From positions 124,001-188,000 of the forward strand of contig NZ_JAQZAT010000001.1 of NCBI RefSeq assembly GCF_028736925.1: a stretch of 64,000 nucleotides of DNA, in the 5' to 3' direction. The translations under genes were made by a program, and so were the position numbers. Positions 1-64,000 of the stretch are shown here, piece after piece (the first letter of the stretch is position 1; every line of letters starts with the position of its first letter). A model generated the notes under the pieces. That model did no database searches, was not told the origin of the DNA, and saw only the letters and a program-made list of their open reading frames with translations. This DNA is from Flavivirga sp. 57AJ16. GTDB taxonomy: Bacteria > Bacteroidota > Bacteroidia > Flavobacteriales > Flavobacteriaceae.

Positions 1-159
1 TCAGATTCTAAATCTTTTTAAATGTCTTGTACACATGATTTCAAGGGCGATAAGGACGTGGTAATTATTATCGAACACATGACCGCACTTCGACTACGCA
101 CAAGGTAGCCACATCGAAAGGTTCTTTCTTTACTTTGTTAAGAAACTTAAATTCATGAG

Positions 160-290
160 GAGGGTGTCTAAAAAGTCTTTATAATTTGATTTGTCAGGTT
201 GAGCCTGTCGAAACCGATATTGATTATCAGTAAGTTAAAAATATTTCGACAAGCTCAATATGACATCGAACTTACTTTTTAGACACCCTC
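160..290. repeat. 131-bp inverted-repeat (MITE-like) element
   Basis: The ends are perfect 17-bp inverted repeats (160-176 and 274-290, GAGGGTGTCTAAAAAGT and its complement). Inside them is a second, imperfect arm pair around TGAGCCTGTCGAAA and TTTCGACAAGCTCAA, so the whole element can fold into one long hairpin. It encodes nothing. Short non-coding elements with terminal inverted repeats of this kind are typical dispersed repeats of flavobacterial genomes. A target-site duplication is not obvious. Confidence 0.7.
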
Positions 291-301
291 TAGTTCAACT
301 A

Positions 302-340
302 ACTATTTTAAATGCGTTGTAAACAACTTTTTAAAATAGT
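302..340 (-). terminator. Putative terminator of the remB-like gene
   Basis: An 11-bp perfect stem, ACTATTTTAAA (302-312) against TTTAAAATAGT (330-340), with an inner GTTG/CAAC stem lies 7 bp past the stop of the minus-strand gene. The stem is AT-rich, so termination strength is uncertain. Confidence 0.45.
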
Positions 341-346
341 GTTTCA

Positions 347-2446
347 CTAAAAATCAAAATACCAATTAAACAAATCGGTTCTAATTCCAAAATTAAACCA
401 GACGGTATTGTTTTTAAAGGTCGCTGTCGTTTCTGCTTCTGGATTAAAATTTCTAAAACTAATATCTGTAAACACCTTTAGGTTAGATGCTGGGTTAATA
501 AGATAACCTGCTTGTAAATTACCGTTAAAAGTTTTGGTTTTTATACCTTGTCCTACTTTAACATTCGTATCAAAAGGTCTGTCATTATAATCTCTATAAA
601 CATCACCTCCATAACTAAAATTATCTGTGCCGTCATTAAAATCCAGCCCACGCACACCATAAATAAGTTTTGCATCTACAAACCAGCGTTTATAACGATA
701 ACGTCCAATCAATATGGCTTCACTAAAATTCGCACCCCATAGATGCGCCATCGGTTGGTTATTATGCGCATAGTTTAATACAATGGTATTATGCGAATAG
801 GTATAAGGCCTTACGCTGTTATATTCAAATTGCAACAACAAATTGTCCACTTTAAAAGCATTAAAATACTTAAGCCCCAATTGATAGCCAAACTTATTTT
901 TCCAACTTTTTTCACCGCCTTTAACATCACTAAGAGAAAATTCATCTAAAATAAATTGACCATATACATTGACATGATCGTTCCATTTATATTTGGCCGA
1001 TGCCCCAAGAAGTGCATTTCCTGCGCCTTGTCCTGTCTCAAACTCAATAGCTCTAAAGAATATAATGGGATTTAGATAATTAATATCAAAACCCCGGTCG
1101 TTAGAGTTGGTCCAAAGCACCGATTCGAATAACCCAATATTTAATCGTTTGGACACATTCCAACTTAAATAATGGTTTGCAATGTACTTGGTTAAAAAGG
1201 CCTTATCGGCTACAACCTCTGGTCTTACATCTTTTAACCACATCCATGTATTGGTATATTTTATTTTCCAAAACTTAGTATTTAACTTTAAAAAGGGGTG
1301 TGGACTTGTTACATCACTAAGCAATAATGACCGATACCCATCGCCTATAAAATTTTTACCATGTCCAAATTGAACATTTATAAACTTAGCTGGCGAATAG
1401 GACAAGTAAGCTTCTGCAACAGGGTAATCGTAAGAATCTGTTTTAAACCGCTTTGCAATACCTCGACCAGGAATAATTGCAGGGTCGGGACCAAAAGCCT
1501 TTAAGCTTTCTGCATATTGATTTACATATTGGGCAAATCTGCCTTGGCTTTCAAATACTGAAGTATAGAAATTAAACTTTCCCCCTAAACCTCCTTGAAC
1601 TAGAATACCTCTTGTATTATTGTATGTTGAGCTAAAATCAGCATCGGTATCTTTACCTACTTGCAAATCGAATATGGGATCTACTGTAAACCAATAATCC
1701 TTCCCTTGCAATTGTACTAAATGCTCATTCCACAGTTTTTTGCCCGCCCATGTATCTGCTTCCTTTTTTAGTTTTTCTTTTTCGGCCTTAAAATCGTAAT
1801 ATTTAGAAACCTCATCATACATAAATGGCTTTGAAGCTGTATGACTATTGGTTCCAACAAGATTCATCTGGCGATCAAACCTTGAATAATCACTATGTGT
1901 AAATGGAATGTTCAATTGACTGTTATAGGCTTTATTTTCAAAAGCCTTTAAATTGGCGTTAACTTTGTCAAACTCTGCTTTAGATTGCTGTTCTAGTTTA
2001 GATATTTTATTCTTTGTTGCTAAATCCTGCATTTTTACAGCTTGATCGACCAATGGAATTTTTATGGGCAACGCATATTGTTTGTACGTTTTTCTACTAT
2101 TATAAGTTGCTGGCTTTATCTTTGGCAACATTGAAAATACACGTTTGGTCTCTTCCTTTAGTTCTTTATAAATGGCATCGATATAAATAACCCTAAATTG
2201 TCCAACGGTATCTACTTCAAAAAGAACAACCACTTCTCCTTTATATGTCTCGTCGGATACTTTTTGAGGCACTTTGAAGTTTTTATAAATATGCTCGAAC
2301 ACATTTCTATCAAAGCAGTTTTGCAAAGAATCAATGGCGATATCGTCACAATTTGAAAAAACTGGGGGTTTTTCAACTAAAAAGGTATCTTGTGAATAAC
2401 TATGATATTGAACTAAAAGAAGCAATAGTACAATGAATCTCTTCAT
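347..2446 (-). CDS. remB: Gliding motility protein RemB-like outer-membrane protein
   Basis: A 699-residue protein with a signal peptide (MKRFIVLLLLLVQYHSYSQ). Residues about 25-130 look like a TonB C-terminal-like domain (VVVLFEVDTVGQFRVIYID). The long remainder is rich in aromatic and alternating polar residues, as expected for an outer-membrane beta-barrel, and it ends in the terminal F typical of barrels (LFNWYFDF). Length and conserved stretches (SQGRFAQY, GHGKNFIGDGYRSLL, YLSWNVSKRLNIG) match my memory of the RemB family, first described in Flavobacterium johnsoniae as needed for normal gliding on agar. It probably acts at the cell surface. It is transcribed alone towards the window edge. 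The family assignment is from recall, not a search. Confidence 0.75.
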   Translation of the reverse strand: MKRFIVLLLLLVQYHSYSQDTFLVEKPPVFSNCDDIAIDSLQNCFDRNVFEHIYKNFKVPQKVSDETYKGEVVVLFEVDTVGQFRVIYIDAIYKELKEETKRVFSMLPKIKPATYNSRKTYKQYALPIKIPLVDQAVKMQDLATKNKISKLEQQSKAEFDKVNANLKAFENKAYNSQLNIPFTHSDYSRFDRQMNLVGTNSHTASKPFMYDEVSKYYDFKAEKEKLKKEADTWAGKKLWNEHLVQLQGKDYWFTVDPIFDLQVGKDTDADFSSTYNNTRGILVQGGLGGKFNFYTSVFESQGRFAQYVNQYAESLKAFGPDPAIIPGRGIAKRFKTDSYDYPVAEAYLSYSPAKFINVQFGHGKNFIGDGYRSLLLSDVTSPHPFLKLNTKFWKIKYTNTWMWLKDVRPEVVADKAFLTKYIANHYLSWNVSKRLNIGLFESVLWTNSNDRGFDINYLNPIIFFRAIEFETGQGAGNALLGASAKYKWNDHVNVYGQFILDEFSLSDVKGGEKSWKNKFGYQLGLKYFNAFKVDNLLLQFEYNSVRPYTYSHNTIVLNYAHNNQPMAHLWGANFSEAILIGRYRYKRWFVDAKLIYGVRGLDFNDGTDNFSYGGDVYRDYNDRPFDTNVKVGQGIKTKTFNGNLQAGYLINPASNLKVFTDISFRNFNPEAETTATFKNNTVWFNFGIRTDLFNWYFDF

Positions 2447-2570
2447 GGAATGGGCTAATAATTGATTTTGTGCAGAAAGATACTATATTTTTTTAGATTG
2501 CTAAGTTAGGTATTATCCAAAAAATAAAGGCTTTTCTGTTTATTGGCCCTCTAAACAGATCACCTACAAA

Positions 2571-3203
2571 CTACCACTCGTCTTCCTGCTCTTTATCTAT
2601 CAAATAGTTTAAAAGACTTTTGTTTAAACTGTTAAGAAATGTCTCTATTTGTGATGAAACCTTTTCATAGCCTTCCTTTATTTTTCCGTCTTTGGAATAG
2701 AACTCATGTGTATTTAAACTTATTGTTTTTTGTTTTTTATCTGAAGCTGTTTTATAAGTCAATTTCACGGGTTTCAACCTATAATCACCATCTCTAAGCC
2801 TTAACTCTATAATATATGTCAGTCCTTCGCAACTGTAATCGGCCCCTTTGCCAAAACAAATGGCATTATCTGTAAAACCATGAAAACGAATTTTTTCGCT
2901 TTTCTTTGCTTTTCCGCTTTCATCTGTTTCCTCTTCTTCATAATCATCTTCTTCATAAGCATCACTACCCTTTATAATTTTATTGGTTTTATCATGGGTG
3001 AGATCTGGGTCTTTATATTTTTCATGAAACCAGTCTTCTGCTTTTGAGAGCAGCTCTTTTCTATCCATGCCTTTTACATCCACGGTAAAATGCCTAGGCA
3101 CTAGGCCCTTTTCATTATAGACAAATTTTGTGCTTCCCTTATCGCTTTGAGTATAAGAAAAAGTCGAGACTAAAATAATTATAAGTAGTACACTATTTTT
3201 CAT
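2571..3203 (-). CDS. Secreted protein, DUF4468-like
   Basis: A 210-residue protein with a cleavable signal peptide (MKNSVLLIIILVSTFSYTQ). The mature part starts with a phrase resembling DUF4468, a TBP-like-fold family common in Bacteroidota envelopes (FTVDVKGMDRKELLSKAEDW). Two very acidic patches (YEEDDYEEEETDES and the C-terminal DKEQEDEW) break up the domain. The function of the family is unknown. It lies 124 bp upstream of the remB-like gene on the same strand and could share a transcript, but the spacing is large enough for a separate promoter. Confidence 0.55.
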   Translation of the reverse strand: MKNSVLLIIILVSTFSYTQSDKGSTKFVYNEKGLVPRHFTVDVKGMDRKELLSKAEDWFHEKYKDPDLTHDKTNKIIKGSDAYEEDDYEEEETDESGKAKKSEKIRFHGFTDNAICFGKGADYSCEGLTYIIELRLRDGDYRLKPVKLTYKTASDKKQKTISLNTHEFYSKDGKIKEGYEKVSSQIETFLNSLNKSLLNYLIDKEQEDEW

Positions 3204-3591
3204 AACTGGATTTATTAAATTAAAATAACCTGGGTTTATAGAACAGTCTCTATAAATTCATTATTATTTCTGTCATTCAAATTTAACAAATAAATTCATA
3301 CAAATCCATAATACGTTTGTAATCAAAGATATTAATTCAGGAATTCCACTAGATATTAAAACAAGTCCAGCATAAGCAAGTTCATCTCGTGAAGTGGAAT
3401 TATAGCTAAATCAATATAAAATAACATGAATCTTCAGAGTAAAAAACCGAATTTCTTCATTATAAATACTCGCCGTAACTAGGCTATGCCTACGCTTTTT
3501 GCCTTGAACTTCTATTTTTTATTTCTAAATATTCTATGCCATTTTTTATCGACTTAGCTATAGGTGAAACACAAAATAAATATACGTCAAG
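3204..3591. other. Intergenic region with one copy of a 110-bp dispersed repeat
   Basis: No coding sequence is supported. Bases 3401-3510 are one copy of a repeat found again at 29871-29980. The rest is AT-rich and featureless. Confidence 0.6.
3401..3510 (+). repeat. Dispersed 110-bp repeat, copy 1
   Basis: This stretch aligns without gaps to 29871-29980 in the same orientation with about five mismatches. The core CGCCGTAACTAGGCTATGCC is followed in both copies by TACGCTTTTTGCCTTGAACT. It is non-coding. Copy 2 runs directly into what looks like an IS end, so the unit may have spread with an insertion sequence. Confidence 0.8.
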
Positions 3592-4773
3592 TTATATTAG
3601 ACTAAGATTTTGATCTAGGTCTTCAATTAAATCGTCCACATTTTCCAGCCCAATTGAAATTCGCATATCGCCCAAACTTATTCCCATGCCTTTAAACTGT
3701 TCTGGTGTTAATTCCTTTAAATAACTAATGGCAGGAGCATAAATTAAACTTTCATGTCCGCCCCAACTTACTCCAATTTGAAATAAAGATAATCCGTTAA
3801 AAAAGGCTTTTACCTTATCCAAATCATCTGTTTTTAAGCGAAAACTCATTAAGCCTCCATAACCGGTCATTTGTTTTTTTCCCAATTCATATTGTGGAAA
3901 ACTCTTTAATGCCGGGTAATTAATCTTGTCTATTTTAGGATGGTTTTCAAGAAACTGCGCTACCTTTAAAGCGCTTTTTTGGTGCTGATCCATTCTAATT
4001 TTCAAGGTTCTTAAGCTTCGAAGTAATAACCACGCTTCAAACGGTGCCATTTTTGCACCAAATAATTCAAACTCTTTAGTAAATAAGCTGTCAATATCTA
4101 CCTTAGAGCCCATAACCACGCCTGCAACCACATCACTATGTCCGCCAATGTACTTGGTGCAAGAATGGATCTCTAAATCGACACCCATTTCTAATGGTTT
4201 TTGAAAAAGGGGAGAGGACCAAGTATTGTCTATAACCGTTTTAATACCCTTTGGTTTGGCTATATGAACCACCGCTTCAATATCTTGGAGACTAAAAATA
4301 ACTGATGATGGACTCTCTAAATATATTAAGGATGTGTTAGGCTGGATTGCCTCTTTAAATTCATTGATATCTGTTCCAGAAATATAGGTTACATCAATAT
4401 CAAACTTAGGTTTAAAATAGTTTTGTAACAAATTGTTAGCTGGTCCGTATATATTTTTTATTGTTATAATATGGCTGCCCTTTTCTATGCAGGACAATAT
4501 TGAAGCGCTTATAGCTGCCATACCCGAAGCAAACAATTTAGCAGATTCTGCGCCCGAAATCTGGGCTAACTTTTCTTCTACAATTCTTACCGATGGATTA
4601 TTGCCCCTGGTGTAAATATGATTGTTTATTCGATCATCAAACGTTTTATCTGCATCGTCCCAACTTTCCATAGTAAATAAGGAATTTTGATATATGGGCG
4701 GAACAACGGCACCTTTACTATGTGCTTTTTTTCCATCGTGGGACAAAATAGTCTCAATATTCTTTTTCTTCAT
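3592..4773 (-). CDS. PLP-dependent Cys/Met metabolism enzyme (cystathionine beta-lyase/gamma-synthase family)
   Basis: A 393-residue cytosolic fold-type I PLP enzyme of the Cys/Met metabolism family, covering the full usual length. Visible family features are the YTRGNNPSVRIVEEKLA segment, the SGMAAISA phosphate-binding region, the DNTWSSP aspartate segment, and the Schiff-base lysine in SCTKYIGGHSD. The family includes cystathionine gamma-synthase, beta-lyase and methionine gamma-lyase, which cannot be separated reliably by eye. The nearest chromosomal neighbours give no pathway context. It is the last clear chromosomal gene before the accessory segment beginning near 5.1 kb. Confidence 0.85.
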   Translation of the reverse strand: MKKKNIETILSHDGKKAHSKGAVVPPIYQNSLFTMESWDDADKTFDDRINNHIYTRGNNPSVRIVEEKLAQISGAESAKLFASGMAAISASILSCIEKGSHIITIKNIYGPANNLLQNYFKPKFDIDVTYISGTDINEFKEAIQPNTSLIYLESPSSVIFSLQDIEAVVHIAKPKGIKTVIDNTWSSPLFQKPLEMGVDLEIHSCTKYIGGHSDVVAGVVMGSKVDIDSLFTKEFELFGAKMAPFEAWLLLRSLRTLKIRMDQHQKSALKVAQFLENHPKIDKINYPALKSFPQYELGKKQMTGYGGLMSFRLKTDDLDKVKAFFNGLSLFQIGVSWGGHESLIYAPAISYLKELTPEQFKGMGISLGDMRISIGLENVDDLIEDLDQNLSLI

Positions 4774-5113
4774 TAAAATTAAAAAATGAGGTTGGTGTTT
4801 TATTTTTTCTTTTGCCTATAAAAACATCCCATACCAGTTATAGCAAGTAGAGACGCTACAAAAATAATCAAAAGTGGTAGTCATTGTTAATGGCAATAAT
4901 GAATCAATCCCAAAAGTTGTGGGACTGATCCTTTTTTTAATTCAAAATGGGAAATTAAAACCTCTCTAAAACAAAAAAGCATCCCAATCTTCTTCACAGA
5001 AAAAAGGAAAGCTTCTCATTGGAATACCAAATTTTACTTTGGTAAACTACATCCCGAAGTTAATTCGGGAACAACACAACTTCTTTTAATTGCCAAAAAA
5101 AGCCCTAATTCCT

Positions 5114-5413
5114 CAGAGCTTTCTTTTTTGCAATTCTTGCGGTTTGGACGGGACTCGAACCTTATACGCTTAAGTCTTATAAAATTGGCCCCTCACCATA
5201 GTTCACATATCTTATGTTGACAATTTGTGAACTTATATATCATTTAATTTATGTCAAAATAACTTCGAACTGCAAATATATGACTTGCGACCTTCTAAAC
5301 AAATACAAATATGAATTATTTTGAAGTTTTTGGATTTATTTGTTTATTCCTTTATAACAGGGTGTATGTTTCATTTACAAATCAGAACAAACCACCTTTA
5401 CACAGAATTAAAT
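5114..5413 (+). repeat. Island-end direct repeat, copy 1 (about 300 bp)
   Basis: This matches 27580-27856 at high identity in the same orientation. Copy 1 has about 20 extra bases near 5275-5300. The shared sequence begins with the tRNA 3' remnant and continues through an inverted pair AGTTCACA..TGTGAACT (about 5200-5235) and a long AT-rich tract. It ends just before the stop of the Fur-family gene. A repeat of this kind flanking a gene block is expected for two related integrated elements. Confidence 0.8.
5140..5161 (-). repeat. tRNA-Asp 3' remnant (putative attachment site)
   Basis: On the minus strand this reads GGTTCGAGTCCCGTCCAAAC followed by CG, that is, the T-arm 3' half and acceptor 3' strand of tRNA-Asp with one mismatch to the intact gene at 51143-51216. 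Homology to the tRNA stops at the T-loop boundary, where island sequence (TTATACGC) begins. This is the geometry left by integration into a tRNA 3' end. Confidence 0.7.
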
Positions 5414-5426
5414 GTGAGCTAAGACT

Positions 5427-5801
5427 TTAAATACAGTCCTTACAGACACCTGTAAGAACACAATTTACATTTTCAACCAAGTATTTATCTGAAAGCGAAA
5501 AATTAACTTCAATTGGTAGGCATTCTATCGTTTCACATTTAGTACACCTAAAATGGAAATGGTGCATTGGTTTTTTATTTTCATCACATTTTATACACAA
5601 GGCAAAATACTGTTTACCATCTTCAGCAACAACCTTATGTAAAACCCCATCATCGCAAAAGCGATTTAAAACACGATAGATAGTCGCTCTGTTGATATCA
5701 ATGCCTATTTTCTGCTCAATTGAATCTTGGCTCATTGCTTTACCCGTATTTTCTAAAACAGCTAAAACAGCTTCTTTTGTGGGCGTATTTCTCCTTTTCA
5801 T
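5427..5801 (-). CDS. Fur-family transcriptional regulator (Zur-like)
   Basis: A 124-residue DNA-binding repressor of the Fur superfamily. The N-terminal winged helix is clear (TKEAVLAVLE, then INRATIYRVLNRFCDDGVLHKV). The dimerisation half carries HHFHF metal ligands and two CxxC pairs (CTKC and CKDC) that normally hold structural zinc, plus an additional CIKC. Zur-type members sense zinc and repress uptake genes. The gene faces the oxidoreductase operon across a 114-bp region holding three 7-1-7 inverted repeats. It is therefore likely to control both itself and the operon. Zinc specificity is inferred from family resemblance and neighbours (MerC, COG0523); iron or another metal is possible. 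Confidence 0.85.
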   Translation of the reverse strand: MKRRNTPTKEAVLAVLENTGKAMSQDSIEQKIGIDINRATIYRVLNRFCDDGVLHKVVAEDGKQYFALCIKCDENKKPMHHFHFRCTKCETIECLPIEVNFSLSDKYLVENVNCVLTGVCKDCI

Positions 5802-5808
5802 TCCTTAA

Positions 5809-5900
5809 TGCGATTTATTTGCAATAAATTACTGCGATAGTATTGCAATAATATAAAAAAATAATATATTTGCGAAACATACTAATGCGACATTTTTGCA
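5809..5900. promoter_or_regulatory. Divergent promoter with three Fur/Zur-type boxes
   Basis: Three 15-bp elements with 7-1-7 symmetry are present: TGCGATTTATTTGCA (5809-5823), TGCGATAGTATTGCA (5833-5847) and TGCGACATTTTTGCA (5886-5900). A plus-strand Bacteroidota promoter fits between them: TTG at 5843-5845, a 19-bp spacer, and TATATTTG at 5865-5872. Box 2 covers the -33 element and box 3 lies just past the expected start site. This arrangement suits repression by the adjacent Fur-family protein. Confidence 0.65.
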
Positions 5901-5915
5901 TTTAAAATAATTTTA

Positions 5916-6917
5916 ATGACTAGAAGAGAAGTAATCAAGCAAGGAAGTCTTGCTGTTCTGTCCACCACTTTACCAAACTCATTAATCGGTTTTACAAAAT
6001 TTAACGTTATGGAAAAAAATAAAAATTTTGAAGTCATCATTATTGGCGGGAGTTATGCGGGACTTTCCGCTGCTATGGCTTTAGGTCGCTCTTTGCGAAA
6101 TGTACTAATAATCGATAGTGGAAAACCCTGTAACATCCAAACACCACATTCGCATAACTTCCTGACGCAAGATGGCAAAACACCAAAAGAAATTTCCACC
6201 ATAGCCAAACAGCAGGTTGAGCAATACAACACCGTTTCTTTTTTAAATGACCTTGCCATAAATGGGCGAAAGACACCTTTAGGTTTTGAAATTAAAACAG
6301 AAAACAAAAAGGTATTTACAGCTAAAAAAATAATTCTTGCCACAGGGGTGCAGGACAAAATGCCAAACATCAAAGGATTTTCAGAGTGTTGGGGAATATC
6401 TGTGATACACTGCCCCTATTGTCACGGTTATGAACACAAAGCTGTAAAAACAGCCCTTATTGCCAATGGCGAAAGAGCTTTTCATATGGCTCCTTTAATC
6501 AATAACCTTACCGAGGATTTGACGATTTTGACCAATGGTAGCATGGATTTTGAGGAATCGCAAATTAAAAAACTCAAAGCGCATAATATAGAAGCCATCG
6601 AAAAGGAGATATTGGAATTAGAACATCACAATGGATATATCGAAAAAATAGTTTTCAAAGATGGTAGTAAAGAAAATTTCCTTGCAGCCTATGCAGCAAT
6701 TCCATTTGAACAACATACCTCAATCCCATTTGACCTAGAATGTGAATTGACCGAGCAAGGCCATATCAAAGTAGATTTTTTTCAGCAAACCACTGTTGAT
6801 GGTGTTTTCGCTTGTGGAGATAATTCCAGCCCTATGCGTTCGGTAGCATATGCGGTAGCAACCGGAAATATCGCAGGTGCTATGGTCAACAAAGAATTAT
6901 CCAGCGAACAATTTTAA
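5916..6917 (+). CDS. FAD-dependent pyridine nucleotide-disulfide oxidoreductase, thioredoxin reductase-like
   Basis: A 333-residue protein with the two-domain thioredoxin-reductase architecture. FAD binding is at IIIGGSYAGLSAAMALGRS, a CPYC redox pair lies in HCPYCHGYE, and the FAD-tail motif GVFACGDNSSP is near the C terminus. An unusual N-terminal extension (TRREVIKQGSLAVLSTTL) resembles a twin-arginine signal. Most relatives start near the internal Met at 6009 (MEKNKNFEV), so the true start could be either. It is the first gene of the operon facing the Fur-family regulator and directly behind the three operator boxes. It could keep thiols of a metal or peptide partner reduced; that role is inference. 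Confidence 0.8.
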   Translation: MTRREVIKQGSLAVLSTTLPNSLIGFTKFNVMEKNKNFEVIIIGGSYAGLSAAMALGRSLRNVLIIDSGKPCNIQTPHSHNFLTQDGKTPKEISTIAKQQVEQYNTVSFLNDLAINGRKTPLGFEIKTENKKVFTAKKIILATGVQDKMPNIKGFSECWGISVIHCPYCHGYEHKAVKTALIANGERAFHMAPLINNLTEDLTILTNGSMDFEESQIKKLKAHNIEAIEKEILELEHHNGYIEKIVFKDGSKENFLAAYAAIPFEQHTSIPFDLECELTEQGHIKVDFFQQTTVDGVFACGDNSSPMRSVAYAVATGNIAGAMVNKELSSEQF

Positions 6918-6929
6918 GTAAGATTAATT

Positions 6930-7190
6930 ATGGTTGAAGTTTTCACGACAAATATCCCCGATAAAAATCAAGCAGTTGAAATCATAGCTACTCTTGAGAA
7001 TAACTTTTCAGGATTAAAAATTAGTTTTGACATAGAACATAAAGTCATCAATTATCCTTGTGATCATAGTATACTTAGGGTTAAAGGAGATATTATTGAG
7101 ATAGACAATTTTATATCGGCTGTTAATACACTAGGCTTTGAATGTGATATTCTAGAAGATAAACTATGCAGGAAACAGAAAGTGATATGA
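6930..7190 (+). CDS. Small HMA-like protein lacking the CxxC metal site
   Basis: An 86-residue protein with the alternating strand-helix pattern of a heavy-metal-associated (ferredoxin-like) domain: VEVFTTNI, then a helix KNQAVEIIATLEN, then ISFDIEHKVINY, and a last helix FISAVNTLGFEC. The canonical loop cysteines are absent, so it would not bind metal in the classical way. Cysteines appear instead at YPCDH and near the C terminus (FECD, KLCRK). It starts 12 bp after the oxidoreductase and overlaps the methyltransferase by ATGA, indicating one operon with translational coupling. The fold is inferred from pattern only. Confidence 0.6.
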   Translation: MVEVFTTNIPDKNQAVEIIATLENNFSGLKISFDIEHKVINYPCDHSILRVKGDIIEIDNFISAVNTLGFECDILEDKLCRKQKVI

Positions 7191-7792
7191 CAGAATTTTG
7201 GGAGTCGAACTTTAAGGAAAAACAGGAAATGTGGGGCTTAAAACCTGCCAAATCTGCTTTATTGGCAAAAGATTTTTTTATTCAAAATAAAATAAAAAAT
7301 ATACTTATCCCGGGCTTTGGCTATGGACGAAATGCACAACTATTTAAGGACAATGGTTTTGAAGTGACAGGTATAGAAATATCCAGAACTGCTATTGAAT
7401 TGGCAAAAAAGCATTATGGAACTAATATGACTATATACCATGGTTCCGTGACCGATATGCCTTTTGATTCCAAAAAATACGAAGGTATTTATTGCCATGC
7501 ATTAATTCACTTATTGGATAAAAACGAAAGGAAAAAACTAATCCTGGACTGCTATGACCAACTAACAGAAGACGGGTATATGATTTTTACGACTATAACA
7601 AAAGACGCACCAAATTTCGGAAAAGGAAAACATATTGGTACAGACCGCTATGAGTTTCATAAGGGAGCCAAATTATTCTATTATGACAAGACTTCAGTAC
7701 AAGATGAGTTTGGAGAAGCTGGCCTTTTTGAGATCATTGAAATCAACGAAAATCAACCATTTTATTTGATAAAATGTAAAAAAACAAACTAA
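7187..7792 (+). CDS. Class I SAM-dependent methyltransferase
   Basis: About 201 residues with a Rossmann-type methyltransferase core: motif I ILIPGFGYGRNAQLF, the acidic end of strand 2 VTGIEIS, then GSVTDMPF and YCHALIHLL. It resembles the TehB/type-11 group and the tellurite or thiol detoxification methyltransferases. I prefer the ATG at 7187, which overlaps the preceding stop as ATGA; an in-frame ATG at 7166 would give a longer protein inside the upstream gene. The substrate is unknown. Its place in a Fur-controlled operon suggests metal or metalloid detoxification, or modification of a metal ligand. Confidence 0.75.
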   Translation: MTEFWESNFKEKQEMWGLKPAKSALLAKDFFIQNKIKNILIPGFGYGRNAQLFKDNGFEVTGIEISRTAIELAKKHYGTNMTIYHGSVTDMPFDSKKYEGIYCHALIHLLDKNERKKLILDCYDQLTEDGYMIFTTITKDAPNFGKGKHIGTDRYEFHKGAKLFYYDKTSVQDEFGEAGLFEIIEINENQPFYLIKCKKTN

Positions 7793-7804
7793 GTTATTAA
7801 TAAG

Positions 7805-8191
7805 ATGAAAATTAAAAACAATACCATTGACCTCATTGCTTTCTCAAGCTCACTAATTTGCGCCGTACATTGTGCTGCCATACCCGTAGTGCTTTCATTT
7901 TCCTCCTTGAGCAGTTTACATTTTTTGGAGAACCCGTATATAGAATGGACATTTATAAGTTTTGGTATTGTCTTTATTCTCACATCCCTTTTACCGAGTT
8001 ACAAAAAAGTACACCACCAAACAAAACCTTTACTATATGCCGCATTGGGATTTGCATTTATTGCATTGGGCAGACTGAACTTAACCGAATTATGGGAAAT
8101 CATTAATACAGTTATAGGTGCTTTTATAGTGGCTCTGGCCCATTATTTAAACTGGAAATTAGTACGAGCTAGAGGCAATCATAATCATTAA
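7805..8191 (+). CDS. MerC-family membrane protein
   Basis: A 128-residue inner-membrane protein with four predicted hydrophobic segments and the Cys/His site AVHCAAIPV in the first helix, as in MerC-domain proteins. It ends in a His-rich tail (GNHNH). MerC proteins were first described in mercury transport. In Bacteroidota, MerC-domain proteins often sit beside Fur/Zur-type regulators, which suggests another soft or borderline metal such as zinc here. It follows the methyltransferase by 12 bp and probably belongs to the same operon. Confidence 0.75.
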   Translation: MKIKNNTIDLIAFSSSLICAVHCAAIPVVLSFSSLSSLHFLENPYIEWTFISFGIVFILTSLLPSYKKVHHQTKPLLYAALGFAFIALGRLNLTELWEIINTVIGAFIVALAHYLNWKLVRARGNHNH

Positions 8192-8195
8192 CTTT

Positions 8196-8251
8196 TATTT
8201 AGATTATATTAACATAACATTTGGATTATTTTAGTAAGTTTGTATTTGATG
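8196..8251 (+). promoter_or_regulatory. Promoter block shared by the two His/Cys protein genes
   Basis: The block up to the start codon is nearly identical to the one before 20417: AGATTATATTAACATAA, then TTTTAGTAAGTTTG. TAAGTTTG (8235-8242) fits the TAnnTTTG -7 consensus and ends only 6 bp before the ATG. The expected transcript would begin at or within a few bases of the start codon. Confidence 0.5.
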
Positions 8252-8557
8252 AAAAATGGTCGTCTAAAAAATAGTATCACTTATCTACTTCTTGTCCTTT
8301 TCATTTCAATGAAAATGGCAGGACTTCATGCGTTGTCCCATACAAATGATAAAGACCACGCAGTCCATTGTACTATTTGTGACCATGCCATTACAAATAA
8401 CTTAACTCCGGCACTTACACCTGACTCACAGGATTTCACAATTGAAAACACTGAACCTATTGTTCAGAGAGAGGTAACTAGAAACTACAATCTTATTATC
8501 TCAAGCACTATTGCTACAGATCAGCTCTTTTCCCGTCCCCCTCCTTTTATATTATAA
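8249..8557 (+). CDS. Secreted or membrane-anchored His/Cys-rich small protein, paralogue 1
   Basis: About 102 residues. A hydrophobic N-terminal segment (SITYLLLVLFISMKMAGLH) is followed by a His/Asp/Cys cluster, HTNDKDHAVHCTICDHAI, able to bind a metal ion. A polar region ends in LFSRPPPFIL. It is clearly paralogous to the gene at 20417-20725 across the whole length and in the promoter. I chose the ATG at 8249; a TTG at 8240 is in frame but lies inside the conserved promoter block. A periplasmic metal-binding or sensing role is plausible, but no named family is recognised. Confidence 0.7.
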   Translation: MKNGRLKNSITYLLLVLFISMKMAGLHALSHTNDKDHAVHCTICDHAITNNLTPALTPDSQDFTIENTEPIVQREVTRNYNLIISSTIATDQLFSRPPPFIL

Positions 8558-8993
8558 GAGTTTCATTTACATTTTAAGTCTTATTAAAGAGTTTCCGAAC
8601 TCAACAAGTCTCATTTAGAGTATTGACTCTAAATAGACATATATTGCGTAAATGAGAGATTCGCAACTCCGTCTTTACTCTATAAATCAAGAGAAAGAGG
8701 ATGTGAATTTCAAACTCTTCCCATACTTCAATTTTGTTTTGATTATCTAATTTGCTCTTACTACGATATACGCAAATTTAGGATAATAATCAAATCATGT
8801 ACATTCAAAGAATTCCTATGGAGCTCGTTTATATTTTTTCGATTGACTAAATGTTTATTTGAAAATTTTAGATGATATCTATATAGGCATGTATGCCTAA
8901 TATAAATGTTTTACAAACTTAAAAATGTTGCAACGAAAGGGGAAACCGAAAACCTTGTAAATAGAGTAGGTATAACTTTTAAATACGATAGTT
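8558..8993. other. Long leader region upstream of the Cys-rich peptide gene
   Basis: No protein gene is supported in these 436 bp. The stretch holds a 16-bp palindrome (8884-8899) and a possible RNA stem (TTTACAA 8910-8916 with TTGTAAA 8955-8961). The intervening sequence, GCAACGAAAGGGGAAACCG, is unusually purine- and G-rich for this genome. It may be an operator plus a structured 5' leader. Confidence 0.4.
8884..8899. promoter_or_regulatory. Palindromic operator-like site upstream of the peptide gene
   Basis: TAGGCATGTATGCCTA consists of perfect 7-bp arms separated by GT. It lies 95 bp upstream of the 35-codon gene. Its sequence differs from the Fur-type boxes at 5809-5900, so another regulator may act here. 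Confidence 0.4.
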
Positions 8994-9101
8994 ATGAAAA
9001 CTAAGGAATCCATGATTTCAGAAATTCTAGCTAATAAGGCAAAGCAACCTAGCGGAAGCACGCATTGTAGCAATTGCGGACACTGCACTAGCACCTTATA
9101 G
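8994..9101 (+). CDS. Small Cys-rich peptide, candidate RiPP/metallophore precursor (35 aa)
   Basis: The reading frame ATG 8994 to TAG 9101 encodes 35 residues. A polar, helix-prone N-terminal half (MKTKESMISEILANKAKQ) is followed by a short linker (PSGST) and a compact C-terminal segment HCSNCGHCTSTL with Cys25, Cys28 and Cys31 spaced CxxCxxC, plus two His and four Ser/Thr. That leader/core division is what ribosomally made, modified peptides usually show. A perfect 12-bp hairpin follows 10 bp after the stop, and co-oriented genes continue with proteins of unknown function, a TonB receptor and exporters. It could instead be a small metal-binding peptide acting unmodified. No homologue is recognised by name. 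Confidence 0.55.
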   Translation: MKTKESMISEILANKAKQPSGSTHCSNCGHCTSTL

Positions 9102-9111
9102 TTTCAGAATT

Positions 9112-9140
9112 ATAGCGGTAGGAATTAATCCTACCGCTAT
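9112..9140 (+). terminator. Perfect hairpin after the peptide gene (attenuator or mRNA-stabilising stem)
   Basis: ATAGCGGTAGGA (9112-9123) pairs perfectly with TCCTACCGCTAT (9129-9140) across a 5-base loop. No long T-run follows, so read-through into the next genes is likely. A stem here would raise the level of the peptide message relative to the downstream genes. Confidence 0.6.
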
Positions 9141-9150
9141 TTAAAACGTA

Positions 9151-9657
9151 ATGCAAAAAAGTAAAAACCACCAGAATATGAACCAAATTACTGAAGATCA
9201 ATTGAACAAACTCTTATCCTTCACAGATGAGAATGTGATATCACGGTTTATGGATATGTATAATGTTTCAGAAACCGAAGCCCGAGATATCCTTTTGGAA
9301 ACTCTGAAGTTCTTATATATAAGTCAAATTCCGGGAATTTTTATTCCAGATGACCTATTAATCGTAGACGAGATGTGGCACAACCTCATTTTGTTTACTC
9401 CCCTCTACCAAAAATTCAGCATGGAATATTTTAATACGCCCTACTTCCATCACCTTCCTGCTACAAAAGCGGAAAAAATCCAAAGAAAAAAGGATATGAG
9501 AATCAATCCCGGTAAGGCGAAAGAAAAGTATCTCAAAAAACTGGAATTTCTCTTGTCCACTACTTACGATTATTTCGGAGCGGAAACGGTTGAAAAATGG
9601 TTCAAAATATATCCAGAAAAATATAGTAAAGAAAATATTAAAAAATTGAGAAAATAA
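9151..9657 (+). CDS. GRDP-like (glycine-rich domain-containing protein-like) protein
   Basis: A 168-residue soluble protein without a signal peptide. The central segment DEMWHNLILFTPLYQKFSME with a following YFHHLPA resembles the GRDP-like family known from plants and scattered bacteria, whose biochemical role is not settled. The family's conserved D..WH motif is present. The C-terminal half is Lys-rich and helical. The start could also be the Met at 9178. It is the first gene after the Cys-rich peptide and its hairpin and ends 2 bp before the next gene, so coupling is likely. A role as a peptide maturation partner is a guess from position. Confidence 0.55.
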   Translation: MQKSKNHQNMNQITEDQLNKLLSFTDENVISRFMDMYNVSETEARDILLETLKFLYISQIPGIFIPDDLLIVDEMWHNLILFTPLYQKFSMEYFNTPYFHHLPATKAEKIQRKKDMRINPGKAKEKYLKKLEFLLSTTYDYFGAETVEKWFKIYPEKYSKENIKKLRK

Positions 9658-9659
9658 GA

Positions 9660-10583
9660 ATGAGCATTTTCCCAAAAAGAACCATCCCAGGCAAAACAGT
9701 TACGATACACTGGAATTTCAACACATCACATTTAAATGGTGCCCACTTGTGCCCATTGGTAAAAATCGGAGTAAAAGACCCCAAAGGCAATATTACTATG
9801 CTCTTTGAAGATTATGTTATCGCTTTTCCAGACCAAAAAGAAAGTAAGGAAGAACCACCTCAAAAACTAAAATATTTGAATAAAAACATCCCTCTGTTGG
9901 TACTGGCGAATTATCTGGAAGGGTCTTGTAAACGAGAAAAACTCGTTGAAATATTAACCAATATTCAGGCTGGTCGTCATTATTATTTCACATATAATAT
10001 CCCCCATGATGCACCATTGGGTAAATACTCCCTTATCTCAGAGGTTCATAATAATGGAAGTGTAAAGTATTCCAAGACCCGTCTTGATGATCATTTTTGG
10101 GTAGAAAAAATTTCGCTTGCCAATGTAATAGGCAAAGGAAATGAAAGAACCGCTGTAGTCTGTAACCACTCCGAAGAACCGACTCCAGTAAAAATAGTCA
10201 GATGTTCCATTGACGTCAATGGGCATATGGAAACCAAAATGGAGGCTTTTGAAATGAATCCAAATGATACTAAGCCTATTTCAATTTCTGAAGAAAAGGT
10301 CTTTTTACTCTATAATGAAGAACGGGAAATAGTGGCTTTGACAGAAGAGTTACCCATTTATCTAATAAAAAATCACGAAATACTATCCATCAGTAAAAAA
10401 AATGGATTGAACTGCCTTATGGAAAAAGATAGTGATGGAGCCTATTGGCTTTCCCCCGAAGCCAAAAACTTATGGGATAAAGCAGATGGATTGCTCAATA
10501 AAAACAGCCTATCCGAAAAAGAAAAGGATGTATTACAGGAAATGGAGGAACAGGGACTCATAAAACAAACTAATCTAAAATGA
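9660..10583 (+). CDS. Uncharacterised protein with beta-rich N-terminal half and helical C terminus
   Basis: A 307-residue protein, not recognised by family. No signal peptide or membrane segment is visible. Residues about 1-140 look like a beta-sandwich (GKTVTIHWNFN, HYYFTYNIPHDAPLGKYSLISEV). The C-terminal 90 residues (AYWLSPEAKNLWDKADG, then SEKEKDVLQEMEEQGLIKQ) resemble a small winged-helix module and remotely recall PqqD-type peptide-recognition domains. The resemblance is weak. It sits between the GRDP-like gene (2-bp gap) and the TonB receptor (ATGA overlap), so it belongs to the same operon. Confidence 0.55.
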   Translation: MSIFPKRTIPGKTVTIHWNFNTSHLNGAHLCPLVKIGVKDPKGNITMLFEDYVIAFPDQKESKEEPPQKLKYLNKNIPLLVLANYLEGSCKREKLVEILTNIQAGRHYYFTYNIPHDAPLGKYSLISEVHNNGSVKYSKTRLDDHFWVEKISLANVIGKGNERTAVVCNHSEEPTPVKIVRCSIDVNGHMETKMEAFEMNPNDTKPISISEEKVFLLYNEEREIVALTEELPIYLIKNHEILSISKKNGLNCLMEKDSDGAYWLSPEAKNLWDKADGLLNKNSLSEKEKDVLQEMEEQGLIKQTNLK

Positions 10584-12982
10584 CTAAAAAACAATACCAA
10601 ATAACGCATGGATACTCCATTAAGGTGCTAATTATCAGAAGCTCTGTAAAAATCACATATGCATTCTTTTTAAGCTTATTTGCAAGTTGCTTTCTTTATT
10701 CCCAAAATGGAGAAGTGTTAGGCATAGTCACAGACGATCAAGAAGCACCTTTATTTGGCGCACATATTCAAATAATTGAACTAAATAAACGAACCATTAC
10801 AGATGAAAAAGGTTCTTTCGGTTTCGATAAACTTTCCGATGGAAAATATAACCTAGAGGTTTCTTATATAGGCTTCGAAACGGTTTATTACACTGCTGAT
10901 ATTACAACGCAAAAACCCAAGGTTCAAATAGATATAAGTTTGAAACCCCAACAGAGCCAACTTGACGAAGTAACGCTCGTGGGAAAATCGAAAACCCAAC
11001 GGCTAAGAGAAAGTACAGCCAATGTATCGGTATTGCAAACGGAGAACTTCCGTGATAGAAATACAAATACCAGCGATATCGTGAAACAAATTCCCGGGGT
11101 AAATGTTCGCCAAACGGGTGGTTTTGGCAGTAATGCCGAAATTTATGTAAATGGAATGACCGGAAAATCTATTCCTTTTTTTTTGGATGGGATTCCTCTC
11201 TCTTATTTTGGTTCAGGACTAGGATTAAACGTATTACCAGCAAACCTAATAGAGCAAATCGAGGTCTACAAAGGCGTTGTACCGGTTGATTTAGGTGCAG
11301 ATGCCCTTGGGGGAGGTATAAATATCATAACCCGAAAATCCTATTCAGACTACTTAGATGTTTCCTATTCCGGGGGATCATTCAATAGCCATAAAGTGAA
11401 TCTAAACACACAATTGGTAAACCCTAACACTCACTGGATGTTCGGGGTACATTCATTTTTTAACCATTCCGACAACAATTATAAGGTAGCTATTGAAATC
11501 CCCGATGCATTCGGAAATCCAATTCCAGCAACTGTCAAGCGCTTTCATGATAAATTCTCTAACTACCTTGTTAATCTTTATACAGGGGTTTATGACAAAA
11601 ATTATGCTGATCGTTTGGTTTTTAGTGCACGTTATTCAGGACTCAAAGATGATGTTCAGCACAATGCCATTATGGCCCAGCCCTATGGGCAAGTAACCTA
11701 TGACGAGTCAACTCTAGGTGCTTCTTTAGAATATGAAAAAAAGAAGATTCTAAAGAAAACAGATATAAAATGGTACAGTGCCTACAACCGTACCCGAGGC
11801 CATTTTATCGATACCACGCTAAATGCCTACACTTGGGACGGTAAGATATATGACAGACGAACCGATGGTGGAGAGATTTCCACCTCGCGCAATCTTTTAG
11901 AGCTCACTTCTCAAAATATCTTGAATCGAGTTAACCTTAACTACCATCCCTGGGAGAAAGGAAAATTCACCTTAAATCTTTTTACCGCGTGGTTTAGAAG
12001 GATAGGTGAAGATCCTGTTGCGGCCGAATTTTACGGAGAGGATTTTTTCGCCAATCCAACCCAACTTTTTAAGAATGCTTCAGGTCTTTCCTATGAACAT
12101 AATTTTTCACAGGATTTAACGAGCTATACGGCCGTCAAGCATTTTTGGTTGAATGCCGATGGATACGCCATACAAAATCTTGAATTCGTACCCAACCAAC
12201 AAGAAGCATCCAATTTTGGCTTTCTCCAGTTGCTACGTTATCGTATTACAAAATCTTTTCTATTAAAATCTTCCTATGAATATGCAACTAGACTTCCTGA
12301 TGAAATCGAACTTTTTGGGAATTTTACATTAGTAAGACCCAATCCATTTTTGGAACCGGAACAAAGTCACAATTTCAATTTAGGATTTCAACTGAATACA
12401 CAAAAATTTAATTGGGATACCAATCTTTTTTACCGTGATACAGATAATGTTATCTGGTTGCGAACCTCCCAGTTTTATGCGCAATACCAAAATCTATTAA
12501 AATCACGTACGCTCGGTGCAGATATGGAAGTACGCTATCGCCCATTTAATTTTCTGGATATAAAGGCAAATGCTACCTATCAAGATTTAAGAAACCGTTC
12601 ACCCAAAAACATTACGGGAGCTGTGGATGATCGTTACTTCAACGCAAGACTACCCAATATCCCTTATTTTTTTGGGAACGGAGAAATACGCTATCATAAA
12701 GGCAAATTCCTAAATACAAAAAATAGCGTTTCGGCTTGGTGGTCTGCAAATTACGTCAATGAATTTTATCTCTTTTGGGCGGTAGATGGGAACAAGGATT
12801 TCAAGAACACAGTCCCATCCCAATTTATTCAAAATGTGGGAGCTACTTTTTCACATCCCAAAAATCGATGGGCAATTACCACAGAGGTTACAAATATGCT
12901 TAACGAAAAAGTATTCGACAACTTTAGCGTACAGCGCCCTGGACGGGCTTTTTACATAACCATTAGAACTTTAATTAATTAA
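10580..12982 (+). CDS. TonB-dependent outer-membrane receptor (metallophore type)
   Basis: An 800-residue outer-membrane active transporter. A cationic N terminus and hydrophobic segment (TYAFFLSLFASCFLYS) form an atypically long signal. A carboxypeptidase-regulatory-like domain follows (VTDDQEAPLFGAHIQI to about residue 120), then the plug (QIPGVNVRQTGGFGSNAEIY, DGIPLSYFGSG, EVYKGVVPVDLGADALGGGI) and a 22-strand-type barrel ending YITIRTLIN. The plug style is that of siderophore or metal-chelate receptors, not SusC. It overlaps the preceding gene by 4 bp and is followed by a DUF4374 lipoprotein. That pairing recalls the XusA/XusB siderophore system of Bacteroides. Confidence 0.85.
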   Translation: MTKKQYQITHGYSIKVLIIRSSVKITYAFFLSLFASCFLYSQNGEVLGIVTDDQEAPLFGAHIQIIELNKRTITDEKGSFGFDKLSDGKYNLEVSYIGFETVYYTADITTQKPKVQIDISLKPQQSQLDEVTLVGKSKTQRLRESTANVSVLQTENFRDRNTNTSDIVKQIPGVNVRQTGGFGSNAEIYVNGMTGKSIPFFLDGIPLSYFGSGLGLNVLPANLIEQIEVYKGVVPVDLGADALGGGINIITRKSYSDYLDVSYSGGSFNSHKVNLNTQLVNPNTHWMFGVHSFFNHSDNNYKVAIEIPDAFGNPIPATVKRFHDKFSNYLVNLYTGVYDKNYADRLVFSARYSGLKDDVQHNAIMAQPYGQVTYDESTLGASLEYEKKKILKKTDIKWYSAYNRTRGHFIDTTLNAYTWDGKIYDRRTDGGEISTSRNLLELTSQNILNRVNLNYHPWEKGKFTLNLFTAWFRRIGEDPVAAEFYGEDFFANPTQLFKNASGLSYEHNFSQDLTSYTAVKHFWLNADGYAIQNLEFVPNQQEASNFGFLQLLRYRITKSFLLKSSYEYATRLPDEIELFGNFTLVRPNPFLEPEQSHNFNLGFQLNTQKFNWDTNLFYRDTDNVIWLRTSQFYAQYQNLLKSRTLGADMEVRYRPFNFLDIKANATYQDLRNRSPKNITGAVDDRYFNARLPNIPYFFGNGEIRYHKGKFLNTKNSVSAWWSANYVNEFYLFWAVDGNKDFKNTVPSQFIQNVGATFSHPKNRWAITTEVTNMLNEKVFDNFSVQRPGRAFYITIRTLIN

Positions 12983-13012
12983 ATATTAACATCAAATACA
13001 CTAAAAAAAAAA

Positions 13013-14236
13013 ATGAAAAAACAATCTTTAAAAAAAATCACTGCACTATCTTTTTATACCTTTTTAATCTTGACCACCATGGGGTGCAGTGATGATGATA
13101 ATCCCAATCCAGGCAACGGTACCGATCCAGTGACAATAAATTTTGGTCTTACTACTGTAAGCGGTGCATGGCCTAACCAGACTTCGTACATTCAAGGTGT
13201 AACGGACTTGGATTTTTCAACCATAGGAAACGACAAAGCATTGGAATTGACTGGAAGTGCAAGTACGGTCTCGTACAATGGGGCATTGTATGCTTCGCCT
13301 TTTGGTGCACCCGCTACTCTTGTAAAATATTCGTTCAACGATGATGGTGATACTGTTGAGGAAGAACGGATTGTAGTACCTGGAGCGAATACCTTTTCCA
13401 CCATTTATTTTGAAAGTGAAACTGTAGCCTACGGTTCTGTTGCTGGCGGTATTTCTAAACTCATCATTTTTAACCCAACTACCATGCGTATTACTGATGA
13501 AGTTTCGTTAACACCTATTACAAGTAGATTTCCCGAAACCACCCGTACCTATTATCTGGATATGATGGAACGTGACAATAAACTGTTCATGGGCGTACAC
13601 TATGAGAACAATTTCGTTCCGGTAAACGATTCTGCCTATGTTGCGGTCATCGATTTAAATAATCGAGCTGTAGAAAAGGTAATCGCCGATCATAGAACGG
13701 GGATGGTATTCGGTGGTCAGGCTGCAAATGCGGGAATGGTCAAAGCCTCTAATAACGATATTTATGTGCAGGGCTTGGGGACTACCTTGGACGGTGGTAG
13801 CAGTCCCAGTGGTTTATTGAAAATACCTAATGGACAGACCTCTTTTGATCCCGATTATTTTATGGATATGCAAGATGCAACAGGAAATGTATGCTATGGC
13901 ATCTATCAAATGCCAAATGGTCGTGCCTTTACAGCAAGAGTTGAGGATGCTTCCGACTTTTATGAATATGCTACTGGGCAACCGCAATTCAAATATTTTG
14001 AGATTGATATCGAAAATAAATCAAGTTTGGGAGCGGTGCCTGGTCTTCCCACAACCTATGGATCCCGTAGAATGATAATTATTCCTAATACAGATCAGAA
14101 ACTACTGTTTACAACCGCTACCAATGATGAAAATGCCGTATTCAGTTTTGATACCGCCTCTAACACGTCCAGTAAATTGTTTACTTCTACGGGAGGGTAT
14201 ATAACTGGATTGGAAGATTTGAATCAGAACCAATAA
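13013..14236 (+). CDS. DUF4374-type surface lipoprotein (XusB-like)
   Basis: A 407-residue lipoprotein. The lipobox is TTMGCSDDDN, and the acidic residues after Cys fit a Bacteroidota surface-export signal. The body has repeated short beta segments consistent with a beta-propeller and resembles DUF4374. XusB, the Bacteroides lipoprotein that binds ferric enterobactin, belongs to this type as far as I recall. It lies 30 bp after the TonB receptor, the usual pairing for ligand capture and handover. It probably binds the extracellular metal-ligand complex. Confidence 0.7.
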   Translation: MKKQSLKKITALSFYTFLILTTMGCSDDDNPNPGNGTDPVTINFGLTTVSGAWPNQTSYIQGVTDLDFSTIGNDKALELTGSASTVSYNGALYASPFGAPATLVKYSFNDDGDTVEEERIVVPGANTFSTIYFESETVAYGSVAGGISKLIIFNPTTMRITDEVSLTPITSRFPETTRTYYLDMMERDNKLFMGVHYENNFVPVNDSAYVAVIDLNNRAVEKVIADHRTGMVFGGQAANAGMVKASNNDIYVQGLGTTLDGGSSPSGLLKIPNGQTSFDPDYFMDMQDATGNVCYGIYQMPNGRAFTARVEDASDFYEYATGQPQFKYFEIDIENKSSLGAVPGLPTTYGSRRMIIIPNTDQKLLFTTATNDENAVFSFDTASNTSSKLFTSTGGYITGLEDLNQNQ

Positions 14237-14248
14237 CCCCTAACAAAC

Positions 14249-14950
14249 ATGCTAGAAGCTAAAGACCTCACAAAAAAGTACGGTGATTTTACTGCACTAG
14301 ACAGCCTGAACCTAAGCATCCGAGCAGGCGATATTTTTTGCCTGCTCGGAGCAAACGGGGCTGGAAAATCAACAACTATCAACTTGTTTTTGAACTTTAT
14401 CGAGCCCTCTTCTGGAAAAGCTTTCATCAATGGTTTGGATGTAGAGAAGAATTCTCAAAAAACAAAGCAATGGCTCTCTTACATTCCTGAGAATTTACAA
14501 TTGTATCAAAACATGACCGGGCTTGAAAACCTGCGATTTTTTTGTGGTCTTCAAGGGGGTAATCAAGATAAGGAAGAATTGGAAACCTTATTGATACAAT
14601 CGGGCTTGCAAAAGGATTTTGTCCTAAAAAGGGTAAGTAGTTATTCTAAAGGAATGCGACAAAAAGTAGGTATTGCCTTGGCAAGGGCCAAGGGTGCTAA
14701 AATATTGCTTTTAGATGAGCCTACATCCGGGTTAGACCCTAAGGCCAGCAATGAATTTTCTGAACTTTTACTCGAAATGAAAGAACAAAAAGTAGCCACT
14801 TTAATGGCTACCCATGACCTTTTCAGAGCCAAGGATACAGGAACCCACATAGGGATTATGAAAGAAGGTATCTTGGTCGATAAGATGGAATCAAGTCAAG
14901 TTTCTTTTCATGATTTGGAACAAAAATATTTAAGACATATGCACACATAG
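14249..14950 (+). CDS. ABC transporter ATP-binding protein
   Basis: A 233-residue ATPase with Walker A GANGAGKST, signature SYSKGMRQK and Walker B ILLLDEPTSGLD. It is of the ABC-2 exporter type (NosF/CcmA-like). It starts 12 bp after the lipoprotein gene and is followed by two permeases, so it should energise them. Its placement in the receptor operon suggests export of the same ligand that the receptor retrieves, or an envelope-assembly role like NosFY. Confidence 0.85.
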   Translation: MLEAKDLTKKYGDFTALDSLNLSIRAGDIFCLLGANGAGKSTTINLFLNFIEPSSGKAFINGLDVEKNSQKTKQWLSYIPENLQLYQNMTGLENLRFFCGLQGGNQDKEELETLLIQSGLQKDFVLKRVSSYSKGMRQKVGIALARAKGAKILLLDEPTSGLDPKASNEFSELLLEMKEQKVATLMATHDLFRAKDTGTHIGIMKEGILVDKMESSQVSFHDLEQKYLRHMHT

Positions 14951-15106
14951 TATGAAATGAGCCATAACGATTCTTGATACCCATCGAAATGTTCAATGGC
15001 GAAATCGCAGATTCATGAACACCTTTAAAAATCAATTATTAAAGATGTGAATAATTACACCTGCCGGCAGGCATGTCTGACCGACTAAAACAATAAATTT
15101 AAATAG
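14951..15106 (+). other. Spacer with a conserved non-coding element and a REP-like palindrome
   Basis: The start of this gap (GAAATGAGCCATAA) and a later piece (GCGAAATCGCAGATTCATGA followed by ACAC) recur in similar order at about 18003-18090. CCTGCCGGCAGG at 15060-15071 is a perfect palindrome of the type found in flavobacterial dispersed repeats. Confidence 0.4.
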
Positions 15107-16537
15107 ATGAAACGTCAAGTCTTTTTAATTTCAGGAAAGGAACTTAAAGGTCTGGCAAGACAAAACTCCTTAAAAATTTTATTTACCATCATTATGGTTC
15201 TCCTAGGATTTGCACTCTATGCTGGGCATATTGCTTACAAACAGCAAAAAATCATGGTGGAAACGGCTCAAAAGGAAAGAAGGGCCGAATGGTTGGATCA
15301 AGGGGATAAACATCCTCATATTGCAGCACATTATGGTACTTATGTTTTCAAACCAAAGACACTTCTTAGTCTTTTTGATTTTGGATTGGATACCTATACA
15401 GGAACTTCTGTTTACTTAGAGGCACACTATCCACATGAATTTATGTTCAGGCCTGCACAAGGATATGGCAATATGATTCGTTTCGGAGAATTAAGTGCGG
15501 CATTGGTACTTCAATTATTATTGCCCTTACTCATCATATTCATCACTTTTCAAACCTTTACCAAGGAAAAGGAAACGGGAACCCTTAAATTATTGGTCAG
15601 TCAAGGAGTTTCAATACGGTCTATTTATTTGGGCAAGGTCTTGGCCTATTCCATAATTGTTTTTACCATAATGGTCCCGTTCTTTACAGGTTTATATATA
15701 GTGGGAACCATTGAAAACACCAGTTCTGTGATAACAGATATGGGAGTTCGAGTCTTACTGCTCTTTCTTGTTTACATTGGATATTTATGGGCTTTTACGA
15801 ATTTTTCAGTTTGGATTTCCCTTAAGTCTTCAAGTGCAAGAAACGCTCTTTTGACCTTATTGATATTCTGGATAGTAACAGGAATCATTATACCAAAGAC
15901 TTCTGCCAATCTTGGCGAAACCTTATACCCACTGCCATCCATGAAAATATATAAAGAAGCTATCCAAAATGATATTGCAAATGGCATGAACCCTAATGAG
16001 ACCAAAGAAAAAAGAATGGCAAGACTAAAAGAAGATTATTTACAACAGTATGGCGTTGATTCTCTTAACCAATTGCCTTTGAACTTTGAAGGGATACAGA
16101 TGCAAGAAGGGGAAGAATATACCAATAAAGTGTATGATTTCCACGATGCAGCCCTTTACAAAAAATTCGAACTCCAAAATAGAGCGGGAAGCTTAATGGG
16201 TTTTGTTGCGCCTTATATAGCTGTAAGAAACCTTTCAATGGCATTTGCTGCAACTGATTGGTATAGTTTTAACGATTTTCAAGAAAAGACCAACAACTAT
16301 CGCCGTCATCTCATACGTTCTATGAACAATGATATGGCCAAGAACTCACGATATGGGGAGTTCTATGAATACAAAGCAGGAAGGAACTTATGGGAAACCA
16401 TATCAGATTTCAAGTATCTAACACCTAAGGTGACCATGATTTTCAAATACTATGGGATGGAACTTGCTTCATTGTCCCTTTGGGTTTTGATAATGTTCAT
16501 CCTCATTCCTTCTTCCTCCAAAAATAAGTTTATATGA
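15107..16537 (+). CDS. ABC-2 type permease, DUF3526-like (first subunit)
   Basis: A 476-residue membrane protein. The first helix (LKILFTIIMVLLGFALYAG) is followed by a large extracytoplasmic loop (about residues 45-135), then five hydrophobic helices between about 135 and 270, a second long soluble loop (about 270-440) and a last helix. This layout, with FTKEKETGTLKLLVSQGVS after the second membrane segment, is typical of DUF3526-type ABC-2 permeases. It is partnered with the ATPase at 14249 and overlaps the second permease by ATGA. The two large outside loops could hold the substrate or a periplasmic partner. Confidence 0.75.
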   Translation: MKRQVFLISGKELKGLARQNSLKILFTIIMVLLGFALYAGHIAYKQQKIMVETAQKERRAEWLDQGDKHPHIAAHYGTYVFKPKTLLSLFDFGLDTYTGTSVYLEAHYPHEFMFRPAQGYGNMIRFGELSAALVLQLLLPLLIIFITFQTFTKEKETGTLKLLVSQGVSIRSIYLGKVLAYSIIVFTIMVPFFTGLYIVGTIENTSSVITDMGVRVLLLFLVYIGYLWAFTNFSVWISLKSSSARNALLTLLIFWIVTGIIIPKTSANLGETLYPLPSMKIYKEAIQNDIANGMNPNETKEKRMARLKEDYLQQYGVDSLNQLPLNFEGIQMQEGEEYTNKVYDFHDAALYKKFELQNRAGSLMGFVAPYIAVRNLSMAFAATDWYSFNDFQEKTNNYRRHLIRSMNNDMAKNSRYGEFYEYKAGRNLWETISDFKYLTPKVTMIFKYYGMELASLSLWVLIMFILIPSSSKNKFI

Positions 16538-17958
16538 AGTTGATTTTATTATTATGGCAACGCGAAGGTATTTCCATTATTAGAAATACCTTTCAAATAA
16601 TCATGTTGTCCACTGTTTTTTTATTGGGCATGTATGCCATCTATTATGGCCATTCCAAAATAACGGAACAGCAAAAAACAATCAAGAATGTCGAACAAAT
16701 AGAAAAGGAGGAGTTTGAACACTATAAAAAGAGTTTTTACAGAGACCATACATCGGTCAAGGAAAAACAGCTATTCGATATAGCTTCAAAGCCCGCTTAT
16801 GCCTGGTATCGACATGGCTACCATGCCATCTTAAACCCTCATAGTTTAGCTCACATGTCTTTAGGACAAAGGGATATAGAGCCTTACTATTACAAATTGA
16901 CAGGAATGAGCCTATATTACCAATTATTTCAAATTGAGTTGGCCAACCCATTGAAGCTATATGCAGGAAATTTTGATCTATCCTTTGTACTTATTTATTT
17001 ATTTCCATTGCTGATAATAGCTTTCACCTACGGATTATATGCAGAAGAAAAGGAAAATGGCATGCTGCCCTTACTAAGGTTGCAAACCATAGGACTAAGA
17101 AAAATACTCTTGATTAGAATGGCCTTTTATTATGTTTTGATTGTCGGGTTAGGAATTCTTTTGTCATCAATTGGCTTTTTGGTTTCAAGTGAGTTGGATG
17201 TTTTGTCCATTTTCTTATGGATCTCTGCCATTTTATGCTATCTCAGTTTTTGGTTTGCTTTGATGTTCTTGTTGATCAGTCTTAAAAAAAACTCTTCTTT
17301 AACCGCAATTAGTGCCGCTAGCTTATGGCTTCTTTTTTTAATTGTTCTCCCGGCCATATTGAACGTGTATGCAAACCTTGTATATTCAATCGATAATACA
17401 TCCCTTGCCGAAATCACTAGAAGAAAAGGCTTGGAAAATGAAGATGACGTGAACGAGTCTAAAGCTGTAATCTTTGAATATCTACAGAATCGGAACGACT
17501 TAAAGGGAGCGGATTCACTGATCGAGATAAATATTATGGCAAAAGCCTATGCCGCTTTTACGGCGCTTAATGATAACCATCATAGAAAAGAAGTGTCGGA
17601 CTACTTTGACCAAATTAGATTAAGACAAAAGAGGATTTCTGCATTTCGATGGGCAAACCCAGCAGTAAACACGCAAGGAATTCTTAATGAAATTGTAGAA
17701 ACAGATTCTGAAATTTTTCAATCCTTTTATCAATCCATTGAGAGCTTTCACAAGGATATTACAAGTTTTTATTTTGATAAACTGTTTTTGAACAAAGAAA
17801 TAACAAGTAAGGACTACGAAACCCTTCCCAAATTCAATTTAAAAATTGACAGCCAAGATAGAAACCAAAAAATTAGAAATGGCTTCATAGAAATTATGGT
17901 CGCCACATTTTTGCTTTTTGGCTTATCATGGATACTTTTCAATAAAACGACTTTCTGA
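16534..17958 (+). CDS. ABC-2 type permease, DUF3526-like (second subunit)
   Basis: A 474-residue membrane protein with the same topology as the preceding permease: helix (IIMLSTVFLLGMYAIYYG), long loop, helix bundle with EEKENGMLPLLRLQTIGLRK, long loop, and a final helix (FLLFGLSWILF). The two subunits are diverged and probably form a heterodimer. Translation is coupled by a 4-bp overlap. It closes the run of tightly spaced genes that began at 9151; a terminator-like stem follows at 18121. Confidence 0.75.
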   Translation: MKLILLLWQREGISIIRNTFQIIMLSTVFLLGMYAIYYGHSKITEQQKTIKNVEQIEKEEFEHYKKSFYRDHTSVKEKQLFDIASKPAYAWYRHGYHAILNPHSLAHMSLGQRDIEPYYYKLTGMSLYYQLFQIELANPLKLYAGNFDLSFVLIYLFPLLIIAFTYGLYAEEKENGMLPLLRLQTIGLRKILLIRMAFYYVLIVGLGILLSSIGFLVSSELDVLSIFLWISAILCYLSFWFALMFLLISLKKNSSLTAISAASLWLLFLIVLPAILNVYANLVYSIDNTSLAEITRRKGLENEDDVNESKAVIFEYLQNRNDLKGADSLIEINIMAKAYAAFTALNDNHHRKEVSDYFDQIRLRQKRISAFRWANPAVNTQGILNEIVETDSEIFQSFYQSIESFHKDITSFYFDKLFLNKEITSKDYETLPKFNLKIDSQDRNQKIRNGFIEIMVATFLLFGLSWILFNKTTF

Positions 17959-18120
17959 AATGATATTAAAAATTAGACACATAAGAGCATTTCTATAAAA
18001 TTACAGTACGAAATGAGCATAAACTTTTTTAAACATACCATACCGATATGATTAAAATAAGTTTTTGCGAAACCGAAAGGTTCACGAACACAAAAAAAAA
18101 TAATATATAGTGAGTAAAAC

Positions 18121-18165
18121 GAAGTGGTTACATCTGTTTATAAGTTTTGTAATCACTTCTTTTTT
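18121..18165 (+). terminator. Putative terminator before the MATE gene
   Basis: GAAGTG (18121-18126) and TTAC (18128-18131) pair with GTAA (18149-18152) and CACTTC (18154-18159), followed by a run of T (18160-18165). This would end the ABC transcript, or act as an attenuator, 33 bp upstream of the MATE start. Confidence 0.5.
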
Positions 18166-18197
18166 AATCAATTATATAATTTTAAACAGAAGAAAAT

Positions 18198-19544
18198 TTG
18201 AAAAAAAAGCCAGACTTCATCAATGACAATCTTTGGAAACTTCTATTGAAGCTTTCTGTACCCAGCATTTTGGGAATGATGGTGATATCCATCAATGGAC
18301 TCGTTGATATATTCTACACAAGTTATTTTATAGGAACAGAAGCCTTTACGGGTATATCCATGCTGTTCCCTTTAATGTTGGTTGTCACCAGTGTTACCGT
18401 TTTTGTAGCAGCAGGTTCCGCATCTGTCCTTAGTAGAGCCATAGGTGCAAATCAGATGGGAATTCAAAGAAAAATCATCCCAAACATGATGGCCTTGTCT
18501 CTTATCGGAGCAGTTATTGTGACCATCCCAGGAATCATTTTTTCAAAAGAAATAGTTTCTGTTTTGGGAATTTCAGGAAAATTATTCACCTACGCTTTAG
18601 AATATTATCAGATATATATATTGGGTGCATTATTTAGTATTTATGGATTATCGGCTAATGGTTTAATACGAGCTGAAGGTAAAATAGGACAGGCTATGCG
18701 TTTTACATTGGTTTCCGTAGTTCTAAATCTTTTACTAACACCTATATTCATTGGCATTTTTAATATGGGCGTTGCAGGTGCTGCATGGAGTAGTATCACA
18801 GCTATGTTCATTTACAGTTTATTGACAGCCTTATATTTTATAAGAGGGAAAGCAACATTTCACACGGGTCGTTTCCGAATAAAGTTGGAATATAAAATCC
18901 TTAAAAATGTCTTAAGCATTGGGTTTTCGGCTTTTTCAATGCAATTGTCCAATTTGTTCAGGCAATTTCTACTGTTCAGATTAGTAGTTTTATATGGTAC
19001 TCTTGAATCCATAGCTTTTTTCAATGCTGCTTTTAGATTGTTCACCTTTTTGGCAATTCCTCTTTTGGGGCTTTACCAATCCATGCAACCAGTTATTGGA
19101 ATCAATTATGGTGCTAATAAACCGCATAGATGTTTAAAAGGTGTATCTATCTATAGATTAGCAGGAATGGTGCTTGGTACGGCAATGATAATTCCCATAC
19201 TGCTTTTTCCAGAAACCATCATCAATATTATGTTGCCAAATAAAGAACTTAACGAAGCTGAAATTTTCAATGTACGAATGATAATGGGAATCTTATTGGT
19301 TATTCCAATATCTTCCAGTAGCATCATTCTATTTCAATCAATTGGAGAAGCTAAATTGGCTACTATGTTACCTGTTGGGCGTCAACTATTCCTATTTGTA
19401 CCTATTATATTACTTCTGACCAAATATTTCGGTATTGAAGGTATATACTATGGCCTTGCCCTAGAGAATGTACTTTATGCGTTGGTTCTATGGATTATAT
19501 CCAGAAAAATACTTCAACGAATCGCATTAAGAGCAGGGCTTTAG
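18198..19544 (+). CDS. MATE-family efflux transporter
   Basis: A 448-residue inner-membrane exporter with twelve hydrophobic segments in two similar halves. The N-terminal phrase LLKLSVPSILGMMVISINGLVDIFY and the repeat PIFIGIFNMGVAGAAWSSI are characteristic of MATE (DinF/NorM) proteins, which expel organic cations or small molecules using H+ or Na+. I accept the TTG start at 18198, since the next ATG would remove the first helix. It lies downstream of the ABC exporter in the same orientation, so it may export a ligand made by this locus, or simply a drug. Confidence 0.8.
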   Translation: MKKKPDFINDNLWKLLLKLSVPSILGMMVISINGLVDIFYTSYFIGTEAFTGISMLFPLMLVVTSVTVFVAAGSASVLSRAIGANQMGIQRKIIPNMMALSLIGAVIVTIPGIIFSKEIVSVLGISGKLFTYALEYYQIYILGALFSIYGLSANGLIRAEGKIGQAMRFTLVSVVLNLLLTPIFIGIFNMGVAGAAWSSITAMFIYSLLTALYFIRGKATFHTGRFRIKLEYKILKNVLSIGFSAFSMQLSNLFRQFLLFRLVVLYGTLESIAFFNAAFRLFTFLAIPLLGLYQSMQPVIGINYGANKPHRCLKGVSIYRLAGMVLGTAMIIPILLFPETIINIMLPNKELNEAEIFNVRMIMGILLVIPISSSSIILFQSIGEAKLATMLPVGRQLFLFVPIILLLTKYFGIEGIYYGLALENVLYALVLWIISRKILQRIALRAGL

Positions 19545-19563
19545 ATACAGTAATTTATTCTTG

Positions 19564-20172
19564 TTATTTTGTAGAATGATATTTTTTTGCAACAACATGA
19601 AAAACGTGCCAAAACTTTTCTTTTCCGGAAAGAGTCTTGCCATTTTTCGAAGTTTCCTCGAAATATAATAACTCGAACCCTTCAAATAACTTTTTTACGG
19701 CTTCCAGATTATGAAAGGTCATATCGCTATTAGAACTCCATGAATCTTTTGGTCCAAAAAAGTGCCCACAAAAAAAACCTTCGGAATTGATACAACTGAT
19801 GATATTTAACCAAAGTCTTTCAAATTGATGTGGATGGCAAAAGGGTAAGGAAAAAGAAGCATTTACCAAATCGGCCGAAGGAAGTTCTCCCAAACTTTCA
19901 AAAGATGAATTTTGAAAATTTAATCGTTCTGGGAGGTTAGAACTTATCCCCTTTTGTAGATGTTGAAAAGAGTTAGGATCCTTGTCGATCGCCAATACAT
20001 CAAATCCCTTCTCTAACAATGCAAAAGTATCTACACCATTACCACATCCCAAATCAATAGCCTTAAACTCCTTTGAACTACCCTTATTAGATATGATGTT
20101 TAGAGTTTGGCTCAATGTATTTGCAGGAGGATGTTTTTCTTTATTTATTTTATCATAATGTGCTTTCCACAT
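19564..20172 (-). CDS. Class I SAM-dependent methyltransferase (TehB-like)
   Basis: A 202-residue soluble methyltransferase with motif I (AIDLGCGNGVDTFALL), the acidic residue after strand 2 (VLAIDKD), and ADLVNASFSLPFCHP. It resembles the tellurite-resistance/TehB-type group. It is the only minus-strand gene between 5.8 and 27.0 kb, converges on the MATE gene with a 19-bp gap, and so is a separate transcript. The substrate is unknown. Confidence 0.75.
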   Translation of the reverse strand: MWKAHYDKINKEKHPPANTLSQTLNIISNKGSSKEFKAIDLGCGNGVDTFALLEKGFDVLAIDKDPNSFQHLQKGISSNLPERLNFQNSSFESLGELPSADLVNASFSLPFCHPHQFERLWLNIISCINSEGFFCGHFFGPKDSWSSNSDMTFHNLEAVKKLFEGFELLYFEETSKNGKTLSGKEKFWHVFHVVAKKYHSTK

Positions 20173-20355
20173 CTTGCAATTCTTCTATAATAAGAAACAA
20201 AGATAATGAAGTCATCCTTTTTAAAGTAATATATGAACTGTTCTATAGCATGTTATTTTTTGAATAATTTATTTTTGACACTTTACCATATTCGCTTTCA
20301 CTCAATTATTTCTGCTTTGCCTCTACAAGTCTTCAACGCCCTAAATGCAAATATT

Positions 20356-20419
20356 AATCCTTTTTATTCAGATTATATTAACATAATTTTTGGTTTATTT
20401 TAGTAAGTTTGTGTTAGTG
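20356..20419 (+). promoter_or_regulatory. Promoter block of His/Cys protein paralogue 2
   Basis: Nearly the same sequence as 8196-8251, with the TAAGTTTG element again ending a few bases before the start codon (GTG at 20417). Conservation of the promoter with the gene implies duplication of the whole unit and shared control. Confidence 0.5.
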
Positions 20420-20725
20420 AAAAATGGTGGGTTAAAAAATAGCATTACTTATCTGTTCCTTGTTCTTTTCCTTTCAATGAAAATGGCAGGGCTTCATGTA
20501 TTATCACATACAGATGATACCGATCATGCATTACATTGTACTGTTTGTGACTATGCCATTACGCATAACTTAACACCCACACTTGCTCCTGATTTACAGG
20601 ATTTCGCAATTGAAAATCCTGAATTTACTGTTCGTAGAGAGCGTATCAAAAACTACAACTTTATTGCTTTAAGCGACCTTGTTTCTGGTCAACTTTTTTC
20701 TCGCCCACCTCCTTCTTTACTATAA
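20417..20725 (+). CDS. Secreted or membrane-anchored His/Cys-rich small protein, paralogue 2
   Basis: About 102 residues, aligned along its length with the gene at 8249: hydrophobic N terminus (SITYLFLVLFLSMKMAGLH), cluster HTDDTDHALHCTVCDYAI, and end LFSRPPPSLL. I choose GTG 20417 because it corresponds to the ATG of paralogue 1; the upstream in-frame TTG at 20390 lies in the conserved promoter. It precedes the COG0523 GTPase by about 350 bp, again beside metal-handling genes. It is likely a periplasmic metal-binding protein. Confidence 0.7.
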   Translation: MKNGGLKNSITYLFLVLFLSMKMAGLHVLSHTDDTDHALHCTVCDYAITHNLTPTLAPDLQDFAIENPEFTVRRERIKNYNFIALSDLVSGQLFSRPPPSLL

Positions 20726-21078
20726 GTTTTAATTTCAATAAGTAAAGAAAAATTATACTTCTTATTTATATTTTCTGCTAGTCTTTAAGAGGGCAATATG
20801 CTCCATTAAGGATGATAAATGCAGTTTATATAATATCAGGTTTTAATAACTTATATGTTCATGATTGTACTACATATCATGAACATGGGATTCAGTTATT
20901 ATTTTAAATTTTCTAAAACAGAGCCGCTTTCATGGCCTATTATAGAAATAATCCTGGATGGTCTTTTGTACTTTAAAAGGTCTTCCAACTCTTTACTTGT
21001 TGCTTGTTATTTAAAATTCATATTGTCAATACAAAGCCGCAAACATCATGTTTGCTACATAATATAAAAACCAAATAC
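20726..21078 (+). other. Intergenic region with a strong operator-like inverted repeat
   Basis: No credible gene is seen in 353 bp. An 11-bp perfect inverted repeat, ATGTTCATGAT (20855-20865) and ATCATGAACAT (20876-20886), has a 10-bp spacer. It lies about 190 bp upstream of the GTPase start and could be a regulator site. Confidence 0.5.
20855..20886. promoter_or_regulatory. 11-10-11 inverted repeat, possible operator
   Basis: Both arms match perfectly over 11 bp. Centre-to-centre distance of the arms is 21 bp, two helical turns, as expected for a dimeric regulator. It is unlike the Fur-type boxes. No T-run follows, so it is not a standard terminator. Confidence 0.45.
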
Positions 21079-22278
21079 ATGAAAAAACTGCCAGTAACTG
21101 TATTAAGTGGCTTTTTAGGTGCTGGAAAAACCACGTTACTAAACCATATACTACATAACAAAGAAGGCTTAAAGGTAGCCGTAATAGTCAATGACATGAG
21201 CGAAGTAAATATCGATGCCCAATTCATTGAAAATGAAAATACACTTTCTAGAACCGAAGAGAAATTAGTTGAAATGTCCAATGGCTGTATTTGCTGTACT
21301 CTTCGAGAAGACCTTATGGTAGAAGTGGAAAAACTAGCTACCCAAAACAAGTTCGATTACTTATTAATAGAAAGTACGGGGATAAGCGAGCCCATTCCTG
21401 TTGCCCAGACCTTTACCTTTGAAAGTGAAGATGGGCACATAGACTTAAGTCGTTTTAGTTATATAGACACTATGGTAACGGTAGTGGATGCCTATAATTT
21501 CCTAAAAGATTTTTCCAGTCCCGATTATCTTACAACAAGATCACTCACAGACATGGAAGGTGATAATAGAACCATTGTTAATTTACTGACCGATCAAATT
21601 GAATTTGCCAATGTTATCATCATTAACAAAATTGATTTAGTTACCAAAGAGCAGCGTGAAGAGCTTCAAGCTATCATTCAAAAACTAAATCCAGAAGCTC
21701 GTATCATTCTTGCCAACGAATCAAAGGTTGAATTAAAAAGTGTCATCAATACAAGCTTGTTCAATTACGAAACAGCCGAGGCTTCCGCTGGCTGGATAAA
21801 AGAATTGGAGAACGAACACGTTCCAGAAACCGAAGAATATGGGATAAGTTCCTTGGTTTTTAGGAGTAAAAAACCTTTCCATCCCGATCGCTTTTTAAAG
21901 TACCTAGATACAGGTTTTCCACAAAATATTATTAGAAGCAAAGGTTTGTTTTGGCTGGCATCCAGATCTAGCCAAGCGTTGGTATGGAGTACCGCAGGAG
22001 GTTCATTTAAAGCAGATAATGCAGGGGTTTGGTGGGCTTCCATGCCTTTTGGCGAGCGAATTAACTATGCTGCTTTCAATGAAAATAAAGATCACATTGA
22101 ATCGGGATGGGATGCTATATACGGAGACCGTAAAATAGAACTGGTCTTCATTGGACAATATTTGGAAAAAGAAAAAGTCACAGACCAATTGAATGATTGC
22201 TTGCTTACCGACAACGAAGCACAGCTATGGAAAAGTCAATTGTTCCCTCAAGAAGATCAATGGCCAATAGAGAAATAA
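21079..22278 (+). CDS. COG0523/CobW-type GTPase, putative zinc metallochaperone
   Basis: About 399 residues. It has a P-loop GFLGAGKTT, the family's metal-binding CICC motif ([11 protein letters not shown], about residues 67-77), ESTGISEP, a guanine-specificity motif NKID, and a C-terminal CobW-C domain ([11 protein letters not shown]). These GTPases deliver metals to proteins or enzymes, and several are zinc-starvation proteins under Zur. I use the ATG at 21079, where family homology begins ([14 protein letters not shown]); the upstream in-frame codons are unlike the family. It heads a run of five co-oriented, tightly spaced genes up to 27002. Confidence 0.85.
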
Positions 22279-22303
22279 AACATGAAATTTTACAACATTT
22301 AAG

Positions 22304-22933
22304 ATGGTACAAACAGATAACCTCACATTTCATTATAAAAAAAAGGAATATACTTTCCGCTTTCCTAACATCTCCTTAAAGAACCAGGAAAATTTGCTCA
22401 TTCTAGGAAAATCGGGCATCGGAAAAACAACACTTTTACATCTTTTAGCTGGCCTGCTAAAACCTGTTAGCGGAACGATAATAATCAATGGAGCACCTAT
22501 CAACAGGCTATCCCATTCGCACTTGGATACATTTAGAGGGCAAAATATTGGGATGGTATTTCAAAAAAATCACGCAATTAGATCGTTGAACGTTTTTGAC
22601 AATTTACAGGCACGTCTTTTTTTTGGCAGAAAATCCATTAGCAAACCCTCGATTGATGATTTATTAGAACAATTAGATCTGAGCGACTTTAAAAAGAGCA
22701 AAGTAAACGAACTTAGTGAAGGGCAATTACAGCGTTTGGGCTTTGCTTTATCGGTCATACATAATCCTCAGGTTATTTTGGCAGATGAACCTACCTCAAG
22801 TTTAGATGATGAAAATTGTAAAATGGTTATGGATTTACTTATCAATCAGGCTAAACGAACCCATGCCAATCTCATTGTTATTACGCATGACCATAGGATT
22901 AAACCATTATTTTCAAAAGCCATTACATTATGA
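22304..22933 (+). CDS. ABC transporter ATP-binding protein (LolD/MacB type)
   Basis: A 209-residue ATPase with Walker A GKSGIGKTT, signature LSEGQLQRLG and Walker B VILADEPTSSLDD. The type pairs with FtsX-domain permeases (LolCDE, MacB). Its stop overlaps the start of the permease at 22930. It lies 25 bp after the GTPase gene. Confidence 0.85.
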   Translation: MVQTDNLTFHYKKKEYTFRFPNISLKNQENLLILGKSGIGKTTLLHLLAGLLKPVSGTIIINGAPINRLSHSHLDTFRGQNIGMVFQKNHAIRSLNVFDNLQARLFFGRKSISKPSIDDLLEQLDLSDFKKSKVNELSEGQLQRLGFALSVIHNPQVILADEPTSSLDDENCKMVMDLLINQAKRTHANLIVITHDHRIKPLFSKAITL

Positions 22934-24180
22934 CTATTTGGAAAATTAGCATACAAAACCTCAGGTCAAAACCATTCTATACTTTTTTAAGTGTCTTCAG
23001 TTTGGCTTTAAGTATTGCACTTCTTTTAGGAATCCAACAATTGGAGACGTCCTTTAAATATCAAATGGAAAATAACTTAGGGGATATTGATTTGGTTATT
23101 GGTGCTAAAGGAAGCCCATTGCAGTTGGTTTTGGCATCCGTACTGCATATGGACAACCCAACAGGGAATATTCCATATGAAGACGCAAAAAAGGTAAGCA
23201 AAAATCCTATGATTAAAAGTGCGGTGCCTATCTCCTATGGCGATAATTACAAAGGCTATAGGATTGTAGGAACGACCAATGAATTTGCAAATTTTTACCA
23301 TGCAGCATTGGAAAAAGGACAGGCCATAAAAAAATCCATGGAAGTCATACTTGGCCATACAGTTGCCGAAAAACTGCAACTTAAAATTGGGGATACCTTT
23401 TTAAGTTCCCATGGGTTGGTAGATAATGATATTGAGAAGCATTCCGAAAGCCTTAAAGTTGTTGGTATATATAAGCCTACCCAAAAAGTAATTGACCGTC
23501 TCATCATTACAAACCTAGAAAGTATATGGGACGTTCATCATACCGAAGACGAACATGAGCATGAAGATGAACATGGCCCTGGGCATGAACATAAAGAAAG
23601 TCATATCGGGCATCCTGAAGATGTATATGAAGGAAATGAAATAACGTCATTATTAATTTCTTTTAGAAATCCTTCTGCCCTTTTAGCACTTCCTAGAAGA
23701 ATCAATAAACAAACCAACATGCAAGCAGCATTACCAAAATATGAATTGGACAGATTGTATAAATATACGGGTGTTGGTGTGAAAACAATTTCATGGATTG
23801 CCTATATGATACTTGTTATTTCTTGTATGACCATTTTTATAAGCCTTTATAAAATGGTAAAAGAACATGCTTTTGATTTGGCTCTTTTACGCACCTACGG
23901 AGCTAGCAATTTCCAATTGATACGCATGGTCGGTTATGAAGGATGCATAATTGGGTTACTGGCATTTTTATTGGGGATTTTACTATCTAAAATGGGACTG
24001 TACTTTATGTTTAAAATAGTAGAAACCGAATATAAACAAAACATGCTTCATGAATTGCCATTTACAGAATTCTTGCAAATAGGAGCTTTGGTTCTTATAA
24101 TGATATTGACATCAATATCATTAGCCATCTATCCTATTATAAAAATGAACATATCAACTATTTTGAGCCATGAAAAATAA
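22930..24180 (+). CDS. FtsX-type ABC permease with a His-rich extracytoplasmic loop
   Basis: A 416-residue permease with one N-terminal helix (TFLSVFSLALSIALLLGIQQ), a periplasmic domain of about 240 residues, and three C-terminal helices typical of FtsX/MacB proteins. Around residues 202-230 the periplasmic domain carries a His/Glu/Asp stretch (HHTEDEHEHEDEHGPGHEHK), absent from ordinary Lol/Mac permeases and well suited to bind zinc, copper or nickel. It is translationally coupled to the ATPase. The most likely role is moving a metal-loaded protein or ligand between inner membrane and periplasm; the direction is unknown. Confidence 0.75.
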   Translation: MTIWKISIQNLRSKPFYTFLSVFSLALSIALLLGIQQLETSFKYQMENNLGDIDLVIGAKGSPLQLVLASVLHMDNPTGNIPYEDAKKVSKNPMIKSAVPISYGDNYKGYRIVGTTNEFANFYHAALEKGQAIKKSMEVILGHTVAEKLQLKIGDTFLSSHGLVDNDIEKHSESLKVVGIYKPTQKVIDRLIITNLESIWDVHHTEDEHEHEDEHGPGHEHKESHIGHPEDVYEGNEITSLLISFRNPSALLALPRRINKQTNMQAALPKYELDRLYKYTGVGVKTISWIAYMILVISCMTIFISLYKMVKEHAFDLALLRTYGASNFQLIRMVGYEGCIIGLLAFLLGILLSKMGLYFMFKIVETEYKQNMLHELPFTEFLQIGALVLIMILTSISLAIYPIIKMNISTILSHEK

Positions 24181-24607
24181 AATCCTAATTATCCTTTTAC
24201 TTCTATCCTGCTCTGTATGCTTTAGTCAACAGAAGGTAACTTGGGAAGATCTGGCTCAGGTAAAATTCTCTGAGAAATTTTTTCCGGCATATGGAGAGTC
24301 TTTTTTATATCCAAAATTTTTGCCCTCCGTACAGGCTTTAGAAGGAAAACAAATAACCGTTACCGGGTATTTTTTAAATATAGACCCAAAAGGTGAATTA
24401 TACATCTTATCCAAAGGACCTATGTCTTCCTGCTTTTTCTGTGGTGTGGGTGGTCCTGAAACAGCTATAGAACTCCAATTTACCTCCAAGCAAACCTTTA
24501 AAACCGATGCTATAGTAGCTATTACAGGAACATTGAAGCTAAATGCCGATGATGTAGAACATTTTAATTACATCCTAACAGAATGCAAAGGACAACTTAT
24601 TAATTAA
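24170..24607 (+). CDS. Secreted OB-fold-like protein with CFFC motif (DUF3299-like)
   Basis: A 145-residue protein with a signal peptide (KILIILLLLSCSVCFSQ). The mature part has an ITVTGYFLNIDPKGELYIL stretch and a SSCFFCGVGGPETAIEL segment, a pattern I associate with DUF3299-type periplasmic proteins near Mac/Lol-like ABC transporters. The CxxC could bind a metal or be redox active. Its start overlaps the permease by 11 bp, so it should be made together with it. Confidence 0.6.
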   Translation: MKNKILIILLLLSCSVCFSQQKVTWEDLAQVKFSEKFFPAYGESFLYPKFLPSVQALEGKQITVTGYFLNIDPKGELYILSKGPMSSCFFCGVGGPETAIELQFTSKQTFKTDAIVAITGTLKLNADDVEHFNYILTECKGQLIN

Positions 24608-24617
24608 AAAACTCAAA

Positions 24618-27002
24618 ATGAACAGAAGAAAATTTATGGCATCTTATATCAAAACAACTTTATTGTACTTTTTAGGATTTTTTCCTTGTTTTATTTTTTC
24701 ACAGGAATTTGAAATCCAAGGAGTGGTTACCAATATCGAAAATCAAGCTTTACCTGGAGTAACTATTTCTATAAAAGGAACTAATCAAGGAACGCTTACC
24801 AATTTGGACGGTAGATATTCTATAAAAACCTTTACAGGAAATGTCTTGGTATTTTCCTATATGGGGATGACAACTGAAGAAAAAGAAGTAAAAGACCAAG
24901 CAAATTTAAATATAACATTAAAGGAAGACCCCCAATCATTGGATGAAGTAGTCGTTACCTTTAAAGAAGCCCTTGTCGAGATCGATAAAGGAAAACTAAC
25001 CTTTAATCTTAAAAATTCAGTGTTAACAACAGGACAGACAGCACTCGATATGCTTAAAAAATTGCCTGGTGTAAGCGTAGGTCAAAACGATAATATCTTA
25101 TTTAGAGGAGCGTCTGGCATCAATGTAATGATCGACGGGAAAATGACCTATCTATCCGGAAGTCAATTATCCAACTTGTTGAAAGGAATGAGTGCTGAGG
25201 ATATCAACAAGATAGAGTTGATTACCTCACCTACGGCTGAATTTGATGCAGCTGGTAATTCGGGAATTATCAATATTATACCTATAAAAAATCTAAAAAA
25301 AGGCTATGCCGTAGATTTACGTAGCGCTGTTTCAAAAGGGAAATATTGGATGACCAATGAAAATATATCGGCAAGCCTTCGTACCAAAAAAATAAACCTA
25401 TATGGTTCTTTTGATTACAATACACCGCACAGATTTACTCAAAATAACAGTGAAAATACCATAAATGAAGAAGGAAATACTTTTCGTCTCAACCGTGAAA
25501 ATGAAAAAACTTATAAAATTAAATATTATACTTGGCGGCTTGGAACCGATTGGCAATTTTTGCCCAAACACAATATTGGAATAAGCTATCATGGCTATCT
25601 TGATAACTTTAAAAGCTTCAATTATTCCAAAGTAAACAAAATTGATAATTCGGGAGAGTTGCAGTCGTATATCCTTTCAGAAAATAATATTATCGAGCCT
25701 TATCACTACGATGCAATAAGCATGCGTTATACATTTGATATAGATTCACTGGGCAAAAAAATAACTGCCGATGCCAATTATACATCCTATCGGAATTATT
25801 CGGATGGGCTACTGACAACCGACAGTTATGATGCTAACCAAAACAAACAAAATACTCAGGTACTTAAGTCACACCAACCTGGCTCCGTGAAAATTTTTTC
25901 TGCACAAACCGATGCCGATTTGCCTTTTAAAAAGTACACCATTACAACAGGTATTAAATATGCCGAAGTAGAAAATGATAATCAATATCGTTTTGATTCA
26001 TTACAGTTAGGGAATTATGTTGAAATTGAAGATTTAAGCAACCATTTTAAATATAAAGAACGTATTGCCGCAGCATATTTGTCGGGTTCAAAAAAAATCA
26101 ACAAAACCACCATTGATGCTGGCTTACGTTTGGAATATACACGTGCTGAAGGTTACACCGTAAAAGAGGATCTTGCTAACGAATGGGAATATACTAAGCT
26201 ATTCCCATCTCTTTCTGTAGGGCAAATCATCAATGAAGACAATAAAATCGATTTTTCGATCAGCAGACGTATAAACCGCCCGTCCTATAGCGATTTAAAT
26301 CCTGTTCGGTGGTACAGTGACCAATATTTCTATTATTCTGGAAACCCTGATCTGATTCCTGAATTAGCTTGGATATATTCACTTACCTATAGTCTAAAAA
26401 ACAAATACATTTTTTCTGCCATTTACAATCAAAGCCTCAATTTCATAAACCGAAGGCTTTCAATAGATGATAATGGCACATCCATTAAAAGCCAAAGCGA
26501 TAATTTTGGCAACCGCCATCGTTTTGATTTTACAATATCAACACCTTTTAAGCTATATCCGTTTTGGAATATACTTTTCTTTTCAGACATCAGCTATACC
26601 ACGTATCCCATATCAGAACTTTCAGGTGAAAAACAGCTTTCGAAATGGGCGACAACACTAATGTTACAGCAGGATATTTCCTTGCCTAATGACTATAAGA
26701 TTAATCTTTCCGCCCATTGGTTTTCCTCCGAACTACTTGGCATCTATAGTTCACAACCTACAGGCTATGTAGATTTCGGTATTAAAAAATCATTTTTAAA
26801 CAAGAATTTCGTCGCCCAGTTCACCATAAGCGATATCTTCAACACCAACCGTTATCAAGCACATTCACTAAGTGAGATTATCGACTATCGCTACAACGAC
26901 AAACCTGATTCAAGAAGGTTTGGACTCACATTACTTTACCATTTAGGAGGTAATCTTGTAAAAGAGAAAAGTAGTAAAACAGATGAGCAAAAGCGTTTAT
27001 GA
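24618..27002 (+). CDS. TonB-dependent receptor with outer-membrane beta-barrel family domain
   Basis: A 794-residue outer-membrane receptor. After a signal (TTLLYFLGFFPCFIFSQ) comes a carboxypeptidase-regulatory-like domain (VVTNIENQALPGVTISIKGT), then a plug (MLKKLPGVSVGQNDNILFRG, INKIELITSPTAEFDAAG) and a barrel of the outer-membrane beta-barrel protein family, ending in LLYHLGGN and a polar tail. It is the last gene of the COG0523-ABC run, 10 bp after the DUF3299-like gene. Import of a metal complex is the reasonable inference. It converges on the transposase fragment, with stops 5 bp apart. Confidence 0.8.
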   Translation: MNRRKFMASYIKTTLLYFLGFFPCFIFSQEFEIQGVVTNIENQALPGVTISIKGTNQGTLTNLDGRYSIKTFTGNVLVFSYMGMTTEEKEVKDQANLNITLKEDPQSLDEVVVTFKEALVEIDKGKLTFNLKNSVLTTGQTALDMLKKLPGVSVGQNDNILFRGASGINVMIDGKMTYLSGSQLSNLLKGMSAEDINKIELITSPTAEFDAAGNSGIINIIPIKNLKKGYAVDLRSAVSKGKYWMTNENISASLRTKKINLYGSFDYNTPHRFTQNNSENTINEEGNTFRLNRENEKTYKIKYYTWRLGTDWQFLPKHNIGISYHGYLDNFKSFNYSKVNKIDNSGELQSYILSENNIIEPYHYDAISMRYTFDIDSLGKKITADANYTSYRNYSDGLLTTDSYDANQNKQNTQVLKSHQPGSVKIFSAQTDADLPFKKYTITTGIKYAEVENDNQYRFDSLQLGNYVEIEDLSNHFKYKERIAAAYLSGSKKINKTTIDAGLRLEYTRAEGYTVKEDLANEWEYTKLFPSLSVGQIINEDNKIDFSISRRINRPSYSDLNPVRWYSDQYFYYSGNPDLIPELAWIYSLTYSLKNKYIFSAIYNQSLNFINRRLSIDDNGTSIKSQSDNFGNRHRFDFTISTPFKLYPFWNILFFSDISYTTYPISELSGEKQLSKWATTLMLQQDISLPNDYKINLSAHWFSSELLGIYSSQPTGYVDFGIKKSFLNKNFVAQFTISDIFNTNRYQAHSLSEIIDYRYNDKPDSRRFGLTLLYHLGGNLVKEKSSKTDEQKRL

Positions 27003-27006
27003 TTTT

Positions 27007-27465
27007 TTAAATGTTAAAACTGTATGTACATAATCTATAGTGAATGAATTTATTATAAATTCCTTTTTCAATGGGGATGGAGACTGTCTTGTTTATCAAC
27101 AGGTTCAATAGATCGGTATCTTTGAGTCGCAGTTTGCGGAACTTGGTCAAGGAACTGAAATTGATAACAGCTTCTTCAGGCACCATTTCAAGGAAATACT
27201 TGAAGGACATGTCAAATCGGGAGCGTTCAACTACATCAACGTCCGAAATGCAATAGATCGTTTTCTGCATCAGGTATTTAAACATGCGGATGGGACTTTC
27301 TGCTTTTCGCCCGTTAGTTGAACAATACTTATCTACCTGTTCCTCATAGATAAAGGAAAAATCAATCAATTCATTGATTTTTCTTAGAAGGTTATCCTGG
27401 GGTACGATTAAATCATACAAATCCGAATACGCACTTAATTGAATCTTTTGTTGCTGTAATAACAT
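27007..27465 (-). pseudogene. Truncated IS1182-like transposase (DUF772 N-terminal domain only)
   Basis: A 152-residue fragment corresponding to the N-terminal DUF772 domain of IS1182/IS5-type transposases (QQKIQLSAYSDLYDLIVPQD, SPIRMFKYLMQKTIYCISD, NFSSLTKFRKLRL). Full proteins are around 450-550 residues with a DDE catalytic domain, entirely missing here. Homology fades near 27050 where the TonB receptor gene end is reached, marking a deletion or recombination junction. It is not expected to be active. Confidence 0.8.
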
Positions 27466-27579
27466 GGTTTAGGCTATTGTTAAACAACTTTAAAGCACGA
27501 AAAAAGGAGTAAAAACTCTACTGTTTTTACTTCTTTTGATTCCTTTTTTTTAAAGGACTTTTTCAGTTCTCTCATTTCC

Positions 27580-27856
27580 CAGAGCTTTCTTTTTTGCAAT
27601 TTTTGCAGTCTGGACGGGGACTCGAACCTTATACGCTTAAGCCTTATAAAATTGGTCCCTCACCATAGTTCACATATCTTATGTTGACAATTTGTGAACT
27701 TATATATCATTTAATTTATGTCAAAATAACTTCGAGCTGCAAATAATACAAATATGAATTATTTTGAAGTTTTTGGATTTATTTGTTTATTCCTTTATAA
27801 TAGGGTTTGTGTTTCATTTACAAATCAGAATACACCACCTTTACACAGAATTAAAT
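27580..27856 (+). repeat. Island-end direct repeat, copy 2 (about 277 bp)
   Basis: High-identity partner of 5114-5413 in direct orientation. It starts inside the terminator-like CAGAGCTTTCTTTTTTGCAA, passes through the tRNA remnant and ends at CACAGAATTAAAT. It lacks about 20 bp present in copy 1. Confidence 0.8.
27606..27628 (-). repeat. tRNA-Asp 3' remnant, copy 2 (putative attachment site)
   Basis: Minus strand GGTTCGAGTCCCCGTCCAGA followed by CTG: the same tRNA 3' end as at 51143-51164, with one inserted base in the C-run and one substitution. Homology to tRNA ends at the same base as in copy 1. Confidence 0.7.
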
Positions 27857-28069
27857 CATAAAAGGTAAGTTAAGAGAGAAGTAAAAAGCCCCAAGCCTTC
27901 AACTCCCCTAGGACTTTTAGCTAAGTGCTTTTAAAATTGTGACAAGATTTAATAACCTTTACTTTGCGCAGTGAAATGGCAGAAACAGCAGCTAAAGTAT
28001 TACTAAGCAAACTTTATGAAAAAAGAAGCTGATGCAGCTCTGGATAAAGTTGTTGATTTTTAGTTTTTT

Positions 28070-29644
28070 TTATTCTTTTTCAGGAGTGAAAATCAAATTA
28101 TATTGGGATTGAATATCTTCAATTTCTCTTTCAGTAAGCATTGAAAATTCTTTCCCTTTTGCCCGTTTGGAAAACTTGCCATTGTTTTGCTCCAAAAAGC
28201 GTACTAATAATGACACCATATCATCAGGCATTTCGTATGTGTTATCGATATAATATTTGAACTCTTCGTATTTGGTCAAATAATCAACTTCTTGAGGAAT
28301 GATATTTTCAATGGTATCCTTGACACAACCATATAAAAATTCCGCATGTGCAGTTACATCAAAATAACGATAATAATCTATAGTTTCATTGATGACTTCA
28401 AGATTGTGATCGGCTGTCTCCTTCCATTCAATAAAATCCAATAAAGGGATGGAATAACTCTCCAGTACTTTTTGATAATCTCCGATATGGTTAAGGATAG
28501 AGGCAGAAACAGGAAAAATAATTCCTTGCTCCGAAAATTTTTTTTTAGCTAATATATGATGAACCAAATAGCGATGAATACGTCCATTTCCATCTACAAA
28601 AGGGTGAATGTTTACAAACCCAAATGCAATAATGGTTGCGGCAAGTACAGCATCTATCTCATCGTTCAATAGTTTACTATTGGTTTCCAACAATCCCGTC
28701 ATCAGTATCGGAATATCTTCATGTTTTGCGGAAATGTGGTCTGGAATGGGAGAAAAAGTATCCTTATCCCGTTCCCCTATAAAACCTCCCTTTTTACGGT
28801 AGCCCATATTAATAAAACGGGAGTTTTCTATAACAAGTTGCTGTAGACGTTCAAATTCCTCATGGCTCAAGTCTTTCATGTCTGCTTGTCCTATGGCTTG
28901 TCCCCAACGTGCAGTACGTTTACTTTTGGGACTTTCCCCTTCGATGGTAAATGAAGCCTTGGAATCTTTCAATAATAAAAAGGAAGCAGCTCTTTGTAAA
29001 ATACCTTTCCGTATACCTTTTAGATAGATTCTGTTTCTAGCTGATAAATTTTCCTGAATATGATGCTCCAATATAGTTGTTTTACGTACCAGTGGGCAGA
29101 AGTCAACGGTTCCGGGTAAATTGTTATTGATCATCTGACGGGGTGACCGTATTCCTTTTACACCATATTGTAATTGGGTGTCAATTACGTCAACATAGCT
29201 TTTTTTACTAAGGCTGGAAACACCTGTAAGTTCCGATCCGAGCAACCATTCTATTAAAAACCAAATTCTTCTTGAATATTGACCTGTAGGCTCGATACTG
29301 ACCAATTGAATTAACTCATCTTCACTATAATGTTTTATCAAAGCACTAAATACTAAAAGATTCACCCCTTCATATTTTAAAGCAAACACCAAATGTTTAT
29401 ATAGAGCTTGTATTTCTGTATGTTCAAGTGAATCATACACTTCATAACTTTTTGGCAAGCAAGTGCAATTATTATTTTGGACACGTACTGTTTTTAAACT
29501 TACCGCTGTAAAAGGAATCGGCAAAGGAATTGGCAACTTTAAACCATGAATAATGGCTGCATAACCTGAAATAATTCCTTCATCTGGAAGAGAAACACCA
29601 TTAAAAACAGGTGCGACAAATGAAAAATGAGCGCTATAAGACAT
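28070..29644 (-). CDS. Fic-domain protein (AMPylase-type) with N-terminal inhibitory motif
   Basis: A 524-residue protein. The catalytic Fic motif HPFVDGNGRIHR is intact at about residues 346-357, so it can transfer AMP or another nucleotide phosphate to target hydroxyls. The autoinhibitory motif [S/T]xxxE[G/N] appears upstream as SFTIEGE (about 230-236), placing it in the class with the inhibitory helix in the same chain. The N-terminal 200 residues are not a domain I recognise. The C terminus (SKRAKGKEFSMLTEREIEDI) may be a winged-helix remnant. It is flanked by debris on both sides. Function could be self-regulation, stress response or phage defence. Confidence 0.8.
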   Translation of the reverse strand: MSYSAHFSFVAPVFNGVSLPDEGIISGYAAIIHGLKLPIPLPIPFTAVSLKTVRVQNNNCTCLPKSYEVYDSLEHTEIQALYKHLVFALKYEGVNLLVFSALIKHYSEDELIQLVSIEPTGQYSRRIWFLIEWLLGSELTGVSSLSKKSYVDVIDTQLQYGVKGIRSPRQMINNNLPGTVDFCPLVRKTTILEHHIQENLSARNRIYLKGIRKGILQRAASFLLLKDSKASFTIEGESPKSKRTARWGQAIGQADMKDLSHEEFERLQQLVIENSRFINMGYRKKGGFIGERDKDTFSPIPDHISAKHEDIPILMTGLLETNSKLLNDEIDAVLAATIIAFGFVNIHPFVDGNGRIHRYLVHHILAKKKFSEQGIIFPVSASILNHIGDYQKVLESYSIPLLDFIEWKETADHNLEVINETIDYYRYFDVTAHAEFLYGCVKDTIENIIPQEVDYLTKYEEFKYYIDNTYEMPDDMVSLLVRFLEQNNGKFSKRAKGKEFSMLTEREIEDIQSQYNLIFTPEKE

Positions 29645-29655
29645 ACTGAGTAAAA

Positions 29656-29688
29656 TATAAGCGCAATATAATTAATTTATAAGCGCAA
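29656..29688. promoter_or_regulatory. Direct repeats upstream of the Fic gene
   Basis: TATAAGCGCAA occurs at 29656-29666 and again at 29678-29688, 22 bp apart (about two helical turns). Related AGGCGTAA and AGGCGCA sequences follow at 29701 and 29731. Spacing and position 12-44 bp before the start codon suggest a regulator binding in tandem. Confidence 0.5.
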
Positions 29689-29732
29689 AAAAATATAAAT
29701 AGGCGTAAAGTACCTTAATGAATTAATAATAG

Positions 29733-29879
29733 GCGCATTCAATTCTTGATAGACTTAAAGAACTTATTGATGAACAAACCTTAATGGTAAGCGTAATGTT
29801 AGTCAATAATGAAACAGGAGTTATTCAACCAATAAAAGAAACATCCAAAATAGCAAAGAAATATGGTTCTTATAGCTAA
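29733..29879 (+). pseudogene. Internal fragment of a cysteine desulfurase (NifS/IscS family)
   Basis: An open frame with no good start codon encodes LKELIDEQTLMVSVMLVNNE then TGVIQPIKETSKIAKKYGS. That is the conserved NNETG region of class V aminotransferase-type cysteine desulfurases. The rest of the gene, including the PLP lysine and catalytic Cys, is missing. The frame ends where the dispersed repeat (29871) begins. It is a dead remnant, unrelated to the present neighbours. Confidence 0.8.
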
Positions 29880-29980
29880 ATCAATATAAAATAACATGAT
29901 CCTTCAGAGTAAAAAACCGATTTTCTTCGTTATAAATACTTGCCGTAACTAGGCTATGCCTACGCTTTTTGCCTTGAACT
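29871..29980 (+). repeat. Dispersed 110-bp repeat, copy 2
   Basis: Same as 3401-3510 with about five substitutions. It truncates the cysteine desulfurase fragment on its left and is followed on its right by CCCCGTCCTAAAATAACTAT, which resembles the GTCCTGAAATATGGCTATAG end next to the IS3-type remnant at 31188. Confidence 0.8.
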
Positions 29981-30268
29981 GCCCCGTCCTAAAATAACTA
30001 TACATGTTAATATTTAATCCTAATATAATTATACACCTAATTTTTTACTTTACATCTAATTTTGTTAACCCTAAAATGCCTGTACAGGCATTTTAGGGTT
30101 GCAGTTATAATTTTTCCAAAACCTTTAAACGCTACATTGGCATTTCACCAAAAATGTCCCAAGAAAATCTTATCGAAATTTCGTAATTGCCAATATTTTA
30201 TACAAGTGCCTCTTTTTGTTTACACGATTGTAATAAAAGAGCAATGCAAACTAAATAAGTTAAAGATC
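29880..30268. other. Gene-free region with repeat, IS-end-like sequence and a 34-bp palindrome
   Basis: The repeat occupies the first 100 bp. An IS-end-like stretch begins at about 29981, and a perfect palindrome lies at 30067-30100. An open frame over 30062-30319 has no recognisable features and overlaps the palindrome, so I do not call it. Confidence 0.55.
30067..30100. repeat. Perfect 34-bp palindrome
   Basis: AACCCTAAAATGCCTGT (30067-30083) is followed directly by its exact reverse complement (30084-30100), with no spacer. It lies about 170 bp past the end of the esterase gene. It could be a terminator, a protein site, or the joined ends of a lost element. Confidence 0.8.
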
Positions 30269-31156
30269 TTATATCTTTTTAGTTTTTATAATTTTGGTTT
30301 GAATCACTTCATCATTTAAAATAGTGCGCTCAAAAAAATTGAACACTTTATCCAAGTCATCAAATGGTATGGCAGAAACTTCATGTCTGCCTTCTTTTAC
30401 AATACAGAAATAATAGGGCACTTCAAAGGCTTCTAGCTTTTCAGCAATGACCTCAGACCCATCTAACATTAAATATCCTGGTCTTTCAGGATCGCAATAA
30501 TGATGTGGTGCCGTCCCAAAAGGAACTAACTGGTCTTTGGTTCCATGATACAGTACACTAGGCACGGCATTCGCTTCTGTAATGTAATCGGCACTTACAA
30601 CCGCACCAGCAGCAGAAAAGACGCCCGCAAACTTAACATCGCTATATTTCTCCAGACCATCAGCAAAATGTTCGCGCATATAAACAGCATTTAAAGTACC
30701 CTCTGCACCAGCACTACTTCCTCCTGCAATAATATAATTGGTATCTATTTGTAACGCTTCGGCATTTTCAACTACAAATGCCGCAGCATCCAAATAATCG
30801 ATTGTTGCTTGTTTAAAGGTTTCCTGTTTATCTTCTTTTGCGCAATCGCATCCAAATCCACTTTTGGTACCCTTTCTTAATAGCCTGTATGAAATCGAAA
30901 TGCCGATATACCCATTTTTAGCGGCATACTGGCACAACTCGGCATCATCTTTATAGTCTCTCGAGCCACCGGAAAAACCACCACCATGCATCCAGAGTAA
31001 AACAGGAAGCTTTTTTGATTTCTTTATTCTTTTTGGTGAATAAACGTCTAATTTTAAAGTGTCCTCTCCCTTTATGGAATAGGTGTATGTTGTTTTGGTT
31101 TGAGCTGATAAGCCACAAACCATTAAAAACAAGAATGATGAAATTAAATACTTCAT
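30269..31156 (-). CDS. Secreted alpha/beta-hydrolase (carboxylesterase-like)
   Basis: A 295-residue protein with a signal peptide (KYLISSFLFLMVCGLSAQ). The oxyanion-hole motif HGGGF, nucleophile elbow GGSSAGAEG, and a C-terminal GRHEV histidine place it in the hormone-sensitive-lipase/BD-FAE-like esterase group. Near a glycan utilisation locus it could be a carbohydrate deacetylase. However, it is separated from that locus by the IS3 remnant, so membership is uncertain. Confidence 0.75.
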   Translation of the reverse strand: MKYLISSFLFLMVCGLSAQTKTTYTYSIKGEDTLKLDVYSPKRIKKSKKLPVLLWMHGGGFSGGSRDYKDDAELCQYAAKNGYIGISISYRLLRKGTKSGFGCDCAKEDKQETFKQATIDYLDAAAFVVENAEALQIDTNYIIAGGSSAGAEGTLNAVYMREHFADGLEKYSDVKFAGVFSAAGAVVSADYITEANAVPSVLYHGTKDQLVPFGTAPHHYCDPERPGYLMLDGSEVIAEKLEAFEVPYYFCIVKEGRHEVSAIPFDDLDKVFNFFERTILNDEVIQTKIIKTKKI

Positions 31157-31963
31157 TTATTTTAGTTTTTCTATTAAGAGATGTCTTGTCCTGAAATATG
31201 GCTATAGGTTAAAATTGATTTTTACGCTATTTTTAAATATACCATATTAGGTGTTTTAAAGTCTAAAGATATGTGTAATCCTGCTTCGTTATATAATTTA
31301 ATGGCATTTTTTGTTGTTCTTTTAACGTAAGCCAAGTCTGTAAAGGTCTGGTCAAGATAGAACTCATCTTTTAGGTTTGCGCGTACGCATTGCTACAATA
31401 TTGTATGCCTCTGTCTGAATGATGGATAAGTTTCTTAATGTCTTTAGTTCGATAGATGGCCTTTTTCAAAGCTCTGGCACAACCTCTAAGCTCTAGGCTA
31501 TCACTAAGGTCATATTTTTGAGAGTGCATATCCGTGATTAGCCAGATAGCAAAACCCTTTTATGCCTCTGATGTAAGTGATGTCGCTAACCCAAACTTGG
31601 TTTGGTCTTGTGGCTTCTACATTTTTAATGATGTTTTTGTACTTGAGCCTATGCAATGAATTAGTGGGTTCTGGCACTGTATTTCTTTCTAAGTGTTAAC
31701 ATTTGATGTTTTCTAAGGACATTAAACAAAATATACTGGATCAAATTTTAAAGGGAGCTAATTCCATGACTCTTTTTTTAATTAAGCTTACTAAATATCA
31801 ATTTTAACCATTTTATCTATAGTTAAAATTTTTTAGCTCGTTTTTTATATGATTGTTTACTTAGAGTTTCCAATAAAATTAAAATAGCAGATAGCAGATT
31901 TTCCATCAACCATTTTTGAAAATAAAAATGTTAAAAATTATTTATATAATATTGGCAGTTATC
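31157..31963. other. Gap occupied by IS3 remnant, then unannotated AT-rich sequence
   Basis: Bases 31188-31730 are a decayed IS3-family element. Bases 31731-31963 contain no recognisable gene or repeat. Confidence 0.7.
31222..31730 (-). pseudogene. Decayed IS3-family transposase OrfB
   Basis: Translating in shifting frames gives segments of an IS3 OrfB: NVLRKHQMLTLRKKYSAR, RPNQVWVSDITYIRGIKGF, YDLSDSLELRGCARALKKA, LIHHSDRGIQYCSNAYAQ, LKDEFYLDQTFTDLAYVKR and ISLDFKTPNMVYLKIA with its stop at 31222. At least two frameshifts and two deletions are present. One deletion removes the part with the catalytic Glu. A terminus-like sequence, GTCCTGAAATATGG, lies just beyond the stop at about 31189. It is inactive. 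Confidence 0.85.
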
Positions 31964-33205
31964 TTATCTATATTGACTTAGCATAGCCTGTATTCGTTGC
32001 ATCCAAGCTTGATCTACCGATTCATACCTACCATCACTTAAAGAGCCGTCCAAATTTGTAAAATGATAATAGCCATTATTTATAGTATTACGATTAAAAT
32101 TATTCATAAAATCAATGTTATCCTGTGCGTAATCCAACCAAGCTGGGTTACCATCACCTTCATGTAATTTAATCATGGCCTGAGACCCCCAACCACACCA
32201 AGCAGGATTAACACGTGGATCGGTAGTATTGAATTTATACACACCCGCCGTTTGATCCCATAATAAAGTATTAAGGCTTATTCCAAGATTTTGAGCTTTA
32301 TTTAAATAACTGTTATCACCAGTAACTTGGTAATAATTTAAATAAGCTTCAATCATTATAGCGTTGTCATAAGTAAACTTTTCGTATCTTTTTACTCCAT
32401 TTGGTTCAATTTGCCAAATAAAAAGTCCATCACTTGTATCAAACATTTCTGTTTCCAACCAATTTTTAATTGAATCTGCCCATGAAAGATAATATGGCTG
32501 ACCTGTTATTCCGTAAAGTCTTATAAATAATTGCATTGCTAATGCGTTTGTTTGAGTTGGCTTAACATTAGGTGCTACATTTTTTGCTCCATCATTCCAC
32601 CAAAAACCGCCATTAAATGTATAGTCCCAAATTCCAGAAGTCATAAGAAAATTAGCTATTGCAGTAGCCGAATTTAAATACTGTTGTTGTTGAGTCCCTG
32701 TTGTTGTATTATAACAATCCAAATAGGTTACACCAGATATAGAGTTATCATCTACATATTTATCACCCCCAGCATTGGAACCATCCAAATTAGCAGCCGA
32801 AAAATACCCTCCTATATAGCTTGGTGAATAATCCCACATATTAGCCATCCAATTATAAGTATTATTCATATAGCTCTCATACCTATTATCTCCTTGTCTT
32901 ACCATTTCAGCATCAGCATATATATGGCTCATATTGTACCACTCCCATGCATTATTAACGTTTGTCGTTAAATTGGCACGATAGCTGTTGTAACTTGTTA
33001 AGGTATTACCAAAAATAAAATCATGTGTTTGCTGAGCTTTATCCCAATAAACACTTGTTGATAATGCTTGGTTAAGTTTACCAGATTTTTTTTTGTTAAA
33101 CTCTAAATTACTTTTAGTTTCAAGATTATTGATGAATTCCTCCTGTTCACAAGAATTTGTTAAAACAACAACAAATAAGCATAATACAGATTTAAGTAGT
33201 TTCAT
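31964..33205 (-). CDS. GH76-family endo-alpha-1,6-mannanase, lipoprotein
   Basis: A 413-residue lipoprotein (VVLTNSCEQEE lipobox). The (alpha/alpha)6 pattern and the paired catalytic aspartates (KYVDDNSI) with a later FTYDNAIMIEAYLNYY segment identify glycoside hydrolase family 76, endo-acting enzymes on the alpha-1,6-mannan backbone of fungal-type mannan. It is the last gene of the mannan locus in transcription order and is separated from the upstream gene by a MITE-like element. It may need its own promoter or depend on read-through. Confidence 0.85.
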   Translation of the reverse strand: MKLLKSVLCLFVVVLTNSCEQEEFINNLETKSNLEFNKKKSGKLNQALSTSVYWDKAQQTHDFIFGNTLTSYNSYRANLTTNVNNAWEWYNMSHIYADAEMVRQGDNRYESYMNNTYNWMANMWDYSPSYIGGYFSAANLDGSNAGGDKYVDDNSISGVTYLDCYNTTTGTQQQQYLNSATAIANFLMTSGIWDYTFNGGFWWNDGAKNVAPNVKPTQTNALAMQLFIRLYGITGQPYYLSWADSIKNWLETEMFDTSDGLFIWQIEPNGVKRYEKFTYDNAIMIEAYLNYYQVTGDNSYLNKAQNLGISLNTLLWDQTAGVYKFNTTDPRVNPAWCGWGSQAMIKLHEGDGNPAWLDYAQDNIDFMNNFNRNTINNGYYHFTNLDGSLSDGRYESVDQAWMQRIQAMLSQYR

Positions 33206-33269
33206 AATTTAAAGTTTAATTAGCTGGTTTACATATAAATAAAAGCGATGTTAAATTTTATCTCATATA

Positions 33270-33432
33270 ATACCAATTATGAAGTAAAATAAACCTAATA
33301 ATTCGCTTCTATTACACTTATATTTCAAGATAAAATAAAACCATAAACTAAGGCTATGCTTTAATTTTCTATTTCATCTAAGTGCACTATAATTCAAATT
33401 ATTTAAGGCTCATTTTACTTCATAATTGGTAT
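33270..33432. mobile_element. 163-bp MITE-like element with 21-bp perfect terminal inverted repeats
   Basis: The ends 33270-33290 and 33412-33432 are perfect 21-bp inverted repeats beginning ATACCAATTATGAAGT. The interior is AT-rich and non-coding. It lies 4 bp after the stop of the mannose-6-phosphate isomerase-like gene and 64 bp before the GH76 start. No clear target duplication is visible. Confidence 0.75.
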
Positions 33433-33436
33433 AATT

Positions 33437-35212
33437 CTATTTTATAAAGGCTTTCACAAACATTATGGGCTTTTGGCTTAAATTTTTAACGGTATATTCT
33501 TGAACTGAGGCGGGAATTAATATCGATTCGGCATAATTATATAGAGTCGATTTTCCATTAGCTATAATTTCAATTTTATCTCCTTGAACCAAACTTAAAA
33601 CATGTGCTTTACCGTGCATTTCAATATTTGTTGAATTTTTCAAAATATATCTATGAACATCATAAAGGTGTTTTTTGTGAGTTGGCAAGTGGTATAAATC
33701 AAAATCAGAACTCCTTTCTTTTAATCTAGGTTTAGAAATCAACTCATCATTAACGCGTTGTCCTGAATATTCAAAAACAACATTATCCAACCCTCGTTTC
33801 AAATTTAAGGGCCTTGGCTTTCCATCTAAACCTGGACGTAACCAATCATACATTTTAAAGGTAAAAATATATGGTGTTGAGCTTATTTCCAATACAAGGT
33901 TACCTTCACCCGCACTATGGATTGTACCTGGAGGAATAAGATATAATTCGTGCTTAATTGATTTAAAACGCTGAACAAAATCGGTTATTTCAACTTCCTT
34001 CTCTTCTTTAATACTGTTACTTAATTCAGTCTCAAATTTTTTAGGGTCTATACCATCTTGAAAACCAAGATACACATGGGCATCATCAGAACAATCCAAA
34101 ATATAATAAGTTTCTTCTTGTGTAATATTTTCACCGAAATGTTCTTTAATGTATGACAACTGTGGATGACATTGAACAGAAAGATTACCACCTTTGTAAG
34201 TATCTAAAAAATCAAACCGTATAGGGAATTCGTAACCGTAAATATCATAATCCTTCCCTAAAACACTTTCTCCAGAAAAAAACATTAAAAAGTCGAATGA
34301 AAATTCTAGCATAACCTTAGAGCTTTCAATAATAACACCATTTTCTGGTAGTATCAATTCGAAAGACCAGGCATAATTTACGACATCTTCTTGTAAGCCT
34401 TTTATTTTATCCTTTATCCATTGACCTCCCCAAACACCAGGTTCAAACCATGGTCTTACCCGTATTGGAGACTTTAATAAGCTCTTAATGCTTGAACGCC
34501 AATGGCTTCCTTCAATCCATGAGATATTTTCGGTTCTTTGTCCGTCAATGAAGTAGTCAATATTATCTTTAATTTCATTTTTATGCCTATTAAGAACAAT
34601 CCAATCAACGAAGTAGAAGCGTTTGTACATCATTCCTGGATTGTCTGCATGTGTTGCTCCTAGGTTATTAATACTACCGGCCCTAGATCTAAATTGAATT
34701 TCATTCTTGCTAATTTCAAAATAAACCAATTTCGAAGATTCTACCGGAACTAGTGAAGCTCCTTTACCATAATAAATTATTAATGAATCGCATGCCTGCT
34801 CTACTAAACCATCTAGTTGTTTTTCATCAAAAAAATCAATTAAATTTAAACTTGTAACTTTTCCAAAAACAGGGTCGTCTCCTCCTAAAAAAGGAGAAAC
34901 CAAATCATCTATGGTCTCCTCGTCCTTATATGTTTTTTCAACGTTTATCCATTGAGGTTCAATATTAATTTTTTTGAAAGATTCTGACAGTTTCCCTTTT
35001 ACTTCTTCAAAATTGATACCCACATAACCATCTATTTTAATCTGCTTAAATGTGGCCAATTCTTTGGCTAATGAATCATATCCTATGTTAATTAGATTAT
35101 CCGAAATTTTATGTGTAGGATATATATCATATCCAACGTCTAAATTCGATTTTAATAAGGGCAGCTCATACTGCGTAGTTTCTCTTATATTAACATTACC
35201 AACCTCAATCAT
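33437..35212 (-). CDS. Class I mannose-6-phosphate isomerase-like protein, extended form
   Basis: A 591-residue protein. The C-terminal two thirds carry cupin-type metal-site features of class I mannose-6-phosphate isomerases: VQCHPQLSYI, EETYYILDC, and PPGTIHSAGEGNLVLEIS. The N-terminal ~190 residues form an extra region seen in long Bacteroidota homologues, with no P-loop visible. The enzyme would convert mannose-6-phosphate to fructose-6-phosphate in the cytoplasm, linking mannan breakdown to glycolysis together with the ROK kinase upstream. Confidence 0.8.
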   Translation of the reverse strand: MIEVGNVNIRETTQYELPLLKSNLDVGYDIYPTHKISDNLINIGYDSLAKELATFKQIKIDGYVGINFEEVKGKLSESFKKINIEPQWINVEKTYKDEETIDDLVSPFLGGDDPVFGKVTSLNLIDFFDEKQLDGLVEQACDSLIIYYGKGASLVPVESSKLVYFEISKNEIQFRSRAGSINNLGATHADNPGMMYKRFYFVDWIVLNRHKNEIKDNIDYFIDGQRTENISWIEGSHWRSSIKSLLKSPIRVRPWFEPGVWGGQWIKDKIKGLQEDVVNYAWSFELILPENGVIIESSKVMLEFSFDFLMFFSGESVLGKDYDIYGYEFPIRFDFLDTYKGGNLSVQCHPQLSYIKEHFGENITQEETYYILDCSDDAHVYLGFQDGIDPKKFETELSNSIKEEKEVEITDFVQRFKSIKHELYLIPPGTIHSAGEGNLVLEISSTPYIFTFKMYDWLRPGLDGKPRPLNLKRGLDNVVFEYSGQRVNDELISKPRLKERSSDFDLYHLPTHKKHLYDVHRYILKNSTNIEMHGKAHVLSLVQGDKIEIIANGKSTLYNYAESILIPASVQEYTVKNLSQKPIMFVKAFIK

Positions 35213-35244
35213 ACTTTTTAACTTTTTTATTTTTTTAATAAAAA

Positions 35245-35296
35245 AAGCTTAAGTTCATAAGTACATCATTTAATTAACCTATGAACTTAAAAGCTT
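35245..35296 (-). terminator. Inverted repeat between the LamG protein and isomerase genes
   Basis: AAGCTTAAGTTCATA (35245-35259) pairs with TATGAACTTAAAAGCTT (35280-35296) with a two-base bulge. On the minus strand it is followed by TTTTTTATTAAAAAAAT, so it probably ends the LamG transcript before the isomerase gene. Confidence 0.5.
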
Positions 35297-35347
35297 CTAA
35301 CGACTAACTATTAACTAACTTTTTTGTTATGTTATTTTATACTTTTT

Positions 35348-36325
35348 TTAATTTACTATCATCTTTTTAACAAAATGCTTTCCTTCTAAAGTTCCTTTTA
35401 ATATATATAAACCATTAGATTTATCAGACAAATCAATTGAATCAACGATTTTAGATAATGAACCTGTTTTAACCAATTGTCCTGTAATGGTATATATATC
35501 ATATGAAACCATTTCATTTATGGATGATTCTACTTTAAACACACCGTTTGATGGATTTGGATAGATACTGAATGACTTTTGAAGTAATTCATCATGGATG
35601 CTTAAACTTGTATTTAACTGCCAAGTTGTACCGGCCCCTAATGTGGCACTGGTAAGGTTTACTTGTTCCTCGGCGGTAGTCCCCGATCCTTCGTCTAGTT
35701 TCCAATTTGCTACCAAACCTGTTTCTGATCCAGTTAAAAAAGAAGCCATTGAGGCTTGAATTTCTCCTGCAGTACGGGCCACATTCCAAATACGCACATC
35801 ACTTAACTGTCCTGATAAGCGTCTATCTGACCAAGTAGGGTGTTCTCCTAAATAAAAATTCAGTTGGGAGACCAATATAGGATTATTTCCCATTTGAGAA
35901 CCTTCTGATACGCCATTATAAAACACCTCTGCCTTGCTACCATCATACACTACGGCCACATGGGTCCATGTGTTTAGAGGCAAATCGTTGTTGGCAGTGG
36001 TTGTAAACCAATTTCCGTTAGCTACACCTACGCCCATATTAAATTCTGCCTTTTGGCCATTTAATCGAATTGTAAAGCCTCTGGAGCCGTCGCCTCCATC
36101 AATATATTGCACATTAGACATGATAGTACCCCCACCACCAGCGTAAATATTTACCCAGGCTTCTGCGGTAAAAACTGCAGGTGAATAACTTGCTGAAGTA
36201 CCACAATCTACAAGGCTGGCAGCATCAGTTGCATCAAATTCAAGTGTATTTCTTGTTTGTGCTTCTATAGTTGTGAATCCAACACTTAATAGGATACACA
36301 AATATAGGTTAGTAATTTTTTTCAT
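35348..36325 (-). CDS. LamG-domain secreted protein with type IX sorting tail
   Basis: A 325-residue protein with a signal peptide (LYLCILLSVGFTTIEAQ). It has a LamG/concanavalin-like domain (FTAEAWVNIYAGGG to SDVRIWNVARTAGEI, about residues 45-195) and a C-terminal type A sorting domain (SFSIYPNPSNGVFKVE ending LEGKHFVKKMIVN) that targets it to the type IX secretion system. LamG domains bind carbohydrate. Inside the mannan locus it is probably a surface or secreted glycan-binding protein without catalytic function. Confidence 0.8.
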   Translation of the reverse strand: MKKITNLYLCILLSVGFTTIEAQTRNTLEFDATDAASLVDCGTSASYSPAVFTAEAWVNIYAGGGGTIMSNVQYIDGGDGSRGFTIRLNGQKAEFNMGVGVANGNWFTTTANNDLPLNTWTHVAVVYDGSKAEVFYNGVSEGSQMGNNPILVSQLNFYLGEHPTWSDRRLSGQLSDVRIWNVARTAGEIQASMASFLTGSETGLVANWKLDEGSGTTAEEQVNLTSATLGAGTTWQLNTSLSIHDELLQKSFSIYPNPSNGVFKVESSINEMVSYDIYTITGQLVKTGSLSKIVDSIDLSDKSNGLYILKGTLEGKHFVKKMIVN

Positions 36326-36404
36326 AATACCTTTAATTTAAATAGTTAATAATATTTATAACTTAAGTAGGTTATTATACTTATTTGTGGTTTATTTTTT
36401 GTTT

Positions 36405-37598
36405 TCATTCTTTAAATTTTGCAGCTCTTCCATAAGCTTCAATCAAAGCTGCTTGCTGTAATAACCATTTGGAGCGTCCTTCATTTTGCCCAGACCAATC
36501 TTCATAGAAGCGGCCATCTGAAGTTCGAGCATTTTCCCATGCATAATCAATGTTATCAATAAATGTTTCTACATAATCTTTTGATTTTTGGTCATGCTCG
36601 GAGAGTTCGATAAATGAGGTCATTAATTCAACATTAAACCATGAGTCATTAGCCGGGTAAAATATTTTGTCATTAACGACCCTAGTAAATTTAGAATAGG
36701 CAGAACGTGCGGTTGCTATAGCCTGATCTAGGTAAGAAGAGTCATTTGTGATTTCATATAAGTTGACTCCAGACATTATCATCATTGCCGCATTATAAGT
36801 CCATTTTACGGGATTTACCTGGCCAGTTGCAATGCTCTTGTCATTCCAGTATAGATTATCGGTATCACGAAGATTATTATAATTCCATTGATAAGTACGC
36901 TTTGCAAAATCAAGGTAACCAATCATATTAGTCTCCTTATACAGTTCGGATGCTACAAAAGAAGCATATGCGGTTGTATTAGCAGCCTTAATGCAATTGG
37001 CTTCGTTTGTACAATCTTTTGAAACAGCTTCTAACCAATATAATCCACCACCAAGGCGGTTATCTTCACCAGACATTATAAAATCCACCAATTTAATTGC
37101 TCTGTCTAAGTAAGCTTGTTCATTTGTTAATCGATAGGCATCAATGAACTCCATGGCAACTATTGCGGCATCATCATAATAATGGTCTGATGCCGTTTCG
37201 GCAATTGGATACGCCTGATAAGATGGCAATACAGGCCTATTATCGTAAAAAGCCTCAACACCTCCAAACTCTTTAGTTAGAATACTTTTGTCGTATCCTA
37301 AATCGTAAAGTACATTCGCTGCTGTCAGCATTCCCACGTAAGGCCATAAATAACAATACTTATTATCTCCTGCACCACTCGGTGAGTTTTCTCTATATAA
37401 ATCACCTGCTTTATATTGTTGTTGAATTAAGTCATAGACAGCCTTAGCTTTTTCCTTGTAACTTAAATTATTTGGATCATCTGGTACAACAACGCCATCG
37501 TCTGTAGGTAATATTATTTCATTATCTTTTGCTTCACTACACTTCAAAAGAGTAGAGCAAAAAAAGATCAACATACATTTAGCAATCATTTTTTTCAT
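36405..37598 (-). CDS. GH76-family alpha-1,6-mannanase, lipoprotein (second copy)
   Basis: A 397-residue lipoprotein (CSTLLKCSEAKD). The GH76 features are the Asp pair in HYYDDAAIVAMEF and WTYNAAMMIMSGVNLYE. It is clearly diverged from the GH76 at 31964, so the two enzymes may differ in cellular location or in tolerance of side chains. It starts 11 bp downstream of the SusE-like gene and probably belongs to the susCDE transcript. Confidence 0.85.
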   Translation of the reverse strand: MKKMIAKCMLIFFCSTLLKCSEAKDNEIILPTDDGVVVPDDPNNLSYKEKAKAVYDLIQQQYKAGDLYRENSPSGAGDNKYCYLWPYVGMLTAANVLYDLGYDKSILTKEFGGVEAFYDNRPVLPSYQAYPIAETASDHYYDDAAIVAMEFIDAYRLTNEQAYLDRAIKLVDFIMSGEDNRLGGGLYWLEAVSKDCTNEANCIKAANTTAYASFVASELYKETNMIGYLDFAKRTYQWNYNNLRDTDNLYWNDKSIATGQVNPVKWTYNAAMMIMSGVNLYEITNDSSYLDQAIATARSAYSKFTRVVNDKIFYPANDSWFNVELMTSFIELSEHDQKSKDYVETFIDNIDYAWENARTSDGRFYEDWSGQNEGRSKWLLQQAALIEAYGRAAKFKE

Positions 37599-37609
37599 AT
37601 TTACTTTAA

Positions 37610-38842
37610 TTAATTAAGAGAAAATTCGTGATAATATTCATCTGCTTTTGGATCGAAAATCATTCTACATGTAAATGCCTTACCATTGTAAGCGTCAGAA
37701 AATTTATATGCACCTTGCCAATATCCTGCATCAGGGCCCAAGAAAAACACACTAAAATAACCTTCTGGTTCACCTCCATTCGGTCTACCACCATATCCAT
37801 CAAATCCAGGTACTAAAGAGGCATTTAAAGCATCATTGTGATAACTTCCTATATATGAAACCGTACCATCCAATAAATATTTAAACTTATATCTTTCTTC
37901 TTCCCAACCCAACCAGGATGGAGCTTCGGGAGCCCCTGGGGTTAAAAAGTCAAAATATCCATCAGTAGCTTCAAAAGTGTGGTTTCCTATATATTGAAAA
38001 TTTGCCTTAGTGATTTGATTGGCAAGAATATATAGCTCTAGATCTTCCATTAATTCGTAAGATATTGTTGACTTGGCAAGATTCATTCGAATTCTATAAA
38101 CCCCCTCCTCAATTGAAATAGAGGTAGGCGTGTCACTTTGCCTAATTTTACCTTCACTGTTTACATAAAAAGTAGTTAGATCGGGAGCATTAGGATCGTT
38201 TGTATTTACGATAAAGAATTCACCTGTTTTTAATTTCGTGATAGATTCAAACACACCAGGCTCGATGTTATCATAAGGAAGCCTACTTGATATTTGTTTA
38301 AATGCGACCCCATTGGCTGTATCGGCACCTTCGGTAGCAGAACCATAGATGTACATATAGTCTGGGAATACAGCTAATCCCTCAGGCCTTGTAATATTTA
38401 TGGTACCTACATCGTCGTATAATGTCTGATTGAAAGAACTTGTAGCTCTAACAGTCCAAATAATATTGCCGGATTCTAGTTGTTGAATACCTCCTTTGGA
38501 GGCTGCAATATTCAAATAAACTTGTTGCAGATCTAAATTAGTTCCACCACCATTACCCTTTGACAAAAAGGAACTTATAGGCTCTGAGAAGTCCCCGCCC
38601 TCTTCATCAAATAAAACTTCATAAATCACCAGACCTCCATCTACAGAAGTTGATTGAGACCATGTAAATTCTACATTTGAACCGTTTTCAATATCTAGAA
38701 CCAATTGTTCTCCAGAACTTGGAGATAAAAGCTCTCCTAATTGAGAGAACTCAGTTTCTAATTTGTAATTATCTTCATTACATGACACGAATGTAAAAAG
38801 ACTAAGAACAAAAATAATTGCGGATTTTAATATCTTTTTCAT
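37610..38842 (-). CDS. SusE-type outer-membrane lipoprotein
   Basis: About 410 residues. Lipobox VSCNEDN, followed by a SusE N-terminal Ig-like domain (LLSPSSGEQLVLDIENGSNV with EFTWSQS) and later starch-binding-like folds with conserved Trp/Tyr. SusE/SusF proteins bind glycan at the cell surface. The ATG at 38842 overlaps the susD stop by one base (TAATG); the in-frame TTG two codons earlier is unnecessary. It should help capture mannan for the SusCD pair. Confidence 0.8.
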   Translation of the reverse strand: MKKILKSAIIFVLSLFTFVSCNEDNYKLETEFSQLGELLSPSSGEQLVLDIENGSNVEFTWSQSTSVDGGLVIYEVLFDEEGGDFSEPISSFLSKGNGGGTNLDLQQVYLNIAASKGGIQQLESGNIIWTVRATSSFNQTLYDDVGTINITRPEGLAVFPDYMYIYGSATEGADTANGVAFKQISSRLPYDNIEPGVFESITKLKTGEFFIVNTNDPNAPDLTTFYVNSEGKIRQSDTPTSISIEEGVYRIRMNLAKSTISYELMEDLELYILANQITKANFQYIGNHTFEATDGYFDFLTPGAPEAPSWLGWEEERYKFKYLLDGTVSYIGSYHNDALNASLVPGFDGYGGRPNGGEPEGYFSVFFLGPDAGYWQGAYKFSDAYNGKAFTCRMIFDPKADEYYHEFSLN

Positions 38843-40398
38843 TACCAATTTGGATTTTGTGTTAAATTTTTATTTAAGTCTCTTTCACTTTGTGGTATTG
38901 GCCACAAATAATCTTTAGCTGGATCGAAAGTTCTAAAGTCAACTCTTATATAGCCATCATCTTCTAGGGATTCATCGGTTTTAAAACCATGTAGCCAGCC
39001 ACTATTTACTGTTTCAGATAGTCTCCATCTTCTAATATCAAAGAAACGATGACCAGCTTCAAAAGCCAATTCAACCCTTCTTTCATTTCTTATAATTGTG
39101 CGCAAGCTTGCTTGTCCGCCTCCAGGAAAATCAAGAGCTGAACCAATTAGACCTGCCCTTTCCCGTATTAGTTTGATAGTCATATCCCAATCTTGTTCAG
39201 TAAAGGAACCCAGCTCATTTTTTGCTTCAGCATAATTCAACAATACTTCAGCATAGCGAATTAAAATGAGGTCCAGTCCAGAATTTGTTTGATTTCTAGC
39301 ATTTATATCAAAATATTTAGCAACATAGTATCCTGTTTGCGTAGTATTTGAAGAATAATTATACCCATTTGGTTCGGCTCCAGGGGACGTATCAATGGTT
39401 ATCTGACTACCATCAAAATCTGTCCAAGAATGACCATTATAAAGTATGGTCGCTTCTAGTCTTGGGTCTCTGTTTACGTAAGGATTGTTCTCGTCATAAC
39501 CTGATGATGCATCCGTAATTTCTTTGCCGTCTATTGTTAAATAACTATCTACCAACTCTTGAAGTGGAGAAAAATTAGCATAACCACTTTGGCTTGGTGG
39601 TATTAGTGAGTATTGATTGTTATGCTCCCTATCTATCGGAATATATTGTAGACTAAGAATGATCTCATCATTATTTTCATTTTGTGGTTGAAAAAGTCCT
39701 TCATAATCAGGAAACAGACTGTACTCACCAATTAATTCACCAGCCAAATTTACTGTCGATTGATAATCTTCATTATATAAATGCACTTTAGATTTAAATG
39801 CTATTCCAGCATCCTTGGTTATTCTGCCAGGTTCATCAGTCTCAGGTAAGTTGTTTATTGCCGTAGCCAATTCAGTATAAATAAAGTCAGTGACAATACT
39901 TTTATCTGTCCTAACTAACTGCAAGGATTCATCTATACTTATCTCATCTATAACAAGCGGTACATCACCATATAATTCAACTAAATAGAAATAATGTAAC
40001 GCTCTTATAAATCTGGCTTGCGCCTTATATGATTCTCTGTTTGATTCAGAAATATCTTCAACATTATCAATATTGTTCATAAAGATATTAGCACGTCGTA
40101 TACCTTCGTATCTGCTGGACCAAGCACCTGTTACTACTCCATTAGAGGCATCATAGTTCCCATTTCCAATATTTCTATAATCTTCTCTTCTTGTATAAGC
40201 ATCATCAGATAAAGCATTAAAATACAAATAGGCATCCGCATTCCATATATCTGCATACATTGAATTAAGAAATATATTCGCGTCTTCATCTGTTTTCCAA
40301 AATGTTAATTCACTCCTAGCATCCAATGGCGCAAGATCCAAATTAGAACATCCAAAACCTGTTGTTATAAGCAATATTGCTATTATTATTTTTTTCAT
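38842..40398 (-). CDS. SusD/RagB-family glycan-binding lipoprotein
   Basis: A 518-residue lipoprotein (LITTGFGCSNLDLAP). The helical TPR-type scaffold (ARFIRALHYFYLVELYGDVP) and the conserved C-terminal YLWPIPQSERDLN are SusD hallmarks. It forms the lid of the SusC transporter and binds oligosaccharides. It lies 11 bp after susC. Confidence 0.95.
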   Translation of the reverse strand: MKKIIIAILLITTGFGCSNLDLAPLDARSELTFWKTDEDANIFLNSMYADIWNADAYLYFNALSDDAYTRREDYRNIGNGNYDASNGVVTGAWSSRYEGIRRANIFMNNIDNVEDISESNRESYKAQARFIRALHYFYLVELYGDVPLVIDEISIDESLQLVRTDKSIVTDFIYTELATAINNLPETDEPGRITKDAGIAFKSKVHLYNEDYQSTVNLAGELIGEYSLFPDYEGLFQPQNENNDEIILSLQYIPIDREHNNQYSLIPPSQSGYANFSPLQELVDSYLTIDGKEITDASSGYDENNPYVNRDPRLEATILYNGHSWTDFDGSQITIDTSPGAEPNGYNYSSNTTQTGYYVAKYFDINARNQTNSGLDLILIRYAEVLLNYAEAKNELGSFTEQDWDMTIKLIRERAGLIGSALDFPGGGQASLRTIIRNERRVELAFEAGHRFFDIRRWRLSETVNSGWLHGFKTDESLEDDGYIRVDFRTFDPAKDYLWPIPQSERDLNKNLTQNPNW

Positions 40399-40409
40399 CG
40401 TTTAAATTT

Positions 40410-43400
40410 TTATAAGTTAATGTCTAAGCCTACTGATAAAACCTTAGAAACTGGGTAAACACGTCCACTCGCTGCTGCACCACCTCCAAAAACTTCAGGG
40501 TCTAGTCCGTTATTCATTGGGCTTAATGTAATTAAATTGAGACCTGACAAATAAATTCTTGCATTATCAAAACCTACTTTAGAAGCTATAGAAGTTGGAA
40601 ACGTGTATCCTACTTGTATATTTTTAAGTCTAACATATTTAGCATCTTGTATATAAAAATCTGACCTTGCTGCATTATTAACCGATTCGGCCCCTACGGT
40701 TAACCTTGGATAGGTAGCATCTGTATTAACTGGTGTCCAACGATCTATATGTCGGGGAAACACTGGGCCTTCATTACTGTTATGAAATGCCTCTGTTATT
40801 TCTCCTCTAACCCATTGAGATCTTTTACCAACGCCTTGAATAAGCATTGAAAAATCAAAACCTTTCCAATCTAATCTATAGGTAAAACCAAACGTGTATC
40901 TTGGAAAAGGATTACCAACAATAAACCTGTCACCTTCATAATCGATGTCACCATCCCCATTTTTATCTACATATTTTATATCACCTGGCTTAACACTTGT
41001 TGCAAAAATGGGCGTTGCACTGTTTGCTATTTCTTCTTCCGATTGAAAAAAACCATCAGAACGCAGTGCATAATAAGAATTAATAGGGAAGCCCTCTCTA
41101 AGTATGGTTTGAACATCGCCTCCGTTTATAAATTCTTTGTCTTTTAAATCAACTATTTCATTAACATTATCTGAAGCATTTAGGCTAAACGAATGATTTA
41201 CTTTACCAGTTGACATTTTATAATCCACGCTTAATTCCCATCCTCTATTTCTTACTGATCCCGCATTTTGAAAGGGTTGCCCTAAACCGTAAGTAGCAGG
41301 TACCGGAAGCTGTAGTAGTATGTCTTCTGTAAGATTATCAAATACCTCCGCTGTTATATTTAATTTATTTTTAAAAAACGCTAGGTCAATGCCAAGGTTT
41401 TTCATCGTGGAAGTTTCCCATGTTCTTGATTGATTAGAAACAGAATAATAGGCTCCAGACACGCCTACTCCCCCAAAACTATAAACACTACTACTTGTAT
41501 TCACCAAACTCTGATATCCATATAAATCATTAATATCTTGATTACCAAGTTGACCCCATGAGGCTCTTATCTTAGCAAATGACACAACTTCACTTATAGT
41601 TTCAAAGAATTTTTCCTTACTTAAAACCCAACCTAGTGAAATGGAGGGGAAAGTTCCCCATCTATAATCCGAACCAAAACGAGATGAACCATCATATCTT
41701 ACATTCCCTTCAAGCAAATATTTATCTGCATATGTATAACCTATTCTATAAAACACAGATTTAATTGCCCATTCATTGCCAGAGCCATAAGTACCACTCT
41801 GTAAAATTTCTGAAGTATTGTCTATAACGCCAAAATCATTACCAGCTACATCTAGTCCTGTTACACCAAAAAAATCAGTTCTGAAACTTTCAGATGAACC
41901 ACCAATCATGAAACTTAAATTGTGATTTTCCAAAGGCTCTATGTTATAATTAGCTGTTAAGTATGGATTTAAATATAATGACCTTCCATACTGATCTGCT
42001 ACCTGATTCTGATTATCTCCTCCACCTGGATATGCATACTCTATGGCTTTTCTAAATTCATGAGTTTTATTGCTAACAATATTACCTCCAAACACACCCT
42101 TAATAAATAAATTATTTAAAGGTTCATACTCTAGACTAACATTCCATAAAAATTCATCATTTTGGCTATTCCGTTCACCTCCTTTTTCTAATCTGGCCAA
42201 ACTATTACCATTACTACCACTTACCAACGTATAGTCCCCGTTTTCATCCACATCATCATAAATGGTTGGTATTCTCATAGTTGGCTCAATTAACCATTCT
42301 GTAAACCAAGCATGATTCTTTATATCATTCCTAACAAAAGACATACGTCCTCCAGCTTTTAACTTATCATTGATTTTTTTGTCTAAATTGATGCGCATGT
42401 TGTAACGCTTATAGCCATAATCTGGCCCTTTAAACAAACTTTCCTGATTTAAATATCCTAATGACAAAAAATAGTTTAACCCATTATCAGCTCCACTCAT
42501 AGAAAGATTATGACTGCTTTGTTTTCCATAATCCTTAAAAAGGCCTTCATAGAAATTCCCATGATATCCTTGCTCTTTATATGCCAATATATCTTCTGGA
42601 GAGAAAGCAGGCGCAAGACCAGAATTAACCAAAGCTTCATTTCTTAAAGTAGCATAGACCCATGGCTCTACAAACTTTGGAAAGTTGGTCGGTTCTTGTA
42701 TACCAAAAGATCCATTATATACAAATTTAGGTTTTCCCTCTACACCATTTTTAGTTGTTACTAATACAACACCGTTTGCCGCTCTAGAACCATAAATGGA
42801 TGCTGAAGCCGCATCTTTTAAAACACTAATACTTTTAATGTTATTAGGGTTTACATTATTGAGCGAACTAACAATGCCATCTACAACAATAAGTGGCGTG
42901 TTTCCATTAATGGTACTAATACCTCTAATATTGATTTGTGGAAGCGTTCCCGGTTCAGATGTGCCCTGTTGAATTTGCAACCCTGGAGACTCTCCCTGTA
43001 ATGCTTGATAAGCATTTGTTACTGGTTTGCCTTTAACACTTTTCTCATTTATAACACTAACCGCCCCAATAAGGTTTACTTTTTTCTTGGTTCCATACCC
43101 CACAACAATAACCTCATCCAATTTGCTTAAGTCTTCTTCCAATACAATTTCAAATGCATCGACATTTCCTAAAAGACTGACTTCTTTTTGAATATATCCC
43201 AAATAGGATGCTATAATGCTTTTTGAAGATGAACTTACAAGTCTTAATTGAAATTTCCCATCAAAATCGGTCACTGTTCCATTAGATGTATCACTCTCTA
43301 AAATGGATGCTCCAGGTAAGGGTTGATTATTGCTCATAACCGTTCCCGTTATCACTCGGTCTTGAGAAAATGAGTTTAAAGAAAACCCTAAGAGCAAGAA

Positions 43401-43427
43401 TAGTATAATTAATTTTAGCTTAATCAT
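40410..43427 (-). CDS. SusC/RagA-family TonB-dependent glycan transporter
   Basis: A 1005-residue outer-membrane transporter: signal peptide (LIILFLLLGFSLNSFSQ), carboxypeptidase-regulatory-like domain (VITGTVMSNNQPLPGASILE), the SusC signature before the plug (LDEVIVVGYGTKKKVNL), plug (DAASASIYGSRAANGVVLVT) and C-terminal barrel. With SusD it imports mannan oligosaccharides. It has its own upstream region with a TATATTTG element and an operator-like palindrome. Confidence 0.95.
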   Translation of the reverse strand: MIKLKLIILFLLLGFSLNSFSQDRVITGTVMSNNQPLPGASILESDTSNGTVTDFDGKFQLRLVSSSSKSIIASYLGYIQKEVSLLGNVDAFEIVLEEDLSKLDEVIVVGYGTKKKVNLIGAVSVINEKSVKGKPVTNAYQALQGESPGLQIQQGTSEPGTLPQINIRGISTINGNTPLIVVDGIVSSLNNVNPNNIKSISVLKDAASASIYGSRAANGVVLVTTKNGVEGKPKFVYNGSFGIQEPTNFPKFVEPWVYATLRNEALVNSGLAPAFSPEDILAYKEQGYHGNFYEGLFKDYGKQSSHNLSMSGADNGLNYFLSLGYLNQESLFKGPDYGYKRYNMRINLDKKINDKLKAGGRMSFVRNDIKNHAWFTEWLIEPTMRIPTIYDDVDENGDYTLVSGSNGNSLARLEKGGERNSQNDEFLWNVSLEYEPLNNLFIKGVFGGNIVSNKTHEFRKAIEYAYPGGGDNQNQVADQYGRSLYLNPYLTANYNIEPLENHNLSFMIGGSSESFRTDFFGVTGLDVAGNDFGVIDNTSEILQSGTYGSGNEWAIKSVFYRIGYTYADKYLLEGNVRYDGSSRFGSDYRWGTFPSISLGWVLSKEKFFETISEVVSFAKIRASWGQLGNQDINDLYGYQSLVNTSSSVYSFGGVGVSGAYYSVSNQSRTWETSTMKNLGIDLAFFKNKLNITAEVFDNLTEDILLQLPVPATYGLGQPFQNAGSVRNRGWELSVDYKMSTGKVNHSFSLNASDNVNEIVDLKDKEFINGGDVQTILREGFPINSYYALRSDGFFQSEEEIANSATPIFATSVKPGDIKYVDKNGDGDIDYEGDRFIVGNPFPRYTFGFTYRLDWKGFDFSMLIQGVGKRSQWVRGEITEAFHNSNEGPVFPRHIDRWTPVNTDATYPRLTVGAESVNNAARSDFYIQDAKYVRLKNIQVGYTFPTSIASKVGFDNARIYLSGLNLITLSPMNNGLDPEVFGGGAAASGRVYPVSKVLSVGLDINL

Positions 43428-43486
43428 AGTTTAATTAGTTTTAGTTTCAGTTTTAGTTTAGTTTTAATTTCAATAATTTAATGTCC

Positions 43487-43511
43487 ATATGTTTGAACAT
43501 ATTCAAATATA
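43487..43511 (-). promoter_or_regulatory. susC promoter with GntR-type operator
   Basis: On the minus strand TATATTTG (43504-43511) fits the -7 consensus and is followed at once by the palindrome ATATGTTCAAACATAT (43487-43502). The same order, -7 element then a TWTGTWC..WACATA palindrome, occurs before gntR at 48720-48744. Confidence 0.6.
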
Positions 43512-43548
43512 TAAAAATATTTTATATTTAATAAAATTTTAACATTTT

Positions 43549-45903
43549 TTAATTTTTAAATGCCGATTTATTTGGTTCAGCTCCTAGGTTAATATCAATT
43601 ACAGCTCCGCTTGTGAGCTTATTCAAAGGAATTTCTTTTTCCCTATATGATTTTCCATTAACATCTATAGATTGTATATATATATTTTCTTTACTATTAT
43701 TTTTTGTATTGATAATAATTTCATTATCGTTTCGAGTCTTAATTTTAATAGAATCAAAAATTGGACTACCAAATTGAAATGTAGGATTTGTTTCAATTAA
43801 TCCTTTTACATCAAATAACCCCATTGAAGCCATTACATACCAACTACCTAATTGCCCTTGATCTTCATCTTGTCCATATCCATAACCATGAATATCTTCT
43901 GTCCCATAAAATTCATCACAAATTCTTCTTATCCATTTTTGAGTAAGCCAAGGATGGTCTGTATAATTGAAAAGCCATGGAATATGCAAATTGGGTTGGT
44001 TGCCATGGTTATATAAATACCTTACACCAGCAAAAGCATCAATTTCTTCTCCCCCAAATTTTGTTTTTTCAGATACTGTAAATATAGAATCTAGACGTTT
44101 TACAAAATTTTCTTCACCTAGTTTTTCAATTAAATCCTTTGGTTTATGAGGTACATAAAATGTATATTGCCAAGCATTGCCTTCTTGAAAACCGATCCAA
44201 GGTGCAAAGGCATCAAAATCCTGAATAAATTCTCCTGAAGGTAGTTTTGGTCTAACAAAACCAATACTATCATCATAAAGGTTTTTCCAATTTTCAGAAA
44301 GCTTCATTAATTTCTCATAATCATCCATTTTTCCTAAAGCCTTCGCAAATTGAGCCACTGCATAGCTACTAAAACTGTATTCTAAGGTATGAGATACTGA
44401 AAAACCAGAACCTTTTGATGTTGTTTCCCATCCTGGGACATAATCTATATAACCGTTATTGACAAACTGTCCTAAATCCAACTTTCCAGCGCCTTCTTTT
44501 CTATTTAAATAAGAAACCTCATTTTCTAAAGCTGCTTTATATGCTAATTCAACATCGAAATCCTTTATACCAGCTTGATATGCAGATGCAATAACCAAAC
44601 CAACGAAATTTGTACCAACACCAGAAACATATCTTGAATTTGCCAAACCATCAGCTGTCCATCCAGAGTTTTTATAAACTGCTAAATGGCTCTGTACAAA
44701 ATCATTATAGTAATCCGGCCATACTAACGACCATAGTTGGGTTAAGTTCCAAAAAGCGCCCCAAACTGAATCCGTATTATAAAAAGACCATGTAGGCTTG
44801 CCCTCTGAATCTAATGGTATTTGTCCAATGGAGCCATCATTTTCTGGAAATTGCCCATTGACATCATTTGCAACACCTCTTCCTAAAAGCGCATGATATA
44901 ACCCAGTATAAAATTTTATTCTATTCGCCTCAGTAGATCCAGAAACTTGTATTTTATTTAATTCTTCTGACCATATTGTTTCTGCTTTTTCCTTAGCCTC
45001 ATCAAAATCCAGCGCTGACGCTTCTTCTATAAAGTTTTGTTTTGCATTTTCAATTGATGTGTATGAAAATGCTGCTTTTAAGGTGATTGATTCTTTTTCA
45101 TCAGTTTTAAATTTAAGATATAATCCTGAACCAATACCAGAGATACTTGTTTGTTCTTTATTAATTGTATCCCCTTTAAATGTTCCCACCTCTAATGGCG
45201 CCTTACTTATCACTCCTGAAAAATACATTCTTACCTCCCCGTCTGATTGATATTTTTTCACATATTCGGGATATGTAATGACCCAACCTTCAATTTCATT
45301 TTGTCCTTTAAAAGCCACATAGGCATCTTTAACCTTTCCACTTTCACCTAATTGATTTCCAATATCTAATATAACGTAAGATTCATCAGATTTAGGGAAG
45401 GTATACCTTTGGAACCCAACCCGCTTTGTTGCGGTTAATTCTGCTTTAATATTATAATCCTTCAATAAAACTTTATAGTAACCTGGTGAAGCCTGTTCCT
45501 CTTTTTTATCAAACCTAGACCTGTAGCCTTCGTCTGGATTTTCTAGTTTTCCGGGTGTTGTTTTTAAATCGCCTGTCATAGCCGTAAATAAAAACCCTCC
45601 AACTTGAAATTCATGAAGATTTGCAAAACCCTCTATACTTTTATGTCTACTGTCATAGCCAACTGCTTCCCAACCTTCTCTATTACCATAACTACCATTA
45701 GTAGAAGGTCCTAACTTTGCCATACCAAAAGGAAGCGCTGCTGGCGTATAAAAAAACCACCTACTATGTGCTGTACCTATATTAGGATTCACATAATGAC
45801 TAACTTCTTTTAATGCTTCTTCTTTATTTGTTTGTTCGTTTGATGTTCTGCAAGAGACCAACATTGTTGATGCAGTTATTAATAAAATGATTTTTTTTAG
45901 CAT
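43549..45903 (-). CDS. GH92-family alpha-mannosidase, lipoprotein
   Basis: About 784 residues. Lipobox ITASTMLVSCRTSN. The body is glycoside hydrolase family 92 along its full length: HYVNPNIGTAHS at the N terminus, PALPFGMAKLGP-like substrate-loop sequence, and the catalytic-region signature DEDQGQLGSWYVMASMGLF near residue 676. GH92 enzymes are calcium-dependent exo-mannosidases, mostly alpha-1,2 or 1,3, that strip mannan side chains. I use the ATG at 45903 rather than the in-frame TTG at 45909. It lies 2 bp after the MFS gene. Confidence 0.9.
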   Translation of the reverse strand: MLKKIILLITASTMLVSCRTSNEQTNKEEALKEVSHYVNPNIGTAHSRWFFYTPAALPFGMAKLGPSTNGSYGNREGWEAVGYDSRHKSIEGFANLHEFQVGGFLFTAMTGDLKTTPGKLENPDEGYRSRFDKKEEQASPGYYKVLLKDYNIKAELTATKRVGFQRYTFPKSDESYVILDIGNQLGESGKVKDAYVAFKGQNEIEGWVITYPEYVKKYQSDGEVRMYFSGVISKAPLEVGTFKGDTINKEQTSISGIGSGLYLKFKTDEKESITLKAAFSYTSIENAKQNFIEEASALDFDEAKEKAETIWSEELNKIQVSGSTEANRIKFYTGLYHALLGRGVANDVNGQFPENDGSIGQIPLDSEGKPTWSFYNTDSVWGAFWNLTQLWSLVWPDYYNDFVQSHLAVYKNSGWTADGLANSRYVSGVGTNFVGLVIASAYQAGIKDFDVELAYKAALENEVSYLNRKEGAGKLDLGQFVNNGYIDYVPGWETTSKGSGFSVSHTLEYSFSSYAVAQFAKALGKMDDYEKLMKLSENWKNLYDDSIGFVRPKLPSGEFIQDFDAFAPWIGFQEGNAWQYTFYVPHKPKDLIEKLGEENFVKRLDSIFTVSEKTKFGGEEIDAFAGVRYLYNHGNQPNLHIPWLFNYTDHPWLTQKWIRRICDEFYGTEDIHGYGYGQDEDQGQLGSWYVMASMGLFDVKGLIETNPTFQFGSPIFDSIKIKTRNDNEIIINTKNNSKENIYIQSIDVNGKSYREKEIPLNKLTSGAVIDINLGAEPNKSAFKN

Positions 45904-45905
45904 AG

Positions 45906-47048
45906 TCAATTATTTTTAAGTTTATAATTTGATAAAAATATGTAAATAGCGCATACAAAAAGCACTAAAAAACTTGCGGAGATTCCAGCGACACTGTTTA
46001 CAACTCCCATGATTGGTGGAATTACAGCGCCTCCAATAACAGCCATAATCATAAGCGCCGAAATTTCATTAGCACGCTCTGGTATTTTATCTATAGTTAA
46101 AGAGAATACTAAAGGGAATAAGTTACCGGAAACCAAGCCTATTAAAGCGATTAATACCAAAGCATAAAAAACATTTGGAGCAATCACAATTAAACCAATA
46201 AAAATCACGGTTAAAAGAGCCGACCAAAAAAGAAATTTTTGATTATTAATTTTAAGTAATAATATAGCTCCGAAAAAACGACTGATCATTAAGGCAAAGA
46301 AATACAAACTTATACCTAATGAAGCATCTTCTAAATCCATATTGAATTTCCCAACTAACAAATTTTGAATATTTGTATTCATTCCTACATCAATTCCTAC
46401 TATTAAAAATATACCAAGTACCATAGCAAGTACTAATGAATTTTTCAAAAGACCTATGGTTGAACTAAAAGTTACATTTATTAAGGATTCCGATTCTGTA
46501 ATTTTTGTAAACACCAACCAAATTCCTGAAACAATCGAAACGATTCCATAAACCAAAAACACTTGCTTCCAATCATTATATTGAGACACCATAAACGTTA
46601 CTAGTATGGGCCCTATTAAAGAGCTTATTGCTTTTATAAACTGAGAAAAACTCATATAACTAGAAAATTTGTCCTTATGCACGGTATCCTTTAAAAGTGG
46701 ATTAGATGATACTTGTATTATGGTGTTTCCAACACCTAAAAGAATAAATGAAAATAAAAAAGTTGGATACGAGTAAACAGTAAAAGGAATAAACATACCT
46801 ATAGCCGTAACAAAAATTCCTATTGAAAGTATTTTTTTCTTTCCAAACTTGTGTTGCAAAATTCCAACAGGAATAGACAAAATAAAAAACCAAACAAATA
46901 CCATTGATGGAATTAATTGTGCAAGCTCAGGAGATAAGTTAAAATCTCTTTTTGCATAACCAGTAGAAACTCCCACAATATCAACAAAACCCATTACTAT
47001 ATAACACAATAGAACAGGCATCACTTTATTTAAATTTTTAACATTCAT
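45906..47048 (-). CDS. MFS sugar permease (fucose permease-like)
   Basis: A 380-residue inner-membrane protein with about twelve hydrophobic segments. It resembles the FHS/FucP group of sugar-proton symporters common in Bacteroidota (VWFFILSIPVGILQHKFGKK between helices 2 and 3; LIGLVSGNLFPLVFSLTIDK). In this setting it probably takes up mannose or mannobiose released in the periplasm. It is 16 bp downstream of the ROK kinase gene. Confidence 0.8.
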   Translation of the reverse strand: MNVKNLNKVMPVLLCYIVMGFVDIVGVSTGYAKRDFNLSPELAQLIPSMVFVWFFILSIPVGILQHKFGKKKILSIGIFVTAIGMFIPFTVYSYPTFLFSFILLGVGNTIIQVSSNPLLKDTVHKDKFSSYMSFSQFIKAISSLIGPILVTFMVSQYNDWKQVFLVYGIVSIVSGIWLVFTKITESESLINVTFSSTIGLLKNSLVLAMVLGIFLIVGIDVGMNTNIQNLLVGKFNMDLEDASLGISLYFFALMISRFFGAILLLKINNQKFLFWSALLTVIFIGLIVIAPNVFYALVLIALIGLVSGNLFPLVFSLTIDKIPERANEISALMIMAVIGGAVIPPIMGVVNSVAGISASFLVLFVCAIYIFLSNYKLKNN

Positions 47049-47064
47049 GCCTATTTAGTTTTAA

Positions 47065-47973
47065 TTACATTTTTTTTAAAGTGTCTTCTAACTGTAAGTA
47101 GTACGCATCATCTAAAAGCAATGCACCACCAATAATAGCCGCTTTTTCACCTAAATTAGATACATAAATTTCAATATCGGGAATAATCTCTTGAAGGTGT
47201 TTGGAAAAATATGGATAAGCTTTTGATATGTTTCCTCCAATAACTAAAACTTCAGCTCCAAATTTTTCCAAATATGGCTTTATATAACACCCTAACTTAG
47301 AACCAAATAACTCAAAAACTTCGGCAGCTTTTTTGTTGGTATTTATTAAATCACATAATTCACGAACATTTTTAACAACATTTCCAGATACATCTTTGTA
47401 CGATCCAACAAGTCCTCTCGTAGAAAAAATCTCATCAGCTAATTTTCCATTATAAAATTTATTATATAAGACCCCGCCCTCTGGAACCATGTTTCCCTCA
47501 ACAATCGGTTGCGTTTCATTTAAAAAAGAAGAACCAAAACCAGTACCTAAAGTAATGGCCACTACTCTTTTGTATTTGGATGCTTTTCCTATGGATGCTT
47601 CTGCCACAGAAAATGCAGTCGCATCATTTATAAACCTAACTTGTTGAGGTTCTAGATTAAACCTATCTGCTATCTCTTTTCTAAGGTTTAGCCCATAAAG
47701 CGACTCTAACTTATCCACTCCTTTTATTAAACTTATTCCGTTATAATAATCAAAAGGCCCTGGCATGGCAAAACCAATACCTTGGTAAGAGACTTTAGTT
47801 TTTGATATGGTCTCGCTTATTGCAGAAACCCATCCATCAATTATTTCATCTTTTGAACCAAAAGTATTTACTTTACGATTAACTAATGATTCTTCAATAA
47901 TTTGTTTGTTGGTATGTCCGTACATACAACAAGTTATATGGCTTCCGCCAATGTCAATCCCTATACTATACAT
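47065..47973 (-). CDS. ROK-family sugar kinase
   Basis: A 302-residue cytosolic kinase with the ATP motif GIDIGGSHITCCMYG, FINDATAFSVAEA, and TLGTGFGSS. The zinc-binding Cys cluster of classical ROK proteins is missing (EGNMVPEGG is where it would start), as in several sugar kinases of Bacteroidota. It probably phosphorylates mannose, or glucose, to feed the isomerase. It overlaps the GntR gene by one base. Confidence 0.8.
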   Translation of the reverse strand: MYSIGIDIGGSHITCCMYGHTNKQIIEESLVNRKVNTFGSKDEIIDGWVSAISETISKTKVSYQGIGFAMPGPFDYYNGISLIKGVDKLESLYGLNLRKEIADRFNLEPQQVRFINDATAFSVAEASIGKASKYKRVVAITLGTGFGSSFLNETQPIVEGNMVPEGGVLYNKFYNGKLADEIFSTRGLVGSYKDVSGNVVKNVRELCDLINTNKKAAEVFELFGSKLGCYIKPYLEKFGAEVLVIGGNISKAYPYFSKHLQEIIPDIEIYVSNLGEKAAIIGGALLLDDAYYLQLEDTLKKM

Positions 47974-48695
47974 TATCTTCTTATTTCTATTGAATACGTA
48001 AATCTATCACCTCTGTAGTACCCTATATTATATTCAAGGGGGCGATCTCCAGGGTCAGAAACAAATCTTTCTCTAATTAAAATGGGATCATTATCTTGAA
48101 TTTCTAAAAATTGACTATAATCACCTGCAAAGCCCACTTTTATGTTTTCTTTGGAAATAGAGGGAATTGAATTGTAATCTTGTTCTAAAATATCATAGAG
48201 AGGCCTATTAAAATCCTCTTCTCCATTTAAGCCTATTCTAGGTTGAAAATAACTTTCAAAATAAACTAAAGGAGACTTTCTACCTTTTACTCTTGTCAAT
48301 TTCAAGATTTTGGTTTTTTTATCTACATTTAAAAAATTTGCAATTCGATCATTTACAAAAACCCACTCAACTTTTATACTTAAGTTTAAAGAAGGTACCC
48401 CCTTTAGATTCATTTCTTGAGTAAAACTATGCCATTCGCTAAGATTGGTGGTTATTTCATTTTTAGAAACTTTTGTTCCAACTCCTTTTTTTCTAACGAT
48501 CAATCCTTCTAATTGAAGTTTATTTGTTGCTTGTCTTACAGTATTTCTTGAAACCCCCAGTTTTTTGGACAATTCTATTTCTTTTGGTAGAAATGCACCA
48601 TTTTCATACTCGGGCAACATTATTAAGTTTCTTAATAATTGTTCCACTTGGATATGTAAAGGTATAGGGTTACTATGGTCTACTTTTAATTCCAA
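47973..48695 (-). CDS. GntR-family regulator with UTRA domain
   Basis: A 240-residue repressor-type protein. The winged helix is at residues about 10-75 (PKEIELSKKLGVSRNTVRQA, LEGLIVRKKGVGTKV), followed by a UTRA ligand domain (VYFESYFQPRIGL, LEYNIGYYRGDRF). UTRA regulators respond to sugar phosphates or similar metabolites. It is the first gene of the mannan locus, and a matching operator follows the -7 element in its own and the susC promoter, so it most likely controls both. Note that many mannan loci use hybrid two-component systems instead. Confidence 0.9.
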   Translation of the reverse strand: MELKVDHSNPIPLHIQVEQLLRNLIMLPEYENGAFLPKEIELSKKLGVSRNTVRQATNKLQLEGLIVRKKGVGTKVSKNEITTNLSEWHSFTQEMNLKGVPSLNLSIKVEWVFVNDRIANFLNVDKKTKILKLTRVKGRKSPLVYFESYFQPRIGLNGEEDFNRPLYDILEQDYNSIPSISKENIKVGFAGDYSQFLEIQDNDPILIRERFVSDPGDRPLEYNIGYYRGDRFTYSIEIRR

Positions 48696-49012
48696 ATTTA
48701 CTACTTTTTACTTTGTTTATATGTAGGTACAAAGTCCAAATATATATTTATATTAGGTGAAATCAAAATACTCTTTAATAAATTTTATGATTTATGTGAA
48801 ATTATTATCATTTTTTTATTGTTGTCTGATTAAAACTATTGACTTTTATTTGAAGTCCATCTATAATAGTATTTGTAAAAGCATTACTGATTAGACGCCT
48901 TGCTTTTAATACTAGTTAAATAATAGAAATAGTATGTTTAATTTCATGATTATTAATATTTTAAATTTTTATCATTGTAATATTTTATTTGCTAAATTAT
49001 TTTTTGATTGCA
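48696..49012. other. Intergenic region upstream of gntR
   Basis: Contains the gntR promoter and operator (48720-48744). The remaining 270 bp are AT-rich without recognisable genes or repeats. Confidence 0.6.
48720..48744 (-). promoter_or_regulatory. gntR promoter with operator-like palindrome
   Basis: Minus strand TATATTTG (48737-48744), three bases, then TTTGTACCTACATA (48720-48733). Arms TWTGTW/WACATA match those before susC. The site is 25 bp before the gntR start codon and overlaps the expected transcription start, as in negative autoregulation. Confidence 0.6.
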
Positions 49013-49278
49013 ATGGATGATTCTAAAATAGTAGCTGCAATAATAGCTGCATCCACTTTCTTAATTATAGGAATATTTAATATTATTTTCAGCTTTCATA
49101 AGCAAAAAAAACCAATGAAATGTTTCTTAAACAAGAAGAATTCAATAAGGAATTAGAATCTCTTAAAACACTTAATCAAAAGCAATTATTAGAATTTCAA
49201 CAAAGTTTACATAAAGAAAACATACAAGAATCAAATAAAATTGATAAGAAAAAATCCATATTGCAATCACTTCTATAA
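49013..49278 (+). pseudogene. Small membrane/coiled-coil protein gene split by a frameshift at an A8 run
   Basis: ATG 49013 opens a frame with a transmembrane segment (IVAAIIAASTFLIIGIFNII) that goes off into KKPMKCFLNKKNSIRN and stops at 49156. The next frame (MFLKQEEFNKELESLKTLNQ, stop at 49278) is a typical charged coiled coil. The frames switch at eight consecutive A (49104-49111). Joining them gives a coherent ~88-residue protein. Either a mutation, or slippage during expression, is possible. No family is recognised. Confidence 0.5.
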
Positions 49279-49314
49279 TATGCCCATAATGGAAAAATTT
49301 TGCAACAAATTCAA

Positions 49315-49345
49315 TTGTCCCAAAAAAAGTGTTTTTTTGGGACAA
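49315..49345. terminator. Strong bidirectional hairpin terminator
   Basis: TTGTCCCAAAAAAA (49315-49328) and TTTTTTTGGGACAA (49332-49345) form a perfect 14-bp stem with a GTG loop. The A and T runs allow termination on either strand. It isolates hipBA from upstream transcription. Confidence 0.75.
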
Positions 49346-49375
49346 AAATCAAGTTCACTATATTATTTATTGTAA

Positions 49376-49431
49376 TAACGTAAAATACTATTTACTTTTT
49401 TAGTTATATTTGTAAAATATATTTAACGTTA
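49376..49431 (+). promoter_or_regulatory. hipBA promoter with two putative HipB sites
   Basis: TAACGTAA (49376-49383) and TAACGTTA (49424-49431) are near-identical boxes 48 bp apart, the second touching the start codon. TATATTTG (49405-49412) between them matches the -7 consensus. Autoregulation by the antitoxin through such paired sites is normal for HipBA. Confidence 0.5.
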
Positions 49432-49751
49432 TGTCTAGAAACAGTATTATATTACTGCCTAAAAATAAGAAGCTTTTACAAGCAGTGGGAGAAAATATTA
49501 AGTTAGCACGCTTACGCAGGAAACTAACGATGGATCAGGTTTCAGAACGAGCAGGGATTTCCCGTCCCACACTTTCTTCCCTGGAAAAAGGAAGTCCTTC
49601 CATTTCTTTAGGTATTATTCTCCAAGTTTTATTAGTATTAGGGCTGGAGAAGGATGTATTGCTTTTGGCCGACGATGATGTATTGGGCAGAAAAATACAG
49701 GATGCCGCTCTAATCATAAAGGAACGCGGCCCAAAAAATACCAAGAAATAA
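49431..49751 (+). CDS. hipB: HipB-like XRE antitoxin
   Basis: A 106-residue DNA-binding protein with a helix-turn-helix of the Cro/XRE type (LARLRRKLTMDQVSERAGIS and RPTLSSLEKG, about residues 25-55). The C-terminal tail (ALIIKERGPKNTKK) is basic. The stop codon shares a base with the HipA start (TAATG), so the pair is translated together. It neutralises HipA and represses the operon. Note the absence of close homology to E. coli HipB beyond the fold. Confidence 0.85.
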   Translation: MSRNSIILLPKNKKLLQAVGENIKLARLRRKLTMDQVSERAGISRPTLSSLEKGSPSISLGIILQVLLVLGLEKDVLLLADDDVLGRKIQDAALIIKERGPKNTKK

Positions 49752-51013
49752 TGGTACTGGAACGAAAAGAAATATTTGTATATGCGCATTGGGATGGCAT
49801 TGAAGCTCCATTGTTAATGGGGAGTTTATATGCCACGCTATCTAGAGGGAAAGAAATATTTTCCTTTGAGTATGATAAAGGATGGTTACAATCGGATTAT
49901 GCCCAGATCATAGATCCAGATCTACAATTATTCGAAGGCCCCCAGTACCTCAATGATGAGAAATCTAATTTCGGTATTTTCCTGGATTCCTCACCTGATC
50001 GATGGGGACGGGTGCTAATGATGCGCAAAGAGGCTGCCAAAGCCAGAAAAGAAGATCGACGCCCCAAAACCTTAATGGAGTTGGATTATCTACTAGGGGT
50101 TTACGACCATAACCGAATGGGAGGACTTCGTTTTAAAACAGTACAGAACGGTGCTTTTTTAGATGACAATGAAGCTATGGCAGCACCGCCTTTCGCTGCT
50201 CTTAGAGATCTTGAATTTGCCAGCTTACAGCTAGAGAAAGAAGATGCCCCTGATAATCCGGAATACCTAAAATGGCTCAATATGCTAATGGCACCTGGAT
50301 CCTCATTAGGAGGCGCAAGACCTAAGGCAAATATACAGGACACTGATGGTAGTTTGTGGATTGCTAAATTTCCAAGCCAAAATGATGGGCAGGATATGGG
50401 CGCGTGGGAAATGCTAGCGTATCGGCTTGCCATTCAATCCGGAATTGATATGGCACCATCAAGAATACAAAAATTTTCGCATCACCAACATACCTTTTTA
50501 ACACAACGCTTTGATAGGAAGATCGATGGTACCCGTATCCATTTTGCCTCTGCAATGACCCTATTGGGATATACAGACGGAACGGACTATCAAGACGGGG
50601 TCAGTTATTTAGAACTCCTGGAATTTTTAATGCGGAATGGGGCTGATGTTGATAATGATCTCAAGAAATTATGGAGACGTATTGCGTTCAATGTTTGTGT
50701 TTCCAATACGGATGACCACCTTCGCAATCACGGATTTCTGTTAACGGATTCTGGTTGGATACTTTCACCGGCTTATGATATCAACCCAACCCCTAACGGT
50801 ACGGGGCTAAAACTTAATATTTCAGAAAACAACAATGCTTTGGACATAGACCTAGTACGGGAAGTCGCTCCTTATTTTCGGTTAAAAGAAAAAGAAGCCA
50901 ATGCTATTATCAGTACAATTGAACAGAATGTAGGTCGGTGGCAACAACTAGCGACGGATTTAGGTATTCCAAGAAATGAAATGGAATTAATGAAAAATGC
51001 ATTTAAGTATTAA
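49751..51013 (+). CDS. hipA: HipA-like serine/threonine kinase toxin
   Basis: A 420-residue kinase. The N-terminal domain (GSLYATLSRGKEIFSFEYDK and GIFLDSSPDRWGRVLM) matches HipA-N. The kinase core has GSSLGGARPKANI for ATP binding, the catalytic NTDDHLRNHGF and metal-binding SPAYDINPTPNG. All expected active-site residues appear intact. HipA toxins phosphorylate aminoacyl-tRNA synthetases or other targets and induce dormancy. It lies immediately beside the tRNA-Asp gene at the island edge, where it may stabilise the island. Confidence 0.9.
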   Translation: MVLERKEIFVYAHWDGIEAPLLMGSLYATLSRGKEIFSFEYDKGWLQSDYAQIIDPDLQLFEGPQYLNDEKSNFGIFLDSSPDRWGRVLMMRKEAAKARKEDRRPKTLMELDYLLGVYDHNRMGGLRFKTVQNGAFLDDNEAMAAPPFAALRDLEFASLQLEKEDAPDNPEYLKWLNMLMAPGSSLGGARPKANIQDTDGSLWIAKFPSQNDGQDMGAWEMLAYRLAIQSGIDMAPSRIQKFSHHQHTFLTQRFDRKIDGTRIHFASAMTLLGYTDGTDYQDGVSYLELLEFLMRNGADVDNDLKKLWRRIAFNVCVSNTDDHLRNHGFLLTDSGWILSPAYDINPTPNGTGLKLNISENNNALDIDLVREVAPYFRLKEKEANAIISTIEQNVGRWQQLATDLGIPRNEMELMKNAFKY

Positions 51014-51104
51014 AATATTTAATAAATAATATTTCTTGCTATAAAATAATAGCATTTTAAATCCAGAAAAATTCGGGAACAACACAACGTCGTATTTATT
51101 GCCA

Positions 51105-51132
51105 AAAAAGCCCTAATTTCTTAGGGCTTTTT
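51105..51132 (-). terminator. Terminator of the tRNA-Asp gene
   Basis: AAAAAGCCCTAA (51105-51116) and TTAGGGCTTTTT (51121-51132) form a perfect 12-bp stem with a TTTC loop, 11 bp past the tRNA 3' end. Similar sequence occurs next to the tRNA remnant at about 5098-5124. Confidence 0.8.
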
Positions 51133-51142
51133 AGCAATTTCG

Positions 51143-51216
51143 CGGTCTGGACGGGACTCGAACCCGCGACCTTCGCCGTGACAGGGCGACATTCTAACCA
51201 ACTGAACTACCAGACC
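51143..51216 (-). tRNA. tRNA-Asp (anticodon GTC)
   Basis: A 74-nt cloverleaf on the minus strand. Acceptor GGTCTGG pairs with CCAGACC, the discriminator base is G, the D-arm contains AGTTCAGTTGGTTAGAAT, anticodon stem TCGCC/GGCGA has loop CTGTCAC with anticodon GTC, and the T-arm is GCGGGTTCGAGTCCCGT. CCA is not encoded. It is the only complete tRNA here. Its 3' portion recurs at 5140 and 27606. Confidence 0.95.
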
Positions 51217-51507
51217 GTTGCTTTATTGCGGTTGCAAATATACACGCCTTTTTTTATATGTCAAACGTTTTTTTGATTTTTTTATATATTCTTTTAAAAA
51301 AGAATGCTTCGGGGCTTTTCTCAAGATAACAAGGGATTAAATCCCAAGGCAGGTCTGGACTCTAAAATCCCCAAAGATCACGGCATTACGCTAAAAAAGC
51401 GGGATTAGCCTGCCACGACAAAGGCGTCGTTCTACGATCTATTTTGAATGCCTTGCTTCGAAATCTTTCCCACACAATAGACGAGAACTAATAAACTGCT
51501 GTAGAAT
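51217..51507. other. Intergenic region, no gene seen
   Basis: The tRNA promoter should lie in the first 50 bp. The remainder includes GC-richer segments (about 51300-51440) with short imperfect inverted repeats such as AGGCAGG and CCTGCC. No coding sequence or known repeat is recognised. Confidence 0.5.
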
Positions 51508-52437
51508 CTATACAAATTTTTGACGTTCTATCATGTATGTTGTAAGAATGTTATTAAAATCTTTATTAATGTCGGCCTCAACATATTTAATCTTGTATTG
51601 CGCGCACTTTAAACGTAAAGCCTCAAAATAATCACCCACGGCATTTTTATAACTGTCTTTTATAGTATCTGCATATAAATTAATATGCTCACCTGTTTCT
51701 ACATCAATAAAACGCTTGGGCTTGTTATCAAAATTAAAAGTTAATTCTTTTTCTTTATCAAATACATGAAACAAAATCACTTCGTGCTTGTTATATTTTA
51801 AATGACGTAATGCTTCAAATAGTTTCACGGCATCTTTAGAGGTTTGAAACATATCGGTAAACAAAAAGATCATAGAACGCCTATGAATCTTTTCCGCTAT
51901 TTCATGTAGGTATTTATAGGTTTCTGTTTCTTTATTTAAGGGTTTAGAAACCACGGCATCGCTCAAATGGTTTAACAGCATTTGATGGTGGCGCTCACTG
52001 CCTTTTTCTGGCGCATAGTAATCGTAATCATCACTATAAATACTTAAACCAACAGCATCCCGTTGCTTTTTTAAAATATGCATTAAAGACGCTGAAGCCA
52101 AAACCGAAAACCCTATTTTATTTAAACTATTAATAGAGAACGCGTCCATTTTTGGATAGTGCATAGAACTACTGTTATCTATAATGATATGACAACGTAA
52201 ATTAGTTTCGTCATCATAGCGCTTGGTATAAAGCTTATCCGTTTTAGCAAATAGTTTCCAATCTATATGACGAGTGCTCTCCCCTTGATTATAAATTTTA
52301 TGTTCGGCAAATTCGGCAGAAAAACCATGAAATGGACTTTTATGCATGCCCGCAATAAAACCTTCTACGACTTGTTTTGCAAGTAGTTCGAGGTTTTTAA
52401 AACCATCAGCTTTATTAAGTTCGTGTTGTAAATTCAT
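51508..52437 (-). CDS. DUF58-domain protein
   Basis: A 309-residue cytosolic protein of the DUF58 family. The core motif GESTRHIDWKLFAKTDKLYT is followed by a von Willebrand A-like fold with a metal-site segment IIDNSSSMHYP. Such proteins usually occur with MoxR ATPases and BatA/B-type proteins in chaperone-like systems. None is visible in this window; the partners could be elsewhere. This gene marks the return to ordinary chromosomal content right of the tRNA. Confidence 0.85.
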   Translation of the reverse strand: MNLQHELNKADGFKNLELLAKQVVEGFIAGMHKSPFHGFSAEFAEHKIYNQGESTRHIDWKLFAKTDKLYTKRYDDETNLRCHIIIDNSSSMHYPKMDAFSINSLNKIGFSVLASASLMHILKKQRDAVGLSIYSDDYDYYAPEKGSERHHQMLLNHLSDAVVSKPLNKETETYKYLHEIAEKIHRRSMIFLFTDMFQTSKDAVKLFEALRHLKYNKHEVILFHVFDKEKELTFNFDNKPKRFIDVETGEHINLYADTIKDSYKNAVGDYFEALRLKCAQYKIKYVEADINKDFNNILTTYMIERQKFV

Positions 52438-52597
52438 AATAAGCCCTACCTAGCCTCACCCTAAAGGGAAGAATTGCCTCGCCTAACTTCTCCCAAAAGA
52501 AAAATAATCTACTTGGCAACTCTACATTTTAAAAAATTAATAATTAATTTCCACAGCCCACTCTTAAATACATACCTAAGAGTTTCCCCTTCGGGGA

Positions 52598-53143
52598 TTA
52601 GGAGGCTATTTCATCAACAATACCATAAGCGACAGATTCTTCGGCTCCCATCCAATGGTCACGATTAAAGTCCTTCATTATTTTATCAAAGGTTTGCCCG
52701 CAATTATCCGCTAATATTTGCGCACTTAATTCTTTGGTAATTATAATTTCCTTTGCAGTAATCTCTATATCGCTCGCTTGCCCACGGGCACCCCCACTTG
52801 GTTGGTGGATCATAACCCGCGCATGTGGTTGTATAAAACGTTTTCCTTTTTCTCCGGCAGACAATATTATAGAACCCATAGATGCTGCAAACCCTGTACA
52901 AATCGTTGATACATTACTTTTTAAGGATTTCATACAATCGTAAACAGCAAAACCAGAAGTCACATAACCTCCAGGGCTGTTAATATATAAATGAATATCC
53001 TTTGTTTCTAACGCATCTAAATACAATAAGCGTTCTATAACGTGCTTAGCAGAATCATCATCAACTTGTCCCCACAAAAACACTTTACGTTCTTCTAATA
53101 ATTTGCTATCAATAGCATTTTGTACTTTTATTTGTTCACTCAT
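52598..53143 (-). CDS. clpP: ATP-dependent Clp protease proteolytic subunit
   Basis: A 181-residue serine protease. The catalytic Ser lies in GFAASMGSIILSAG and the catalytic His in VMIHQPSGG. YINSPGGYVTSGFAVYD is the oxyanion region. It is somewhat short, since usual ClpP is around 200 residues or more, and may be a second ClpP paralogue. A C-rich/G-rich hairpin (CCCCTTCGGGG near 52587) follows as terminator. Confidence 0.9.
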   Translation of the reverse strand: MSEQIKVQNAIDSKLLEERKVFLWGQVDDDSAKHVIERLLYLDALETKDIHLYINSPGGYVTSGFAVYDCMKSLKSNVSTICTGFAASMGSIILSAGEKGKRFIQPHARVMIHQPSGGARGQASDIEITAKEIIITKELSAQILADNCGQTFDKIMKDFNRDHWMGAEESVAYGIVDEIAS

Positions 53144-53173
53144 ATTTGTTTTTTTATTTGCATCTAAAATAAA

Positions 53174-53202
53174 AAAAGGTTTGCCATAATGACAAACCTT
53201 TT
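53174..53202 (-). terminator. Terminator of trxA
   Basis: AAAAGGTTTG (53174-53183) and CAAACCTTTT (53193-53202) form a 10-bp stem directly after the trxA stop, between trxA and clpP. On the minus strand the stem is followed by TTTTTTATTTTAG. Confidence 0.7.
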
Positions 53203-53224
53203 CAATTTTCTTTTAAAATATCAA

Positions 53225-53542
53225 TTATAAATGCGAGTCTATCGCTTCAGTATATGTATTTTTTGGAGCTACGCCTACTTGTCTTCCAACAACTTCCCCA
53301 TCTTTAAAAACCAAAACAGTAGGAATATTACGTACACCATATTTTGCAGCAAATTCTTGGTTTGCATCTACATCTACTTTACCAACAACAGCTTTACCTT
53401 CATATTCTCCACTAATTTCCTCAATAATTGGTCCAACCATTCTACAAGGTCCACACCAAGCAGCCCAAAAATCAACCAATACGGGTTTGTCACTTTTTAA
53501 TACCGTTTCTTCAAACGTTGCATCTGTTATTTCTAATGCCAT
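53225..53542 (-). CDS. trxA: Thioredoxin
   Basis: A 105-residue thioredoxin with active site WAAWCGPCRM, the cis-proline loop RNIPTVLVF and the buried Asp in PVLVDFWA. It is a cytosolic disulfide reductase. Its length and lack of signal peptide fit TrxA. It is transcribed alone, with its own terminator. Confidence 0.95.
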   Translation of the reverse strand: MALEITDATFEETVLKSDKPVLVDFWAAWCGPCRMVGPIIEEISGEYEGKAVVGKVDVDANQEFAAKYGVRNIPTVLVFKDGEVVGRQVGVAPKNTYTEAIDSHL

Positions 53543-53854
53543 AATATTTATATTTTAATTCTTAATCTTATTTTTAATGACACAAAATTAGTCAAAATAT
53601 TTCCTAAAGCTTACAATGTAACAATTTGTTTTATCTATACCAGTATTATTTAGCACTATTATAGTCGAGTACACCTATTAACTTCCTAAAAAACAACCCT
53701 CTCAAAAACATATCAAGTCAATCATTTTCAAATCATTACACCAAAACCACTCGATCTCGGATCCTTATTAGGCAACCAAAAAGTTGCGTATTAAAAATAT
53801 TTAGCTTAGTTTAGCAACCATAAAGTTGCATATCAATTAAAAATCGAACTTATT
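53543..53854. promoter_or_regulatory. Upstream region of the AHSA1/ArsR pair with two operators
   Basis: Two near-identical 16-bp inverted repeats lie here: GCAACCAAAAAGTTGC (53772-53787) and GCAACCATAAAGTTGC (53814-53829), GCAAC-N6-GTTGC, 42 bp (four turns) apart. The second is 25 bp before the start codon. They are likely sites for the ArsR-type protein encoded just downstream. The remaining sequence shows nothing else. Confidence 0.65.
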
Positions 53855-54286
53855 ATGAATGATGTTATTAAAAAAGAAAAAGTATTCAAGCAACCCATAG
53901 ACAAAGTATGGAATGCCATTTCAAAAGCCGAAGAAATATCTGCATGGTTTATTCAAGCTGATTTTAAAGCTGAAAAAGGGTATCAATATACCTTTACTTC
54001 AGAACCTAATGAAAAAGGTTGCACAACCATTAGTGGAGAAGTTAAAGAATCTGATCCTTATAAATTAGTTTATACTTGGATAGTTGCCGATACGAAAGTA
54101 GAAACTACAGTAACTTGGGAACTAGAATCTACGGAAGATGGCACTAAATTATATCTGGAACACTCGGGCATTTCCAATTACGAAGGTGAGACCGCTGTAA
54201 AAATGTTTGAAAGCTTTAACGGTGGTTGGGATGGCTGTATAAGCGGACTAACGGATTACTTAAAACAATTAGTCAATGCAGGATAA
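53855..54286 (+). CDS. AHSA1/SRPBCC-domain protein
   Basis: A 143-residue protein with the START-like AHSA1 fold: FKQPIDKVWNAISKAEEISA at the N terminus, GEVKESDPYKLVYTW, TTVTWELESTEDGTKLYLEH and the final helix FESFNGGWDGCISGLTDYLK. Such proteins bind hydrophobic ligands or cofactors and are often paired with ArsR-type regulators, as here. It overlaps the regulator gene by 11 bp. The ligand is unknown. Confidence 0.85.
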   Translation: MNDVIKKEKVFKQPIDKVWNAISKAEEISAWFIQADFKAEKGYQYTFTSEPNEKGCTTISGEVKESDPYKLVYTWIVADTKVETTVTWELESTEDGTKLYLEHSGISNYEGETAVKMFESFNGGWDGCISGLTDYLKQLVNAG

Positions 54287-54605
54287 AATAACCAAACTTT
54301 TTAAAGCCATTGCAGATCCAACGAGGCGTGATATTTTTCACGCCTTGGTTATTGCTACCTCTGCGCTATCCATTACACAAATATCCAGTCAATTTGATAT
54401 TAGTAGGCAAGGTGTCACCAAACATATTAAGACACTCGAAGAAGCTGGTTTGGTAAATATAAACGCCATTGGAAGAGAACGTTTTTGTTATGCCAATGCA
54501 AAACCTTTAAAAGAGGTAAGCAATTGGGTTCAATTTTACTCACAATTTTGGGATCACTCATTACAAGATCTGGAGAATTATTTAAACACACCAAAAAATG
54601 GATAG
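54276..54605 (+). CDS. ArsR-type winged-helix transcriptional regulator
   Basis: A 109-residue repressor-like protein: KLFKAIADPTRRDIFHALVI, then recognition helix ISRQGVTKHIKTLEEAGLV. No Cys metal site of the classical ArsR/SmtB kind is seen, so it belongs to the group that senses something else, possibly through the AHSA1 partner. The two GCAAC-N6-GTTGC palindromes upstream fit autoregulation. Confidence 0.85.
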   Translation: MQDKITKLFKAIADPTRRDIFHALVIATSALSITQISSQFDISRQGVTKHIKTLEEAGLVNINAIGRERFCYANAKPLKEVSNWVQFYSQFWDHSLQDLENYLNTPKNG

Positions 54606-55513
54606 GGGTGCTGGTGCTAGATTAATAGCATTTCAGGATGGAGATAAGCACTACAAAAATCAATTAGAAGTTAGTGCTAGCTCTAAACAAATATTTTTTT
54701 GGGATCACAGAACAAAAGTTGTGTGCGATATGCGGTATGAAATCATTTATAACGAGCCATGACCAAGTTCATAATAACCACTTCAAGGTAAATCCAGATA
54801 GTCCAAGTATACCGAGAGCGCACCATAAAAGTAAAACACCTCTTTCTTCCAATTTTAAGCTTAAAATTGAAATTCATCTCCTCTTAAATTTAAGAATCAA
54901 CATGTGGGGCAAAATTAAAAACAATACCCGAAAAAACAAATCGGACTTGTTCCTCCCTTTTGAAAACTACCGAGAGTACACATCTATAAAAAAGACACGA
55001 ATGGCACAAATTCACACAAATCCAATACATTATGGAATAGATTGGACACGGCATGAATATGAATCCCTAGACTATATAGGCTTGAAATCTGTCAATAGAC
55101 AGAATAATTAGTGAAAATTTGTGCCATTCGTGTCTAATCTTTTTTTTGTGCATTATTTGTGTACACACAGTAGTTTTGAAAAGGAGGATAATTTCGACAA
55201 AGTCGAAATTTAGGAGGGTTAAACCAGGATAGGTCAATCGCAGGTCTTCTTTTCAGATCGACTAAAACTTTTGCCTAAACACAGCTTTTAAGCATGATCC
55301 ATTAACAAAAAGAAAAGTAATTCCAAATAGATTTAAATAAATCCATAATATGACGTTTTTAATTTCGGGAGCTATTGATTTAATAAGGTCCCTGAAGAGA
55401 AAAAGAATATGGTTTCTAAAATCAAAAATACTATCACATGATAGCATATTATTTTTTTCATAGTCATGAGATCCCTGCTTTACTGAAACAAGTTCAGCAC
55501 AGGTCGCAGGGAT
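54606..55513. other. Gene-poor region with repeat element
   Basis: A 54-codon frame (54598-54762) overlaps the ArsR stop and has no recognised relatives. Bases 54993-55135 are a MITE-like repeat, and a hairpin AATTTCGAC/GTCGAAATT lies at 55190-55210. Longer open frames over this stretch run through the repeat and look spurious. The last 250 bp before the dnaE stop show nothing certain. Confidence 0.5.
54993..55135. repeat. 143-bp element with 20-bp perfect terminal inverted repeats
   Basis: AGACACGAATGGCACAAATT (54993-55012) and its exact complement (55116-55135) bracket a non-coding interior. The motif CACGAAT..CACAAATT is common in dispersed repeats of Bacteroidota. The element contains the end of the longest spurious open frame of the region. 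Confidence 0.65.
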
Positions 55514-58500
55514 TTAGTTTAGCTTAAACATCACATCCCGACTCTCTAATTCACTAAGTAATTCCTGGGACACCTTAACCTTTTGCCTTCTACTGGGCAT
55601 ATGTAGTTTTAGTTTTTCCTTAATATCGTAAACTATGAAATTTAATGCCTGATTTCCAGGGTGCATTTGCAACAATTCTTTTAAACACAAAATACTTTCT
55701 TCGTGCAAATCTTTAATATTAAGCTGAATGGATAATTTCTTAGCATAATTTTCCATAACATCCTGCAGTAATTGAAAACTATTAAACTGCAATCTTGGAT
55801 CGCTCTTTTTACCTGTATCTTTATTAACCCAACCTTCACGAACAAACGTTTTTACAAATACAAAATTATTCTTCATTAAAAAGTGCCGGAACTTTAAATA
55901 TTCTTCACCAAAAATCCTAAATTCAAAACTATCTGTATAATCTTCTACAGTAAAAAGCCCCCATCCTTTTCCTTGTTTACTAACACGATGTTGTACATCG
56001 GTCACCACACCTCCAAAAACAATTTCCCTGTTTACATAAGGTTCTAAGTTGTTAAACATGGCTATAGTGCCATTGCAAAACGTTTTCATTTCAGTTTTAA
56101 AATCATCTAAAGGATGTCCAGAAATATAAACACCAACAACTTCACGTTCTTGAGCCAGTTTCTCCATAGTCCCCCACTCTTCACATGGTGGCACTTCTGG
56201 TTCTGCTATTTGCACATCGCTCGTTGCTCCAAATAAACTCACCTGTGATGAGTTCTCATTTTCTTGGTGCTTGTTTCCATATTTAACAGCCTTTTCTAAA
56301 AAGGTAATACCATCTCCTTCTTTATGAAAATACTGTGCGCGATGTGTATTTTCAAAACAATCAAACCCGCCGGCTAAAGCTAAGTTTTCAAAAGCTTTTT
56401 TATTGGCTGCCCTTAAATCGATTCGTTTCGCTAAATCGAATATGGATTTATAGGGCCCATCATCTTTTCTTTTATCAACTATAGTCTTTACCGCACCATG
56501 GCCAACCCCTTTAATAGCTCCCATACCAAAACGTACGGCATTATCCTGATTTACAGAAAATTTATAATACGATTCGTTAACATCTGGCCCCAATACATCC
56601 AATTTCATCCGTTTACATTCTTCCATAAAGAAAGTAACCTGTTTTATATCGTTCATATTGTTAGATAATACCGCTGCCATATATTCTGCAGGATAATGTG
56701 CCTTCAAATAGGCTGTTTGGTAAGCTATCCACGCATAACATGTAGAGTGGGATTTGTTAAAGGCGTAACTTGCAAAAGCTTCCCAATCTTTCCAAACTTT
56801 TTCTAATACTTTAGCATCATGCCCGTTTGCACTCGCCTGTTCTACAAACTTTGGTTTCATTTTATCCAGTACCGCAATTTGTTTTTTCCCCATCGCCTTA
56901 CGCAATACGTCGGCTTCACCTTTTGTAAACCCAGCCAGTTTTTGGGAAAGCAGCATGACCTGCTCCTGGTATACTGTAATACCGTATGTTTCTTTTAAGT
57001 ACTCCTCCATCGCTGGTAAGTCGTACTCAATATCTTCATCACCATGTTTTCTTCTAACAAAGCTCGGAATATATTCCATAGGCCCTGGGCGGTATAAAGC
57101 ATTCATGGCAATTAAATCTTCAAACACCGTAGGTTTTAAATCCCTGAGGTGTTTTTGCATACCAGGAGATTCATATTGGAATACCCCAACAGTTTCTCCA
57201 CGTTGAAATAAAGCATATGTTTTTTCATCATCTAAAGGAAAAGTCTCAGGATCCAGCAAAATATTATGTTTTGCTTTTACAATTTTAACGGTATCTTTAA
57301 TTAGGGTCAGCGTTTTTAACCCTAAGAAATCCATTTTTAACAAACCCGCATCCTCTACAACCGAGTTATCAAACTGTGTAACGTATAAGTCGGAATCTTT
57401 AGCTACCGATACAGGGACAAACTTTGTAATATCGTCAGGCGTTATTATAACCCCACATGCGTGAATTCCTGTATTCCTTACAGAACCTTCTAAAGCTCTC
57501 GCTGTATTGACCGTCTCTGCCTCTAAACCAGAACCCTCAGAAATATTTAAAAGTTCATTGACTTTTTCTAATTCTTCTGCCCTAAACTTACTTGCTAGTC
57601 CCTTTTCGTCTAAACCAAAAATTTTACTGAGTTTAGACATATTGGGAATTAATTTTGCGATTCTATCAGCATCAAACAAAGGCAAATCCAATACACGAGC
57701 TGTATCTCTAATGGACGACTTAGCAGCCATGGTACCATAAGTAATGATTTGCGCTACCTGATTGGCACCGTACTTATTAATTACATAGTCCATAACACGG
57801 CTTCTACCTTCATCATCAAAATCAATATCAATATCTGGCATACTAATACGGTCCGGATTCAAGAAACGCTCAAAAAGTAAATCATACTTCATGGGATCTA
57901 TGTTCGTAATCCACAAACAATAGGCTGCCACCGATCCGGCAGCCGAACCACGCCCTGGACCTACAGATACATCCATCTTCCGGGCTTCTCGAATAAAATC
58001 CTCTACAATTAAGAAATACCCTGGATATCCTGTATTTTCTATAACGCTTAATTCGAAATCTAATCGTTCGACCACTTCTTCACTAAGCGGTTCCCCATAA
58101 CGTTTTTTGGCACCTTCAAACGTTAAATGTCTTAAATAGGCATTCTCACCACGTTTTCCACCATCTACCAGATCTTCTTCATGTTTAAATTTATCGGGGA
58201 TGTCGAAAGCCGGCAAAAGAACATCTCTTGCAAGCTGAAACCCTTCAATTTTATCTACAAGCTCCTTAATGTTTAAAATGGCATCTGGTTGATCATGAAA
58301 CAATTGTTTCATTTCTTCAGAAGACTTAAAATAGTATTCCTGATTGGGAAGCCCATAACGGTAGCCCCTGCCTCTACCAATAGGAGTGGCTTGTTTTTCG
58401 CCATCCTTTACACATAATAAAATATCATGCGCATTGGCATCTTCTTGTTTCTGGTAGTAAGTATTATTGGTTGCAACTAATTTTACGTCATGTTTTTTAG

Positions 58501-59902
58501 CCAAGGCTATCAACGTTGGATTGACGCGATTTTCATCTTCCTGATTATGGCGCATCAGCTCTACATACAAGTCGCCTCCAAATTCATTTTTCCACCATAG
58601 CAATGCTTCTTCGGCTTGTTTTTCACCAATATTGAGCACTTTACTTGGGATTTCTCCATATAGACTCCCCGTTAGCACTATAATATCTTCCTTATATTCC
58701 TGTATTAGTTTTTTATCTATTCTAGGAACATAGTAAAACCCATTAACGAAAGCATGCGACGATAGTTTTGCAAGATTATGATAGCCATTTTTGTTTTTTG
58801 CTATCAATACCACCTGGTACCCATTATCTTTTCTTGATTTATCCTGATGGTTTTCACACACAAAAAACTCACACCCTACAATTGGTTTTATAAGTTGCTC
58901 TTCTGAAACCGCTCCTTTTTCCTCAGCTTCAGCGATGTTTGCCTTTATGCTGCTATTTTTTCTGTTTACGGCATTAATAAAGTGGAATGCTCCCATCATA
59001 TTCGCATGATCGGTAAGCGCTACAGCAGACATATTATGAGAGGCAGCAGCATCCACTATGTCACCAACGCTCATGGTGGACTGTAATACAGAAAACTGTG
59101 AATGATTGTGGAGATGAACAAAACCAGCATCTGCCATATCGGATATATTTTGCTTAATATCCTCAGTAGAAATCGTTTTTTGTTTAAGACTTTGAAGGCG
59201 TTTTCGAATTTTAGCACTTTCCTGTTTAAGGTTAACGTGCTTTAAGTTAATAAGCTCAATTTCCTTTGGATTGGCTTCGTTAAAATTCTGAAAATAATCA
59301 GGTTCTACATCAAGCTGCTCTTTAGTATACTCTCCCAAACGAACCAGCTCGAAAAAGCAACGTGTGGTTGCCTCCACATCGGCTGTGGCATTATGGGCTT
59401 CAGCAAAAGGGGTTTTAAATAAAAACTCGTGCAACTCGGTTAACGTTGGCAATTTAAATTTACCATAACGTCCTCCTGGTATCTGGCATAGGCTTGCCGT
59501 ATGTTCTGTACAGGTATCTAAAACAGGTAGTTCCTGTAACGGATTAGAAACATCGCCACGAACAAATTCGGCACCCATGATGTTTAGGTCGAACTTTACA
59601 TTTTGACCAACAACAAATTTGGTTTTACTTAAAGCGTCATTAAATTTTTCTAAAACCTCGGCTAACGGCACCCCTTGTTCTTGAGCTAATTCGGTAGAAA
59701 TACCATGAATTTTCTCGGCATCATAAGGAATATTAAAACCTTCAGGTTTCACCAAATAATCTTGATGGTCGATACAATTCCCCATGGCATCGTGTAGTTG
59801 CCATGCGATTTGTATACATCTGGGCCAATTATCGGTATCCGTAATGGGTGCATCCCAGCGTTTTGGTAATCCAGTAGTTTCTGTATCGAAAATTAAGTAC
59901 AT
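55514..59902 (-). CDS. dnaE: DNA polymerase III alpha subunit with N-terminal exonuclease domain
   Basis: A 1462-residue replicative polymerase. Residues 1-180 are a DEDD 3'-5' exonuclease (FDTETTGLP, VVGQNVKFDLNI, HNATADVEATTRCF), as seen in flavobacterial DnaE. A PHP domain follows from about residue 264 (VHLHNHSQFSVLQ). The polymerase catalytic aspartates are in MPDIDIDFDDEGR near residue 687, and the helix-hairpin-helix and OB-fold regions follow. The proofreading activity is therefore built in. The next gene upstream, a DUF2383-like protein at 60110, is on the same strand but separated by its own terminator. Confidence 0.95.
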   Translation of the reverse strand: MYLIFDTETTGLPKRWDAPITDTDNWPRCIQIAWQLHDAMGNCIDHQDYLVKPEGFNIPYDAEKIHGISTELAQEQGVPLAEVLEKFNDALSKTKFVVGQNVKFDLNIMGAEFVRGDVSNPLQELPVLDTCTEHTASLCQIPGGRYGKFKLPTLTELHEFLFKTPFAEAHNATADVEATTRCFFELVRLGEYTKEQLDVEPDYFQNFNEANPKEIELINLKHVNLKQESAKIRKRLQSLKQKTISTEDIKQNISDMADAGFVHLHNHSQFSVLQSTMSVGDIVDAAASHNMSAVALTDHANMMGAFHFINAVNRKNSSIKANIAEAEEKGAVSEEQLIKPIVGCEFFVCENHQDKSRKDNGYQVVLIAKNKNGYHNLAKLSSHAFVNGFYYVPRIDKKLIQEYKEDIIVLTGSLYGEIPSKVLNIGEKQAEEALLWWKNEFGGDLYVELMRHNQEDENRVNPTLIALAKKHDVKLVATNNTYYQKQEDANAHDILLCVKDGEKQATPIGRGRGYRYGLPNQEYYFKSSEEMKQLFHDQPDAILNIKELVDKIEGFQLARDVLLPAFDIPDKFKHEEDLVDGGKRGENAYLRHLTFEGAKKRYGEPLSEEVVERLDFELSVIENTGYPGYFLIVEDFIREARKMDVSVGPGRGSAAGSVAAYCLWITNIDPMKYDLLFERFLNPDRISMPDIDIDFDDEGRSRVMDYVINKYGANQVAQIITYGTMAAKSSIRDTARVLDLPLFDADRIAKLIPNMSKLSKIFGLDEKGLASKFRAEELEKVNELLNISEGSGLEAETVNTARALEGSVRNTGIHACGVIITPDDITKFVPVSVAKDSDLYVTQFDNSVVEDAGLLKMDFLGLKTLTLIKDTVKIVKAKHNILLDPETFPLDDEKTYALFQRGETVGVFQYESPGMQKHLRDLKPTVFEDLIAMNALYRPGPMEYIPSFVRRKHGDEDIEYDLPAMEEYLKETYGITVYQEQVMLLSQKLAGFTKGEADVLRKAMGKKQIAVLDKMKPKFVEQASANGHDAKVLEKVWKDWEAFASYAFNKSHSTCYAWIAYQTAYLKAHYPAEYMAAVLSNNMNDIKQVTFFMEECKRMKLDVLGPDVNESYYKFSVNQDNAVRFGMGAIKGVGHGAVKTIVDKRKDDGPYKSIFDLAKRIDLRAANKKAFENLALAGGFDCFENTHRAQYFHKEGDGITFLEKAVKYGNKHQENENSSQVSLFGATSDVQIAEPEVPPCEEWGTMEKLAQEREVVGVYISGHPLDDFKTEMKTFCNGTIAMFNNLEPYVNREIVFGGVVTDVQHRVSKQGKGWGLFTVEDYTDSFEFRIFGEEYLKFRHFLMKNNFVFVKTFVREGWVNKDTGKKSDPRLQFNSFQLLQDVMENYAKKLSIQLNIKDLHEESILCLKELLQMHPGNQALNFIVYDIKEKLKLHMPSRRQKVKVSQELLSELESRDVMFKLN

Positions 59903-60050
59903 AAGCCCCGCCTAACCTCCCCAAAGGAAGGGATTTTTTAGTCAATTAATAAAAAAGTGTATTCGTTTTAAGTAAAAACGAAGTGTATAAAAGTACATAG
60001 AATTTATACTTTTTTAAAGTGAAGTTTTGAAGAGTTGTAAACAAAAAATA

Positions 60051-60080
60051 CAACCCATCCGATAGCTATCGGATGGGTTG
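60051..60080 (-). terminator. 30-bp perfect palindrome, terminator of the DUF2383-like gene
   Basis: CAACCCATCCGATAG (60051-60065) is followed by its exact complement (60066-60080). On the minus strand it is followed by TATTTTTTGTTT, which suits intrinsic termination. Confidence 0.7.
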
Positions 60081-60109
60081 CGCTTCTCTTAACCAAAACC
60101 AGTCAACTT

Positions 60110-60559
60110 TTATGAAACTAGCTCTTCATGTACTTTTTCTGTGTTTATTGCTGCTTGAATAGCATTTCGTTGATTAAACAACATCGTATCAATACTTGGC
60201 GGCAAAGTTCTATCTTTTAAAATCCCATCGTATTCTTCAAGACTGGCTTGTTCACCCCTAATGGCTTCTTCTAAAATAGTTTCATCATCATTCGATGTAA
60301 AAAGCGACTTTAAACGCATCCAATTTCTGTGTACTATACCTTTAAAACTTCCAGAATCTTCCGGAACTTCACCATAACGCAAAATTTCGGTTCTTAAATC
60401 TTTGGCAAACTCGCTTCGTTCTGAAGCTCTTCGTTTAAAAAAAATTTTTAATGTCGGACTATCTACATTTTCAGCAGCATTTAAATACCCTTTTTCGGCA
60501 TCATAATTTTTAACCAATAATTCGTTTAACTTGTTTGAAATTTCTTCACTGTAATTCAT
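60110..60559 (-). CDS. PA2169/DUF2383-like four-helix-bundle protein
   Basis: About 149 residues, all helical. The pattern NKLNELLVKNYDAEKGYLNA, FFKRRASERSEFAKDLRTEI and EEAIRGEQASLEEYDGILKD matches the DUF2383/PA2169 family of ferritin-like bundles, whose function is unknown and which is often stress-induced. I place the start at 60559 (MNYSEEIS), as the upstream in-frame codons to 60616 read like leader sequence. A weaker relative lies at 63499. Confidence 0.75.
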   Translation of the reverse strand: MNYSEEISNKLNELLVKNYDAEKGYLNAAENVDSPTLKIFFKRRASERSEFAKDLRTEILRYGEVPEDSGSFKGIVHRNWMRLKSLFTSNDDETILEEAIRGEQASLEEYDGILKDRTLPPSIDTMLFNQRNAIQAAINTEKVHEELVS

Positions 60560-61047
60560 AATATCATTTTCATTTTTAAATTTCAATAAATTCTTTAAAG
60601 ATGCGTATTGTTTCACATCATTATACTATAACATACATAAAAAAAGCGCTTTTGTCAAGCAATTTAACATGGTTTATGATGAATTTAAGAGACATTAACA
60701 AATTCAAATTAATTTTTTTTAATCGAAAAGAATTCCTCGAGGCTCTGCCTCGGGCCTGCCAGCAAAGGCAGGGTTTCCGTTGAGCTTGTCATTCCCGTGA
60801 AAACGGGAATCTAAATACCTAAACATTAATCTAATACGTATATATCTGTACGTAAATATTTTGTTATGGATCCTAAATTGACTTTAAAATTAAATCAATC
60901 GTAGCCTAATTATTTGGGCAAAACACTTGTTTTTTTCAAAAAACACGATCCGTCCAGACAAAGAAAGCTATAAACAGTTTTAAACAAAACTTACTTTTTT
61001 ACTGTTCTATAAAATTATTCTACTTTAGAGGCTAAAAACATTTTATA
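60560..61047. other. Intergenic region with composite repeat
   Basis: Bases 60735-60815 are a patchwork of flavobacterial repeat motifs (GAGGCTCTGCCTCGG, CTGCCAGCAAAGGCAG, TTGAGCTTGTC), ending in a hairpin ATTCCCGT-GAAA-ACGGGAAT near 60790-60811. No gene is seen. The lactonase promoter should lie in the last 150 bp, but no consensus element stands out. Confidence 0.6.
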
Positions 61048-62109
61048 ATGACTTTTAAATTACCCTTGCTATGCCTTACTATATGTTTATTGAATTGTAC
61101 AAACCCAAGTACATCTTTATATGTAGGAACCTATACAGACGAAGACAGTGAAGGCATCTATCAATTTGAATTTAATTCTGAAACAGGTGAATTAAATAAA
61201 AAACAATTAGCCACAACTTCTGAAAACCCATCATTTATAAGCTATTCGCCCGATAAAAACCATATTTATGCCGTTAATGAAAATGAAAATGGAACGATAT
61301 CTGCTTTTAAAGTTGAGGACGACAAAACCCTAACATTAATAAACAAAGTTAGTACTCAAGGGGCACACCCCTGTCATGTTACCATTAATAAACAAGGTGA
61401 TAAAGCAGTAGTTTCAAATTATACTGGTGGAAATTTTTCTTTACATACTGTTGAAAATAATGGTATTTTAAACGAGGCGTTTCAGGTAATAAACCATAAA
61501 ACCGATAGTCTTATTTCGCATGTGCATTCTGCTCAGTTTTTCAATGAGGACTTATATGTAGCAGATTTAGGTCTTAATGCCGTTTTTAACTACCAATTAT
61601 CTAACAATAACTATAAATTAGTTTCACCTTCCATTGTGAAAATGGAAAATAATGCTGGTCCTAGGCATTTTTCCTTAACAAAAGACGGTAAGTTCATTTA
61701 CATTATAAACGAACTTTCAAGCACGATTACTTCGGCTAAAAAAACAAAAAACGGATTTGAGTTTATTGAAACTGTTTCTACATTAGCCGATGCTTTTAAA
61801 GAAAAAAGCTACTGCGCCGATATTCATCTATCTAAAGACGAGCAGTTTTTATATGGCTCAAACCGTGGCGAAAACTCCATTGTTGTTTTTAAAAGAGATA
61901 TAACTTCTGGAAAGCTTAACAAAATTCAAAACATTCGTGTTCATGGTGATTGGCCTAGAAACTTTACCCTGGACCCTACAGGGCGATTTTTATTAGTTGC
62001 CAATCAAAAAAGCCACAATATTTCCGTTTTTAAGATTGATGGGGCTACAGGAAAACTCAACTTTTTACATTCAGTTGAGATACCGTCTCCCGTATGTTTA
62101 TTATTCTAA
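61048..62109 (+). CDS. Lactonase-family seven-bladed beta-propeller (Pgl-like), lipoprotein
   Basis: A 353-residue protein with a lipobox (CLTICLLNCTNPS). The repeated blades (LYVGTYTDEDSEGIYQFEFN, SYSPDKNHIYAVNENENG, NAGPRHFSLTKDGKFIYIIN) are those of the YbhE/6-phosphogluconolactonase (lactonase) family. A lipid-anchored, extracytoplasmic location makes a role in the pentose phosphate pathway unlikely, so the true substrate is unclear. Confidence 0.8.
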   Translation: MTFKLPLLCLTICLLNCTNPSTSLYVGTYTDEDSEGIYQFEFNSETGELNKKQLATTSENPSFISYSPDKNHIYAVNENENGTISAFKVEDDKTLTLINKVSTQGAHPCHVTINKQGDKAVVSNYTGGNFSLHTVENNGILNEAFQVINHKTDSLISHVHSAQFFNEDLYVADLGLNAVFNYQLSNNNYKLVSPSIVKMENNAGPRHFSLTKDGKFIYIINELSSTITSAKKTKNGFEFIETVSTLADAFKEKSYCADIHLSKDEQFLYGSNRGENSIVVFKRDITSGKLNKIQNIRVHGDWPRNFTLDPTGRFLLVANQKSHNISVFKIDGATGKLNFLHSVEIPSPVCLLF

Positions 62110-62138
62110 ACAAATGACTGATAATTAAAAAAATATAG

Positions 62139-62146
62139 TATCTTTG
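62139..62146 (+). promoter_or_regulatory. rpsP promoter -7 element
   Basis: TATCTTTG fits the TAnnTTTG consensus of Bacteroidota promoters and lies 48 bp before the rpsP start. A convincing -33 TTG is not seen at the usual distance. Confidence 0.5.
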
Positions 62147-62193
62147 CGCCCTCATTAATAACCGAGGTCGAGAACCTCAAATAATTAATTATT

Positions 62194-62766
62194 ATGCCAG
62201 TAAAGATTAGATTACAAAGACACGGTAAAAAAGGAAAGCCTTACTACTGGATCGTAGCAGCAGATGCACGTTCAAAAAGAGATGGTAAATACCTAGAAAA
62301 ATTAGGTGCTTACGATCCAAACACAAACCCAGCAACCATAGATTTAAATATTGATGGTGCGGTACAATGGTTACAGAATGGTGCACAACCAACTGATACA
62401 GCCAAAGCTATTTTATCTTACAAAGGGGCTTTACTAAAAAATCACCTAGCAGGTGGTGTTAGAAAAGGTGCTTTGACCGAAGAGCAAGCAGAAGCTAAAT
62501 TTACTGCTTGGGTAGAAGAAAAAGAAAGCAAAGTTAATGCTAAAACTGATGATTTAGCTAAAGCAGAAGCAGACGCTAAAGCAAAAGCTTTTGAAGCAGA
62601 GAAAGCTGCTAATGAAGCTCGTATTGCTGCAGCTGCTCCTGTTGTTGAAGAGGAAGTTGCTGAAGAAGCGGAAGCTGAAGCAACTACTGAAACTGCAGAA
62701 GAGGTTGTTGAAGAAACAACTGAAGCTGTAGCTGAAGAAACTCCAACAGCAAAAGAAGAAGAATAA
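62194..62766 (+). CDS. rpsP: 30S ribosomal protein S16 with long acidic/Ala C-terminal extension
   Basis: A 190-residue protein. The first ~80 residues are a standard S16 (MPVKIRLQRHGKKGKPYYWI, RDGKYLEKLGAYDPNTNP). Beyond that are about 100 residues of Ala/Glu/Lys-rich sequence, finishing VAEETPTAKEEE. Usual bacterial S16 is near 80-100 residues; extensions of this kind are common in Bacteroidota. It binds 16S rRNA in the body of the small subunit. Confidence 0.95.
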   Translation: MPVKIRLQRHGKKGKPYYWIVAADARSKRDGKYLEKLGAYDPNTNPATIDLNIDGAVQWLQNGAQPTDTAKAILSYKGALLKNHLAGGVRKGALTEEQAEAKFTAWVEEKESKVNAKTDDLAKAEADAKAKAFEAEKAANEARIAAAAPVVEEEVAEEAEAEATTETAEEVVEETTEAVAEETPTAKEEE

Positions 62767-62787
62767 AAAAGATTTTTTTATACTTTT

Positions 62788-62816
62788 AAACTCCGATATT
62801 TTTATCGGAGTTTTTT
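62788..62816 (+). terminator. rpsP terminator
   Basis: AAACTCCGATA (62788-62798) pairs with TATCGGAGTTT (62803-62813) across TTTT, followed by further T. It is a classical intrinsic terminator 22 bp past the stop and separates rpsP from rimM. Confidence 0.85.
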
Positions 62817-62941
62817 ATTTAGTCAAACTTTTACAAGTTTGACTAAATAATTCCCACCTTCGTGGGAATCTCATGAGGCTTAGAGATAAATTTTAAAAAG
62901 ATTCCCACCCCTGTCTGCCGACAGGCAGGTTCGTGGGAATG
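62815..62941. repeat. Tandem hairpin repeats between rpsP and rimM
   Basis: Three adjacent inverted repeats lie here: a 16-bp stem (62815-62830 with 62835-62850, around TAGTCAAACTT), TTCCCAC/GTGGGAA (62851-62868), and a nested TTCCCAC..GTGGGAA arm enclosing CCTGTC-TGCC-GACAGG (about 62902-62939). The GTGGGAA motif resembles the composite repeat near 60790. The rimM start is only 16 bp beyond. Confidence 0.7.
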
Positions 62942-62956
62942 ACAAAATCATTCGTC

Positions 62957-63481
62957 ATGCGAAAAGAAGATTGTTTTTACTTAGGTAAAATTGTAAAAAA
63001 ATATAGTTTTAAAGGTGAAGTTTTAGCTAAACTTGATACAGATCAACCTGAACTTTATGAGAATTTAGATGCCATTTTTTTAAACTTAAGAAATAATCTC
63101 GTCCCATTTTTTATTGAGCGCTCACAGCTTCATAAATCAGAATTATTACGTATTAAATTTGAAGATGTTGATGAAGAAGCAGATGCAGATGCTATAATGA
63201 AAAGCGATTTATATTTACCCCTCGACTTACTTCCCAAACTTGAAGGTAATAAATTCTATTTCCATGAGGTGATTGGTTTTACTGTTGAAGACGTCAATTA
63301 CGGAAAAGTAGGCACCATAAAAGCTATAAACGATTCGACTGCACAATCGCTTTTTGAAATAGACAGAAATGGTATCGAAATTTTAATTCCTATGAATGAT
63401 GAATTTATAGTAAAGGTGGATAGAGAAAATAAAACTATTATTGTGGAGACCACAGAAGGATTAATAGACTTGTATCTGTAA
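62957..63481 (+). CDS. rimM: Ribosome maturation factor RimM
   Basis: About 174 residues. The N-terminal domain begins MRKEDCFYLGKIVKKYSFKG and the C-terminal PRC-barrel is GFTVEDVNYGKVGTIKAIND. RimM assists 16S rRNA processing near helix 31-33. An in-frame ATG at 62933 exists, but the eight added residues come from the repeat; family homology begins at 62957. It follows rpsP as in most genomes, with repeat sequence inserted between. Confidence 0.9.
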   Translation: MRKEDCFYLGKIVKKYSFKGEVLAKLDTDQPELYENLDAIFLNLRNNLVPFFIERSQLHKSELLRIKFEDVDEEADADAIMKSDLYLPLDLLPKLEGNKFYFHEVIGFTVEDVNYGKVGTIKAINDSTAQSLFEIDRNGIEILIPMNDEFIVKVDRENKTIIVETTEGLIDLYL

Positions 63482-63498
63482 AATTTTACCTAAACAAA

Positions 63499-63948
63499 CT
63501 AAGCAACCTGGGTCAATTCTTCTTTTATTAACCGTAACCCATATTGAACATGATCCTGTTGTTTTATCAATAATCTACAAAGTGATAAAGACAGATTCAT
63601 TTGCTTAAGTAATTCATTATATTTTTCTATACATAACAGCTCAATTTTATAAATGCCATTTAATAATTCCCTATTATTCTCCCACTGTAATAAATTGTTA
63701 AAACTTTTCATATAAAGATGATAGCGTCTTTTTGACATTATTGAATCTTCAACAGAAGCATCAAGCTTTTTAATTTCCTTTTGCAACATTTTACCAAAGT
63801 TGCATCGTTCTATACTTTTTTCCTTTAAAAGAGCTTTTATTTTTATGTTGGAATTTTTTTCGTATGCTTTTGTGTAGATTTTTTCAATGACCTCATTCAT
63901 TAAAATGACGTCGTTCAACTTCACTATAATTTTATTTTCTCTTTTCAT
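63499..63948 (-). CDS. DUF2383-like helical-bundle protein (diverged)
   Basis: A 149-residue all-helical protein. NEVIEKIYTKAYEKNSNIKI and SIERCNFGKMLQKEIKKLDA correspond in spacing to the DUF2383-like protein at 60110, but identity is low. Conserved acidic ligands of ferritin-like proteins are not obvious. The start could be the internal Met in LMNEVIEK. It converges on rimM with 17 bp between stops. Confidence 0.5.
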   Translation of the reverse strand: MKRENKIIVKLNDVILMNEVIEKIYTKAYEKNSNIKIKALLKEKSIERCNFGKMLQKEIKKLDASVEDSIMSKRRYHLYMKSFNNLLQWENNRELLNGIYKIELLCIEKYNELLKQMNLSLSLCRLLIKQQDHVQYGLRLIKEELTQVA

Positions 63949-64000
63949 TCTGTTAAAATAAGCTAATATTTTTATATACGTTAGCTATAAACTAAACGGA
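63949..64000. other. Window end, no feature
   Basis: The final 52 bases lie upstream of the minus-strand helical-bundle gene. No promoter consensus is recognised before the window is cut. Confidence 0.5.

What the first reader, a model, noticed from the sequence alone, without database searches (positions are those of the whole stretch)
8884..19544. Candidate undescribed peptide-metallophore (RiPP-like) locus
A 35-codon gene (8994-9101) encodes a polar leader-like half and a compact tail HCSNCGHCTSTL with CxxCxxC. In the same orientation follow a perfect hairpin, a GRDP-like protein, an unrecognised protein with a possible winged-helix tail, a TonB receptor, a DUF4374/XusB-like lipoprotein, an ABC exporter with two DUF3526-type permeases and a MATE exporter. 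From 9151 to 14950 the spacing is at most 30 bp, with one ATGA overlap. This is the parts list of a made, exported and re-imported metal ligand. The reading frame, hairpin and gene order are seen directly; receptor and lipoprotein roles are family knowledge; the peptide being the ligand is inference.
Basis: partly seen in the sequence, partly recalled or inferred. Interest (0 to 1): 0.88.

Follow-up and report, generated by a model that had tools for sequence, protein, structure and literature searches.

The report
New cysteine-peptide (RiPP-like) gene cluster
A marine bacterium carries genes for a tiny cysteine-rich peptide together with partner, export and outer-membrane uptake genes; related peptide-plus-partner pairs occur in many other bacteria, and one relative is part of a known but chemically unexplained E. 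coli microcin, so this looks like an unrecognised family of gene-encoded peptides, here perhaps used to fetch a metal.

Summary
The 35-codon frame is a real gene. It recurs before the same partner in Flavivirga, Algibacter, Tenacibaculum, Aquimarina, Fulvivirga, Mucilaginibacter and others, with low pN/pS, usually an Rfam DUF805b RNA before it and a hairpin behind it. A genome scan kept 80 loci for the short GRDP-like partner. By my listing 73 have a nearby leader-plus-cysteine-core peptide; one more has a cysteine tail fused to the partner. Short cysteine frames precede 64 of 79 GRDP-like genes against 79 of 714 control genes. The distant E. coli relative lies on p0.1229_3 and is, by gene order, MctA of microcin Mcc1229, which is needed for activity, iron/Fur-regulated and imported through CirA and TonB. 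So GRDP-like proteins mark an unrecognised RiPP-like family. In the window's clade, 31 of 32 loci also hold a TonB receptor, 29 a DUF4374-type lipoprotein and 29 DUF3526 permeases, which fits a secreted and re-imported metal ligand. Zinc is my best guess, from a nearby ZigA-like GTPase; it is not shown. No modification, export or metal binding is demonstrated, and no established RiPP-modifying enzyme lies in the operon (two methyltransferase-like genes flank it).

The parts
8936..8972 (+). DUF805b RNA (Rfam RF02914), leader RNA in front of the peptide gene
   Evidence: 48.3 bits vs gathering 35.6; over gathering in 15 of 21 loci of this clade scanned, window included; two copies in L029, one before each of two tandem peptide genes
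8994..9101 (+). precursor-like peptide: leader MKTKESMISEILANKAKQPSGS, putative core THCSNCGHCTSTL
9112..9140 (.). perfect hairpin between peptide and partner gene (attenuator/partial terminator or processing site, inferred)
   Evidence: a hairpin at this place in 28 of 28 segments folded (27 of 32 clade loci plus window; left out: L036 at a contig end and near-copies L028, L037, L038, L041), median z -4.3 against mononucleotide shuffles
9178..9657 (+). GRDP-like partner, 159 aa (ORF open from 9151); invariant F24, D64, M66, W67, H68, L72, Y77, H92, G134, W141; candidate maturation enzyme or holdase
9660..10583 (+). 307-aa protein, family with invariant MSIFPKR start and PqqD/RRE-like tail; candidate leader-binding partner
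10580..12982 (+). TonB-dependent receptor, siderophore-receptor-like (best NCBIfam model MxcH, below cut-off)
   Evidence: homologue in 31 of 32 clade loci
13013..14236 (+). DUF4374-like lipoprotein (XusB-like, by family knowledge)
   Evidence: 23.5 bits vs 25 cut-off; homologue in 29 of 32
14249..14950 (+). ABC transporter ATPase
   Evidence: PF00005; homologue in 25 of 32
15107..16537 (+). DUF3526/ABC-2 permease
   Evidence: homologues in 29 of 32, two copies in 24 of 25 full-flank loci
16534..17958 (+). second DUF3526/ABC-2 permease
18198..19544 (+). MATE exporter
   Evidence: PF01554; homologue within the 10-kb flank in 7 clade loci
8240..8557 (+). small His/Cys protein with a C-terminal RPPP stretch, linked upstream; paralogue at 20390-20725
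   Evidence: homologue upstream in 6 clade loci, L025-L030
19564..20172 (-). methyltransferase-like gene on the other strand behind the cluster; possible but untested tailoring enzyme
   Evidence: PF13649 38.2 vs 27 bits; relatives in the same place in L025-L029
21079..22278 (+). context: COG0523 GTPase, ZigA-like (zinc metallochaperone), 560 bits vs 600 cut-off

Best explanation
The locus makes a small ribosomal peptide by a RiPP-like route marked by the GRDP-like protein. Shown at sequence level: a conserved 35-aa peptide under coding constraint with a leader-like half and Cys/His core, a hairpin behind it, a conserved GRDP-like partner, a partner with an RRE-like tail, and linked export and uptake genes. 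Inferred: the 9660 protein binds the leader; the GRDP-like protein, through its invariant Asp/His residues, matures or shields the cysteine core (in trans here, in cis in MctA where the core is fused to it); the leader is removed; the core (about THCSNCGHCTSTL) leaves through the DUF3526 ABC exporter and/or MATE; outside it binds a thiophilic metal, most likely zinc (copper or iron not excluded); the DUF4374-like lipoprotein and TonB receptor take the complex back. The hairpin would let more peptide than partner protein be made.
For: Homologous frames and low pN/pS; 64 of 79 vs 79 of 714; 73 of 80 loci with a nearby leader-like Cys peptide by my listing, L094 fused; a profile from 18 class-B peptides finds GRDP-adjacent frames as its 10 best hits outside class-B loci among 16,767 short frames, though E is only 0.005-0.34, five of the ten are near-copies and one (L059) I do not list as a peptide; RRE-like tail; TonB/DUF4374/DUF3526 type genes in 31, 29, 29 of 32 loci; clade on one side of a branch with 100/99 support; MctA needed for activity, product iron-regulated and TonB/CirA-imported; ZigA-like gene within 30 kb in 5 of 17 genomes that have a strong match.
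Against: No established RiPP-modifying enzyme inside the operon, so modification is unproven. No structure could be predicted. RRE resemblance is moderate and no member hits PqqD in Pfam directly. ZigA-like genes are far or on another contig in 12 of 17 genomes and have no strong match in 6 of 23, and the Aureibacter copy sits beside genes that I recall as a haem-type hmuSTUV set, which would point to iron. Mcc1229 is a microcin, not a metallophore. DUF4374 is below its cut-off. Counts of partner genes rest on single-linkage clusters anywhere in the fetched locus.
Confidence: 0.55

Rival explanations
1. The product is an antibacterial peptide (microcin-like), not a metallophore; the TonB receptor and lipoprotein are its entry route in kin or a decoy.
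For: The tested relative MctA belongs to a microcin operon imported by CirA/TonB; the two exporters scanned beside double-glycine-type peptides in other branches are of the peptidase-ABC kind (L080, L082).
Against: In this clade a receptor and lipoprotein are almost always encoded in the same locus (31 and 29 of 32), unusual for a weapon; no immunity gene was recognised, but none was tested for.
Confidence: 0.2
2. The peptide system and the TonB/DUF4374/DUF3526 module are separate things that share a locus: the module imports some other siderophore and the peptide is a regulator or metal sensor.
For: Peptide plus GRDP-like occurs without the module in many loci, and in F. algicola (L007) peptide, GRDP-like and 9660 homologue stand without it, the last two frame-broken.
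Against: Near-constant linkage within the clade.
Confidence: 0.15
3. The peptide is an unmodified intracellular metal-binding peptide or metallochaperone for zinc or copper.
For: CxxCxxC with His; no established modifying enzyme in the operon; zinc-type neighbour.
Against: Leader-like half with a recurring motif and clade-specific cores of very different sequence, exporter linkage and hairpin behind the precursor, RRE-like partner.
Confidence: 0.08
4. The 35-codon frame is a chance open frame.
For: Only its size.
Against: pN/pS and homologues; the 6 other hits of the core pattern in 395 sampled genomes do not look like such peptides.
Confidence: 0.01

Closest known systems
Microcin Mcc1229 (mctABC, E. 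coli p0.1229_3; PMC8853679)
   Same: MctA carries the GRDP-like domain (30% identity over 95% of the window protein, E 7e-13, to the E. coli plasmid copies; the p0.1229_3 record NZ_CP028323.1 matches one of those copies at 100% over residues 1-207) and a Cys-rich tail; operon with ABC exporter; product taken up through a TonB siderophore receptor
   Different: Core fused to the GRDP-like domain, JmjC/cupin partner, no TonB receptor or DUF4374 annotated on the two plasmids opened; works as a microcin
GRDP-like proteins (Pfam PF07173)
   Same: profile-profile probability 97.2 against three bacterial proteins, two over and one just under the PF07173 cut-off; some related proteins end in Cys-rich tails (L018-L020, and L133, the one just under)
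   Different: no direct Pfam hit; the short bacterial form works beside a separate peptide
MNIO-type metal-binding RiPPs (bufferins, thiooxazole metallophores; only starts of abstracts of PMC12452194 and PMC13097082 seen in search listings; methanobactin recalled)
   Same: small Cys peptide with a metal role (ours inferred)
   Different: no DUF692/MNIO match among the ten window proteins scanned; different partner proteins
XusABC xenosiderophore uptake (recalled)
   Same: TonB receptor plus DUF4374-type lipoprotein
   Different: here coupled to peptide and exporter genes; best receptor model is MxcH

Membership tests
RiPP | short ribosomal precursor with leader and core | tested here: met
   (sequence level only)
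RiPP | adjacent established modifying enzyme | tested here: not met
   none among the operon proteins scanned; methyltransferase-like genes flank it at 7166-7792 and 19564-20172, role untested; tailoring-type genes occur in other branches (P450, methyltransferase, TauD; ATP-grasp-like below cut-off)
RiPP | post-translational modification of the core | not testable with these tools
   needs mass spectrometry
RiPP recognition element (PqqD) | PqqD-like winged helix in a cluster protein | tested here: inconclusive
   no Pfam PqqD match in 25 members; hhalign probability 64, score 30 vs shuffles up to 16.1
GRDP-like PF07173 | match over gathering score | tested here: not met
   no match in the window protein nor among the 25 of 33 families shown for 68 members
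GRDP-like PF07173 | homology by profile comparison | tested here: met
   probability 97.2, E 4e-11 in a single comparison, only 3 template sequences, one just under the cut-off
MNIO RiPP / methanobactin | DUF692 enzyme | tested here: not met
   no match among ten window proteins
MxcH myxochelin receptor | NCBIfam equivalog cut-off | tested here: not met
   532 vs 925 bits
DUF4374 / XusB | Pfam PF14298 gathering score | tested here: not met
   23.5 vs 25 bits
TIGR04165 Cys-rich peptide | NCBIfam cut-off | tested here: not met
   17.1 vs 60 bits
metallophore | secreted, binds metal, promotes metal uptake | not testable with these tools
   gene content only

The most novel reading that the evidence does not exclude
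GRDP-like domains are a new kind of maturation factor for cysteine-rich peptides and tails. They act in trans on short leader peptides in Bacteroidota, Cyanobacteria and Gammaproteobacteria and in cis on fused Cys-rich tails (MctA, the 452-463-aa proteins L018-L020, possibly plant GRDPs). The Flavivirga-type product would then be a ribosomally made zinc (or copper/iron) metallophore with its own exporter and receptor, and Mcc1229 a repurposed relative.
Probability: 0.33. Interest if true: 0.92.

Novelty: new variant of a known kind. Interest (0 to 1): 0.8.

Why it matters
It gives a genomic marker (the short GRDP-like protein) for a RiPP-like family in loci assigned to several phyla that the Pfam and NCBIfam models used here do not name, a predicted biochemical role for a domain of unknown function, and a family context for microcin Mcc1229, whose chemical identity its authors call not known. 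In the Flavivirga clade it predicts a ribosomal metallophore that can be tested directly with metal-starved cultures.

Tried and rejected
Chance frame: rejected. Zur/Fur box: a palindrome like ATGCAACNNNGTTGCAT scores at least 12 of 14 in 20 of 33 upstream regions but not in the window (9 of 14, no better than shuffles); its exact core occurs in 3 of 4 genomes searched, and the three sites away from the cluster are not beside obvious metal genes, so no metal was read from it. Core pattern scan in 395 class genomes: 7 hits, only the window's own is such a peptide; the scan is exact and sampled, so it says little about rarity. The 307-aa protein was found in 3 of 12 genus genomes, own included, and in the own genome alone of 397 sampled from the family: the cluster is patchy. 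First hhalign run used wrong-strand frames for reverse-strand loci and was replaced. PDB profile searches gave nothing. Script one search failed because files were not yet there; its question was answered.

Literature: no paper found in the held PMC library for 'glycine-rich domain-containing protein' with RiPP, DUF805b, DUF805 with riboswitch, or the letters SNCGHC/CSNCGHC. Searches for combinations of GRDP/DUF1399/RiPP terms, CxxCxxC/TonB/metallophore terms, DUF4374/DUF3526/RiPP/metallophore terms and zincophore/ribosomal terms showed no paper on this system in the titles and abstract starts listed, which are capped at 11 to 15 of up to 1,327 papers; those papers were not read. led to Mcc1229. 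Only PMC8853679 was opened: outline with abstract, passages, sections 7 and 13.
Full report
Observation. The frame, hairpin, spacing and gene order are as described. F. jejuensis has the same cluster in the same order. F. algicola has peptide, GRDP-like and 9660 homologue only, the latter two frame-broken.

The peptide is a gene. Seven near copies (two of them tandem in L029) give pN/pS of 0.05-0.32 over 21 pairs, 0.06-0.17 in the six pairs with the window. Thirteen more distant ones, 78 pairs, pool to 0.22, and 0.10 over the last 12 codons. A hairpin lies between peptide and GRDP-like gene in 28 of 28 segments folded (27 of the 32 clade loci plus the window), with much varied sequence. Rfam DUF805b RNA lies just before the peptide in 15 of 21 clade loci scanned, window included, and twice in Tenacibaculum ovolyticum, once before each of two tandem peptide genes. 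In the own genome one other DUF805b passes the cut-off (150 of 3501 candidates were scored), before a small secreted-looking protein.

The family. The single genome scan with four GRDP-like sequences confirmed 95 places and kept 80. A mechanical test found a short ATG frame with at least two Cys in its last 25 residues ending within 260 bp upstream in 64 of 79 loci (L036 dropped: contig end), against 79 of 714 control genes from the same loci. By eye I list peptides within about 2.1 kb at 73 of 80; not listed are L036, L059, L077, L085, L086, L090 and L094, the last having a Cys tail fused to the GRDP-like protein. Of 68 peptide entries, 37 fit K-x(1-4)-L-I-x-x-(I/L/M/V) before the first Cys. 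Cores: HCSNCGHC in 26 of 29 entries of the window's clade, HCCGG(G/S)HCC in Niastella and Longitalea, HCGGHCGG in one Chryseobacterium bin; mostly short Cys pairs such as CLIQC and CMTLC in Fulvivirga and Marivirga; double-glycine leaders in Flavobacterium, Pleurocapsa, Tolypothrix, Shewanella and Pleionea. A profile from 18 class-B peptides, run on 16,767 short frames, has ten GRDP-adjacent frames as its ten best hits outside class-B loci; the E-values are weak (0.005-0.34), five are near-copies and one (L059) is not in my list. Some loci are metagenome bins, so their taxon names are unsure.

The partner. Over 68 sequences F24, D64, M66, W67, H68, L72, Y77, H92, G134 and W141 are invariant and E65 and H91 nearly so. 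This looks like a metal or catalytic site; that is inference. No Pfam or NCBIfam model gives it a convincing name. Profile comparison joins it to three bacterial PF07173-type proteins, two over and one just under that family's cut-off. Related longer proteins of 452-463 aa end in Gly/Ser/Cys-rich tails; one scanned has weak matches to PF07173 and TIGR04222, both below cut-off. The PF07173-type protein just under the cut-off ends in HCKRACPSYCKRACKS; the other two have no such tail. So the domain often keeps company with cysteine-rich sequence, in cis or in trans.

A tested relative. tblastn of the window protein finds 25 E. coli plasmid records. In two that were opened the order is a GRDP-like gene, ABC exporter, cupin, DUF4440, DUF2164, mobilisation genes; in the one translated the GRDP-like protein ends in VCGCSGKGCGAGCSCNSR, and its cupin matches JmjC. 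This is the content given for mctA-mctE of microcin Mcc1229 (PMC8853679). The record of p0.1229_3 itself (NZ_CP028323.1, 12,894 bp) matches at 100% over residues 1-207, the tail not being aligned. [quoted passage not shown] production rises on iron limitation and mct expression rises without fur; CirA and TonB are needed for import; the chemical identity is not known. The authors note the Cys-rich tail; I saw no link to a wider family in the parts read.

The window's clade. The 307-aa protein occurs in 32 of the 80 loci (25 aligned members all start MSIFPKR); TonB receptor homologues in 31, DUF4374 type in 29, DUF3526 type in 29, ABC ATPase in 25 (single-linkage clusters anywhere in the fetched locus, seven loci with shortened flanks). 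In the GRDP-like tree this clade (26 rows used) is one side of a branch with 100/99 support, and the other partner sets tested also cluster (long branches noted there). The 9660 tail aligns to PqqD proteins with probability 64 and score 30, against a mean of 11.1 and maximum of 16.1 for 30 shuffles and 15.5 for its N-terminal part. Examples of partners in other branches, one or two loci scanned each: peptidase-ABC (L080, L082), HlyD (L097), methyltransferase and P450 (L074), TauD oxygenases (L091, L104), ATP-grasp-like below cut-off (L103), DUF6817 (L092), S9 peptidase (L056), sensor histidine kinase (L083).

Which metal. The island continues with a ZigA-like GTPase, a MacB-type ABC transporter whose permease has a His-rich loop, and a second TonB receptor whose nearest relatives lie inside six clade loci. 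Of 23 genomes checked, 17 have a strong ZigA-like match, all below that model's cut-off; it lies within 30 kb of the cluster in 5 (G000, G1143, G1141, G1140, G1153), farther or on another contig in 12 (drafts can hide linkage). A Fur-family gene lies at 5427-5801, near no clear model. Aureibacter's copy follows CobN, TolQ/ExbB and DUF2149 genes, a set that I recall from haem uptake. Zinc is my first guess, not a result.

Mechanism and limits. Best reading: a precursor peptide matured with GRDP-like and RRE-like partners, exported and re-imported as a metal complex. The steps from maturation onward are inferred. No established modifying enzyme is in the operon; the flanking methyltransferase-like genes (7166-7792; 19564-20172, kept in L025-L029) could be tailoring enzymes but nothing ties them to the peptide. 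The GRDP-like protein could be a holdase or metal-loading factor instead of an enzyme.

Noticed in passing
window 8936-8972; G000:C45:272409-272441 (L106/L122): DUF805b RNA of unknown role sits close before start codons of two unrelated genes in this genome, and before each of two tandem peptide genes in L029; its ligand or function is open.
   Followed up: partly
upstream of peptides in Aquimarina, Fulvivirga, Marinoscillum, Mucilaginibacter loci (about -283 and near the DUF805b RNA): Palindromes such as ATGCAACATTGTTGCAT and TTGCAACACTGTTGCAA, not found before the window peptide; possible operator of an unknown regulator.
   Followed up: partly
L068-L075 (Pseudoalteromonas), +492 to +2767: GRDP-like gene followed by peptide MNKSKIINSLVNKNLERNKGARFCGCVICLVDRKPGVGPKNK, methyltransferase and cytochrome P450: a compact candidate pathway (one locus scanned).
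   Followed up: no
L082 (Tolypothrix), about -595 to -272: Precursor-like frame with repeated ECTGG core units beside a GRDP-like gene and a peptidase C39 ABC exporter.
   Followed up: partly
L090 and L092: DUF6817 protein (scanned in L092) and an unnamed 245-247-aa protein directly before GRDP-like genes, with two Cys-rich peptides in Shewanella L092.
   Followed up: no
window 8240-8557 and 20390-20725: Two paralogous small proteins with HC-x2-C and a C-terminal RPPP stretch; a homologue lies before the peptide in six clade loci.
   Followed up: partly
15 class-B loci among L058-L101 (Fulvivirga, Marivirga and kin): Peptide/GRDP pairs followed by a roughly 1,100-aa sensor histidine kinase of the Reg_prop/Y_Y_Y type (L083 scanned), which could sense the product.
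   Followed up: no
window 62154-62189: S16-Flavobacteria ribosomal protein leader (RF03138).
   Followed up: no
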